This document shows positions 1-38,617 of a DNA stretch of 38,617 nucleotides, piece after piece. This DNA is from an archaeon (GTDB taxonomy: Archaea; Thermoproteota; Nitrososphaeria; Nitrososphaerales; CADDZS01). The stretch is taken from the NCBI GenBank assembly GCA_029850555.1, contig JARCRS010000071.1, positions 1 through 38,617 on the forward strand, read 5' to 3'. A program made the position numbers and the translations under genes. The notes under the pieces are model-generated. The model had not been told where the DNA came from and searched no databases. It was given only the letters and a program-made list of their open reading frames with translations. Every line of letters begins with the position of its first letter. Positions within the stretch are counted from its first letter, which is position 1.

Positions 1-132
1 GCGTGCATCGAAAGGATCGACCGGAAAAGCATAGTGGCCTCTCGCCGTTCTGGCGAAATGGGAGAAATGTCTCTTTCAACTAAAAGAGGGACTTCATAGT
101 CACTGACCCGGGTTCAAATCCCGGCCGGAGCA
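1..132 (+). tRNA. tRNA-Glu (CTC), 5' end outside the window, intron-containing
   Basis: Only the 3' part of the gene is in the window. The T arm is perfect (stem 108-112 with 120-124, loop TTCAAAT), followed by the acceptor strand CCGGAGC (125-131) and discriminator A132, the usual archaeal tRNA-Glu ending. An anticodon stem GTGGC (34-38) with GTCAC (99-103) leads into loop CTCTCG with anticodon CTC at 41-43, and the variable loop is TGAC. Closing the 7-base loop needs A98, so about 53 bases (45-97) must be intron near position 37/38. I could not draw a clean bulge-helix-bulge for a single intron, so there may be two nested ones. The D loop (7-28) is also about ten bases too long. The matching 5' acceptor strand GCTCCGG is not in the window. 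CCA is not encoded. Confidence 0.72.
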
Positions 133-136
133 TACT
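115..136 (+). repeat. putative left attachment site (tRNA-Glu 3' end)
   Basis: The last bases of tRNA-Glu plus four downstream bases match a stretch at 6828-6850 with one inserted C and two substitutions. The match covers CAAATCCC, GG, CGGAGC and TACT in order. Tyrosine recombinases of archaeal elements commonly use tRNA 3' ends as integration sites, and here a recombinase gene starts ten bases after the tRNA. The similarity is directly visible. Its role as attL is inference. Confidence 0.55.
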
Positions 137-141
137 CTGTC

Positions 142-1021
142 ATGGTATCTAATCTCCAGACCAGCTCCGACTTTAACATAATAGAAAAGACGATGGTAGT
201 AGAGGAACAAGAAAGGCCAAGGCCCCCTTTACAAAAGCGACGACCTAAAAGACCAAGAGCGAAGTGGGGTACTCTTGGTCTTCCAAAACGTGTGCGTAAT
301 GAGGATGACATTTACAACTACGAATATCGGCTAAACAATGCATTCTCACATCTATCTAGGTCAGAAAAAATCTCGCCTCATGACAAGGAACTAATCAAAC
401 AATTTTACACGAGAATACTTCAAGCTCAAGGAGTCAGTATAGGAAGAAGAGCGAAGTACTTGCTTCACTTGAAAACAATAGTAGAGAATCTTGGCGTAGA
501 ATTCGAGAGTGCAAAGCGCGAAAATATTGAAAACTTCATGGCTTGGTTAAACTCCCAAAAATACAGTCCCTACACTCGCGTAGACTACATCACTTTCCTG
601 AAGCGTTTTTACAAATTCATTCGCACTGGTACAGTTGACAAAGAAGAACCTTTTCCGCTTGTACGCTGGCTCAGAAAGACAATCAAGCCAAACGAAAGAA
701 AACAACCAGAGTTTCTAACTCCTTTAGAGGTAAAGTCGATGATTGGAGCCGCTGATAGGTTAAGGGACAAGGCTATGCTCTCTGTAGGCTACGAGGCGGG
801 CTTGAGAGCGACCGAGCTTCTCTTGCTTAACATTGGAGATATTTCATTTGATGAGCGTGGGGGCAAAGGCGACTGTAAGATATGGCAAGACTGGGGCACG
901 ACTAGTGAGATTAATTTCTTCAGCCGCTATTCTTTCCTCGTATCTTTCAAACCATCCGAGACGCAATGACCCCTCATCTCCACTATGGGTCAATCTCTTG
1001 GGCTGCCAAGGCACATTGTAA
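142..1021 (+). pseudogene. Tyrosine recombinase/integrase, frameshifted and C-terminally truncated
   Basis: The first frame opens with a basic N-terminus, then a SAM-like core-binding region (about residues 60-170: ENFMAWLN, YSPYTRVDYITFLKRFYKF). The start of the catalytic domain follows, with the first catalytic arginine in YEAGLRATELLLL. At the GGGGG run 859-863 the sense passes to the next frame, which continues smoothly with AKATVRYGKTGARLVRLISS and SSPLWVNL, then ends at 1021. The H-x-x-R box and nucleophilic tyrosine are missing, so the product cannot be an active recombinase even if the frameshift were a sequencing error. The family is the XerA-like/archaeal integrase group. Its position ten bases from tRNA-Glu suggests it inserted the flanking element. 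Residue 1 is the ATG at 142. Confidence 0.8.
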
Positions 1022-1075
1022 CGTCAGGTCAAAGCGCCTTTTATAGTTACGGTATTGTTGCAGGGGATTTACAGT

Positions 1076-1295
1076 ATGGCAAAAGAAAGAATTATTTGCG
1101 CATTATGAGCAAAATATTATCAAAAGTAAAGCTGTTAATTTTCCTTTGGCACACGCTTTGCTGCGTTATCAAAACGGCGACGCATATTGCACTCGGTGCT
1201 CAAAGTGGATGAAGAAAGAGGAAGTTGAAGGAATGAGGTATTGCCCTTTTTGCGGGACTCATCTAAGGAGAAATATAAGGGTCAAGACGAGATAG
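1076..1295 (+). pseudogene. Small zinc-ribbon protein remnant
   Basis: From ATG 1076 the reading is MAKERIICA, which then hits a stop. Another frame picks up at once with HYEQNIIKSKAVNFPLAHAL and runs to TAG 1293-1295 through two CxxC pairs, CTRC and CPFC, ending in a basic tail. The two parts join sensibly if two bases were lost near 1103-1106 (Cys-Ala-His-Tyr would need 12 bases, 10 are present). The product would be a treble-clef/zinc-ribbon protein of about 73 residues, probably nucleic-acid binding. It follows the broken integrase and shares its state of decay. The general type resembles short zinc-ribbon proteins I associate with Thaumarchaeota, but no specific function is known to me. 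Confidence 0.55.
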
Positions 1296-1326
1296 GAGAC
1301 GTATTGCAACGCAGTCCTTCAGCTGT

Positions 1327-1815
1327 TCAGTATGTTATTGCAAAGTCAGCAATATTCTTGATGTCAGTGTCAGTCAACATTGATTGAACGTTCAATGGGT
1401 ACTTCTTTGCAACGCTGTTATCTAATTCAAGAACCAAGTTTGCGGTATAATCGTTTATTTTCAGCACTTCGAGAAGCTGCTTGGTACTAACTCCATAAAT
1501 TCTGACAATCCTTTTGGAGAGTTTGTTATAAAAAAGAAACAAAGTAATTACTGGTTCATTGCTCGATTCTTGAATATACAAGCTATATCTTCTGAGGTCA
1601 AGCCACGGGTGACCACCTTCCCTTGACTTTTTGAGTTCAATGCATAAACCATTCCAAATACAATCTTTGAATCTGTCTTTACTTAATTGGGCACCAATTT
1701 CTTCAGCAAAGAAGCTCTCGTATCCACTAGGTTTGGTTACCCATTCTCCATGAAACCCTTTGAAAGTTCGTAAATATTGCTCAAGGTCGAATGTGGAAAG
1801 CAGCTTGTTTTTCAC
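1327..1815 (-). CDS. Uncharacterised protein, possible PD-(D/E)XK-type nuclease
   Basis: The protein has 162 residues with no signal peptide or membrane segment. A glutamate pair (FFAEEIGA, about residue 35), an Asp (KDCIWN, about 50) and an E-x-K strand (CIELKKS, about 59-65) are spaced roughly as in restriction-endonuclease-like folds, and WLDLRRYSLYI continues as a likely core strand and helix. This is pattern resemblance only; I do not recognise a named family. The gene stands alone, on the opposite strand to the integrase remnant, in AT-rich DNA inside the putative element, where an element-encoded nuclease would not surprise. ATG 1815 is the first start. Alternative: an unrelated hypothetical protein. 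Confidence 0.5.
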   Translation of the reverse strand: MKNKLLSTFDLEQYLRTFKGFHGEWVTKPSGYESFFAEEIGAQLSKDRFKDCIWNGLCIELKKSREGGHPWLDLRRYSLYIQESSNEPVITLFLFYNKLSKRIVRIYGVSTKQLLEVLKINDYTANLVLELDNSVAKKYPLNVQSMLTDTDIKNIADFAITY

Positions 1816-1967
1816 ACTTCAGCCTGTAATATTTCTCTTCTTTAGATTCTTTTCGTAATGCAATTGACACTAGACGATGATTCGTTTGACCCGAACCAAA
1901 ATGCAAACAGTACAGGGCGTCTACAGATTGTTTTATTTCTCCCCTACGTTATTCAAAAGAGACGAAT

Positions 1968-2876
1968 TTGAATAAGAAAGCCCTCGCGATAATCTTAGTC
2001 ATAATAACATTTGGAATAACAATTATTGTGCTCGTTGAGCCAAACTGGATAGGCCTCGGAAAAGTTTCTTATGTAAGCAGGTCACAAGAACAATTTTGTT
2101 CAAATTCCTCGACAACTTCTCCGTCCAGTAGCAACGCAACCGCAAATTATGACGAACAAGTGTATCTTGATTTTAATGAATCATTTAGCTCATTGCAGTA
2201 TAATGTTACTGCCACGCAACAAAATGATAGCTCTGGTTTTGGCCCTCTATACGTTCTCAATGGAAGAACAAATACAGGTTACTGGTACCAGACAGGTCTT
2301 GCATGGAATTTCGCTCATTCCACTCTTAATGGCCACTACAAAGGATTCTACTTTTTCTATCAAGTGTGGAATGTCTCAAGCCGCCATTCAGTCTATCCAA
2401 ATAACTTTGGCACTAGCGCATTGATTCCACTATCACAAGTCTACTCAGGCGATTTCATTTTATTATCGCTCTCATTTAGCTATGGAGATGTCATACTAGG
2501 TCTCCATGATTGGAACACTGATGCTTCTAACCAGACGAGTTATCAGGCATTTGGGGCCGCTAAATTTGTCGGCGGTCTTTACAGCTTTTTCACTGGAATA
2601 ATGATGGAATGGTATCATGTGAACCCGCTCTTTTGCCTACAAAGCAAGGTCACTTTTTCTAGCGAAGCCCCTGTGGCATCGGCATGGATTTGGATTGATG
2701 AATGGAACTTCACAAATATCCCGCTTGGTGATAGATTCAATGCAGCGTACGACCACGAATTACTATTCAATTCTGGCCGTTTTTTTCATCCACCTACTGT
2801 TACTTCTATTGCAGAATCTTTCTCATATCTGGGGACTACGGCCTATGCCAATGCATATGACTTCGACACGTTCTAG
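1968..2876 (+). CDS. Secreted or membrane-anchored hypothetical protein
   Basis: The protein has 302 residues. Residues 4-27 form one hydrophobic helix (ALAIILVIITFGITIIVLV) that would be a signal anchor. The rest is rich in Ser, Thr, Asn and aromatic residues, with many N-x-S/T sequons, as is usual for archaeal surface proteins. The central and C-terminal parts look like beta structure (WYQTGLAWNFAH, FILLSLSFSYGDVILGLHDW). No catalytic motif or known domain is evident. The start is a TTG at 1968 without a clear ribosome site. No in-frame ATG lies ahead of the signal helix, so TTG is the likely start. It lies within the decayed element but looks intact. Confidence 0.6.
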   Translation: MNKKALAIILVIITFGITIIVLVEPNWIGLGKVSYVSRSQEQFCSNSSTTSPSSSNATANYDEQVYLDFNESFSSLQYNVTATQQNDSSGFGPLYVLNGRTNTGYWYQTGLAWNFAHSTLNGHYKGFYFFYQVWNVSSRHSVYPNNFGTSALIPLSQVYSGDFILLSLSFSYGDVILGLHDWNTDASNQTSYQAFGAAKFVGGLYSFFTGIMMEWYHVNPLFCLQSKVTFSSEAPVASAWIWIDEWNFTNIPLGDRFNAAYDHELLFNSGRFFHPPTVTSIAESFSYLGTTAYANAYDFDTF

Positions 2877-3047
2877 ATACAAATCACTCAAAGCTCTGAG
2901 TGACCTGTAGTGTAAGATTGTGCTACCTTGCTGCTTTGCCTTTTGTCAGCTTGGTAACTTCTAGAGAGACTATTCTATCCACTTTTTAGAGGCCCAAACC
3001 AAAAGCTAATTCCATTCGGGTACGAAAAGAAGTCATCAAGACAATTG

Positions 3048-3233
3048 ATGGTTAAAGAGAAAAATCGACTAGCCGTTTCTACGTCTACAATCGCAGTTAT
3101 TCTCGTTGTAACTATTCTTGTAGCATCTTTTTCAGCGGCTGAGACTCTGAAACTCCAGAACAATAATGGTTCTACCACAAGCGCAAGCTCTTCCTCGTCC
3201 ACCTCTCACAGTTATTCATCCTCTTCCTCCTGA
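3048..3233 (+). pseudogene. Truncated head of a secreted serine-rich protein
   Basis: From ATG 3048 the product is a basic N-terminus, a hydrophobic helix (STIAVILVVTILVASFSAA, residues about 13-31) and then a Gly/Ser/Thr linker that becomes almost pure serine. It stops at TGA 3231-3233 after about 61 residues. Signal helix plus low-complexity linker is the normal beginning of a much longer anchored extracellular protein, but no folded domain follows. The next bases belong in another frame to a regulator fragment. I read this as a 5' remnant cut off by a deletion or recombination. A genuine small membrane protein cannot be excluded. Confidence 0.5.
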
Positions 3234-3627
3234 TGTGGAACTGGCGTACATTGTGAAGGGTTTCAAGAATGTAATGGAAAAGATGAAAGAAATTGCCTTG
3301 CAAGCACGGAAGGAAATCGTCTTCATGGCATCTGATGAAAGATTGGTTCTCGGCCTGCAAGACGTGCTCGAACAAGTAAAGTACCAGCATGAAGTCTCGG
3401 TCAAAATTGCTCTCGCCGATATACTCCTAGAATCTAAGGAGTTCAAGACTAAGCTCAGATCAAATCGATCCCTTTGCTGCGATTGTAATATCGTGATAAC
3501 CGACTCCGAGAAGCTAGTAAGCGCCGAGTTAGAAGATCCGGAACATCAATACGCTATTGAGACTCAGAATCAGGGGATGATTATCCTGGCTAGAAAGTCA
3601 TACGATAATCCTAGTTGTTGTTGCTAG
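3234..3627 (+). pseudogene. C-terminal fragment of a TrmB-like regulator
   Basis: Sense begins around 3236 (DVELAYIVKGFKNVMEKM) and runs to TAG 3627. The segment resembles the C-terminal effector domain of TrmB-family regulators: an amphipathic helix, ARKEIVFMASDERLVLGL, a strand HEVSVKIAL, then CDCNIVITDSEKLVSAELED and TQNQGMIILARKSYDNPSCC. It lacks the N-terminal winged helix that would bind DNA. The apparent upstream extension to 3166 is only the out-of-frame image of the serine-rich linker. So this gene has lost its 5' half and is joined to the head of an unrelated secreted protein. An intact TrmB-family gene at 16745-17596 shows the full architecture. Family assignment is by pattern. Confidence 0.5.
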
Positions 3628-3676
3628 TCAAATCACAAGACAAGCTTTCTAGCACTTCGCAAAAGGGCTTTTTCTC

Positions 3677-4077
3677 TTAGTTGTCTTTTCTCCTCCGATG
3701 CTGGACAATTTGGATGGGGTTGCCATCTGGATCTGCCACCCAAGCAATGCGGAGGTCTGATAGGAAATCACGAGGCGCGCTTAACGATTTCGCGCCTTCA
3801 GCAGCAGTAAGACGCTCGTAGTCATAATCTGTATCGTCTGACCAAAGCACAATCCCGATGGGTCTTCCATCGAGGTTGGGGTTCAACCCGTGATCAGAAA
3901 TGGCGGCTTCGACAGAGGAGATCCCGATGGTGAAGTGGTCCAGCGTCACCTCCACGTGAACCGGGGGACCGTGTCCTTTGGTGTCCTGAAGGTCTCGCGG
4001 AAGCCAAGTCGCTCGTAGAAGCCGGCGAGCCGAACAACATCACGGGAGAAAATATTGATCGAAGGTCTCTCAATCAT
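3677..4077 (-). pseudogene. VOC-family (glyoxalase-like) protein, frameshifted
   Basis: From ATG 4077 the reading is MIERPSINIFSRDVVRLAGF followed by YERLGFRETF, the typical first beta-alpha-beta unit of a VOC protein. That frame stops near 3942. A second frame carries VEVTLDHFTIGISSVEAAI and ends in the classic VOC closing strand WVADPDGNPIQIVQ. The halves join if one base is added to the GGGGG run at 3963-3967, giving about 133 residues, a normal family length. Either the gene is broken or the run was miscounted. The DNA is visibly richer in G+C (about 60% in 3961-4020) than its surroundings, which suggests a different origin. The substrate cannot be told. Confidence 0.7.
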
Positions 4078-4109
4078 ATACTGGCAACTTCGTTTTCTAT
4101 TCAAATATC

Positions 4110-4268
4110 TTACTTCTTCCTCTCACGTTTGATCAATCTTATTTCATACGGATCTCTTCTGGTTCCCATAATGACCTCGCCAGCTGGAGTTAGTGGGATA
4201 ATTTGTTCGGTAACTCTTGGCGAAGGAGATCCAAAGACTTTACAAGAAGCCGGAGCTGTTTGCACCAA
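4110..4268 (-). CDS. Small ORF, 52 residues, uncharacterised
   Basis: A TTG (4266-4268) or the GTG next to it opens a 52-codon frame ending in TAA 4110-4112. It contains EQIIPLTPAGEVIMGTRRD and a basic tail. The composition is protein-like, and the central part of this DNA recurs in diverged form beyond the next gene. It is divergent from the VOC gene at 4280. It may be a small gene or the C-terminal remnant of a larger one, since the sense seems to continue upstream antisense to the VOC gene. I do not recognise it. Confidence 0.3.
   Translation of the reverse strand: MVQTAPASCKVFGSPSPRVTEQIIPLTPAGEVIMGTRRDPYEIRLIKRERKK
4151..4181. repeat. Imperfect direct repeat, copy 1 (upstream of VOC gene)
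   Basis: 31 bases here match 4742-4772 in the same orientation at 26 positions, including the uninterrupted TTCCCATAAT. Weaker similarity continues for some 60 bases to the right in both copies, around the words GGAGATCC and GGAGTCC. The two copies bracket the intact VOC gene. They look like diverged copies of one short coding segment (the small ORF at 4110-4268) rather than terminal repeats of a transposon. Confidence 0.6.
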
Positions 4269-4279
4269 CGGGGGTTCGA

Positions 4280-4687
4280 ATGAAGAAACTACCTTTAGTG
4301 CGGGTTGCCGAGGTGGCCTTCCTTACCAAGAAGACCGAGGAGTGCTCTAGATTCTACCGAAAAATTGGGCTCGAATATCCGGCTCGTCCAAACAAAAAAC
4401 ACATTCACTTCGCCGATGTCGGCGAACAATACTTCGGCTTCGCCCATGAAGACAGAGGGTTCATGAACGGCTACGGCGACGAAATGGTCAAGGTTCCATT
4501 GCATGTCGCCTTCGAAGTCCCGTTGGACCAATTGGACGAGTGTATTGCCTTATTGGAGCACAAGGGAATAAAGTGCAGCCCCAAGATTGAGAACTCGAAA
4601 GGCTGGCACGGCTCGAGGCGAGCTTGGAGTACGTATTTCTCAGACCCTGCGGGCAACATAATGGAACTGTGGGCCCCACAGAGATAG
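4280..4687 (+). CDS. VOC-family protein (glyoxalase/dioxygenase fold)
   Basis: The protein has 135 residues when started at ATG 4280. An upstream TTG is possible, but the fold begins at VRVAEVAFLTKKTEECSRFY, so the ATG fits best. It has two beta-alpha-beta-beta-beta modules: the first ends near VGEQYFGFAHED, the second starts at PLHVAFEV and closes with STYFSDPAGNIMELW, the VOC signature strand carrying the metal-ligand glutamate. His in PLHVAFEV and Glu in NIMELW are plausible metal ligands. Such proteins include glyoxalase I, extradiol dioxygenases and resistance proteins; the substrate is undetermined. It sits between two imperfect repeats in the decayed element but looks intact. Confidence 0.75.
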   Translation: MKKLPLVRVAEVAFLTKKTEECSRFYRKIGLEYPARPNKKHIHFADVGEQYFGFAHEDRGFMNGYGDEMVKVPLHVAFEVPLDQLDECIALLEHKGIKCSPKIENSKGWHGSRRAWSTYFSDPAGNIMELWAPQR

Positions 4688-4741
4688 TTCGCCATGAGGC
4701 GCTCCTTTACAAATGGTGAGTTTCTGCAGCATTTCCACTGC

Positions 4742-4772
4742 GATCAGTTCTGCTTCCCATAATCACCTTGCC
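4742..4772. repeat. Imperfect direct repeat, copy 2 (downstream of VOC gene)
   Basis: This is the second copy of the 31-base segment at 4151-4181 (26 of 31 identical). On the minus strand it encodes GKVIMGSRTD, against GEVIMGTRRD in copy 1, so the similarity is at both DNA and peptide level. Here the reading frame is interrupted by a stop upstream, so this copy is degenerate. Nothing else is recognisable in 4688-4819. Confidence 0.55.
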
Positions 4773-4819
4773 GGTAAAAAATCAATTTCTTGTCTTTGCT
4801 ATAGTGGGAGTCCAAGCTT

Positions 4820-5494
4820 TTAGATTAATTCTTTCATTTCTTCTATTGACGAAATTACGTAGTCTGGCTCTTTTTCGATTAATAGGTTAGCAGAATGCAA
4901 TCCTCCAGTCAGTGCTACATACGCAACGCCAGCATTTCTTGCAGCTTCCATGTCCTCGATCGCGTCACCAACATAGATCACGTCAGCTTTATCCAGATTG
5001 AGTGTGCCCAGAACTTTACGTATTCCTTCTGGTTCGGGCTTGAGCATCAGCAGTTCATCTCTTGTTACTACAGTCACAAGATACGGTAAGAATCCCAGCT
5101 TCTCCAGAACCTTCTCAACAGGTGCCCTGCCAGCGTTTGTGACAACTGCCGAAAGTATTCCCCGTTCCTTCAAAATTTTCAATAAAATGAGCGAGCCTTC
5201 ATACGCTGTTGCTTCAGCAGAAGATTCCAGCTCAAGCATTTGCACAATGTCAATCAGTGATTTTCTGACATGATCAAAACGCGGAAGATTAGGGTTTGAT
5301 TCTGACTCTATTCTTGCCCTATCAAGTATTACCTGACTTTTCGAATCATCATCTAATCCAGAAATATCAAAGCCGTTTTTATCTAGCCAATTGATCATAG
5401 CGAGCCTAGATTCTTTCCACCTGAATTTCATTTTTACAAGAGTGCCGTCGAGATCGAATATGACTGCTCTGAATTTTGGTTTGGCTAGAAGCAC
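4820..5494 (-). CDS. HAD-superfamily hydrolase (phosphoglycolate phosphatase-like)
   Basis: The protein has 224 residues with all four HAD motifs in order: FDLDGT (nucleophile Asp14 and acid/base Asp16), VTNAG (motif II, about 117-121), Lys in LKPEPEGI (motif III, about 152) and GDAIEDMEAARNAG (motif IV, about 177). A helical cap of about 80 residues lies between motifs I and II, as in subfamily I phosphatases such as phosphoglycolate phosphatase or beta-phosphoglucomutase. The usual activity is removal of phosphate from a small metabolite via an aspartyl-phosphate. Its start lies 12 bases after the metallophosphoesterase stop on the same strand, so the two are probably co-transcribed. Substrate is not readable from sequence. 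Confidence 0.88.
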   Translation of the reverse strand: MLLAKPKFRAVIFDLDGTLVKMKFRWKESRLAMINWLDKNGFDISGLDDDSKSQVILDRARIESESNPNLPRFDHVRKSLIDIVQMLELESSAEATAYEGSLILLKILKERGILSAVVTNAGRAPVEKVLEKLGFLPYLVTVVTRDELLMLKPEPEGIRKVLGTLNLDKADVIYVGDAIEDMEAARNAGVAYVALTGGLHSANLLIEKEPDYVISSIEEMKELI

Positions 5495-5506
5495 TTGGTT
5501 CTTGCC

Positions 5507-6277
5507 TCACGGTTTTTTGTAATCATTCCACAAAGCTAGCAACCACTCTTGATGTGGCATCCCGCTTTCTCTAACGGAACGGGTTATCATTTCAAACTCA
5601 ATAGGCTCTTGGTTCAATTCGATTCCTATTTTCCCATCTTCAACATTGAGCAATGCATACTCTCCACATGATCTAAATTTTGCCTTGTCCATTTTCATAT
5701 CCGACGTTGAGTCGTAAAGAAAGGGAAGACCAACGCTTCCGGGATTGATCCAAAGAGTTAATCCAAGATAGCTACGGAGCACTTGAAGGTGAGAGTGGCC
5801 AGAGGCAATGATCGAAGGGTTGGTTATCTTTGCTACTATTTCGGATAATTTTTGGTCATCTGGGAGAGTTGAGGTAATCTTTTCAGTATTTGACCTCGGA
5901 GAGCCGTGGCAGCAGATCAAGTTTTTGCCTTCGCCAAGAGGAATCTCTATTGTCGGCTTGAAACCTTTCATGTATTCGACATCTTCTTTTGTTAGCTTAC
6001 CATAACCCCACTTGTCAATATCGTGTATTATTTTGTCATCGCTAGTTGGGTAATTTCTTGGCGAATTTGCGCTTAGCAGGGCCCCGTCCTCATTTCCATT
6101 AATAACTGGGCACTTGATCTTTCTCAAGCGTTCAACAACGCGGTGAGGCTCCGGTCCAAGCTCTGCAACGTCTCCAAGACACACTAATTGATCTACCTGT
6201 CTAGATTCAATTTGAGACAGCACAGCCTCTAAATTACTGTAGAAACCGTGAATGTCTGAAATTATTGCTAGCTTCAT
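5507..6277 (-). CDS. Metallophosphoesterase (calcineurin-like, YfcE/MJ0936 type)
   Basis: The protein has 256 residues. It has the full metallophosphoesterase signature: SDIHG (Asp8, His10), CLGDVAELG, GNED, CCHGSPRS and SGHSHLQVL. These residues bind two divalent metals and hydrolyse phosphodiesters or phosphomonoesters. In length and motif spacing it is like the small archaeal/bacterial MJ0936-YfcE group. The extra C-terminal 60 residues (DMKMDKAKF to end) are less usual. It is the first gene of a pair with the HAD phosphatase. Open frame continues upstream of ATG 6275-6277 for about 24 codons without a normal start, so the ATG is preferred. It is intact although the DNA just upstream is decayed. 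Confidence 0.87.
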   Translation of the reverse strand: MKLAIISDIHGFYSNLEAVLSQIESRQVDQLVCLGDVAELGPEPHRVVERLRKIKCPVINGNEDGALLSANSPRNYPTSDDKIIHDIDKWGYGKLTKEDVEYMKGFKPTIEIPLGEGKNLICCHGSPRSNTEKITSTLPDDQKLSEIVAKITNPSIIASGHSHLQVLRSYLGLTLWINPGSVGLPFLYDSTSDMKMDKAKFRSCGEYALLNVEDGKIGIELNQEPIEFEMITRSVRESGMPHQEWLLALWNDYKKP

Positions 6278-6339
6278 AAGTTTCAGGTGAAGTCTATCTA
6301 CGACTTCATAAAAAAGAGATTTGCTTTCAATGATATCAA

Positions 6340-6466
6340 GGCTTTCTTGTTAGCTGGCTGACTTGCCCTTCGTGCACCGCGACTGCAGCTAGAACGAAAA
6401 TCTTCTGATGTCCCAGCCATTGGGATCACCAGGTTCGTCCACATAGAGTAAATACAATTGAATCAA
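6340..6466 (-). pseudogene. DUF3800-like gene remnant
   Basis: Read from a TTG at 6466 on the minus strand, one frame gives QLYLLYVDEPGDPNGWDIRR and then stops near 6395. The next frame gives FVLAAVAVHEGQVSQLTRK, and after another shift near 6341 come LDIIESK and a few more residues. YVDEsGDPG near the N-terminus followed by FVLA.VAVHE is the hallmark of DUF3800 proteins, a family often found in mobile elements and possibly nuclease-related. Only the first 40 to 50 residues survive, with at least two frameshifts. It lies directly upstream of the intact metallophosphoesterase gene. Confidence 0.55.
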
Positions 6467-6613
6467 AGATCTTCAGGTTGAGAGTTTTTATCTATTTTCC
6501 TTTTGAAGAACAGGAATCAAGGAAAGAGTAATGCAACCAAGTATAGACTTCGCAGCCCATAACGAGTCGCAAATGCAACTCTCCCGGTCGCAGAGGTAAT
6601 GCCGAAAACTGTC

Positions 6614-6787
6614 TTATGAATCTGACTTTTTGCTGGAGTCAACCTGGAGAAGTGCTCCAAATTCCACATTAAATAGATTCGTTGGTAACAGCTCCTTCAA
6701 GACTTGACCTAAGAGTTTGTAGGGCTTTATGAAAACCATGACCGCGTTTGCGGTTCGAATTGTGCTTTCGCGCTTATGCTTCGACAT
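6614..6787 (-). CDS. Small hypothetical protein, 57 residues
   Basis: ATG 6785-6787 opens a 57-codon frame ending in TAA 6614-6616. The product has a basic start (MSKHKRESTIRTANAV), a short hydrophobic stretch with KPYKLLGQVLKELLP, and a polar tail ending in SSKKSDS. There is no recognised domain. It begins about 40 bases inside the att-like copy at 6828-6850, so it would be the first gene at that end of the putative element. The rest of 6278-6940, apart from this ORF, the DUF3800 remnant and the att-like copy, holds nothing I can identify. Confidence 0.4.
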   Translation of the reverse strand: MSKHKRESTIRTANAVMVFIKPYKLLGQVLKELLPTNLFNVEFGALLQVDSSKKSDS

Positions 6788-6827
6788 CGATGCGACATCC
6801 GACCATTTTGAACCACGTTAACATATA

Positions 6828-6850
6828 CAAATCCCCGGTCGGAGCTTACT
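6828..6850 (+). repeat. Degenerate copy of tRNA-Glu 3' end, putative right attachment site
   Basis: CAAATCCCCGGTCGGAGC followed by TTACT repeats the 3' end of tRNA-Glu at 115-136 with one extra C and two substitutions. Upstream the similarity stops at once (TATA here, GGTT in the tRNA), so this is not a whole tRNA gene. A short duplicated tRNA tail at a distance of about 6.7 kb, with a recombinase gene beside the other copy, is what integration at a tRNA leaves. The diverged state agrees with an old event. Confidence 0.5.
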
Positions 6851-6940
6851 GCTTAATTTTAAGTGATCTATTGTTTCGACTTGCCCTAATGGAATCTTTT
6901 TCCGTCTGAGCCGACGTAAATTTTCTCCCAATCTTACTTT

Positions 6941-7405
6941 CTATAATGGAAGTACATAGTTCTCCTTTTTGTCTGAATTATAGTCATTCTCAAGGGCTTC
7001 AGCATATTTTTCCCAAACCAAATTAGTTTCCTTTTCAAAGTCTTCGGCCGACGGGCCTTTGCCATTCTTCCACTTGTTACGGAAGATCATGTTTAAACGC
7101 GTCTTGTTTTTTCCGAGAGATGTCAGCTTGTAGTCTCCGGTTTCTGTATCTTCCTCTGCGTAATAATCGAGATGCCATGAGTACTTCGAAGGATCCAAGG
7201 TCACTACCCTGACTGCGAGCTTTGGTTTACCATCGGTTCCATCTTTGTAGGAGGCATAGACGACCTTGGACTTGCTTTTTAGGAGAATCACTCTTCGATG
7301 CTTTCCTCCCCAAATCTGATTATCACCCTCTGTGTAATCAGTCGCCCATTCGTAGACATACTTTATGGGAGCGTTGAAGGTTTTTGAAGCTCGATAAACT
7401 ACCAT
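6941..7405 (-). CDS. SRPBCC/START-like ligand-binding protein
   Basis: The protein has 154 residues with no signal peptide. The opening VVYRASKTFNAPIKYVYEWATDY is typical of the SRPBCC fold (Bet v1, polyketide cyclase, START-like): a first strand, then two helices with 'ap...vw...tD'. Alternating strands follow (KVVYASYKDG, LAVRVVTLDP, YSWHLDYYAE, GDYKLTSLGKNKTRLNMIFR), and a long C-terminal helix (AEDFEKETNLVWEKYAEALE) closes the helix-grip. Members bind hydrophobic ligands or act as cyclases/hydrolases; the ligand is unknown here. It is the first gene to the right of the putative element boundary, transcribed towards it. Confidence 0.72.
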   Translation of the reverse strand: MVVYRASKTFNAPIKYVYEWATDYTEGDNQIWGGKHRRVILLKSKSKVVYASYKDGTDGKPKLAVRVVTLDPSKYSWHLDYYAEEDTETGDYKLTSLGKNKTRLNMIFRNKWKNGKGPSAEDFEKETNLVWEKYAEALENDYNSDKKENYVLPL

Positions 7406-7658
7406 TGGAAAACTCTCTTCTAAGAAAAGCTAAGCAAGTTAATCAGTTTTAAGTTTGACACAATTTCTCAAATAATTTTGCGGCCATAGTCCAGTTCTTT
7501 TGACCGCAAATTTCCTTTCCTCCGATCAAAGACTATGCCAGCGGAGACCCGATGCTGGTTCGGATATGTCTTGCTTTGAATTTTCCATTACTGCGCGCTG
7601 TAGGCTGGGAAAAAAGCGGTTCTCGTTCCCGCAATGATAGTTCCAAATATGACTATTA

Positions 7659-8297
7659 GTGATAACGAGGATAAGCCTATTATTTTCTTCCAAGAATGTC
7701 GAATTTGTGCGAAGAGCAAAAGAGGACAATATCAAGCAGCTTCGAATCGGCATCACTGGATCTCCAGGTACAGGCAAGAAGACTGTAGCAAATGCCCTAT
7801 GCCATTTGACGGGTTTGAAGGTTATTTCGCTCAACAAGTTCGCACTAGAAACCAAATCTGGCAGAAGGATAGACAGGGAATTTGTAGTTGACATTCAAAG
7901 CCTTCGACGCCGAAAAATTGCTACTAAGGGAAAGATAGTGGTCGGGCACTTGCTTCCTTTGGTGATTCCTAAATCATCCCTTGACTTTGTAGCGATTCTC
8001 CGATGTTCGCCAGATGTTTTGCGCAAGAGGTATCTAGTTCGCGGCTATAATAAAGAAAAGATAAGAGAAAATATTGAGGCAGAACTCCTTGATATCGTCA
8101 GCTTTTCGGCGCTAACAAAGTATGGAAGGAAAAAAGTATCGGAATTTGATACTACCCATTCTAGGACTCCAGACCTTGTTGCAAGACAAATACTACAAAC
8201 TATTGAAGGAAAAAGGCCAAAGCAGTACGGAATCGCAAAATGGTCGGAAAAAGCCTCAAAGTCAGACAGGAGCCTATTGAGAATAATGAGGTCGTGA
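7659..8297 (+). CDS. Adenylate kinase-like NTPase, Fap7/AK6 family
   Basis: A P-loop protein with Walker A GSPGTGKK at residues 34-41 if started at GTG 7659. The short form starting at GTG 7707 (FVRRAKEDN) also works and leaves a 17-residue N-terminus before the first strand. Later features fit Fap7/hCINAP: the VVGHLLPLVIP strand with its His-Leu, and a short lid-like RYLVRGYNKEKIRENIEAELL segment. In archaea and eukaryotes this ATPase/AMP kinase assists late small-subunit assembly through Rps14/uS11. The C-terminal 35 residues (KRPKQYGIAKWSEKASKSDR) are basic and longer than usual. It runs in the same direction as the coiled-coil and DUF373 genes that follow. Confidence 0.75.
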   Translation: MITRISLLFSSKNVEFVRRAKEDNIKQLRIGITGSPGTGKKTVANALCHLTGLKVISLNKFALETKSGRRIDREFVVDIQSLRRRKIATKGKIVVGHLLPLVIPKSSLDFVAILRCSPDVLRKRYLVRGYNKEKIRENIEAELLDIVSFSALTKYGRKKVSEFDTTHSRTPDLVARQILQTIEGKRPKQYGIAKWSEKASKSDRSLLRIMRS

Positions 8298-8409
8298 GAC
8301 ACCGAATATTTCGGGTTTAGAATAGCATGAGATAACTAAATTAGGTTCTCAAGAAAGGTCCCTGTCTTCAAAATGGTTATATCCAATATTAGAGAGACAG
8401 GTTAGAGTA

Positions 8410-9297
8410 TTGCAACCTCAAGGTGAGGTTGATCTCGAGGCTACTAGCCAAAAGATCGAATCTCTTGCATCTCAGCGAATCAACTCTATCAATGAGTATA
8501 GGCGGCTTGACGAGAGAAGAAGAGAGATTCGCAAGCAGATAAGAGATCTCACCGAAAAAATTAACGCGGATCGCAAAACTCTTGATGATTACTACGAAAA
8601 ACTATCTAGCTTCAAGTCCAGTAGACGTGAAATTCTGTCTCAGATCAGAGACATGAAAACAAAATCTTCTGAAGTCGAAAAAGTTCTAAAGAAATTTGAG
8701 AAATCCTCGCCTAAAGAGGGCGCTGCTTTAAACGATCGCCTAAAGAAAGTGGAGTGGAAGCTTCAAACCGAGAGGATATCTCGAGATGAAGAAAAACAGC
8801 TTGTGGCGAGCGTAAAAGAACTAGAGACAAAGCTAAAAGCTTGGAAAAAAGCTCATGCTACTAAGCACGATCTGGGTGAAATTACAGGAAAGATCAAGCT
8901 TTTGAAAAAACAGCTTGACGAAATGAATACGTTCAAGGCAAAGAATGACCCCGAAGTGAAAGCTCAACATGAAAGAGTCGCTGTCATGATCAATCAGAGG
9001 CATCAATTATTTCAGGAAATAGAGGAAATCAATGCCGATCTGATAAATCTTGACGCAAACATCGCAAAATTGACTCAGGAATTGAACACTCTTCGAGAAC
9101 AAAGAAGACTGTTGTTAGAGGGGAGAAGATCAAGAGATCATGAGTCAAACCGGGCGAGAACGAGACTGCTTGTCGAGCGAGCGAAAGACGACGCGAAGAA
9201 GAAACTAGAGCAAGGTGGTAAATTGAGTTTTGACGAATTGAAGCTCGTTTATTCAGACGACCCAGAATCCATAAGCAAAAGGAACGAGCAGACTTAA
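8410..9297 (+). CDS. Archaeal coiled-coil protein (COG1340 type)
   Basis: The protein has 295 residues, almost wholly charged and helical, with heptad-like runs from residue 5 to about 245 (RRLDERRREIRKQIRDLTEK; ELNTLREQRRLLLEGRRS). The last 45 residues form a less coiled tail (KKLEQGGKLSFDELKLVYSD). Length and the closing 'l..G.kLsfdELkll' element match COG1340, uncharacterised archaeal coiled-coil proteins. It has no membrane segment. The start is a TTG at 8410 (MQPQGEVDLEAT). It ends 16 bases before the DUF373 gene, so both are probably one transcript. Function unknown; a scaffold or assembly role is only a guess. Confidence 0.72.
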   Translation: MQPQGEVDLEATSQKIESLASQRINSINEYRRLDERRREIRKQIRDLTEKINADRKTLDDYYEKLSSFKSSRREILSQIRDMKTKSSEVEKVLKKFEKSSPKEGAALNDRLKKVEWKLQTERISRDEEKQLVASVKELETKLKAWKKAHATKHDLGEITGKIKLLKKQLDEMNTFKAKNDPEVKAQHERVAVMINQRHQLFQEIEEINADLINLDANIAKLTQELNTLREQRRLLLEGRRSRDHESNRARTRLLVERAKDDAKKKLEQGGKLSFDELKLVYSDDPESISKRNEQT

Positions 9298-9313
9298 TCA
9301 CGCGCTGTTTAAT

Positions 9314-10585
9314 ATGTCCGACTCTAAGCGTCCAGCGCAACTTCCTCAGGATACGGCTAGCGGGCAATCTGGGTCTAATGCAAATGCCTCGAAGCTCATG
9401 TCTCCTGGTGCTTTCGAAAGAGATACTGTTTCTGAAACCACATCTAAAATGTTAATCATTTGCGTGGACAGAGATAACGATGTAGGCCTTAAGACAGGAA
9501 TCGAAACTCCAATTGTTGGAAAAAATGCCTGCTTAGAAGCTGCCACGAAACTTGCGTTAGCCGATCCTGAAGAGGCGGATGCAAACACGATCTTTGCAGC
9601 GGTAAAGGAATACGAGGAGCTCCTATCGAAAGGTCAAGAGTGCGAGGTCGTGACTGTGGGCGGTCTTTTTGAGAGAGGTGTTCTGGGGGACAAGAAAATC
9701 CGTGGTGAGGTAGCTAGAATACTGAACGATTACCCTGCCTCCGAAGCAGTGATAGTTTCGGACGGAATTGAAGGTGAAGAGCTCACTCCAGTGATCTCAA
9801 CACTAGTTCCCGTAATTTCGATAAGGAAGGTCGTCATAAAACACAGCAAATCGGTAGAGGAATCTTATCAGGTTCTTGGACGATATCTTCGAATGATAGT
9901 CTTTGATCCGAGATACGCGAAATATTACCTCGGTCTGCCAGGTCTAATTCTCGTTGGAGTTGCAATTGCATATTATTTCGTCAAAGACGTCGCGCCGCTC
10001 GTTCTAATCGGTTTAATTGGTATAGTCTTTGCAATTCGTGGTTTCAATGTGGATAGAGAAATCGAATCCATCAAAGATCTCTCGGCTGCTGGATATATGA
10101 AACTCTTCGTCGTAATCACTTCAGTCTTGATTATTCTCTCAGGCATCATTCTTGGAATCATTCCCTTCTTTCAATCGAATCCCGCGACACCAGCATATCA
10201 GATACTACAAACACCCATTAAGTTTCTTGGTAATCCAAACTTTCCAGACGTACCTAAAATTCTGGGTTATTTCATTCAAGGTTCCCAACTTGTTGTCTGG
10301 GGCGGGCTCGCTGTATATGTTCTCGGAGCGATCTTCTTTAATCTGATAACGCCTACCAAACGTCATGTTTTGCGTAACGTAGTCGCCCTAATTGTTCTCG
10401 GGCTGTTGTATATCCCAGTATACTATCTTGGTCAAGTGCTAGTCTCTGGAACGGCTAAATCTGTTGAGACGTTTGTTGGTTACGCGCTTTTTGCTCTTGC
10501 AGCTAGCTTCGTTATAGCAGCCTATATTTACAGTCATTTTAGCAGGAGAAGGACTCAGGCCGAACTCGAAGAGATTGAAAGCTAA
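9314..10585 (+). CDS. DUF373 family membrane protein (COG2237)
   Basis: The protein has 423 residues. A soluble N-terminal domain (about 45-190) begins with MLIICVDRDNDVGLKTGIET and contains NACLEAATKLALADPEEADA, VTVGG and AVIVSDGIEGEE, which are characteristic of DUF373. From about residue 205 to the end there are roughly six hydrophobic helices (LILVGVAIAYYFV, APLVLIGLIGIVFAI, LFVVITSVLIILSGIILGII, VVWGGLAVYVLGAIFFNLI and two more). The first 44 residues are a Ser/Thr-rich extension. The family is widespread in archaea and without known function. The upstream coiled-coil gene is only 16 bases away, so a shared role is likely. Confidence 0.85.
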   Translation: MSDSKRPAQLPQDTASGQSGSNANASKLMSPGAFERDTVSETTSKMLIICVDRDNDVGLKTGIETPIVGKNACLEAATKLALADPEEADANTIFAAVKEYEELLSKGQECEVVTVGGLFERGVLGDKKIRGEVARILNDYPASEAVIVSDGIEGEELTPVISTLVPVISIRKVVIKHSKSVEESYQVLGRYLRMIVFDPRYAKYYLGLPGLILVGVAIAYYFVKDVAPLVLIGLIGIVFAIRGFNVDREIESIKDLSAAGYMKLFVVITSVLIILSGIILGIIPFFQSNPATPAYQILQTPIKFLGNPNFPDVPKILGYFIQGSQLVVWGGLAVYVLGAIFFNLITPTKRHVLRNVVALIVLGLLYIPVYYLGQVLVSGTAKSVETFVGYALFALAASFVIAAYIYSHFSRRRTQAELEEIES

Positions 10586-10732
10586 TTCTTTGGGATCTTA
10601 AACGTTATATGGTATTTCGCATAGTGTCCGACTGATCTCTTGATCGGTCCAAAGAAGCGAATTCTCAGGACTAATTTACACCGAAGCAAGTGCCCGGAGA
10701 TTCACAAAAATACGAAATTGACCTGAGCGAGA

Positions 10733-11512
10733 ATGGTTTCAGTTGTCTCTTATCTAGGAATCTACAAGCTCTACGAATCTATACTCTCTAGGTCCATAAA
10801 GAAGGACAAGATTCCTAATCACATCGCAATAATTCTAGACGGCAACAGGAGGTGGGCTATGAAGGAACTCGCGTCAAGAAAATACGGCCATGTAATTGGA
10901 GCGGATACGGCAGAGAATGTCCTAGAATGGTGCCATGAAATTGGCATAAAGACAATTACCCTTTATGTTCTTTCGACTGAAAACCTTGAAAGACCATCTG
11001 ATGAGATAACTGAAATCCTTTCCTTACTTCAGGAGCGTCTTGAGAAACTTTTCAACGACAGCCGAATCGAGCGCTATCAGATCAGAGTTATGGCTCTAGG
11101 AAGAGTCGACTTCCTTAGCCCAGAAATCAGGGAGCTATTACAAAGGCTCGAAAATAAAACAAAGAACTATTCGGGACATTACCTCAATATTGCAGTTGCG
11201 TACGGTGGAAGAACAGAAATTGTTGACTCTGTGCGAAAAATTGCGACATACGTTAAAGAAGGTAGACTAAAACCTGAAGAAATTGATCAAAAAACAATAG
11301 AGCAAAGTTTGTACACTTCTTATCTGGAAAACCCTGAACCTGATTTAGTTATCAGAACCTCGGGTGAAGAGAGGCTGTCCGGTTTTCTTTTATGGCAGAG
11401 CGCCTATTCTGAACTAGTCTTTCAGGACGAGTACTGGCCAGATTTTCGGAAGATCGATCTTATGAGAGCTATTCGAACTTATCAGCGAAGAAATAGACGA
11501 TATGGCAGATAA
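10733..11512 (+). CDS. uppS: cis-Prenyltransferase (polyprenyl diphosphate synthase)
   Basis: The protein has 259 residues. It extends farnesyl- or geranylgeranyl-diphosphate with isopentenyl units in cis geometry, giving the lipid carrier (dolichol/undecaprenol type) for surface glycans and N-glycosylation. Family motifs: IAIILDGNRRWA at 31-42 (catalytic Asp36), GHVIGA, LYVLSTENLERP, NIAVAYGGRTEI, and near the end DLVIRTSGEERLSGFLLWQS with SELVFQDEYWPDF, which carries the IPP-binding and Mg residues. An extra amphipathic stretch of about 25 residues precedes the core. ATG 10733 fits. A TATA-like CTTAAACGTTATATGG lies about 130 bases upstream, too far for a leaderless message, so the promoter is uncertain. 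Confidence 0.95.
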   Translation: MVSVVSYLGIYKLYESILSRSIKKDKIPNHIAIILDGNRRWAMKELASRKYGHVIGADTAENVLEWCHEIGIKTITLYVLSTENLERPSDEITEILSLLQERLEKLFNDSRIERYQIRVMALGRVDFLSPEIRELLQRLENKTKNYSGHYLNIAVAYGGRTEIVDSVRKIATYVKEGRLKPEEIDQKTIEQSLYTSYLENPEPDLVIRTSGEERLSGFLLWQSAYSELVFQDEYWPDFRKIDLMRAIRTYQRRNRRYGR

Positions 11513-11633
11513 GATCAATCCGACGTGATCTTTTTCGCCAATTGAAAATTTAATTCTCCCTTAAAAGAAAAGATCTAATGCGGTACTAGCTATGTTGGAA
11601 ACAGTTCGTTTTTGCCGAGTATCTCTGAAACGG

Positions 11634-11641
11634 TTTTAAAC
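11634..11641 (+). promoter_or_regulatory. TATA-like element upstream of purA
   Basis: TTTTAAAC in a 200-base gap, about 80 bases before the purA ATG, resembles an archaeal TATA box. A second A/T-rich stretch (CTAATATAAC) follows at once. If used, it gives a leader of some 50 bases. Nothing else is recognisable in 11513-11716. Confidence 0.35.
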
Positions 11642-11716
11642 TAATATAACAAGTTAGAAATCGGAAAGCTCAATTTTCAACAGCGGTTCCACAATTCTTC
11701 CACAGATGAAATCTAT

Positions 11717-12727
11717 ATGCCATGTTCAGTAGTCGTCGGCGGTGCCTTCGGTGATGAAGGTAAGGGCAAAATAATTTCGTACATTGCTCTGAAAGAAAAT
11801 CCAAGTATCGCTGCTCGCGCGGGAGTTGGGCCTAACGCGGGTCATACTGTCGTAACCAGTGGCAAGACGCTCAAGCTTCGTATGCTTCCATGCGGCGTCG
11901 TCAATCAGAGAACAAAGCTTATGATCGGCGCTGGCGTGTTGGTCGATCCAAATATTCTCTTGAAGGAAATGTCGGAGACAAAAAGCGAAAATCGAACCAT
12001 TGTTGATCGCAACTGTGCAATCATCGAGCAGCGTCATATTGAAGCTGACAAATCAGGTTATCTTAAGGACAAAATCGGAACGACTGGCACAGGAACGGGT
12101 CCTGCGAACTCTGATCGAGTCCTCCGGATCGCAAAGATGGCAAAAGAGGAAGAGCAGTTATCGATCTACGTTGGAGACGTCAGTCAAGAGATCAACACGG
12201 CTTTAGATAGGAACGAGTTTGTTCTGCTTGAAGGAACCCAAGGCACCTTGCTTTCGCTTTATCATGGGACCTATCCTTTCGTAACAAGCAAAGACGTGAG
12301 TGCGTCAGCTGTTTGTTCTGATGTGGGAATCGGTCCAAAACGCGTGAATGAGATTGTTGTAGTCTTCAAAGCGTACTTTACTCGAGTAGGAGAGGGCCCT
12401 CTAAGCGGAGAGTTGGATTCGGCGGAAACTGTCAAACGCGGATGGCAGGAATACGGAAGCGTAACAGGTAGACTACGTCGTGCGGCCCCCTTCAATTATG
12501 ATTTGGCGAAGCGCTCAATCATGCTTAATTCGGGAACGCAGATTGCTCTCACCAAACTCGATACTGTATTTCCTAGCTGCGCCAAAGTGAGAGATTATGC
12601 AAGTCTTACAGGTGAGGCAACACAATTTGTCAAAGACATAGAATCTGAGCTTGGACGCCCTGTAGTTTATATTGGAACCGGAAATGAGACCGAGGATATT
12701 ATAGATAGGACTAAATCAACTGGTTAG
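11717..12727 (+). CDS. purA: Adenylosuccinate synthetase, short archaeal form
   Basis: The protein has 336 residues. It joins IMP and aspartate with GTP to make adenylosuccinate, the first step from IMP to AMP. The signature GGAFGDEGKGKI sits at residues 8-19 with the catalytic Asp13. NAGHTV with the catalytic His follows (about 41-46), then GTTGTGTGPA, LLEGTQGTLLSLYHGTYPFVT, RVGEGPLSG, TGRLRRAAPFNYD and LTKLD near the GTP site. Bacterial enzymes have about 430 residues; archaeal ones lack about 90, as here. ATG 11717 is immediately before the first strand, so the start is firm. Twelve bases separate its stop region from the next small gene, so both are likely co-transcribed. Confidence 0.96.
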   Translation: MPCSVVVGGAFGDEGKGKIISYIALKENPSIAARAGVGPNAGHTVVTSGKTLKLRMLPCGVVNQRTKLMIGAGVLVDPNILLKEMSETKSENRTIVDRNCAIIEQRHIEADKSGYLKDKIGTTGTGTGPANSDRVLRIAKMAKEEEQLSIYVGDVSQEINTALDRNEFVLLEGTQGTLLSLYHGTYPFVTSKDVSASAVCSDVGIGPKRVNEIVVVFKAYFTRVGEGPLSGELDSAETVKRGWQEYGSVTGRLRRAAPFNYDLAKRSIMLNSGTQIALTKLDTVFPSCAKVRDYASLTGEATQFVKDIESELGRPVVYIGTGNETEDIIDRTKSTG

Positions 12728-12738
12728 AGTAGACAAAA

Positions 12739-13032
12739 ATGCTATCAGTAGACATTTCAGATTTGGACCAAGAGATTAGAGAAGCTTTTCCCGAATTCGT
12801 GGAATCAAAGCTTCCGGTCAAATTCGAGCAAGAGGGTTCGGTGATAACTTTTGAGGACAAGAATAGCAGGACTCATGTTTCAGCACCTGAAATCAAAACA
12901 TACCTCAAGCGTTTTTTGCATGCAAAGGATCTTAGGAAAAAATATAGGCTGCTGAGCTCCGAGGGGACCATCAAATTTGTGAAACTAAGACCAGATCAGA
13001 TGGAAGAGGAACCGGATGAAAAAAGTAAGTAA
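12739..13032 (+). CDS. Small basic protein, possibly L22e-like ribosomal protein
   Basis: The protein has 97 residues. The central part (GSVITFEDKNSRTHVSA, then KTYLKRFLHAKDLRKKYRLL and TIKFVKLR) follows the order of eukaryotic ribosomal protein L22e: a strand 'vtier', 's.i.V.s', a helix 'KrYLKyLtkKyLkk..LRd.LRvv', and a last strand. The C-terminus is acidic (MEEEPDEKSK). This is pattern matching, not a search result; L22e has rarely been reported in archaea, so the call is tentative. Starts 12 bases after purA on the same strand, with ATG 12739. Confidence 0.45.
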   Translation: MLSVDISDLDQEIREAFPEFVESKLPVKFEQEGSVITFEDKNSRTHVSAPEIKTYLKRFLHAKDLRKKYRLLSSEGTIKFVKLRPDQMEEEPDEKSK

Positions 13033-13045
13033 CGGGATTTGCGTT

Positions 13046-13480
13046 CTAAATCCTTTTGTTTAGCATCTTCGTTCTTGTTAGATTCTCATCCAGAACTAGC
13101 AATTTCAAGATGTCCCTTGCTTCTCTTGCTTTGTTGAGTCCTTCTTCCGCTTGTTCCTTCTGAAAAATAAAAATCGACTGCTCCAAAAGGATCTCACAGG
13201 CTTGCAACTTCAAGTTTAATTTGTCAGATTTCTCCTCTGACTTTAGCTTCTTTGGACCTTTAAGATCACGAAACCTCCCAACGCTCTCCTTAATCTGATC
13301 TTTGTACGATAATTTTGCAAGACCGATCGCCAGTTCTACTTGAGAGTACGCTTTCCAGATAAAATCATGTTTCAAATCGCCTTGTGAAGCCACGACAGAG
13401 TTTCTAACATGCTCTTTTGAAAGGATCAACGCTGCAAGAACTTGCTTTCTGATTTGAGCAATATCTTCTTCTACATTCAA
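13046..13480 (-). CDS. Uncharacterised helical protein
   Basis: The protein has 144 residues, nearly all predicted helix, with charged amphipathic segments (EDIAQIRKQVLAALILSKEH, WKAYSQVELAIGLAKL, ACEILLEQSIFIFQKEQAEEGLNKAREARDILKLL). No signal peptide, membrane helix or catalytic motif is visible. It resembles a four-helix bundle. It is convergent with the small L22e-like gene, 13 bases away, and divergent from the next gene at 13568. I do not recognise the family. Confidence 0.6.
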   Translation of the reverse strand: MNVEEDIAQIRKQVLAALILSKEHVRNSVVASQGDLKHDFIWKAYSQVELAIGLAKLSYKDQIKESVGRFRDLKGPKKLKSEEKSDKLNLKLQACEILLEQSIFIFQKEQAEEGLNKAREARDILKLLVLDENLTRTKMLNKRI

Positions 13481-13567
13481 TGTGAATCAACAACGGGACA
13501 TTATATTATCAAAAACAAATTATCTTGTAAAGGCTTTTTAATCAATCGTGAGCCTTGATTCTGAGAA

Positions 13568-14293
13568 TTGCTTTCCTCCTCGAGAGAAGAACTGCTCCAA
13601 AAAAGGGAAATTAAACCCCCGGCTTTTATTGAAGCAGAGAATCTGAATGAAATTGCTCGACTTGCGTGTGCTCTCGAGCGCGCACCTTTGCCATTATTTG
13701 CGATAAAAAATTCAGGAAAAAATATGATTGCAACTCAACTCGATCTTTTTCTTGGGACTCCTGTTTTTTATTACGCGCATTCTAATGAGATAAAGCACTT
13801 TCTTGGCTACAGGACTATACAAAACGGAGAGGAAGTATCTCTAGTCGATGCTCCAACAAACCCGACCCTGATACACGCTCCAATAATCGAGATTGTAAAG
13901 ATGCCCCAGATCTTTGAACGCGGACTCAAGGATATCGGGGGCTTGAAGAAATACGATGGACAGAAATTTCTATCTCTAGAAGTAAAGGATCTTGTCTCGC
14001 TAGTCAAAGTTGCCTCATACAAGATACTGTTTGAGGAACCACCCCTGCCGATCTTTGCTTTTCCTAGCCAAAATAAAAGCAGGTGGTGTGTCGGATCTTT
14101 TACCAGGATCGAGGATTATGAAGAGGCGTCAATATTCTTCTATTATGAACAGGAATCGAGACCGGAACAGAACTTCGTAAGGTATTCTATGAACAAGGCA
14201 GATGCAACTATGACCAATAGAACTGATGAGCACGGGAACGTCTACGTCAAGATAATCAGACTGAAACAGACTCATCCGCTGGTCGAGTTGTAG
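13568..14293 (+). CDS. Uncharacterised conserved-looking protein
   Basis: The protein has 241 residues, soluble, mixed alpha/beta. Notable segments are APLPLFAIKNSGKNMIATQL, a strand GTPVFYYAHS, APIIEIVKMPQIFERGL, the repeated-looking EEPPLPIFAFPSQN and EDYEEASIFFYYEQ. The two 'PLPiFA' passages hint at an internal duplication of an N-terminal and C-terminal half. No active-site motif is recognised. A TTG at 13568 is the likely start. The stop lies 10 bases before the pyrF start, so the two genes probably share a transcript. Confidence 0.6.
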   Translation: MLSSSREELLQKREIKPPAFIEAENLNEIARLACALERAPLPLFAIKNSGKNMIATQLDLFLGTPVFYYAHSNEIKHFLGYRTIQNGEEVSLVDAPTNPTLIHAPIIEIVKMPQIFERGLKDIGGLKKYDGQKFLSLEVKDLVSLVKVASYKILFEEPPLPIFAFPSQNKSRWCVGSFTRIEDYEEASIFFYYEQESRPEQNFVRYSMNKADATMTNRTDEHGNVYVKIIRLKQTHPLVEL

Positions 14294-14303
14294 TAAGTTT
14301 CAT

Positions 14304-15110
14304 TTGTACTCGAAGCAACCGATTGAATACAAGAAAGAAAATATCTCGGCTTCTTCCAACTTCAAGAGCCAAATAGAAGCTAGCTCCAGAAGATCAAAAA
14401 GCAGACTTATCCTTGCCCTAGATCTCGATTTTCGCGACGATGTCGCAGATTTAGCTAAAGACGCGAAAAGAGTCGTTAGAGAAACTTCTGATTACATATG
14501 CGGCGTCAAATTCAATTTCCATCTCATAGCTCCTCTAGGTCTAGCTGAACTAAAATCAATAAACAACCTAATCTCGGGTTATAACTTGCCATCTATAGCT
14601 GACATTAAGCTAAATGACATCGATAACACAAACAGAGTAGCCACAGAGTATCTATGGAAGGCCGGTTTCTCTGCTGTAATCGTAAATCCCTTCGTGGGAT
14701 ATGAAGGGGGCTTGGATGTTGTTCTGAAAAGAGCTAAAGAACTAGGAAAAGGAGTTGTTGTTCTTGTTTACATGAGTCACAGCGGAGCTGATGAAGGGTA
14801 TGGACTAACTCTGCGAGATGATAAAACGCTCTTTGAGCTATTCCTCGACCGAGCGAAGGAATGGGGCGCCGATGGAGTAATAGTTGGTTCGACGCGCCCG
14901 GAAAAAATACGATCCGCGAGAGCAAGGATAGGAAACGAAATTAAGATACTTTCTCCAGGGAGCGGAGCTCAAGGTGGAGATCCTATCAGGTCCTTAGAAG
15001 CGGGCTCAGATTATCTAATCGTCGGGAGAAGCATTGTCGAATCAGCAAATCCGAAAGAGGAAGCTAACCGACTGTTTCGTTCTTTGCTCGCTTGGACAGA
15101 AACTCATTAG
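14304..15110 (+). CDS. pyrF: Orotidine-5'-phosphate decarboxylase
   Basis: The protein has 268 residues. It decarboxylates OMP to UMP, the last step of de novo pyrimidine synthesis. The TIM barrel begins with SRLILALDLDF (about 33-43). CGVKFNFHLIAPLG provides the substrate lysine, and IADIKLNDIDNTN holds the D-x-K-x-x-D catalytic array. VVLVYMSHSGADEG, DGVIVGSTRPEKIR and the phosphate-gripper ILSPGSGAQGG with YLIVGRSIVES complete the barrel. About 32 residues precede the barrel from the TTG at 14304; no ATG is available closer in, so the true start is uncertain. Tail-to-tail overlap of 47 bases with the Nudix gene. Confidence 0.93.
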   Translation: MYSKQPIEYKKENISASSNFKSQIEASSRRSKSRLILALDLDFRDDVADLAKDAKRVVRETSDYICGVKFNFHLIAPLGLAELKSINNLISGYNLPSIADIKLNDIDNTNRVATEYLWKAGFSAVIVNPFVGYEGGLDVVLKRAKELGKGVVVLVYMSHSGADEGYGLTLRDDKTLFELFLDRAKEWGADGVIVGSTRPEKIRSARARIGNEIKILSPGSGAQGGDPIRSLEAGSDYLIVGRSIVESANPKEEANRLFRSLLAWTETH

Positions 15111-15501
15111 CTTCCCGGAGAATATTCCTCGCATTTTCGAAACTGAGACGTTTAATGGCTTGATCGAACCTAAGCCATTCATAACCTGAATGCTCATGAG
15201 AGATTTTGACCTTATCCGAATCTGCCCTTGCTAGAAAGAAGATCACTTGCTTGTGAGATAGACCGTCCGCCCTGCGATAATGGTAATCGATCCTCTTTCT
15301 GAAATTTGGAATAAAGGAGTCAACTTTCAATCCCGTCTCCTCCATTATCTCGCGCCTTGCGGCTTCTTCCTCAGATTCGCCTCTTTCTACACCACCCTTG
15401 GGAAAGTCCCAATGTCCCGCTGGGTAGTGAAGTGCGAGGTAAAGCCGCTCGCCATTTTTTTCCGAGAAGACTAAAGCTCCCGCAGATAGCTCTTCAATCA
15501 T
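15064..15501 (-). CDS. Nudix hydrolase (diadenosine tetraphosphatase-like)
   Basis: The protein has 145 residues. The Nudix box GGVERGESEEEAARREIMEETGL is complete with all catalytic glutamates (about residues 35-57). The front strands ELSAGALVFSE and HWDFPKG, and the later motif HSGYEWLRFDQAIKRL, resemble Ap4A hydrolases of the MutT/asymmetrical diadenosine tetraphosphatase group. The product would cleave nucleoside diphosphates linked to another group, such as Ap4A or damaged nucleotides. The last 15 codons overlap the end of pyrF on the other strand. ATG 15501 is a good start. Confidence 0.88.
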   Translation of the reverse strand: MIEELSAGALVFSEKNGERLYLALHYPAGHWDFPKGGVERGESEEEAARREIMEETGLKVDSFIPNFRKRIDYHYRRADGLSHKQVIFFLARADSDKVKISHEHSGYEWLRFDQAIKRLSFENARNILREANEFLSKRAKNETVG

Positions 15502-15610
15502 CGATCTTTATCCCTGCCGTAAATTTTTGCGACAAAGTGCAGTAGTGTAGGAGTTGTCGAAACCCTTGCTCGATATAAAAACAGTTGCAATGTTAGCTAT
15601 GCTCGCTAAA

Positions 15611-15647
15611 TGTTTAAACTCTCAAAATTAGGGGATGGATTCCATCC
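15611..15647 (+). promoter_or_regulatory. ino1 promoter with a 15-bp palindrome
   Basis: A TATA-like TGTTTAAACT (15611-15620) is followed at 15633-15647 by GGATGGATTCCATCC, a perfect inverted repeat of six bases with a 3-base centre. The palindrome lies about 24 bases after the TATA centre, where transcription would begin, and about 28 bases before the ATG at 15675. That is a normal place for a repressor site. No second copy was noticed in the window. The regulator is unknown; the convergent TrmB-family protein is a candidate only by proximity. Confidence 0.5.
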
Positions 15648-15674
15648 GCCAAGGGTTATGGGAAAAGATTAGTC

Positions 15675-16748
15675 ATGGCTAAGGTGAAAATCGCTATCGC
15701 TGGTGTTGGAAATTGTGCTTCCGCACTTTTGCAAGGTATCACATATTACAAGATCCACGGAGCGCCAGAGGAAATCGTCGGTGTAACGCAGTATAACATC
15801 AAAGGAATGACTCCGTCAGACATCGAAATAGTTACTGCCTTTGACGTAAATCGAGATAAAGTTGGGAAAGACCTGTCCGAAGCAATATTCGCAAAGCCAA
15901 ACAATACGATAAAGATAACTGACGTTGAAAAGACGGGTGTGAAAGTTCAGCGGGGCCCCGTACTTGACGGAATCGGCAAGTACCTCAAACCTGTTGTCAA
16001 GCTTTCTAATGAGCCAGAAGTTCCATCAGTAGCTCAGGCGATAAGAGACTCTGGAGCTGAGCTGTTGGTTAATTATCTTCCTGTCGGAAGCACTAATGCG
16101 GTTCAACTCTATGCCCACGAGGCAATCAAGGCGGGGGTTGGCTTTGTGAATGCAATGCCGGTGTTTATCGCCTCAGATCCAAACTGGCAAAAGAGATTTA
16201 GTGATGCTGGACTAGCAACAGCAGGGGACGATGTAATGAGCCAATTAGGCGCAACGGTCCTCCATAAAACGATAGTCAAACTTTGTGTGGATAGAGGAGT
16301 AAAAGTTGACGAGACCTACCAACTGAATATTGGAGGAGATACTGACTTTCTGAACATGCTTGAGGAATCAAGACTTGTAGACAAGAGAATAAGCAAAACA
16401 AGCGCTGTGCGTGCCATGTCCTCCTACGAGATTCCAACAAGGATCGGACCTAGCGACTACGTTCCATTTCTTGATAATGACAAGATTTGCTATGTGTGGC
16501 TAAAAGGAAGGTACTTTGGAAATATTCCATTAACAATGGATTTGAAGCTACACGTCGTAGACGCATATGACAGCGCCGGTGTCATGGTTGATGCGATTCG
16601 AGGAACAAAGATCGGCATCGATCGAGGCGTCAAAGGTCAACTAGAAAGCATTTCAGCCTTCTGTTTCAAACATCCACCAATTCAGATGCCCTACAACGAA
16701 GCAAAACAGGCTTTCATAGATTTTGTCGAAGGAAAACGAGATCGCTAA
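15675..16748 (+). CDS. ino1: myo-Inositol-1-phosphate synthase
   Basis: The protein has 357 residues. It converts glucose-6-phosphate to L-myo-inositol-1-phosphate with NAD, feeding inositol lipids or compatible solutes. The Rossmann motif GVGNCASALLQG is at residues 10-21. NYLPVGSTNA, FVNAMPVFIAS, ATAGDDVMSQLGATVLHKTI and LNIGGDTDFLNM are the conserved active-site blocks, and PTRIGPSDYVPFLDNDKICYV follows. The length fits the short archaeal/actinobacterial class (about 360) rather than the eukaryotic class (over 500). ATG 15675 directly precedes the first strand. The last four bases overlap the convergent regulator gene. Confidence 0.95.
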   Translation: MAKVKIAIAGVGNCASALLQGITYYKIHGAPEEIVGVTQYNIKGMTPSDIEIVTAFDVNRDKVGKDLSEAIFAKPNNTIKITDVEKTGVKVQRGPVLDGIGKYLKPVVKLSNEPEVPSVAQAIRDSGAELLVNYLPVGSTNAVQLYAHEAIKAGVGFVNAMPVFIASDPNWQKRFSDAGLATAGDDVMSQLGATVLHKTIVKLCVDRGVKVDETYQLNIGGDTDFLNMLEESRLVDKRISKTSAVRAMSSYEIPTRIGPSDYVPFLDNDKICYVWLKGRYFGNIPLTMDLKLHVVDAYDSAGVMVDAIRGTKIGIDRGVKGQLESISAFCFKHPPIQMPYNEAKQAFIDFVEGKRDR

Positions 16749-17596
16749 GCTCGAGTAGCCGGCGTTTGCTCAGTTTTCATCTCTGAGAAGGGTACAGCTT
16801 CCGCCCAGAGGAAGTCAAAGTAACTCCTCGCAAAAGAAGCAAGACCTGCATGGTCTGACCAGATCGCTAGAGCACTGCCGCTGGGGTCGGCAACACCTTC
16901 TTTTCCGCCGCCCAGAAAAAGTATCACTTCTCTCGCGTCGCTGATTACTCCGCCGCCGAACATATTCTCCTTCAGCCGCAGTTGCGAAAGTGAGGCAAGT
17001 TTCTGAAGGGAATCCTTGTTTACTTGACCACTCAAGAGCATTCTAACAGAGACGCCCGAGTTTCTGACCTCAGTTAGCGCGGGGATCACTAGTTCAATGA
17101 CTTCGTTCAGCGCGGTAGGAACGACAACAAGTATCTCCCTTTTGCATCGATCTATCGTTTCCTGAACCTTTGCAAGAATGTTATACTCTCCTCTAACAAT
17201 CCAAATTTCCGGCCTTTCTTGGCTTTCCTTTCTCGAATATCGCGGCATTAATTCATGAAGAAGATATTCTTCATTTGACTTCAGCTCCCTTTCTAAGCGG
17301 ATTCTGACCGCCTGCAGCGCGGTGGAAGGACTCTTTGGATAGTATTTTGCAGGCCTTGTGGATTGTTGCGATTCAACCCAGCCCTTCTTTTCCAAGTTTG
17401 CTAGAACTTCGTAGATTTTTGAAACAGGCACTTCTGCAATTCGACTAGCATCGCTAGCTTGGCTGTCCGGATTGTCAAGAAGGGCAAGGTAAACTTTGAT
17501 TTCATAATCGGTTAGACCAAGATCCTGCAGTACACGACGGGTCTTGTCGCTAGATTCATTGTAAGAATTTTCAGAGGATGCGGCCCGTCGTGCCAA
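16745..17596 (-). CDS. TrmB-family transcriptional regulator
   Basis: The protein has 283 residues. The N-terminal winged helix (about 22-90: LGLTDYEIKVYLALLDNPDS, SRIAEVPVSKIYEVLANLEKKGWV) is the classic TrmB DNA-binding domain. A coiled linker (ALQAVRIRLERELKSNEEYL) leads to a C-terminal effector-like domain with EILVVVPTALNEVIEL, GVSVRMLLSG, EVILFLGGGKEG and SYFDFLWAEAVPF. In archaea TrmB-family proteins control sugar transport and central metabolism; the ligand here is unknown. Convergent with ino1, overlapping by four bases, so control of ino1 is possible but unproven. The gene has a short promoter region of 88 bases after the surface-protein stop. Confidence 0.88.
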   Translation of the reverse strand: MARRAASSENSYNESSDKTRRVLQDLGLTDYEIKVYLALLDNPDSQASDASRIAEVPVSKIYEVLANLEKKGWVESQQSTRPAKYYPKSPSTALQAVRIRLERELKSNEEYLLHELMPRYSRKESQERPEIWIVRGEYNILAKVQETIDRCKREILVVVPTALNEVIELVIPALTEVRNSGVSVRMLLSGQVNKDSLQKLASLSQLRLKENMFGGGVISDAREVILFLGGGKEGVADPSGSALAIWSDHAGLASFARSYFDFLWAEAVPFSEMKTEQTPATRA

Positions 17597-17684
17597 ATAA
17601 GAGTGTCTTCTCTAAAGTTCTCGGTTCGACGTTCGTGCTATTTCAACGTGTTTACGTAGACAAAGGAAATTCAAGAGCACTACG

Positions 17685-20366
17685 CTAGGAGGTCTTACGA
17701 ACCAGTCGCCTAACATAGACCACTGTTCCGAGGACGATCAAGAGTGCGATGAAAATGGGAATCGCGTATCTCGTCAGAAGGTCATCAACAACGTTCAGCA
17801 AGAGCGGAGTTGTCACTCCTTTGAGGGTTTTACTTTGATATTGGAAAGTCAGATTGCCTCCGGGGATCGTGTAACTGAATGGAATGCTGGTTGTAACCTC
17901 GAACCACTTCGTTGTGCTCTGGTTCGGACCTAGGGACGAAATTTGGAAGCTTGGGTTTGGGGATCCGGAGACGAGTTTCAACGTCGGAGGAAGATTAACG
18001 GAATAATCCACATTAGAGACAGTTGCATTCGAAGGATTAACGACAGTAATTGAGATGTTAATGTTGTGATTTTCTTCGATCTTAGGACCTAACGCGGTCA
18101 TGGATTCGAATAGGTTCTGGTAAATTACAATTTTAAACACGTTTGAGAAAGCAGTCTGATTAGTGCCTGCAAATACGAAAGCCGCGGCGGATGTGGACGT
18201 GTTGTACACTCCGGGCGCACCGGTCATGTTTACGTTGAGCGTAGTGTTAACGCTCTGTCCTTGGGTCAACGTAGGAGTGTAACCCTTTGACGAATTAAGA
18301 TAACTGAGAAATGTATCAGTAGAATTAGCGAAAGTCACATCGAAAATTGGGAGCGTACCATTATTCGTAACACCTAGACGCTCCGAAACCGTGGTACCTT
18401 GGAATCCAGCGCTTGGAACAATCGATTTCGAGGCGCTAACCCCAAGAGGAAGTCCTGCGCCTTGGCTATAATGCACAATGGTGACTCCATTCCAGCTACT
18501 GGAAACGTTAGCTGGCAAGAATACATAGTTCTCGCTGGGGCTAGTTATCTTGACACTGTAAGTATAGTTCACGCTAGCGCTTGCTGAGAGATTTGCAACA
18601 TTCGCCGTGACTAAGCCGTTAGAATAACTTACAGTTCTGTTTCCGACGCTTGAACTAAAGTTTATCCCACTTGGAATAGGATCTACAATGGTCACATTCG
18701 TTAGAGAACTTAATCCTCCGTTCGATAATGTTAGAGTCACATTGGCAGAAGTCTTGTCTTTAGATACCTCTATGCGTTTGGAAAGAGTAGTAGAAGGAGA
18801 GCCTGGGTTCCCGAGACTATAAATCGCGTTAATCTGATTTGTTCTCTCTATATGCGAGCCGATTCCATCTGACCAAGAAACATTGTAAGAAATTGTGGCA
18901 TTCGTATTAGTCACCGAAGATGAGCTTGAAGTTACAGTGAAGTTCACTGTACTTCCAGAAGCAAGGGTGACCGGTGAGTTGCCTGCCACTGTCACGCCTG
19001 TGGCTCCTCCTGGACCATAGTTTTTGACAAAAACAAAAAGTGTCAGTGGTTGACCTGCTGAAATCGTCGTAGTCCCAGGACTAACGTTTTCCCAAGATTC
19101 AAGAGCTGCACCCGTGGAACCTACAAACATTGTCTCGTTGTTCAAGAAGAGAGAAGCGGTAATCGTAAGGTTCGCAGCTTTAAACTTGTAACTTATACGA
19201 GTTGCAGAGATTGCATAAGCTCCTGTAGTAGTCGGAGCGACATAGTAAATCGTAGTGTTTGACTGACCTGAGGAGAGAGTGTAATTCGCAGAGCTGCTTC
19301 CTCTTACAGATAAAGATGACCCATAGGCAGTATACCAATTGTCCGTAAGGGAGACGTTTGCAGAAGGACTGCCAGAAGGACTTATGTCTTTGACAGTTAT
19401 CGCGATAGTTGCATTAGTACCAACAGCAGGATCTAGCGGACTGACTTGTCGATATGCAACGATCGTCGGAAAGGAAAAGTCAAGCGACGCAGAGATGTTC
19501 GGCACAGTGCCGTTGCCCGTACTGGATTTTGATACAGTTATAACTGAAGAAAAGTTCGCCGGAAAATTAGTGGGTGTCACGCTTGAGTTCGTGACGAATC
19601 CGCCTAAGACATGTATTTGGACGTTCGAGCTTGTGGCTGAAGTAGAATAGTTCAGGCCGCTCACGCCAAGTTGAGTGTAGAGTGAAAAGCTAGACGAACT
19701 TGAGAGAGGGTTAATTGCGCCATAAGAGATCGAATAAGAGCCTCCAGAGTATGACACTTGAAAAAATATGAGATTCTGGGACTCAAAACTTTGCTCACTT
19801 GTCATATTGGCGAAACCGCCCGCACTATGTGGCAGAAGATTCCAGAAGAAAATGTGCATCTCTGTGGCGAAATTCATAGGGGAAATGAATGTGTAGGTCC
19901 CGGCCGTCGAATTGCTAGTGTAGGGGACATACGTCAATGCAAATTTTTGACTAAGCGAATTTGCGAGAGAAGCAGCGTCGATCTGGCTCGTAGTGTCAAC
20001 TTCGAGCAGACTAGCGTTCGGCATCGGTTCGTCATGGCCCAGATAGCCGAAGCCGTATTTCGTAAAGACCTCAAACTGCGAATTCCAAGTATTGTAATGA
20101 GTTAGCGAAACAGTGAAAGATGTTACGCTCGAAGGAATGCTCGTGCTGAGGTTGATGTTCCCGCCTGAAAGATCTGCCTTCCATAGAGCCTGCGCTGAGG
20201 TCAAGTAAAGAGCAAGATTTTCCGAATATGGTCCTGAAGCAAAGGATGAAGACGAAAGGGCTTTCGAGTTACTAAAATTTGAAAAAACACCGGATTCATA
20301 GACCAATGGCACAGCTAGCAAAAACAAAATAGCAATCGCTAGTATAGGAATGCCCTTAGTTCGCAA
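17685..20366 (-). CDS. Large surface protein with DUF11/CARDB-like beta domains
   Basis: The protein has 893 residues. A signal helix (PILAIAILFLLAVPLVYES) at the N-terminus and one membrane helix (YAIPIFIALLIVLGTVVYV) just before the basic C-terminus give a type-I exported protein, with the bulk outside. The exterior is Ser/Thr/Asn-rich with many N-x-S/T sequons. From about residue 300 there are repeated Ig-like beta domains: one with NVSLTDNWYTAYG, one with GATGVTVAGNSPV, a clear DUF11 unit (LTNVTIVDPIPSGINFS) and another (VTNNGTLPIFDVTFANS). It is probably a cell-envelope or S-layer-associated glycoprotein. It stands alone in a divergence-free minus-strand run; the 97-base upstream gap would hold its promoter. 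Confidence 0.78.
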   Translation of the reverse strand: MRTKGIPILAIAILFLLAVPLVYESGVFSNFSNSKALSSSSFASGPYSENLALYLTSAQALWKADLSGGNINLSTSIPSSVTSFTVSLTHYNTWNSQFEVFTKYGFGYLGHDEPMPNASLLEVDTTSQIDAASLANSLSQKFALTYVPYTSNSTAGTYTFISPMNFATEMHIFFWNLLPHSAGGFANMTSEQSFESQNLIFFQVSYSGGSYSISYGAINPLSSSSSFSLYTQLGVSGLNYSTSATSSNVQIHVLGGFVTNSSVTPTNFPANFSSVITVSKSSTGNGTVPNISASLDFSFPTIVAYRQVSPLDPAVGTNATIAITVKDISPSGSPSANVSLTDNWYTAYGSSLSVRGSSSANYTLSSGQSNTTIYYVAPTTTGAYAISATRISYKFKAANLTITASLFLNNETMFVGSTGAALESWENVSPGTTTISAGQPLTLFVFVKNYGPGGATGVTVAGNSPVTLASGSTVNFTVTSSSSSVTNTNATISYNVSWSDGIGSHIERTNQINAIYSLGNPGSPSTTLSKRIEVSKDKTSANVTLTLSNGGLSSLTNVTIVDPIPSGINFSSSVGNRTVSYSNGLVTANVANLSASASVNYTYSVKITSPSENYVFLPANVSSSWNGVTIVHYSQGAGLPLGVSASKSIVPSAGFQGTTVSERLGVTNNGTLPIFDVTFANSTDTFLSYLNSSKGYTPTLTQGQSVNTTLNVNMTGAPGVYNTSTSAAAFVFAGTNQTAFSNVFKIVIYQNLFESMTALGPKIEENHNINISITVVNPSNATVSNVDYSVNLPPTLKLVSGSPNPSFQISSLGPNQSTTKWFEVTTSIPFSYTIPGGNLTFQYQSKTLKGVTTPLLLNVVDDLLTRYAIPIFIALLIVLGTVVYVRRLVRKTS

Positions 20367-20463
20367 TTGACGTATTCGTCAAAGAGGATTTGAAAAGCGG
20401 TTATAAACTTTCTAACGTCTTAATTTCATTTCAAAATCGATCAATGTGTTTTGTTTGGGCAAG

Positions 20464-21531
20464 CTAAGATTGCTTTCTCTTTGAGAAGGAGGAGTTCACT
20501 TCTTCTGGTGGATCATCAACTCCTTTTTCATTCAACACGAAAAGAACCTCTCTTTCCGCATGATAAGGGCTATCAACCATGCGTGCAACTCTATTTTTCC
20601 CAGTTTTTCTAATATAGACGCGGTACGTGCTCGTGTGCGCGACGACATGCCCTCCCGTTGCTTTAGTTGGATCGCCAAAGAAAGTGTCTGGAGAAGCTTG
20701 AACCTGATTTGTTGCCACTACTGCGACGTTATAGATCTCTGCCGCCCTAACGAGAGCATGCATAAATTTGTTCAGCCGTTGTTGCCGCTCCGACAATGTT
20801 CCTCGACCCAAAAACTCTGCTCGATAATGTGCCACGGCACTATCCACTATCACAAGTCTTACACCGTGATCGCGGACTTGCTTTCCAAGCTCGCTCAATA
20901 TGAGCTCCTGGTGAGCTGAATTGTAAGCTTTCGCAACTATTATCCCATCTAGTATCGCATCTGGATCGCATTCGCGAGCTTCTGCGATTCCCACGATTCT
21001 CTCTGGGCGGAACGTATTTTCAGTGTCAATGTAGACGACCTTTCCATGCAGCCCCCCAAGTTCCTTGGGTTGCTGAACCATTACGCAAAGTGTGTGACAG
21101 ATCTGAGTCTTGCCAGATCCAAATTCGCCGTAAAATTCCGTAACGGCCTGGCTTTCAATGCCACCAGATAGCAGATCGTCAAGGTTCTTAGACCCAGTAC
21201 TGATCCGCTCGATCGCCATCCGTCGTTTGTAAATCTCGGTCGCGGAGACAAAGTTCTCTCCTAGGTACTTAAGTTCCACTAGTTTCTCTCGAGCTTTTTC
21301 GCATATCTCTGCGGCTCTTTGAAGGTCGGAGCCAACTGCGTCAGCTATTTCATTTGGAGACTTCGAAGCTAAATCCATAACGGTTACAATGCCTGCGGTG
21401 TTAAGTTTCGTTTTCATGACGGGCCCAATTCCCTCTAGCTCTTCCACTTCAAGATACATAGCAAGGTTGGGACCTCGAGAAGAAGATCCATCGCTATTAG
21501 GATCTGATCCCGCTACTTCCTTTTTCGACAT
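20464..21531 (-). CDS. radA: DNA repair and recombination protein RadA
   Basis: The archaeal RecA/Rad51 recombinase, which forms filaments on single-stranded DNA for strand exchange. An N-terminal helix-hairpin-helix (EELEGIGPVMKTKLNTAGIVTVMDLA) precedes the ATPase core: Walker A GEFGSGKTQ, the RadA signature VVYIDTENTFRPERI, Walker B VRLVIVDSAVAHYRAEF, ERQQRLNKFMHALVR, and the L2-region VATNQVQASPDTFFGDPTKATGG. I chose the ATG at 21531 (MSKKEVAGSD, 355 residues). The frame is open to 21615, but those 28 residues are basic and unlike RadA. Usual length is about 320-350. The C-terminal tail SFSKRKQS is short. Confidence 0.95.
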   Translation of the reverse strand: MSKKEVAGSDPNSDGSSSRGPNLAMYLEVEELEGIGPVMKTKLNTAGIVTVMDLASKSPNEIADAVGSDLQRAAEICEKAREKLVELKYLGENFVSATEIYKRRMAIERISTGSKNLDDLLSGGIESQAVTEFYGEFGSGKTQICHTLCVMVQQPKELGGLHGKVVYIDTENTFRPERIVGIAEARECDPDAILDGIIVAKAYNSAHQELILSELGKQVRDHGVRLVIVDSAVAHYRAEFLGRGTLSERQQRLNKFMHALVRAAEIYNVAVVATNQVQASPDTFFGDPTKATGGHVVAHTSTYRVYIRKTGKNRVARMVDSPYHAEREVLFVLNEKGVDDPPEEVNSSFSKRKQS

Positions 21532-21604
21532 TAGTTTGAACTGCCTTTCTCTATTCAGATTCTTATTAGTGTTGACCCTTTTCGAGTCAGCCGACGCTTG
21601 GAAT

Positions 21605-21739
21605 CTACCGGACAAGTTCTTGCTGACAGGATACGGTCTGATTCTTTTTGGTTCGAGCGAGGTTTTCAGCCCGTTTCAATAACTTTGAGAATTCTCTTTC
21701 AATGATTTCAGCAAGACTCTCAATCTGGATGTGGCGCAT
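21605..21739 (-). CDS. Possible small ORF, 44 residues
   Basis: Between radA and asnS an ATG at 21739 opens a 44-codon frame ending in TAG 21605-21607. It reads as a helical, charged peptide (MRHIQIESLAEIIEREFSKL followed by LKRAENLARTKK). Sense seems to extend upstream in the same frame (LLLGTGKE) to a stop, without an ATG. A plus-strand frame over the same DNA is longer but has an odd composition. This may be a small gene, a remnant, or chance; I do not recognise it. The remaining 200 bases to 21936 hold nothing clear. Confidence 0.25.
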   Translation of the reverse strand: MRHIQIESLAEIIEREFSKLLKRAENLARTKKNQTVSCQQELVR

Positions 21740-21935
21740 TTCTTTGCCAGTCCCTAGAAGAAGATTGGAACGTCTTGTTCGCTACGGCCATTTTCAACGA
21801 TTCGACTGCGTCTGGCACGCGCTCCTAGTCAAAGCTCTCATTTTCTTTGCTTTTGTTCTCGTTCTCGGAATTCTTGCAATTTATTCTCCGACGGTAGGCA
21901 ATATTCACACGAACTCGCGATATTCTTGATTATGA

Positions 21936-23252
21936 TCAAGGTTTCAGTCTGCTTATAGTTCTAGGAAACAAACTTGTTGCTCTGATGTGCTTCAAGCCGC
22001 ACATCCATCGTGTTACTCTTTCAGCCCCAATTCCAAAGCCTGCATGTTCTGGCATACCATATTTTCTCAAATCCAGATACCAGTCAAAAGATTCAGTTGG
22101 AAGCTCTTGATTCTTGATTCTGTTCATTAGGGTATTATAATCATGAATTCGTTGTCCGCCAGTCGCAATCTCGCCGTACCCCTCAGGAGCTATAAGGTCA
22201 GCGGAGCGAGTCACCTTGTCATTGAAATCCTCGGTCATGTGGTAGAAGGAGCGAGAAGAAAGTGGATACCCAGTAATGAAGAAAGGTACCTCGAATTGTT
22301 TTGAAATCAACCTCTCTGCTTCAGTTGGCAAGTCATCTCCCCATTCGAAATTAAGACCACTCTTGCTCGAAATCTCTCTTGCTTCATCATATGAGATTCT
22401 GGGGAATGGAATTTCTGGAAACTTGAATCTGCGCCCTAAGACTTGAAGCTCTTCGGAGCAATCTTTTAGAACTCGCTCCGCCATTGCTTTGACGAGACCT
22501 TCTTGCAAGCGAATATTATCCTCTTGATTTGCAAAAGCTTGCTCTGCCTCAATCATCCAAAATTCAGTCAAGTGCTTGCTGGTCTTTGATTTCTCTGCTC
22601 TAAAGGCTGGCTGGAAAATGAACACCTTTCCAAAAGCCGCAATAGCTGCCTCTTCATACAGCTGGGCGCTCTGACTGAGATAGGCTTTATGTCCAAAATA
22701 GTCGAGGGCAAAAAGAGTCGACCCTCCTTCTACCGCGTTTTGAACTATTGTAGGAGCCGAAATTAGAGTGAATCCATTCTTCACAAAATAATCAAAGGAA
22801 GCATAGATCACATGAGCTCTTATTCTCAACACCGAAGAAGCTTTTCTTCCTCTGATCGCGAGGTGACGCATGTCATAGAGAAACGAAGAAGAGGCTCGAG
22901 CCGCACTCTTTGTGATTGGCCATTTTTCGGATAGCGCTAATATTGCAAAGTTGCTAACTGAGATCTCTTTGCCGCCAGGAGCTCTCTTGTCCTCTCTCAC
23001 TGTCCCTGTAACGACCACTGCTGTCTCCTTGCTTGCTTTTTCAAACTCATCAAAGGCTTTAGGAGGAACTCGATCTTTTTTGCAAGCAATCTGGATGTAG
23101 CCTGAGCCATCGCGAAGTGTTGCAAACTTGATACCTCCCACAGAGCTCTTAGTTTCTATCCAGCCCATCAGAGCTACCCCTGTCGATTGCGGAGCCATCA
23201 ATGCTTCTTTGATCGTGTGGGTTCGTTGCTTTGGAATTGGTGTAGCAGACAT
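21936..23252 (-). CDS. asnS: Asparaginyl-tRNA synthetase, archaeal type
   Basis: The protein has 438 residues, a class IIb synthetase charging tRNA-Asn with asparagine. An N-terminal OB fold (about 20-110, VALMGWIETKSSVGGIKFAT) binds the anticodon. Then come motif 1 (YFVKNGFTLISAPTIV), motif 2 FRAEKSKTSKHLTEFWMIEAE and motif 3 GFGIGAERVTRWM. EFWMIEAE in motif 2, where AspRS usually has EF-x-x-x-D, supports Asn rather than Asp. A YPLSSRSFYHM block also fits the archaeal AsnRS/AspRS2 clade. An ambiguous Asp/Asn specificity cannot be excluded from sequence. ATG 23252 is followed by the normal length, so the start is firm. Confidence 0.88.
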   Translation of the reverse strand: MSATPIPKQRTHTIKEALMAPQSTGVALMGWIETKSSVGGIKFATLRDGSGYIQIACKKDRVPPKAFDEFEKASKETAVVVTGTVREDKRAPGGKEISVSNFAILALSEKWPITKSAARASSSFLYDMRHLAIRGRKASSVLRIRAHVIYASFDYFVKNGFTLISAPTIVQNAVEGGSTLFALDYFGHKAYLSQSAQLYEEAAIAAFGKVFIFQPAFRAEKSKTSKHLTEFWMIEAEQAFANQEDNIRLQEGLVKAMAERVLKDCSEELQVLGRRFKFPEIPFPRISYDEAREISSKSGLNFEWGDDLPTEAERLISKQFEVPFFITGYPLSSRSFYHMTEDFNDKVTRSADLIAPEGYGEIATGGQRIHDYNTLMNRIKNQELPTESFDWYLDLRKYGMPEHAGFGIGAERVTRWMCGLKHIRATSLFPRTISRLKP

Positions 23253-23342
23253 TTAGTTTTCGCTTTCTTGATTCCTCAGAAATAGTAGTCCTTTGATAGG
23301 CTCGAGAATAACTGAAATCTTCTCATCTTTTTGAATACTTCG

Positions 23343-24512
23343 CTAAAGGAACCTTTTTACAATGTTTGCAGCTTCTTCGATTCCATCAAATTTATCAGAT
23401 ATCTGCTTCAGCTTTCTAACATTATTGCCGTAGCTCGAATCAGTCATACACTCTTGAACGGCCGATTCAAGTTTTTTTGCGGTTAGATTCTCAGAACTTA
23501 TCTCTATCCCAAGTCCAAGTCTAGCAGATTTTTTCGCATTCCACATCTGTTCACTATGATTGAAAATTGGCACTAGAATTGATGGCTTGCCAGCATTAAT
23601 GCACTGACTAATTGTTGTATGGCCCGCTCTAGCAACAAGAAGATCACTTAGGACAAATAGCTCATCCTTAATCGGGCACCAGTCGTATATCCAGGCTCCA
23701 TTCGAAAGTCTCACAGGCAAAGTAGATTCTGATGGCAGTCCCTTTGAGATAATAACGTTGTATTTCTTAGCTAGCGAAGATGCAGACTCTAGAGCCGCTC
23801 GAATGAAAGCACCTTTTGTAGCATTCGGCCCGCTTATCTGCACAAAGATTACAGGCCGAGAATCAAGTTGCAATATTGATCTTGCTTTGGAAATTTTCTC
23901 TTTAGGGACTGAAAGTTTAGGTATCATGAAGCCTGTGAAATAGGCTTTGTTTGCAACATCAACCTGTGATACATTTGCTTCGCTGATAGTAAATGGGGGC
24001 GGGAGATCAGGAATAAGTACTTCGTCGCTCAGTGACCAGAACAAACCGAGAACATCTGCTTCCATTCTCTCTAATCCGGCGGAAAAAAGCCCTGTTCTAA
24101 ATCTCGGAGGAAAAAGAATTCGAATCTGGTTAAGGATAGTTATTACTGGGTAGAAGAGCGATTTTCCAGCGAGAACAGCAGAAAGCCTAGAATCGGAGAG
24201 AATGACCCGAGGATTGAAATCTGAAATTTTTTTTCTTTCAAAAGATACTTGACTCGAAAATGCTGCTAGTGTCGTCGGGAAGCCTATAATAGTGCTGCTT
24301 CCCGAAAAGCCGCCGGCAAGATTCCACCTGACAGCTACTGAGGGAGCGTAGTGGACATCTTGGTTGTATCTTCTCAGAAAATCATAGGCTTCATCGAAAG
24401 CCGAATATGTGAATTGGCAATCTGAGTACTTTTCGAGGATCTTTGCGATCGCGAATACCCTTGTGATGTGACCTAGACCAGATCCAAAAACTGCTGAGTA
24501 CACCTTTTGCAA
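23343..24512 (-). CDS. Glycosyltransferase, MurG/UGT-like (GT-B fold)
   Basis: The protein has 389 residues. The N-terminal SGLGHITRVFAIAKIL is the glycine-rich GT-B nucleotide-sugar transferase opening. The C-terminal half has VIFVQISGPNATKGAFIRAA and the donor-binding signature LLVARAGHTTISQCINAGKPSILVP with NHSEQMWNA, as in MurG and glycosyltransferase family 28 or 1. One long hydrophobic stretch (SVLAGKSLFYPVITILNQI) may contact membrane. It probably adds a sugar to a lipid or surface acceptor; donor and acceptor are unknown. The frame starts at a TTG (24512); a GTG five codons in is an alternative. It lies downstream of the AMMECR1 gene with a 137-base gap. Confidence 0.82.
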   Translation of the reverse strand: MQKVYSAVFGSGLGHITRVFAIAKILEKYSDCQFTYSAFDEAYDFLRRYNQDVHYAPSVAVRWNLAGGFSGSSTIIGFPTTLAAFSSQVSFERKKISDFNPRVILSDSRLSAVLAGKSLFYPVITILNQIRILFPPRFRTGLFSAGLERMEADVLGLFWSLSDEVLIPDLPPPFTISEANVSQVDVANKAYFTGFMIPKLSVPKEKISKARSILQLDSRPVIFVQISGPNATKGAFIRAALESASSLAKKYNVIISKGLPSESTLPVRLSNGAWIYDWCPIKDELFVLSDLLVARAGHTTISQCINAGKPSILVPIFNHSEQMWNAKKSARLGLGIEISSENLTAKKLESAVQECMTDSSYGNNVRKLKQISDKFDGIEEAANIVKRFL

Positions 24513-24649
24513 AAAATTGGTTTCTGCTCCTCTGAATAGTTTTTCCGAGCGGAAAGCTTCTGTTCATAGAGCTGGTTTCCGCTAGTCAGATATTTTCAGC
24601 TCTGCACACATTGACATTTTTAACAGGTATGCTGAATAATTGGAATCTC

Positions 24650-25291
24650 CTACTGTATTATTCTAACCTTGCCAGAAGGTTCGTCTTCGCCAAAGATTTG
24701 AGCTTGAAACTTTAGAACCTGTGTTCCGGGGACCAACCACTGGTCTGGAGGCGCCCCAGCCTTCATGGACAAGTTCACGAGAAATTCTTCAGCGTCCCAC
24801 ATTTGCTCCGTCGCAACCTGCGGAAGAAGCAAACCAGCTCCAAATGACCAGCGCATTATTAAACCATCTTTCCCTAATTTTATCTGACTAGGAAGGTCCC
24901 TTGATGACTTGACAAGAATCAAGGTTGGGATCGTGAGCACGCTAACTTCGACAAGTAAAGATTTCATCTCCTCGATACTGACCGGCCTAAATCGCGGATC
25001 TTGCGTCGCAGAGCCAATAGCTGCTTCTGTGAGCGCCTTTGAAAGTTTGTAGACGGGCTCAGGGAAACCAATGCAGCCACGAAGGGATTTCTCCTCGTCG
25101 TTTAGCCTCAGGGTAACAAAGCATCCTAATTTGTTTTCAAATCTTGAATCACTGAGAAGACATTTAGGAACAATTATCTGACGTGAAACTAGGAAGTTTG
25201 TTATCGCCTCCCGTGCCGAAGATACAAGTAGATGACCATCCTCTGCAGAAAAAATAGAATCTTGGCGTGGCAAATCCTCGGCTGCCTTCAA
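24650..25291 (-). CDS. AMMECR1-domain protein
   Basis: The protein has 213 residues. The family signature LRGCIGFP (about 68-75) is preceded by GCFVTLRLNDEEKS and followed by AAIGSATQDPRFRPVSIEEM and VEVSVLTIP, the conserved core of the AMMECR1 fold. Near the end LLLPQVATEQMWDAEEFLVN with KAGAPPDQW also matches. These proteins occur in archaea and eukaryotes. The biochemical role is not established, though a link to radical-SAM and MEMO1-like partners has been suggested; no such partner is in this window. It has an N-terminal extension of about 18 residues. Same strand as the Mut7-C gene upstream, gap 62 bases. Confidence 0.9.
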   Translation of the reverse strand: MKAAEDLPRQDSIFSAEDGHLLVSSAREAITNFLVSRQIIVPKCLLSDSRFENKLGCFVTLRLNDEEKSLRGCIGFPEPVYKLSKALTEAAIGSATQDPRFRPVSIEEMKSLLVEVSVLTIPTLILVKSSRDLPSQIKLGKDGLIMRWSFGAGLLLPQVATEQMWDAEEFLVNLSMKAGAPPDQWLVPGTQVLKFQAQIFGEDEPSGKVRIIQ

Positions 25292-25353
25292 AACTAGAAT
25301 TACCTGATTTTTACCTATACTGTTGCCTCCTTATTTGTTTACTTGAGGAAAAT

Positions 25354-25839
25354 TTACCTGTTTGAGGCTAGCGAGCGATTAACGCTTGAAAACAGAGCGT
25401 CAAGTTTCCTCCAATGACTTCCGCGCCAATATGACTTTCCACAATTTATGCATTTGAAGATTGGTCTTCCAAGCTCATCTTTTGTTCCGGTGTCCACGAG
25501 TAGAAAGTTGCAGGCAGAGCATCTTGACATGTTCGAGAGATCTAGACTTTCGACACCCGCTTCTTGAAAGAGCTCTAAGAGTCTCTCTTCCTCGGAAGTT
25601 CCCTTCACCAAGATCGCCTTTACGTGTTGCTGTTTTGCGTGAAGATACAGTTCTTTGTCTGAAGTAACGAGAACGCGTCCTTCTTCGGATGCTTTCAAAA
25701 TAAGGTCATGGTCATTAGAGTCCTTGTCATATTTCGTATCAAAGCCCAAGATTCGAAGTTTTGTTGCGAGTGAGCCTAGCATTCCATCTACGAGAAACTT
25801 GGGTGAATAATTATCAGATCTTGGTTGAGTTTCCGTCAA
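25354..25839 (-). CDS. Mut7-C RNase-domain protein with zinc ribbon
   Basis: The protein has 161 residues. The PIN-like Mut7-C domain starts with KFLVDGMLGSLATKLRILGF (catalytic Asp about 18) and continues with DTKYDKDSNDHDLI and the acidic VLVTSDKELYLHA. The C-terminal zinc ribbon has CSAC and CINC pairs (about 118-121 and 136-139) ending in YWRGSHWRKL. These are all family hallmarks (DUF82/COG1656). The protein should be a small single-strand-specific RNase, perhaps acting in RNA decay. It lies in a minus-strand run between the CBS protein (35 bases upstream) and AMMECR1. Confidence 0.92.
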   Translation of the reverse strand: MTETQPRSDNYSPKFLVDGMLGSLATKLRILGFDTKYDKDSNDHDLILKASEEGRVLVTSDKELYLHAKQQHVKAILVKGTSEEERLLELFQEAGVESLDLSNMSRCSACNFLLVDTGTKDELGRPIFKCINCGKSYWRGSHWRKLDALFSSVNRSLASNR

Positions 25840-25874
25840 ATGTAGATCTCTTCAAATCTGAAGTGTAACCTTCA

Positions 25875-26477
25875 CTATTCTTGGGAAGATTCGCTTACTT
25901 CTGAGTTGTTTGTTTCGGTACGACATTCTTCGCATAGAAATCGATTATCGAGCTCAAGAAGAACATCGGACCATTGATTGCAATGGTCACAATAGCCCGC
26001 GAGATAACTTGGCTGTCTCGTACCTTCTGAGGTCATCATAGCACGTTTCTCGGAGATAATGTCGAAAAGCTCTGGGGTTACCGCGACAATGTCCGAGATC
26101 GAGATAATTCCCACGAGGTTTCTCTTGTATGAAACGCCCAGCCTCTTTATTTTATGACTGACCATTTGCCGCGCTGCTTCGATAATTTCTTTTTCGCTTT
26201 CTATGGTTCGAAGCGGAGCAGACATGATATCTCCCGCTCTAACATTACTCGGAGTCAAATTCTTGCTTACAACTTTTGAGACAATGTCTCCATCTGTAAT
26301 GATTCCCGTTGGCAGGTCGTTCTTCATAACTACGACGCTTCCCACTTTCGCTCGGGTCATCTTTTCGGAAACCGTTCTCACGTCTTCATCAGGAGTAGCA
26401 GAAAGGACTGGACTGTTCATGACCTCTCGAACCAGCACTCTAGTTCTTACGACAGGCTCAAATGGTATCGATGGCAT
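25875..26477 (-). CDS. CBS-domain pair protein with C-terminal zinc ribbon
   Basis: The protein has 200 residues. Two CBS motifs form one Bateman module: VREVMNSPVLSATPDEDVRTV with GIITDGDIVSKVV, then AGDIMSAPLRTIESEKEIIE with GIISISDIVAV. The C-terminus has CDHC and CEEC pairs (about 164-167 and 182-185), a zinc ribbon, and an acidic Ser-rich tail. Bateman modules sense adenine nucleotides; zinc ribbons bind nucleic acid or protein. A regulatory role is likely but the target is not evident. The gene is upstream of Mut7-C by 35 bases and downstream of NFACT by 75 bases, so linked expression with RNA-quality genes is possible. Confidence 0.85.
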   Translation of the reverse strand: MPSIPFEPVVRTRVLVREVMNSPVLSATPDEDVRTVSEKMTRAKVGSVVVMKNDLPTGIITDGDIVSKVVSKNLTPSNVRAGDIMSAPLRTIESEKEIIEAARQMVSHKIKRLGVSYKRNLVGIISISDIVAVTPELFDIISEKRAMMTSEGTRQPSYLAGYCDHCNQWSDVLLELDNRFLCEECRTETNNSEVSESSQE

Positions 26478-26552
26478 CCTTATTCCTCAGCTATTTCTTT
26501 GGCTCTTTCCCAAAAGATTTTACAGCAACGAGAAAGATTCGCTACCAAACTC

Positions 26553-28601
26553 TTAACCATTTTGTTTTTCCGCGACGAGCTTGTATGAACCTGACGGCAG
26601 CACTCGGATGATATCATCTATAGGTATCTTTTTTGCTAGCTCCTTCAGCTCAAGTTTCTCATCCTTGATTTTTGAAACGAGAGTCTGTTTGATTTTTCGG
26701 CCTACAATGGTGCCTCTTTCCTTTCCGGGAGCCAGCTTTACTTGCGAAAAACAGTACTTTAGAAGGGCTTTTTCAGGTCCGCAGACAACGATGGGAGTCA
26801 TCATTTCTGGCTGCTCATAGCCTTCAGATTCCCGAGGCAGATCTTCCGAGCTCATGATTCCTACGCTTAATTCTACCCTCAGATGCTTCACAAAGTTCTT
26901 TTTTCCTTCAATGAAGAACGACCCCCTTGGCAAATATTCTCCAGAGGGAGCGCTTTTCTTAATCTGATCAGGCTCAACCCAGTAAGCGTCAGCAGATCCG
27001 AGTTCATCCTTCCAAGCCCTGCTAAAACTCACTGTTGCTTGAGCTAGCTCTTGCTCTATTTGCTGTTCCAGTTGTGGGACAGCTTTCTCTCTTCCGTTCT
27101 TCAATACGAAGAAGGGAGATCCGTGGAGATCCGCGTGAAAAACTAGGCAATCTTGGTCTGTGTACTTGTTAATGATTATGCTGTTAGACGTGCTGTCCCG
27201 ACCGCCGATAGCAAGTCTCTTATCCGAAGTAAGGAACCAACGATAGCGTTCGAACCACTGTCGCGATCTTCTTTCAGTAGAGACGCGTTTGGTTACCCGA
27301 TCCTCAGATACCTTGGTTTGGTCAAGAAGACCCTCCTTTCTTTTTATTAAATCTGTTCGGATCTCGCTAATGGCGCGATTGGTTTGTTCAAGAGTTTTAG
27401 CTTCGTCGAATACTCTTGAAGCTAGAGCACTCGTTGTTGCAAAAGATTTGAGATAGGCTCGTGGTTCATTTACAAATCTTAGTTCATTATTCGAATTGTG
27501 ATCCCTTTCCAAGAGATTCATAGCTTCGAGGACGTCTGTAATCTCTTGCGAGAAACCCGAAGAAGCGTAGCTCATCAACTCCAAACCTATCCTTCTAAGC
27601 TCCTTTGCGGCCAATTCATTTTTTTGAAATAAGATGTCTTGCTTTTTGATGGCAGATTCTAGTTCTTCGGCTTTTGCTCGAATCTCCTTGGATGCTTTTG
27701 TTCTTTTTTCTAGTAAGAAAGCTTGCATTTGAGCCTCATCAAGAGCTTCGTCGAATGATTGGAATTCATGAATTGTTGCACCCCCCGTCTCTTCTCGCTT
27801 CTTCCAGGCATGAGGTACAATCGGGCAAACATCGATTTCAGATTCATCACTCTCCGCCTTTGGAACGAGTAAGTATCCTTTATTACTCGTCTCGATTTCT
27901 CTTGTTAGCTCTAGCGAAAGCCGCGTCAATTTTTCAATGTCATTTGGTCCCATATCGAATACGGAAAGATCAGGATTTACTCCAGAGCGAAAGAAAATTT
28001 CTTCGATGAATTTTCTAGACGTTCCGACTGTTCGACCAAACCAACGGATGGCGATCATTTTCTCTGAATTTGGATCTGATTTTGATCTTTGTAATTCCGA
28101 AGAAAGATAAGTTTCATCAAGTTCTTCAAGATTCTTTCCGCGAGATGGGGGCAGAACATATTTTTCGCCAACAATCAGACTTCTGTGTCTGAAACGTTGA
28201 GGATTCCTTACATTCTGAATTTTCTCGTTTTTATCCGTAAGGACAATATTTCCACCTCCGAAAAATTCAGCGTGCAGATTCTTTTTTTCTCCCAAGCGGG
28301 ACTGAAGGATAAAAGTCGCGATTCGCTCATTTCCTTCTTGCGCTACGTTAGCAAGTCTAGTTCTTTCGACGTGTTCTCTGATGGTTGTGACAAAAGAATC
28401 AGCTAACTCGAGAGAGAGATTCTTGTTAGTCACCCACGTTGCAAACGATGATATGGCGATGAGTTTCTCTTCCTTTATCTCATGCCGCAATCTTAGGAGA
28501 ATGCCCTCTTCGATGGAATAAACAGAACTCACGGTGTAGCCTTCGATAGAAGATGAAATTCTCTTGCAAAGGAGTCTGATTTCAGACGCAGAGATTTCCA
28601 T
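26553..28601 (-). CDS. NFACT-family protein, archaeal Rqc2/RqcH/NEMF homologue
   Basis: The protein has 682 residues. NFACT-N begins at residue 1 (SEIRLLCKRISSSIEGYTVS) with SRLGEKKNLHAEFFGGGNIVLTD, then HhH-like helices. A long coiled coil lies at about 300-460 (KASKEIRAKAEELESAIKK). The NFACT-R core follows (RRSRQWFERYRWFLTSDKRL, GGRDSTSNSIIINKY, VFHADLHGSPFFVLKNG). Such proteins bind stalled large subunits and peptidyl-tRNA and may add C-terminal tails. In the family an Asp-Arg pair near residue 97-98 is required; here the equivalent reads GNERIA, that is Glu92-Arg93. Length and domain order are normal. ATG 28601 is secure. Confidence 0.93.
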   Translation of the reverse strand: MEISASEIRLLCKRISSSIEGYTVSSVYSIEEGILLRLRHEIKEEKLIAISSFATWVTNKNLSLELADSFVTTIREHVERTRLANVAQEGNERIATFILQSRLGEKKNLHAEFFGGGNIVLTDKNEKIQNVRNPQRFRHRSLIVGEKYVLPPSRGKNLEELDETYLSSELQRSKSDPNSEKMIAIRWFGRTVGTSRKFIEEIFFRSGVNPDLSVFDMGPNDIEKLTRLSLELTREIETSNKGYLLVPKAESDESEIDVCPIVPHAWKKREETGGATIHEFQSFDEALDEAQMQAFLLEKRTKASKEIRAKAEELESAIKKQDILFQKNELAAKELRRIGLELMSYASSGFSQEITDVLEAMNLLERDHNSNNELRFVNEPRAYLKSFATTSALASRVFDEAKTLEQTNRAISEIRTDLIKRKEGLLDQTKVSEDRVTKRVSTERRSRQWFERYRWFLTSDKRLAIGGRDSTSNSIIINKYTDQDCLVFHADLHGSPFFVLKNGREKAVPQLEQQIEQELAQATVSFSRAWKDELGSADAYWVEPDQIKKSAPSGEYLPRGSFFIEGKKNFVKHLRVELSVGIMSSEDLPRESEGYEQPEMMTPIVVCGPEKALLKYCFSQVKLAPGKERGTIVGRKIKQTLVSKIKDEKLELKELAKKIPIDDIIRVLPSGSYKLVAEKQNG

Positions 28602-28760
28602 CGAATCTTCATCTCAACTTCAAGAATTTTTTTCTTTTGCAGAGCTTCTTCTCCACCGAAACCCTAAAAAGATGTCGTGGCAAAAACATGAAGAAATACG
28701 CGGGACGTCCGGTTTAGTTTTCTTTAGTTCAGTTAATCAAGCAGAGCAAGACATGAAATC

Positions 28761-29183
28761 ATGAGTACGAATCCCAAGGGTGGAGGAGGGCCGAGGCATG
28801 GAGACCCAAACGCTCCTCCTCCGGGTTCAGAGCCGCCGTTTGATCGCGCCTTTGTTCGTCACCAGCTTCAGATTCTTGCATGGATCCGAGTCGGACTGGG
28901 AGCGTTATCCGGGTTTATTGCAGGACTTCTACCATTTAACACCAATCCCGGATTTTCCTTTAGTTCTAATTCATATGTTGACATTTACATCGCGGTGTTC
29001 ATTTACATCGCATCATATTATCTAGCAAAGTATGGGATGGGAATTCATCTGCCCTACAAAGACAGAAACAAGCTGATTACTCAAGGGATTGGTGGGTTCA
29101 TCATGATGTTTCTATTTATTTGGTTCTTATACAGCACTTATTGCTTTAGTGTACACTATAGCTGTCCAAGTTTCGTGTTTTAG
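28761..29183 (+). CDS. Three-helix membrane protein, possibly EMC6-like
   Basis: The protein has 140 residues. A Gly/Pro-rich cytosolic start (about 1-28) leads into three hydrophobic helices: AWIRVGLGALSGFIAGLL, IYIAVFIYIASYYLAKYG and GIGGFIMMFLFIWFLYSTY. The first has an R..LG..sG..AGLL pattern reminiscent of EMC6 and its archaeal relatives, which pair with EMC3/Oxa1-type insertases. This is an inference from a short motif; a generic membrane protein is the alternative. It is divergent from NFACT (159-base shared promoter region) and its last four bases overlap the convergent RadA-paralog gene. ATG 28761 fits. Confidence 0.5.
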   Translation: MSTNPKGGGGPRHGDPNAPPPGSEPPFDRAFVRHQLQILAWIRVGLGALSGFIAGLLPFNTNPGFSFSSNSYVDIYIAVFIYIASYYLAKYGMGIHLPYKDRNKLITQGIGGFIMMFLFIWFLYSTYCFSVHYSCPSFVF

Positions 29184-29947
29184 GGCATAATACCTCTTCT
29201 TTCAATGTTGAAGGTAGTAGTATCATTTTCTACAAAAGGCTGAACGATCCTCCCTTGCCTTGTGTTTCCGCGTCTTGTAAAATGTAACCTGAATAGGGCA
29301 AATTGCGAAATGATGTCTCCGGTTGTCTCGACTTCGAGCTGAGATGATTTCTTATCTTCATTTGGGAGTCTAGATCTCACAGAGTTTGTAAGGAGTACAG
29401 CTAGCTTACGAGTTAATCCAATATATGCCAGTTTACGTGCGTAGGTCGAAAGCTCGAAATGTCTAGAAATGAAAGTATCCTCTTGGTGCTGAACGTCTCC
29501 TGGGTACTCAGCGACGAAATTAGCGGTTATATCGTCAACAATGAGTAGTTTACATCGATCGAATATATCTGATGATAGAATCCGCTCAGTTGCCTCGTGT
29601 TGCTCCGCAACACTTCGGACATAGATGGAAAAGATTCGATCAAGTATCTCTTTGGGATTCCGGACTCCTCTTTCTTCCGCCATTTCAGCAATTCGCTCGG
29701 GGCGAAAAGAACCAGCGCAGTCAACAAAGACTACTCGAGGTTTTTTATCATTCCCAGGGTCTCCGAGCGAGCTTGTCAACGCATTCTGAAAGGCAAATTG
29801 CGTCTTTCCCGTTGCCGCAGCTCCATAGACATCAGTTACAGCGCATGTTGGAAGTCCGCCGCCGAGAAGGCTATTGAATGAATTAGAACCGGTATCCAGC
29901 TTCTCCGCTTTTCCTAGCGGCGAGTCAAAATCTTCCGAAAAAATCAT
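29180..29947 (-). CDS. RadA/RadB-like RecA-family ATPase (RadA paralog)
   Basis: From ATG 29947 the product has 255 residues. A GTG at 30004 would add 19 basic residues without family resemblance. It lacks the N-terminal HhH domain of RadA and starts at the ATPase core: LDTGSNSFNSLLGGGLPT, Walker A GAAATGKTQ, VVFVDCAGSFRPERIAEM, Walker B KLLIVDDITANFVAEY, and the C-terminal VLLTNSVRSRL and FALFRLHFTRRG. Such paralogs (RadB, aRadC, RadA2 types) help or tune RadA-mediated recombination. Walker B has D-D followed by I-T, unlike the DSAVAH of the RadA in this window. The specific paralog class is uncertain. It lies just before tRNA-Arg. Confidence 0.8.
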   Translation of the reverse strand: MIFSEDFDSPLGKAEKLDTGSNSFNSLLGGGLPTCAVTDVYGAAATGKTQFAFQNALTSSLGDPGNDKKPRVVFVDCAGSFRPERIAEMAEERGVRNPKEILDRIFSIYVRSVAEQHEATERILSSDIFDRCKLLIVDDITANFVAEYPGDVQHQEDTFISRHFELSTYARKLAYIGLTRKLAVLLTNSVRSRLPNEDKKSSQLEVETTGDIISQFALFRLHFTRRGNTRQGRIVQPFVENDTTTFNIERRGIMP

Positions 29948-30067
29948 TTTTGAGGTCTGCTTGCTCTTGAAGGCGATTAGGAATGCTTTTGCGATCGAAA
30001 ACACTAATTCAAAAAACTACGTAAAATGCTTAAAGAGCCTGAGCAAAATTTCGACGTCGAGCTTGAA

Positions 30068-30212
30068 GGGCCAGTAGCGCAGATCAATCCATTATTCCGC
30101 AAGCAATGGTAGAGCGAAGCATGGACAGCGCGGCAGAACAGTTCAGTGCCGAGCCTCCTAAGCCTTAATCAGTGAGAGCTGTAGGTCCTGGGTTCAAATC
30201 CCAGCTGGCCCG
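30068..30212 (+). tRNA. tRNA-Arg (CCT) with about three short introns
   Basis: Acceptor GGGCCAG (30068-30074) pairs with CTGGCCC (30205-30211), discriminator G30212. T arm CTGGG-TTCAAAT-CCCAG is perfect. D-stem GCGC (30077-30080) pairs with GCGC (30128-30131). The gene is 145 bases, about 70 too long. Removing 30137-30153 (17 bases) and 30162-30177 (16 bases) gives anticodon arm GCAGC-CTCCTAA-GCTGT with anticodon CCT (30157-30159) and variable loop AGGTC. Around the 17-base intron CGGC (30131-30134) pairs with GCCG (30148-30151) three bases from each cut, a correct bulge-helix-bulge core. About 37 bases of the D loop (near 30085-30121) must also be intron. The 16-base intron has a weaker motif and D-loop boundaries are unresolved. 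Confidence 0.75.
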
Positions 30213-30220
30213 CATTTTAT

Positions 30221-30367
30221 TCACTCTTTGGTTCTGTCTACTCGAAGCTTCTTAGTCTTTGGAACATCGAACTCTTTCAAATCGCGGTTTTCAGCGGAAG
30301 GCCTTCGCGGGTCCTCTTCAGGGCTGGTTTTCTTTCGTTTTGCTGAATACAGGTCTTTGACTGACAA
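30221..30367 (-). CDS. Possible small basic ORF in the gap after tRNA-Arg
   Basis: The gap 30213-30514 has no long gene. On the minus strand a TTG at 30367 opens 48 codons of charged, low-hydrophobic sequence (MSVKDLYSAKRKKTSPEEDP; EFDVPKTKKLRVDRTKE) ending in TGA 30221-30223. The composition is protein-like, but there is no ATG and no recognised domain. The DNA just right of it (30374-30402) is G+C-rich with a hairpin potential around CCCCTGCTGCAGG and GGCTAGCCCGGGG. I see no known RNA family there. Confidence 0.25.
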   Translation of the reverse strand: MSVKDLYSAKRKKTSPEEDPRRPSAENRDLKEFDVPKTKKLRVDRTKE

Positions 30368-30514
30368 TAAGTCTCCCCTGCTGCAGGATGGCTAGCCCGG
30401 GGAATAAAGCTTGGCTTACAACACTCTATCGGTGTAAACCCGAAGTCTTTTCTTTCGCGTCCAACTTGTTTCGAATTGCGTCATGATTTGGTTATAGTTC
30501 AACTCTGCTCACTT

Positions 30515-30832
30515 TTAACCGACTGACATCTTGCTTGAAATCTTGTTAATTATTTTTGCCAATCTAAAATCATAGTTTGAAAGGCCCCCAACATCGTGCG
30601 TCACAAGATCTATCTTGACCTTATTATACACGTTGAACCACTCTGGATGATGATCTAGCTTTTCGACTTCTAGTGCAACTCTTGTCATAAAGGAGAAAGC
30701 CTCTTCGAAATTCTCAAATTCGAAATTTCTCTGAATTTTTCCCTTGACAATTTTCCATCCTTTTATCTTAGCAAGCTCTGTTTTGATTTCTTGTCTCGCG
30801 AGTTTCCGATACTCTTCTTCTTCGGAAGCCAT
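30515..30832 (-). CDS. Pterin-4a-carbinolamine dehydratase
   Basis: The protein has 105 residues, the usual length. The signature [20 protein letters not shown] with [15 protein letters not shown] carries the catalytic histidines (HH in the first block and H in THD). [20 protein letters not shown] is the typical first sheet. The enzyme dehydrates 4a-hydroxytetrahydropterins, and homologues may serve pterin-dependent hydroxylases or molybdopterin and folate-like metabolism. No aromatic amino-acid hydroxylase is in the window. Stands alone on the minus strand, ATG 30832, divergent from the unknown gene at 30960. Confidence 0.93.
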
Positions 30833-30959
30833 GATTAGTGATTAATCGAGTGTTATGATAAAAACTATCCAGTATGAAGTACAGAGCCGTCGATTACAAT
30901 CTTCATCTTGAGGGCAAGTCTTTTTACCAAAGAATCAGCACGACTTTCGTCTCTTTCCA

Positions 30960-31454
30960 TTGATTGATGACTACGTGGAGGAAGCTTGCTTTTACCTATC
31001 AGAACAAAAGCTAGGCAAGAAGGACATAGCCGAAGCTTTCAATCTCAGTCTTGCGCAGGTTGAGAGCGCTATTTTGTCGTACAAGACAAAGATCGACAAA
31101 GGAAAAGCAAAGTACGAATCTGACGCAAAAGAGTTTTGGGTAAAAAACTACAGAGAAAGCTCAGGGGACGAGAGAGTCACTCTTGTGGATGACAAGGGTC
31201 GTTACTATCATGGCTGGAAATCGGAGCTCGAGAACTTGAGTTCTGAGAAGATTGTGGAACTACTCGTTATCAATAAGCAGTATTCAGACAAGCATCCTCT
31301 CTCAGAATTCTCCAAAGGACATGCGGTGATTGGATATGATCCAATAGTTCCGCTTCGAAATATAAGACGGACCGTATCGTTGCTCGAAGAGCTTCTCGAA
31401 AAGAAGGAAGCCCTTGACGAAAAAGATAAGCCTCCAAATAATACGCAAAAGTAA
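30960..31454 (+). CDS. Uncharacterised protein with N-terminal helical (HTH-like) region
   Basis: The protein has 164 residues. The first 45 residues (VEEACFYLSEQKLGKKDIAE, AFNLSLAQVESAILSY) look like a helix-turn-helix or three-helix bundle. The middle (ERVTLVDDKGRYYHGWKSEL) is a short beta part, and the C-terminus (LRNIRRTVSLLEELLEKKEA) is an amphipathic helix with a Lys/Pro-rich tail. No enzyme motif is visible. The TTG at 30960 is the only plausible start near the N-terminus. Divergent from the dehydratase gene. Family not recognised. Confidence 0.6.
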   Translation: MIDDYVEEACFYLSEQKLGKKDIAEAFNLSLAQVESAILSYKTKIDKGKAKYESDAKEFWVKNYRESSGDERVTLVDDKGRYYHGWKSELENLSSEKIVELLVINKQYSDKHPLSEFSKGHAVIGYDPIVPLRNIRRTVSLLEELLEKKEALDEKDKPPNNTQK

Positions 31455-31757
31455 TCTGAAGGTTAAGATTCTTTCAAACCCATGGTCTGGAGAATTTTGT
31501 TTGATCATCCCTACGAACTTTCTTTTCTAACTGTTAGCTGGGATTGTCACGTTGTTTCGACTGCGGACTTGCACTCACCGCATCTAGAACTAATTGAGCG
31601 ACTGAACAAGAGGTTAGGCCGTAGGGCCTCCTCATAATCAGTAACGTGATGGACATTTTGATAGCCGCCATTGCGGTTTCATACCTGAGGAAGCATTCAC
31701 GCAGTCGTATTATAGGAGAAGGCTTTTTGAAAGACCGTCTCCTCCGATGAGTCAAAA
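31455..31757. other. Gene-poor stretch before tRNA-Leu
   Basis: About 300 bases without a gene I would call. On the minus strand around 31551-31676 a frame without a start codon reads NVHHVTDYEEALRPNLL and later CGECKSAVETT before a stop. It may be a worn protein remnant. A plus-strand ATG at 31643 opens only 31 codons. No promoter or terminator is convincing. Confidence 0.3.
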
Positions 31758-31935
31758 GCGAGGGTTGCAGAGCCTGGTCAATTGCGCGGGTCAAACGCAA
31801 TTTTTTGCTTTTGCGCGAAACTTAAGATCGCCTATTCTGCCCTAACAAGCGGAATGGCCACATAGGATTCAGGCTGAAAGCTGATAGGGTATCCCGTCCC
31901 TTAGGGGTTCGTGGGTTCAAATCCCACCCCTCGCA
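31758..31935 (+). tRNA. tRNA-Leu (CAG) with about two introns
   Basis: Acceptor GCGAGGG (31758-31764) pairs with CCCTCGC (31928-31934), discriminator A31935. The D arm GCA-GAGCCTGGTCAAT-TGC and T arm GTGGG-TTCAAAT-CCCAC are normal for archaeal tRNA-Leu, and the long variable arm TCCCTTAGGGGTTC marks a class II tRNA. The gene spans 178 bases; about 85 are expected. Joining CGGG (31787-31790), ATTCAGGCT (31867-31875) and CCCG (31893-31896) gives the arm CGGGA-TTCAGGC-TCCCG with anticodon CAG at 31870-31872. That leaves introns of about 76 and 17 bases. I did not find perfect bulge-helix-bulge motifs at these exact cuts, so boundaries may slide and the larger intron could be two. Confidence 0.72.
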
Positions 31936-32032
31936 CTGATTTTTTTCCCTTGAGGTCTTATCGTTGACAATATTAGGGCGGTGTAAAGTCTTTGAATTTT
32001 CGAGTTTCAGAGGGCCTTGTGGAGAAATCGAC

Positions 32033-32416
32033 TCATGAAGCTGCATTTTTCCAGTTATCGATTATCTTAAGGATTTTATCAAACGAGTCAAATTTTGTGA
32101 CGCCTTGAACAGTCAAGGAAAGCGTTCCCTTTCCCTCCCCCAGAAGGAAAAACAAAGCTATCACCTTCTCCCATCGAATTGAAGACCAAAGAACTTTTCC
32201 ATCATAAGGGACGTAGCCTTCGGCCATCTTCAGAATCAAGACTGCTTGGGCTTCAAGCCTTTTTTCAATTTCAACTGGCGTTGTCGATTCAACGCCAGGT
32301 TTCATTCCGCCAGCATACCTTCGTCCGAAGTCATCAGTTACAACAGCATATCTAAGGAAAGGAAGTTCAAAAAGTGAGTCTACGAGCTTCTGATAGGTCT
32401 CTTTTTCGGGAGTCAA
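32033..32416 (-). CDS. Uncharacterised roadblock/longin-like protein
   Basis: The protein has 127 residues, soluble. The opening helix (EKETYQKLVDSLFELPFLRY) and strand AVVTDDFGRRYAGGMKPGV, followed by KRLEAQAVLILKMAEGYVPY and three strands ending KGTLSLTVQGV, with a last helix FDKILKIIDNWKNAA, recall profilin-like/roadblock folds. I associate similar proteins with Thaumarchaeota (DUF6659-like), but this is memory, not a search. The frame starts at a TTG (32416). It is followed on the plus strand by tRNA-Leu, convergent. Confidence 0.55.
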   Translation of the reverse strand: MTPEKETYQKLVDSLFELPFLRYAVVTDDFGRRYAGGMKPGVESTTPVEIEKRLEAQAVLILKMAEGYVPYDGKVLWSSIRWEKVIALFFLLGEGKGTLSLTVQGVTKFDSFDKILKIIDNWKNAAS

Positions 32417-32492
32417 CTAGCCGGCTGCTAAAGGCCCTTTTTCACATATATGAAGATGACCCGTTTGCTTACTTCGCAGGAATGAAAAATTG

Positions 32493-33512
32493 TCAAATCG
32501 CGCGCGGCTTGCGGCTAGCGAGCGCCACTGAAACTTCACGCAAGGCTCTCGCAGAAATGTCACCCTCTCTTGGAGATGAAGCTCCAAGAGCAAACACGGG
32601 ATTCACACCTTCAGGAATCGTAGCTAATCGATCAAAAATTTGGGCGGGTCTTCCGATCAGTGAAAGCTCTTTCAGTAATTCATCACTTACGACGCTGCTC
32701 GCTTGTGCACTTCCTCCAGTGGAGTTCGCATTCTTTATTTCCTCAACGTCCTTGCCGAATCCAAGTTTGGTAAGATTTTGTGCATAATACTTCCCCATTG
32801 AAGCTATGTAAAATGAAATAAACTTTGAAACTTCTAGCTTTGCATCGACATCTTCTCTTTCATTACTCGTTACCCTTAGAGGTATGTACGCGAAAACTTT
32901 CTTTTTCCTTCCTAGACTCGCCTGCTCCACCAAATCAATGCATTTACCAAGTTTAGATATTGGGTAAAGAGTAACGATTGCCCCATCTGCAATTTTTCCC
33001 GCTAAGCTTAGATTCTTCTCTCCTATAGCTCCCAAGTAAATCGGCACTGGAGGAATCACTGGAGCAGCAAATAATCGAAATCGAGCTAGTTTCAAAATTT
33101 CTCCATTATAATCTACTGGCTCACCGCTCATAATCTTCCTTATCGCTTCGACATATTCTTCCGTTCGTTTCAATCCCCTTTCGAAGTGCATGCTATGGAA
33201 TGACTCGACCAATCCCTTGCCGCTAGCTCCAATGCCTAGCAGAAAACGGTTCGGCGCAAGTTGGTTCAAAGTTGCGCATGCCATTCCGATCGTCCCAGCT
33301 GATCGCGAAAATACGTTAACAATGCCGGTTCCGACCTTGATTCGTTTTGTTATTGAAAGTAAATGTCCTATCGTCGAAAATGCTTCTAGGCCCCACGCCT
33401 CGGGTATCCAGAAGTAACCGCAACCAGAATGGTCGGCCTGCAGTGCGATTGTCGTGAGAGCTCCAACTGAAGCTCCGCGCCAGTCAACTGTGACTCCAAA
33501 GCGGTCAATCAT
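32493..33512 (-). CDS. LLM-class F420-dependent oxidoreductase (Mer-like)
   Basis: The protein has 339 residues. The bacterial-luciferase-like TIM barrel is evident: GYFWIPEAWGLEAFSTIGHL, IKVGTGIVNVFSRSAGTIGM, RFLLGIGASGKGLVESFHSM, RTEEYVEAIRKIMSGEPVDY, PPVPIYLGAIGEKNLSLAGK and DGAIVTLYPISK. The pattern resembles 5,10-methylenetetrahydromethanopterin reductase and related F420-dependent enzymes rather than FMN-dependent luciferases. It would transfer hydride between F420H2 and an organic substrate. In non-methanogens the substrate is usually unknown. ATG 33512 precedes the barrel directly. No F420 biosynthesis gene lies in this window. Confidence 0.87.
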   Translation of the reverse strand: MIDRFGVTVDWRGASVGALTTIALQADHSGCGYFWIPEAWGLEAFSTIGHLLSITKRIKVGTGIVNVFSRSAGTIGMACATLNQLAPNRFLLGIGASGKGLVESFHSMHFERGLKRTEEYVEAIRKIMSGEPVDYNGEILKLARFRLFAAPVIPPVPIYLGAIGEKNLSLAGKIADGAIVTLYPISKLGKCIDLVEQASLGRKKKVFAYIPLRVTSNEREDVDAKLEVSKFISFYIASMGKYYAQNLTKLGFGKDVEEIKNANSTGGSAQASSVVSDELLKELSLIGRPAQIFDRLATIPEGVNPVFALGASSPREGDISARALREVSVALASRKPRAI

Positions 33513-33551
33513 TTTTAGCTACAATCTTTCCCGATAAAGGAACCATCCAGA

Positions 33552-33848
33552 CTAGCCGTAAAACGGGGTATCCAAGACGCCAGAGTCATCTTCTTTCTTC
33601 TTTGGCACCTTGAGCGCATTAATCGTATCTAATTCGACTTCAACATAACCTTTGGTATCCTTGACAATTGACTTTACGCTGCGTTCTACGGTCGAGTCTT
33701 TCCTTTTGAAAAGTATCTTAATTGTGTGGTAATCAAGCACGTTTATCTCAATATTAGGCTCAAGCTTACGAAGCTGATTAAGGCCTTTTTCATAACAAAA
33801 ATCGTTGTTATAGGTTGCATATAGTTCGCCTTTCTTCGGTTTTGGCAT
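33552..33848 (-). CDS. Uncharacterised small basic protein
   Basis: The protein has 98 residues. The Lys-rich start (MPKPKKGELYATYNNDF) leads to alternating strands (INVLDYHTIKILFKRK, GYVEVELDTINALKVP) and a disordered acidic/aromatic tail (DDSGVLDTPFYG). It looks like a small beta-rich nucleic-acid or ribosome-associated protein, but there is no recognised motif. It is 39 bases upstream of the F420-dependent enzyme on the same strand, so it may be its operon partner. Confidence 0.6.
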   Translation of the reverse strand: MPKPKKGELYATYNNDFCYEKGLNQLRKLEPNIEINVLDYHTIKILFKRKDSTVERSVKSIVKDTKGYVEVELDTINALKVPKKKEDDSGVLDTPFYG

Positions 33849-33995
33849 AACTTACTTTGCTCAAACGAATGAGTCTTTAATCTTATGGTAGTTAGGGATT
33901 TGCTTCGGAACGCGAACCAAAGAAGACTTTAATCCCATGATGGGAGGAACGATTCTGAGATAAGGGCATGTCCCATCTCTAGTGATATTTTCCTG

Positions 33996-34892
33996 ATGAG
34001 AGTACTTGTAACTGGAATAAACGGCTTCCTTGGCAAACATCTGGCAAACTACCTTCGAAGAAAGAAATTCGACCTAGTCGGCGTGGACATTATTCCAGGT
34101 AGCGAACTCGTGGGAGACATCACAGACTCTAATTATGTTTTTAGTACAATTGAAAAGGAGGATTTTGATGCTCTAATCCATCTTGCGGCTTTAGCAGACA
34201 TTAAGAGAACTACCTCCGATCCTTACACAACTTACAAGGTGAATGATTACGGTACTTTGAATATGCTTGAGCTCGCATCAAGGAAAAATGTATCTCGCTT
34301 CGTATACGCCTCTAGCGCGAATGTATACGGCGTTCCAGTAGATAGACCCGCAACAGAAATGACCCCATTCAACCCGAGACTTCCCTATGATTATAGCAAG
34401 GTTATTGGCGAGATGCTAGTGCGCAGTTTTGCGGCTCACAAGAACTTGAAAATCTCAATCACCCGTAGCTGGCTGCTTTTTGGAGAATGGGAACCGAACA
34501 CAAGAGCCGTACCTAGGTTCGTGCGAGCCTGTCTCGCGAACGAAAAGATTCCCCTCTTTAATGGAGGAAAGGATGTCACCGACCCAACTTATGCTGAAAA
34601 CTACGGAAGGCTCGTGGAGCTAATTTTGACGAACGACAAAGCGGTTGGAGAAGCGTTCAACTTTGGTTCCGGCAACCAAATGTCCATTAGAGAAATGGCG
34701 GAAACAATCAAGAAGATTACCAAGTCCTCTTCTGACCTCGAACTTCTCCCGCCAAGAACGGAGTTTGAAACAGAGCCCCAGATTTCCTATCCTAGCATTG
34801 ATAAATTGCGGAGAATTCTTGCCTACGAGCCTGTAGTGGGTTTTGACGAAGGAATCGCGAGAGTCGTAAATTGGATAAAGCAAAATGAATAA
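33996..34892 (+). CDS. NAD-dependent epimerase/dehydratase (extended SDR)
   Basis: The protein has 298 residues. The Rossmann motif GINGFLGKHL is at residues 7-16. VGVDI with an acidic strand end and HLAALADIKRT point to NAD binding. SSANVYG and YDYSK (about 133-137) provide the catalytic Ser/Thr, Tyr and Lys. RSWLLFGEWEP and FNFGSGNQMSIREMAETI are the nucleotide-sugar portion. It resembles UDP-glucose 4-epimerase and dTDP-glucose 4,6-dehydratase relatives; exact sugar uncertain. It would supply activated sugars for surface glycans. ATG 33996. Confidence 0.88.
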   Translation: MRVLVTGINGFLGKHLANYLRRKKFDLVGVDIIPGSELVGDITDSNYVFSTIEKEDFDALIHLAALADIKRTTSDPYTTYKVNDYGTLNMLELASRKNVSRFVYASSANVYGVPVDRPATEMTPFNPRLPYDYSKVIGEMLVRSFAAHKNLKISITRSWLLFGEWEPNTRAVPRFVRACLANEKIPLFNGGKDVTDPTYAENYGRLVELILTNDKAVGEAFNFGSGNQMSIREMAETIKKITKSSSDLELLPPRTEFETEPQISYPSIDKLRRILAYEPVVGFDEGIARVVNWIKQNE

Positions 34893-34936
34893 TCGAAAAA
34901 TTTAGGGCTAGAATTTCTCTTTGTGAACCGACAATT

Positions 34937-34945
34937 CTTATATAT
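34937..34945 (+). promoter_or_regulatory. TATA box of the L12 gene
   Basis: CTTATATAT lies about 35-43 bases before the ATG of the stalk-protein gene, matching an archaeal TATA element that would start transcription some 10 bases before the ATG. The short leader is consistent with a highly expressed, nearly leaderless message. Confidence 0.6.
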
Positions 34946-34979
34946 GGAATAGCGAAACTCGTTTGTTTGCGATTTCAAA

Positions 34980-35294
34980 ATGGAATACATTTACGCTGCG
35001 CTATTGCTTCACAAGCTTAAACAGCCTGTAAACGAGGACAATGTAAAGAAAGTAATGTCCGCTGCAGGCGGTGCGCCAGATGAAGTTAGGGTAAAAGCTC
35101 TTGTTTCGGCCTTGGGAGAAGTCAATATTGACGAAGCTCTCAAAAATGCAGCTGCCGCGCCTATTTCGGTAGCAGCAGCTCCATCTGCGGGAGGTGTAGC
35201 TCCAGCTCAAGCTGCAAAGCCGGCAGAGGAATCTAAAGAAGAAGAGAAGAAGGAAGAGCAGGCGCTCGAAGGCTTGTCAAGTCTATTCGGCTAG
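34980..35294 (+). CDS. rpl12: 50S ribosomal stalk protein P1/L12
   Basis: The protein has 104 residues. The N-terminal dimerisation part ([40 protein letters not shown]) and the Ala/Pro-rich hinge are followed by the charged tail [18 protein letters not shown], the typical archaeal P1 end which recruits translation factors. It forms the flexible stalk with L10. In many archaea it sits in an L11-L1-L10-L12 operon; here no such neighbour is seen, and an epimerase gene precedes it. ATG 34980 is right, and a strong TATA box is just upstream. Confidence 0.96.
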
Positions 35295-35466
35295 AAATTA
35301 CTCTGAATTCTTCTGCTAGGGAATAATGTGCAGCGCCGGGCTGCACAATGTGCACGATTTCTGGAAGCCTACGGTAGTAAGTAAATTTTCTATTTTACAT
35401 ATAGCCAAAGATCGTGGAATACCACCTACAAAGGAAGCGTGGATTGAATGAGGAATCTGAACTCTT

Positions 35467-35583
35467 TCAATCCATCGGATCAGAAAGCTTGTTTCGAAAT
35501 TCGCATTCTGGACATCGGGCGTATCGCTTTTGTTTTCCAACATAAGTCCAAAAATGGCCACAGCGTGCGCATTTCAAAGCCAA
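35467..35583 (-). CDS. Short zinc-ribbon protein, 38 residues
   Basis: From a TTG at 35583 a 38-codon frame ends in TGA 35467-35469. The product has CARC and CPEC pairs (residues 5-8 and 24-27) with GHFWTYVGKQKRYARC between them, a complete minimal zinc ribbon, then a short polar tail. I associate small zinc ribbons of this kind (LKC..CGH.W.Y.GK...YA.CP.C) with Thaumarchaeota, where they may bind nucleic acid. No ATG lies in frame; sense is open upstream to a stop at about 35625. The rest of the 35295-35832 gap holds nothing else certain. Confidence 0.6.
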   Translation of the reverse strand: MALKCARCGHFWTYVGKQKRYARCPECEFRNKLSDPMD

Positions 35584-35832
35584 ACCCTTTCTTGATAATC
35601 TCTTGTATCTTTGGTTGATTTAGTTTTTCGCTACCTGGCCTCGAGTGTCGATGAACAATGTATCCTCTGAGAATTATCATCGGAGAGGCTGAGAAGACTT
35701 AATATCTCGTATCAGATTTTCCTTTAAGAGTAATGAAGTACTGCAATTTTTCTTTTGGCTCTCAAATCTTATTGAGCGCATCAGAGAAGAGAAAAAGTCA
35801 GTTTTGTAAAGGAAAGGAGTTCGAAACATAAT

Positions 35833-36267
35833 TTGTCAGTAGCATTAGGGAATAGACGTTTCTCAGAAGAATTGGTCGGTATGGTCGGGAGAAGAGTCAG
35901 CGTAACGACAGGCGACGGTCATCAGTATGAAGGAGATCTGCTTGGCATCGACGACAAGCTGGATCTTGTTATGGGTTCAGTAATGGGAGCTCATGAGGGA
36001 AGCGTCAAAGTCGTTCTGAATGGGAGTTTCGTGAAAGAGATCTTGTTGCTCGAAAAACCATTCGATCTAAAGGCCTTAAACGAAAGGCTTGGAAGAGCTT
36101 TCCCCGGCATGACGAAACTTAGAGAAGACATCGGCGCGATACTCGTCATGGACTCGATCAAGGTCACCGAGAAAGGCGTCGTGGAAGGTGGAGATAGACT
36201 CTCTGCGACACGCGTCAAGCAGATTTATGACGAATTTGCTAGAGAAACAGTGCCCACCAAGAAATAG
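35833..36267 (+). CDS. Lsm/SmAP3-type archaeal Sm protein
   Basis: The protein has 144 residues. The Sm fold is at about 10-75 (LVGMVGRRVSVTTGDGHQYE, DLLGIDDKLDLVMGSV, VVLNGSFVKEILLLEKPF), with Sm1 and Sm2 motifs. A second C-terminal domain follows (about 80-140: ALNERLGRAFPGMTKLREDI, AILVMDSIKVTEKGVVEG). Sm fold plus this added domain is the SmAP3 architecture of archaea, as distinct from the 75-residue SmAP1. The protein would form a ring binding RNA. The start is a TTG at 35833 with AAAGGAG 13 bases ahead, a fair Shine-Dalgarno match. It is followed by tgtA 88 bases later on the same strand. Confidence 0.85.
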   Translation: MSVALGNRRFSEELVGMVGRRVSVTTGDGHQYEGDLLGIDDKLDLVMGSVMGAHEGSVKVVLNGSFVKEILLLEKPFDLKALNERLGRAFPGMTKLREDIGAILVMDSIKVTEKGVVEGGDRLSATRVKQIYDEFARETVPTKK

Positions 36268-36355
36268 TAATCCCGAGCGATAGAGAGGAGAAGCTCCTTT
36301 AGGCTTCTGTTGTCACTTTCTTCTTGACGACACAACCGGCGATTGAAAAGACCAA

Positions 36356-38002
36356 ATGAAATCGGATGCCCTTTTCGAGATTAAGGCAACAGATTTAGGA
36401 GGAAGAATAGGAAGCATTCGCACAAAGTCTTCTGAGGTTGAAACGCCTGCTCTTCTTCCAGTAATACACCCTGTCCGGCAGCTCGTACATTGCAAGGAGA
36501 TCAAATCAATGGGCTATGATGCCGTTATGACAAATGCCTATACTACTTACAGACGACTCTACGAAAGATCTAACGAAGGAATACACAAGATCATTGATTT
36601 CGATGGCACTGTCATGACAGATTCTGGAGGTTACCAGGTACTCGAATTCGGCGCAATTGACATTCAGCCTGAGGAAATGGCAAGATTCGAAGAAAAAATA
36701 GGTTCCGATATTGCAATAATACTAGATAGACCGACCGGCCTCGACGTTACTCGCAAGTTCGCCGCGTCAACTGTAAGGGAAACTCTGTCAGCAGCAGAAC
36801 GTACGAGCAAGATCATCTCTAGGGAGGATATAATTTGGACCCTACCGATTCAAGGGGGGAAATTCCTCGATCTAGTCTCAAAGAGTGCTAAATCTTCTGC
36901 CAAATTCGATTTCGGTTGTTACGCGCTAGGCTCACCCGTTGAGGTAATGATTGATTACGATTTTTCCTTGCTTGTTCGGATGATCTTGGCGAGCAAGATG
37001 CCTCTTCCGGACAATCGGCCCTTTCATCTCTTTGGCGCAGGCCATCCTTTGATCCTGCCCCTCGCGATAGCCCTGGGATGCGACATGTTTGATTCAGCTT
37101 CATACATGCTCTATGCCAAGCAGGATAGATACATTTCGCAAATCGGCACGGTGAGGTTGGATCAACTGGAATACTTCGGTTGCAGCTGCAAGGTGTGCGT
37201 CTCATTTACTCCGAATGAGCTCAAATCGCTTCCCAAAGATGAAAGGACACTTGCACTTGCACGACATAATCTCGCCATGTTAAAGCAAGTGATCGAGGAA
37301 ACAAAACAGGCAATTTGGGAAGGAAGGTTGTGGGAATATGCTCAGTCAAAATGCAGAAATCATCCGAAAGCCTTCGAAGCTTTTCGTGTTGCAGCTGCCT
37401 CTAGTGAAAAATCCCAAGATATCTTTGAGATAGGAACTCCAACATTCAAAGACAGGGGTCTCTTTAACTTTGAGAAGATAGATCTTTCAAGACCCGAACT
37501 GCAGCGATATCGTGAGAGAGTGAAATCAATTGATTTGTCTGAACGAAACACTCTTCTTATACTTCCTGAAACAAAGGCCAAACCTTTCCTAAAGTCAAAG
37601 ATATTTGAGGAGCTGCGAAATATTCTATCGGACCACATGGAATCTACACTAGTTACATTCCTGTGCCCTAATTTCGGTTTAGTCCCCGCCGAGCTTTCCG
37701 ATATCTATCCCCTTTCGCAATACACCAACACTTACCGTGAATTCCCATCAAGAGATCCGATACTTAACAGCAAAACTTGGATCAATATAGTTGTGCTTGT
37801 GCTTCGGGGAAAAAGCCTCGAGTTGGAGTGGCTTGATTCAGAGCTATCTATCTATCTTAATCTTCCAAGGAGAAATCTGAAGCTGATAAGGAGTAAGATG
37901 ATACGGTCTCCTAGGCGACAGACGAAAGTTAAGCTTGCACATTCATACAGAGATTTCAAGGGGGTGGTGCGAAAAGGTGTTTCAAGTGTAGATAGATTCT
38001 GA
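36356..38002 (+). CDS. tgtA: tRNA-guanine(15) transglycosylase, archaeosine synthesis
   Basis: The protein has 548 residues. It exchanges guanine-15 of archaeal tRNAs for preQ0 on the way to archaeosine. The catalytic TIM barrel (1 to about 340) shows DFDGTVMTDSGGYQV, DRPTGLDVTRK, FDFGCYALGSPVEV, HLFGAGHPLILPLAIALGCD with MFDSASYMLY, and the zinc site FGCSCKVC (C-x-C-x-x-C). The rest (about 360-548) is an ArcS-like/DUF5591 part (IGTPTFKDRGLFNFEKIDL; LPETKAKPFLKSKIFEELRN). A C-terminal PUA domain of the full-length enzyme is not evident; the last 45 residues are basic instead. ATG 36356. The stop overlaps the convergent PAC2 gene by 21 bases. Confidence 0.94.
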   Translation: MKSDALFEIKATDLGGRIGSIRTKSSEVETPALLPVIHPVRQLVHCKEIKSMGYDAVMTNAYTTYRRLYERSNEGIHKIIDFDGTVMTDSGGYQVLEFGAIDIQPEEMARFEEKIGSDIAIILDRPTGLDVTRKFAASTVRETLSAAERTSKIISREDIIWTLPIQGGKFLDLVSKSAKSSAKFDFGCYALGSPVEVMIDYDFSLLVRMILASKMPLPDNRPFHLFGAGHPLILPLAIALGCDMFDSASYMLYAKQDRYISQIGTVRLDQLEYFGCSCKVCVSFTPNELKSLPKDERTLALARHNLAMLKQVIEETKQAIWEGRLWEYAQSKCRNHPKAFEAFRVAAASSEKSQDIFEIGTPTFKDRGLFNFEKIDLSRPELQRYRERVKSIDLSERNTLLILPETKAKPFLKSKIFEELRNILSDHMESTLVTFLCPNFGLVPAELSDIYPLSQYTNTYREFPSRDPILNSKTWINIVVLVLRGKSLELEWLDSELSIYLNLPRRNLKLIRSKMIRSPRRQTKVKLAHSYRDFKGVVRKGVSSVDRF

Positions 38003-38617
38003 TCTTCCGATTTTCCGATCCTGCTGTTTTGTCATCTCTGTCTCTACGACTTCCGCTCCCTTGAGAAGAGGCTCTACATCAACCTTGAAACCGTAGCACC
38101 TCGACAGTATTTCAATCGAGGAGACTGCGGCTCTTGGATCAACACGATCAGTGCTTGAATACGCCAGTATTGCATAAGCCGGAAAATTATGAGCTTCAAA
38201 GTAGTTCAGCATGATAGCAACTGGCCCGACAATAATCTGCTCATCTTCGAGAAGCTTCGCTTCCTTTAGGACATTGTTAGGTTTGTATGCACTAGTATGT
38301 ACTAATCTGAATGCGGAGTCGTCGGTGCGGAGACTCAGATCAAGGCCCCCTACAAGTGCCACCTCTTTGAAACTAGCCTTTGTGATCCATTCTGAAAGCT
38401 TGCGGTAGAATTCTATTTCCGCCCCTCGATATGGTGGAACCTCCACCTTGAAGATTGTGAGGTCATCTTTCTGGAAAAATTCGTAAGGCGTAACAAGCTT
38501 TCCTTGACTAGTAGAGCCTACAGGTGAAACCGTTTCTGAATCAACGAAAGCTATCCGTTCGGCTTCTAGCTTCTGCACCAAGTACTTTATTGTCCAATAT
38601 CCCGCATACCCTATACC
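37982..38617 (-). CDS. PAC2-family protein (proteasome assembly chaperone-like), 5' end outside the window
   Basis: At least 211 residues; the N-terminus lies beyond the right edge. Open frame runs to the edge and reads GIGYAGYWTIKYLVQKL before VQKLEAERIAF, and an initial GxxGYWxxxYLVxxL stretch is typical of PAC2 proteins, so the TTG at 38581 is not the true start. Other core segments: FKVEVPPYRGAEIEFYRKLS, EVALVGGLDLSLR, PVAIMLNYFEAHNFPAYAIL, VSSIEILSRCYGFKVDVEPL. The family includes archaeal PbaA-like chaperones of the 20S proteasome. The last 21 bases overlap tgtA tail-to-tail. Confidence 0.87.
   Translation of the reverse strand, partial: GIGYAGYWTIKYLVQKLEAERIAFVDSETVSPVGSTSQGKLVTPYEFFQKDDLTIFKVEVPPYRGAEIEFYRKLSEWITKASFKEVALVGGLDLSLRTDDSAFRLVHTSAYKPNNVLKEAKLLEDEQIIVGPVAIMLNYFEAHNFPAYAILAYSSTDRVDPRAAVSSIEILSRCYGFKVDVEPLLKGAEVVETEMTKQQDRKIGRSESIYT

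Follow-up and report, generated by a model that had tools for sequence, protein, structure and literature searches.

Here we report a tRNA-Arg(CCT) gene from an uncultured Nitrososphaerales (thaumarchaeal) archaeon that appears to be interrupted by three introns of the bulge-helix-bulge (BHB) type. Sequence comparison suggests a functional, apparently single-copy gene whose introns would be spliced from one colinear precursor, a reading to which we assign a probability of about 0.93. The gene lies on a contig of 38,617 nt (JARCRS010000071.1; hereafter the window, meaning the whole stretch of DNA analysed), which is part of a 2.78-Mb MAG of 237 contigs with 88% completeness and 5% contamination.

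Gene structure and mature product

The locus comprises the following features:

30029..30034, plus strand: putative promoter, TATA-like CTTAAA, read from the sequence, some 35 nt 5' of the tRNA
30068..30082, plus strand: exon 1, tRNA positions 1-15, GGGCCAGTAGCGCAG
30083..30119, plus strand: intron A, 37 nt, in the D loop at site 15/16, read as a relaxed BHB
30120..30136, plus strand: exon 2, positions 16-30, CATGGACAGCGCGGCAG
30137..30153, plus strand: intron C, 17 nt, site 30/31, perfect BHB
30154..30160, plus strand: exon 3, 7-nt micro-exon CCTCCTA, positions 31-37, with the anticodon CCT at 30157-30159
30161..30176, plus strand: intron D, 16 nt, canonical site 37/38, set by orthologs such as L036, L037, L045 and L055
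30177..30212, plus strand: exon 4, positions 38-73, with the variable loop, T arm, 3' half of the acceptor stem and discriminator G

The gene (30068-30212) thus consists of 145 nt, namely 75 nt of mature tRNA and 70 nt of introns. Removal of the introns of 37, 17 and 16 nt yields a 75-nt RNA that ARAGORN called as tRNA-Arg(CCT) and whose MFE fold is the exact cloverleaf. The acceptor (GGGCCAG/CTGGCCC), D (GCGC/GCGC) and T (CTGGG/CCCAG) stems are perfect, the anticodon stem (GCAGC/GCTGT) has five pairs including one G-U, and no CCA is encoded at the 3' end. An earlier sequence-only reading had proposed this isotype, three introns of these lengths, perfect acceptor, T and D stems and an excess of about 70 bases; all of this was borne out by the spliced product, and the isotype and introns also by orthologs, some of which have fewer introns or none.

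Among the splicing states tried, only the triply spliced form gave a plain intronless tRNA-Arg(cct) call with ARAGORN, and no state in which intron A was retained gave any tRNA call. The raw locus was matched neither by default ARAGORN nor by ARAGORN with intron options, and in Rfam it had no match at the gathering score and at most a sub-threshold partial match.

A pattern scan of the window genome (88% complete) found no second tRNA-Arg(CCT) gene. The AGG codon is in use, accounting for 38 of the 260 Arg codons in ten ORFs of the window. A radB-like gene (29180-30004) is divergent from the tRNA gene, and the CTTAAA at 30029..30034 may serve as promoter of the latter. The stretch CTTAAAGA is also found upstream of the ortholog in a member of the same genus, Nitrososphaerales archaeon JOPF010 (G001), where the ortholog locus lies within contig JASHNZ010000019.1, which likewise carries the neighbouring radB-like gene.

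Orthologs

In a pattern scan across 400 Nitrososphaerales genomes, the anticodon-arm region of tRNA-Arg(CCT) was detected in 43, and the full ortholog sequences have near-constant exons and introns that vary in sequence. Four orthologs (L029, L042, L171, L173) are intronless. One of these, L029, has the same order as the window's mature tRNA and is identical to it at 69 of 75 positions, including all of positions 8-48; the six differences (mature positions 5, 6, 51, 67, 69 and 70) lie in the acceptor and T stems. Other orthologs have only the 37/38 intron (L013, L014, L047, L048), the 15/16 and 37/38 introns (L050, L055), or the 30/31 intron without the one at 37/38 (L062-L065, L168-L170), while L174 combines 30/31 with 15/16. 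All three introns are present at loci L036-L041 and L044, which belong to the window genome, to five others of its family (G001, G003, G004, G005, G007) and to one genome of another family (G180). Since the introns occur singly, together or not at all, the sites are fixed at 15/16, 30/31 and 37/38.

These comparisons bear directly on a possible alternative, a tRNA pseudogene in decay, in which the extra bases would be random insertions and would never be spliced out. Such decay would agree with the failure of standard detectors at 30068-30212 and with the imperfection of two of the three splice motifs in the window copy. Against it, the whole 75-nt mature sequence folds into a perfect cloverleaf and is identical at positions 8-48 to an intronless ortholog, six genomes of the family retain the same three interruptions, with introns that have diverged and exons that have hardly changed, and the window genome yielded no other CCT gene, so that we regard a pseudogene as very unlikely.

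The same orthologs speak to a reading with fewer than three introns, in which the surplus in the D loop forms part of an enlarged D arm (GCGC...GAGC; 3' half GGTAGAGC) and ACAGC/GCTGT serves as anticodon stem. The stretch GGTAGAGC inside intron A does resemble the 3' half of a D arm, and ACAGC (30126-30130) could pair with GCTGT (30178-30182). However, the GCGC/GAGC stem is mismatched at one position and provides no place for several bases ahead of the anticodon stem, orthologs that lack the D-loop intron read GCGCAG-CATGGACA-GCGC directly, those that have it differ in the length and sequence of the intron, and the spliced forms in which it was kept were not recognized as tRNA. This pairing scheme is contradicted by the intronless orthologs, and we consider it extremely unlikely. 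A further reading takes the gene for the remnant of a split tRNA, whose exons are joined in trans, or of a permuted one, whose exons are reordered; such tRNAs are found together with an endonuclease of this type (PMC3218864). Its probability is practically negligible, as the four exons are colinear within 145 nt at a single locus and the intronless orthologs have the same order.

Splice motifs

The splice motifs of the preferred three-intron structure were scored in strict 3-4-3 bulge-helix-bulge geometry. Of all possible placements of an intron of 12-39 nt in the window gene, 1.5% gave 4/4 pairs, 12% gave 3/4 pairs and 13% gave at least 3/4 pairs. The ortholog counts given below come from related, non-independent sequences and are not to be read as probabilities.

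Intron C has the motif CGGC[AG^A] / GCCG[AG^C], with 3-nt bulges and 4/4 pairs; the sequence-only reading had already described a perfect CGGC/GCCG core for a 17-base intron at 30/31. The helix is 4/4 in 14 of 14 intron-bearing orthologs, in which the partner strand is GCCG, GTCG or GCTG and pairing is always kept. Intron A, previously noted only as an interruption of about 37 bases in the D loop, is placed at 15/16 with the motif GCGC[AG^A] / GCGA[AG^C], which has 3/4 pairs and one conserved mismatch; at least 3/4 pairs were found in 17 of 17 orthologs, and the 15/16 site is unique in L040, L045 and L050.

An AG repeat allows the third intron to be drawn at 37/38, 38/39 or 39/40 with an identical product. 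Orthologs that lack the repeat (among them L036, L037, L045 and L055), such as CCTCCTA^TCCG...GAT^AGCTG, can be spliced only at 37/38, and the 39/40 placement was rejected as incompatible with them. The 16-base intron that had been placed after the anticodon loop is thus at the canonical 37/38 site. There the window copy has 2/4 pairs (3/4 if drawn at 38/39 or 39/40), and 21 of 23 orthologs have at least 3/4. Because of the low count at 37/38 in the window copy and the mismatch of intron A, these two of the three motifs are read as belonging to a relaxed BHB type.

In tRNA-Arg(CCT) of other families (L012, L062, L063, L065, L168-L170), the D arm has another intron, 12-16 nt long and near positions 21/22. 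In the register used it has 1-2 of 4 pairs, a misfit to strict BHB geometry.

Predicted splicing machinery and order of splicing

The window genome encodes an EndA alpha-type subunit (contig C81) whose best solved relatives are 2cv8, 3p1z, 3ajv and 2zyz; it matches the enzymes of A. pernix (3p1z) and P. aerophilum (2zyz) over nearly its full length with E-values of about 1e-39 to 1e-34. As in these crenarchaeal (alpha-beta)2 endonucleases, the catalytic Tyr/His/Lys residues are retained, and K45-P46-K47 aligns with K44-P45-R46 of the A. pernix crenarchaea-specific loop, so that the loop lysine is kept as well. This lysine-containing loop has been linked to broad specificity and relaxed splice motifs (PMC6379350, PMC12397907). 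A second endonuclease subunit (beta), which is without the histidine, was assigned from sequence. The two EndA-type subunits would fit an (alpha-beta)2 endonuclease of the crenarchaeal type. An RtcB ligase is also encoded, and we infer that the endonuclease and RtcB may act on the tRNA-Arg(CCT) precursor. One genome of the window's family (G006, 94% complete) has no PF01974 endonuclease match, and its tRNA hits are of intron-containing length; the endonuclease gene is possibly absent from that assembly.

The proposed pathway is as follows. The gene, whose product would read AGG, would be transcribed as one colinear precursor, the heterotetrameric (alpha-beta)2 endonuclease would cut the BHB-type introns at 15/16, 30/31 and 37/38, and RtcB would join the four exons, one of which has just 7 nt. 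The 30/31 intron would most likely be removed first, because its motif is already formed in the unspliced RNA according to predicted folding: at least three of the four helix pairs reach a probability of about 0.86 or higher in five of the seven orthologs with all three introns, while the motif is not favoured in unspliced L036 and L037. The canonical 37/38 intron would probably come out last, since the structure by which it is recognized depends on the anticodon stem, which is interrupted by the 30/31 intron; the predicted cost of forming its motif is about 8-13 kcal/mol in the precursor and about 2-9.5 kcal/mol without the other two introns. The motif of intron A is not favoured by folding alone. 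From these models we infer an order with 30/31 early and 37/38 last, and sequential removal of closely spaced introns has already been described (PMC8450103).

Intron load of the tRNA set

Spliced alignment to reference tRNAs detected at least about 36 tRNA genes in the window genome (L066-L107), of which about 33 have one to three introns, with an estimated 55 introns in total or about 1.5 per gene. Only Ala-CGC, Gln-CTG and Pro-TGG appear to be intronless among the detected genes. This is a heuristic tally, based on T-arm pattern matches and Rfam matches followed by spliced alignment; some tRNAs are missing from it, and the boundaries of several genes, including some for Ser, Arg and Leu, are uncertain. 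The aligner is permissive (shuffled upstream sequence joined to a real T arm still scored 28-97), and low-scoring genes were counted only with support from ARAGORN and folding. The general tRNA model of Rfam recognized 17 tRNAs in the window genome versus 42 in a relative from a different family with a complete genome, and 7-23 genes in five relatives of the window's own family, where the hits were mostly longer than a normal tRNA.

By comparison, P. calidifontis has 71 introns in 46 tRNA genes, and the Thermoproteales have 0.84 introns per gene (PMC8450103), which makes the intron density of the window genome approximately comparable to the record cited for P. calidifontis. On balance we favour the view that, in a Nitrososphaerales family outside the Thermoproteales, almost every tRNA gene carries one to three introns, with a density close to the cited record and with precursors such as that of tRNA-Arg(CCT) requiring ordered splicing through a 7-nt exon.

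Two further tRNA loci were observed in the window. One lies just 1.5 kb from the tRNA-Arg(CCT) gene:

31758-31935, plus strand: tRNA-Leu(TAA), two introns, spliced product called tRNA-Leu(taa) by ARAGORN

Its introns are 29 nt (31791-31819; site 30/31, helix CGCG/CGCG, 4/4) and 64 nt (31827-31890; site 37/38, helix CTTA/TAGG, 4/4) in length, and the unspliced locus was missed by ARAGORN and Rfam. The other, at positions 1-132 (plus strand) at the start of the contig, is the 3'-terminal part (132 nt) of a gene for tRNA-Glu(CTC), with a 53-nt intron. It is identical to part of a complete intron-bearing copy on another contig (C99), from which it diverges right past the tRNA end, and is directly followed by an ORF (142-969, plus strand) with a weak phage-integrase match. 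Judged from the sequence, the arrangement of tRNA end and integrase-like ORF resembles that of an integrated element whose attachment site is an intron-containing tRNA.

Comparison with known systems

A tRNA with three introns is of a kind already known in archaea, mostly from Pyrobaculum and Thermofilum (PMC3218864, PMC8450103), and is here well supported in the Nitrososphaerales. Archaeal tRNAs with two introns are likewise on record (PMC3218864, PMC4090602). No published description of this gene or of the tRNAs of this lineage was found in the searched library of open-access papers. The present case extends three-intron tRNAs from mainly those two genera to a Nitrososphaerales family, and related families provide a series of tRNA-Arg(CCT) genes with zero, one, two or three introns, so that a single tRNA allows intron gain and loss, and co-evolution with the endonuclease loop, to be tested directly. 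Genomes of this sort also call for caution, since many of their tRNAs escape standard tRNA finders, which can distort MAG quality scores; the overall tRNA intron load of the lineage merits attention.

The sequence-only reading had associated multiple noncanonical introns mainly with the Thermoproteales and some TACK lineages. The Thermoproteales are indeed known for multi-intron tRNAs (Sugahara 2008, as cited in PMC4090602), but the host is a member of the Nitrososphaerales, and 107 noncanonical tRNA introns had already been reported for Thaumarchaeota with tRNAscan-SE 2.0, which has a dedicated BHB model for noncanonical introns and removes two or three introns iteratively (PMC8450103). These are introns of the same kind in the same phylum-level group, whereas in the window genome nearly the whole detected tRNA set appears to be affected. 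The gene shares with the multi-intron tRNAs of Thermoproteales the presence of up to three BHB introns, located at 37/38 and at noncanonical sites such as 30/31, and, at the sequence level, an (alpha-beta)2 endonuclease in the genome. It differs from them in that the host is not a thermophilic crenarchaeon, and in the combination of the sites 15/16, 30/31 and 37/38 in a tRNA-Arg(CCT) with a 7-nt middle exon.
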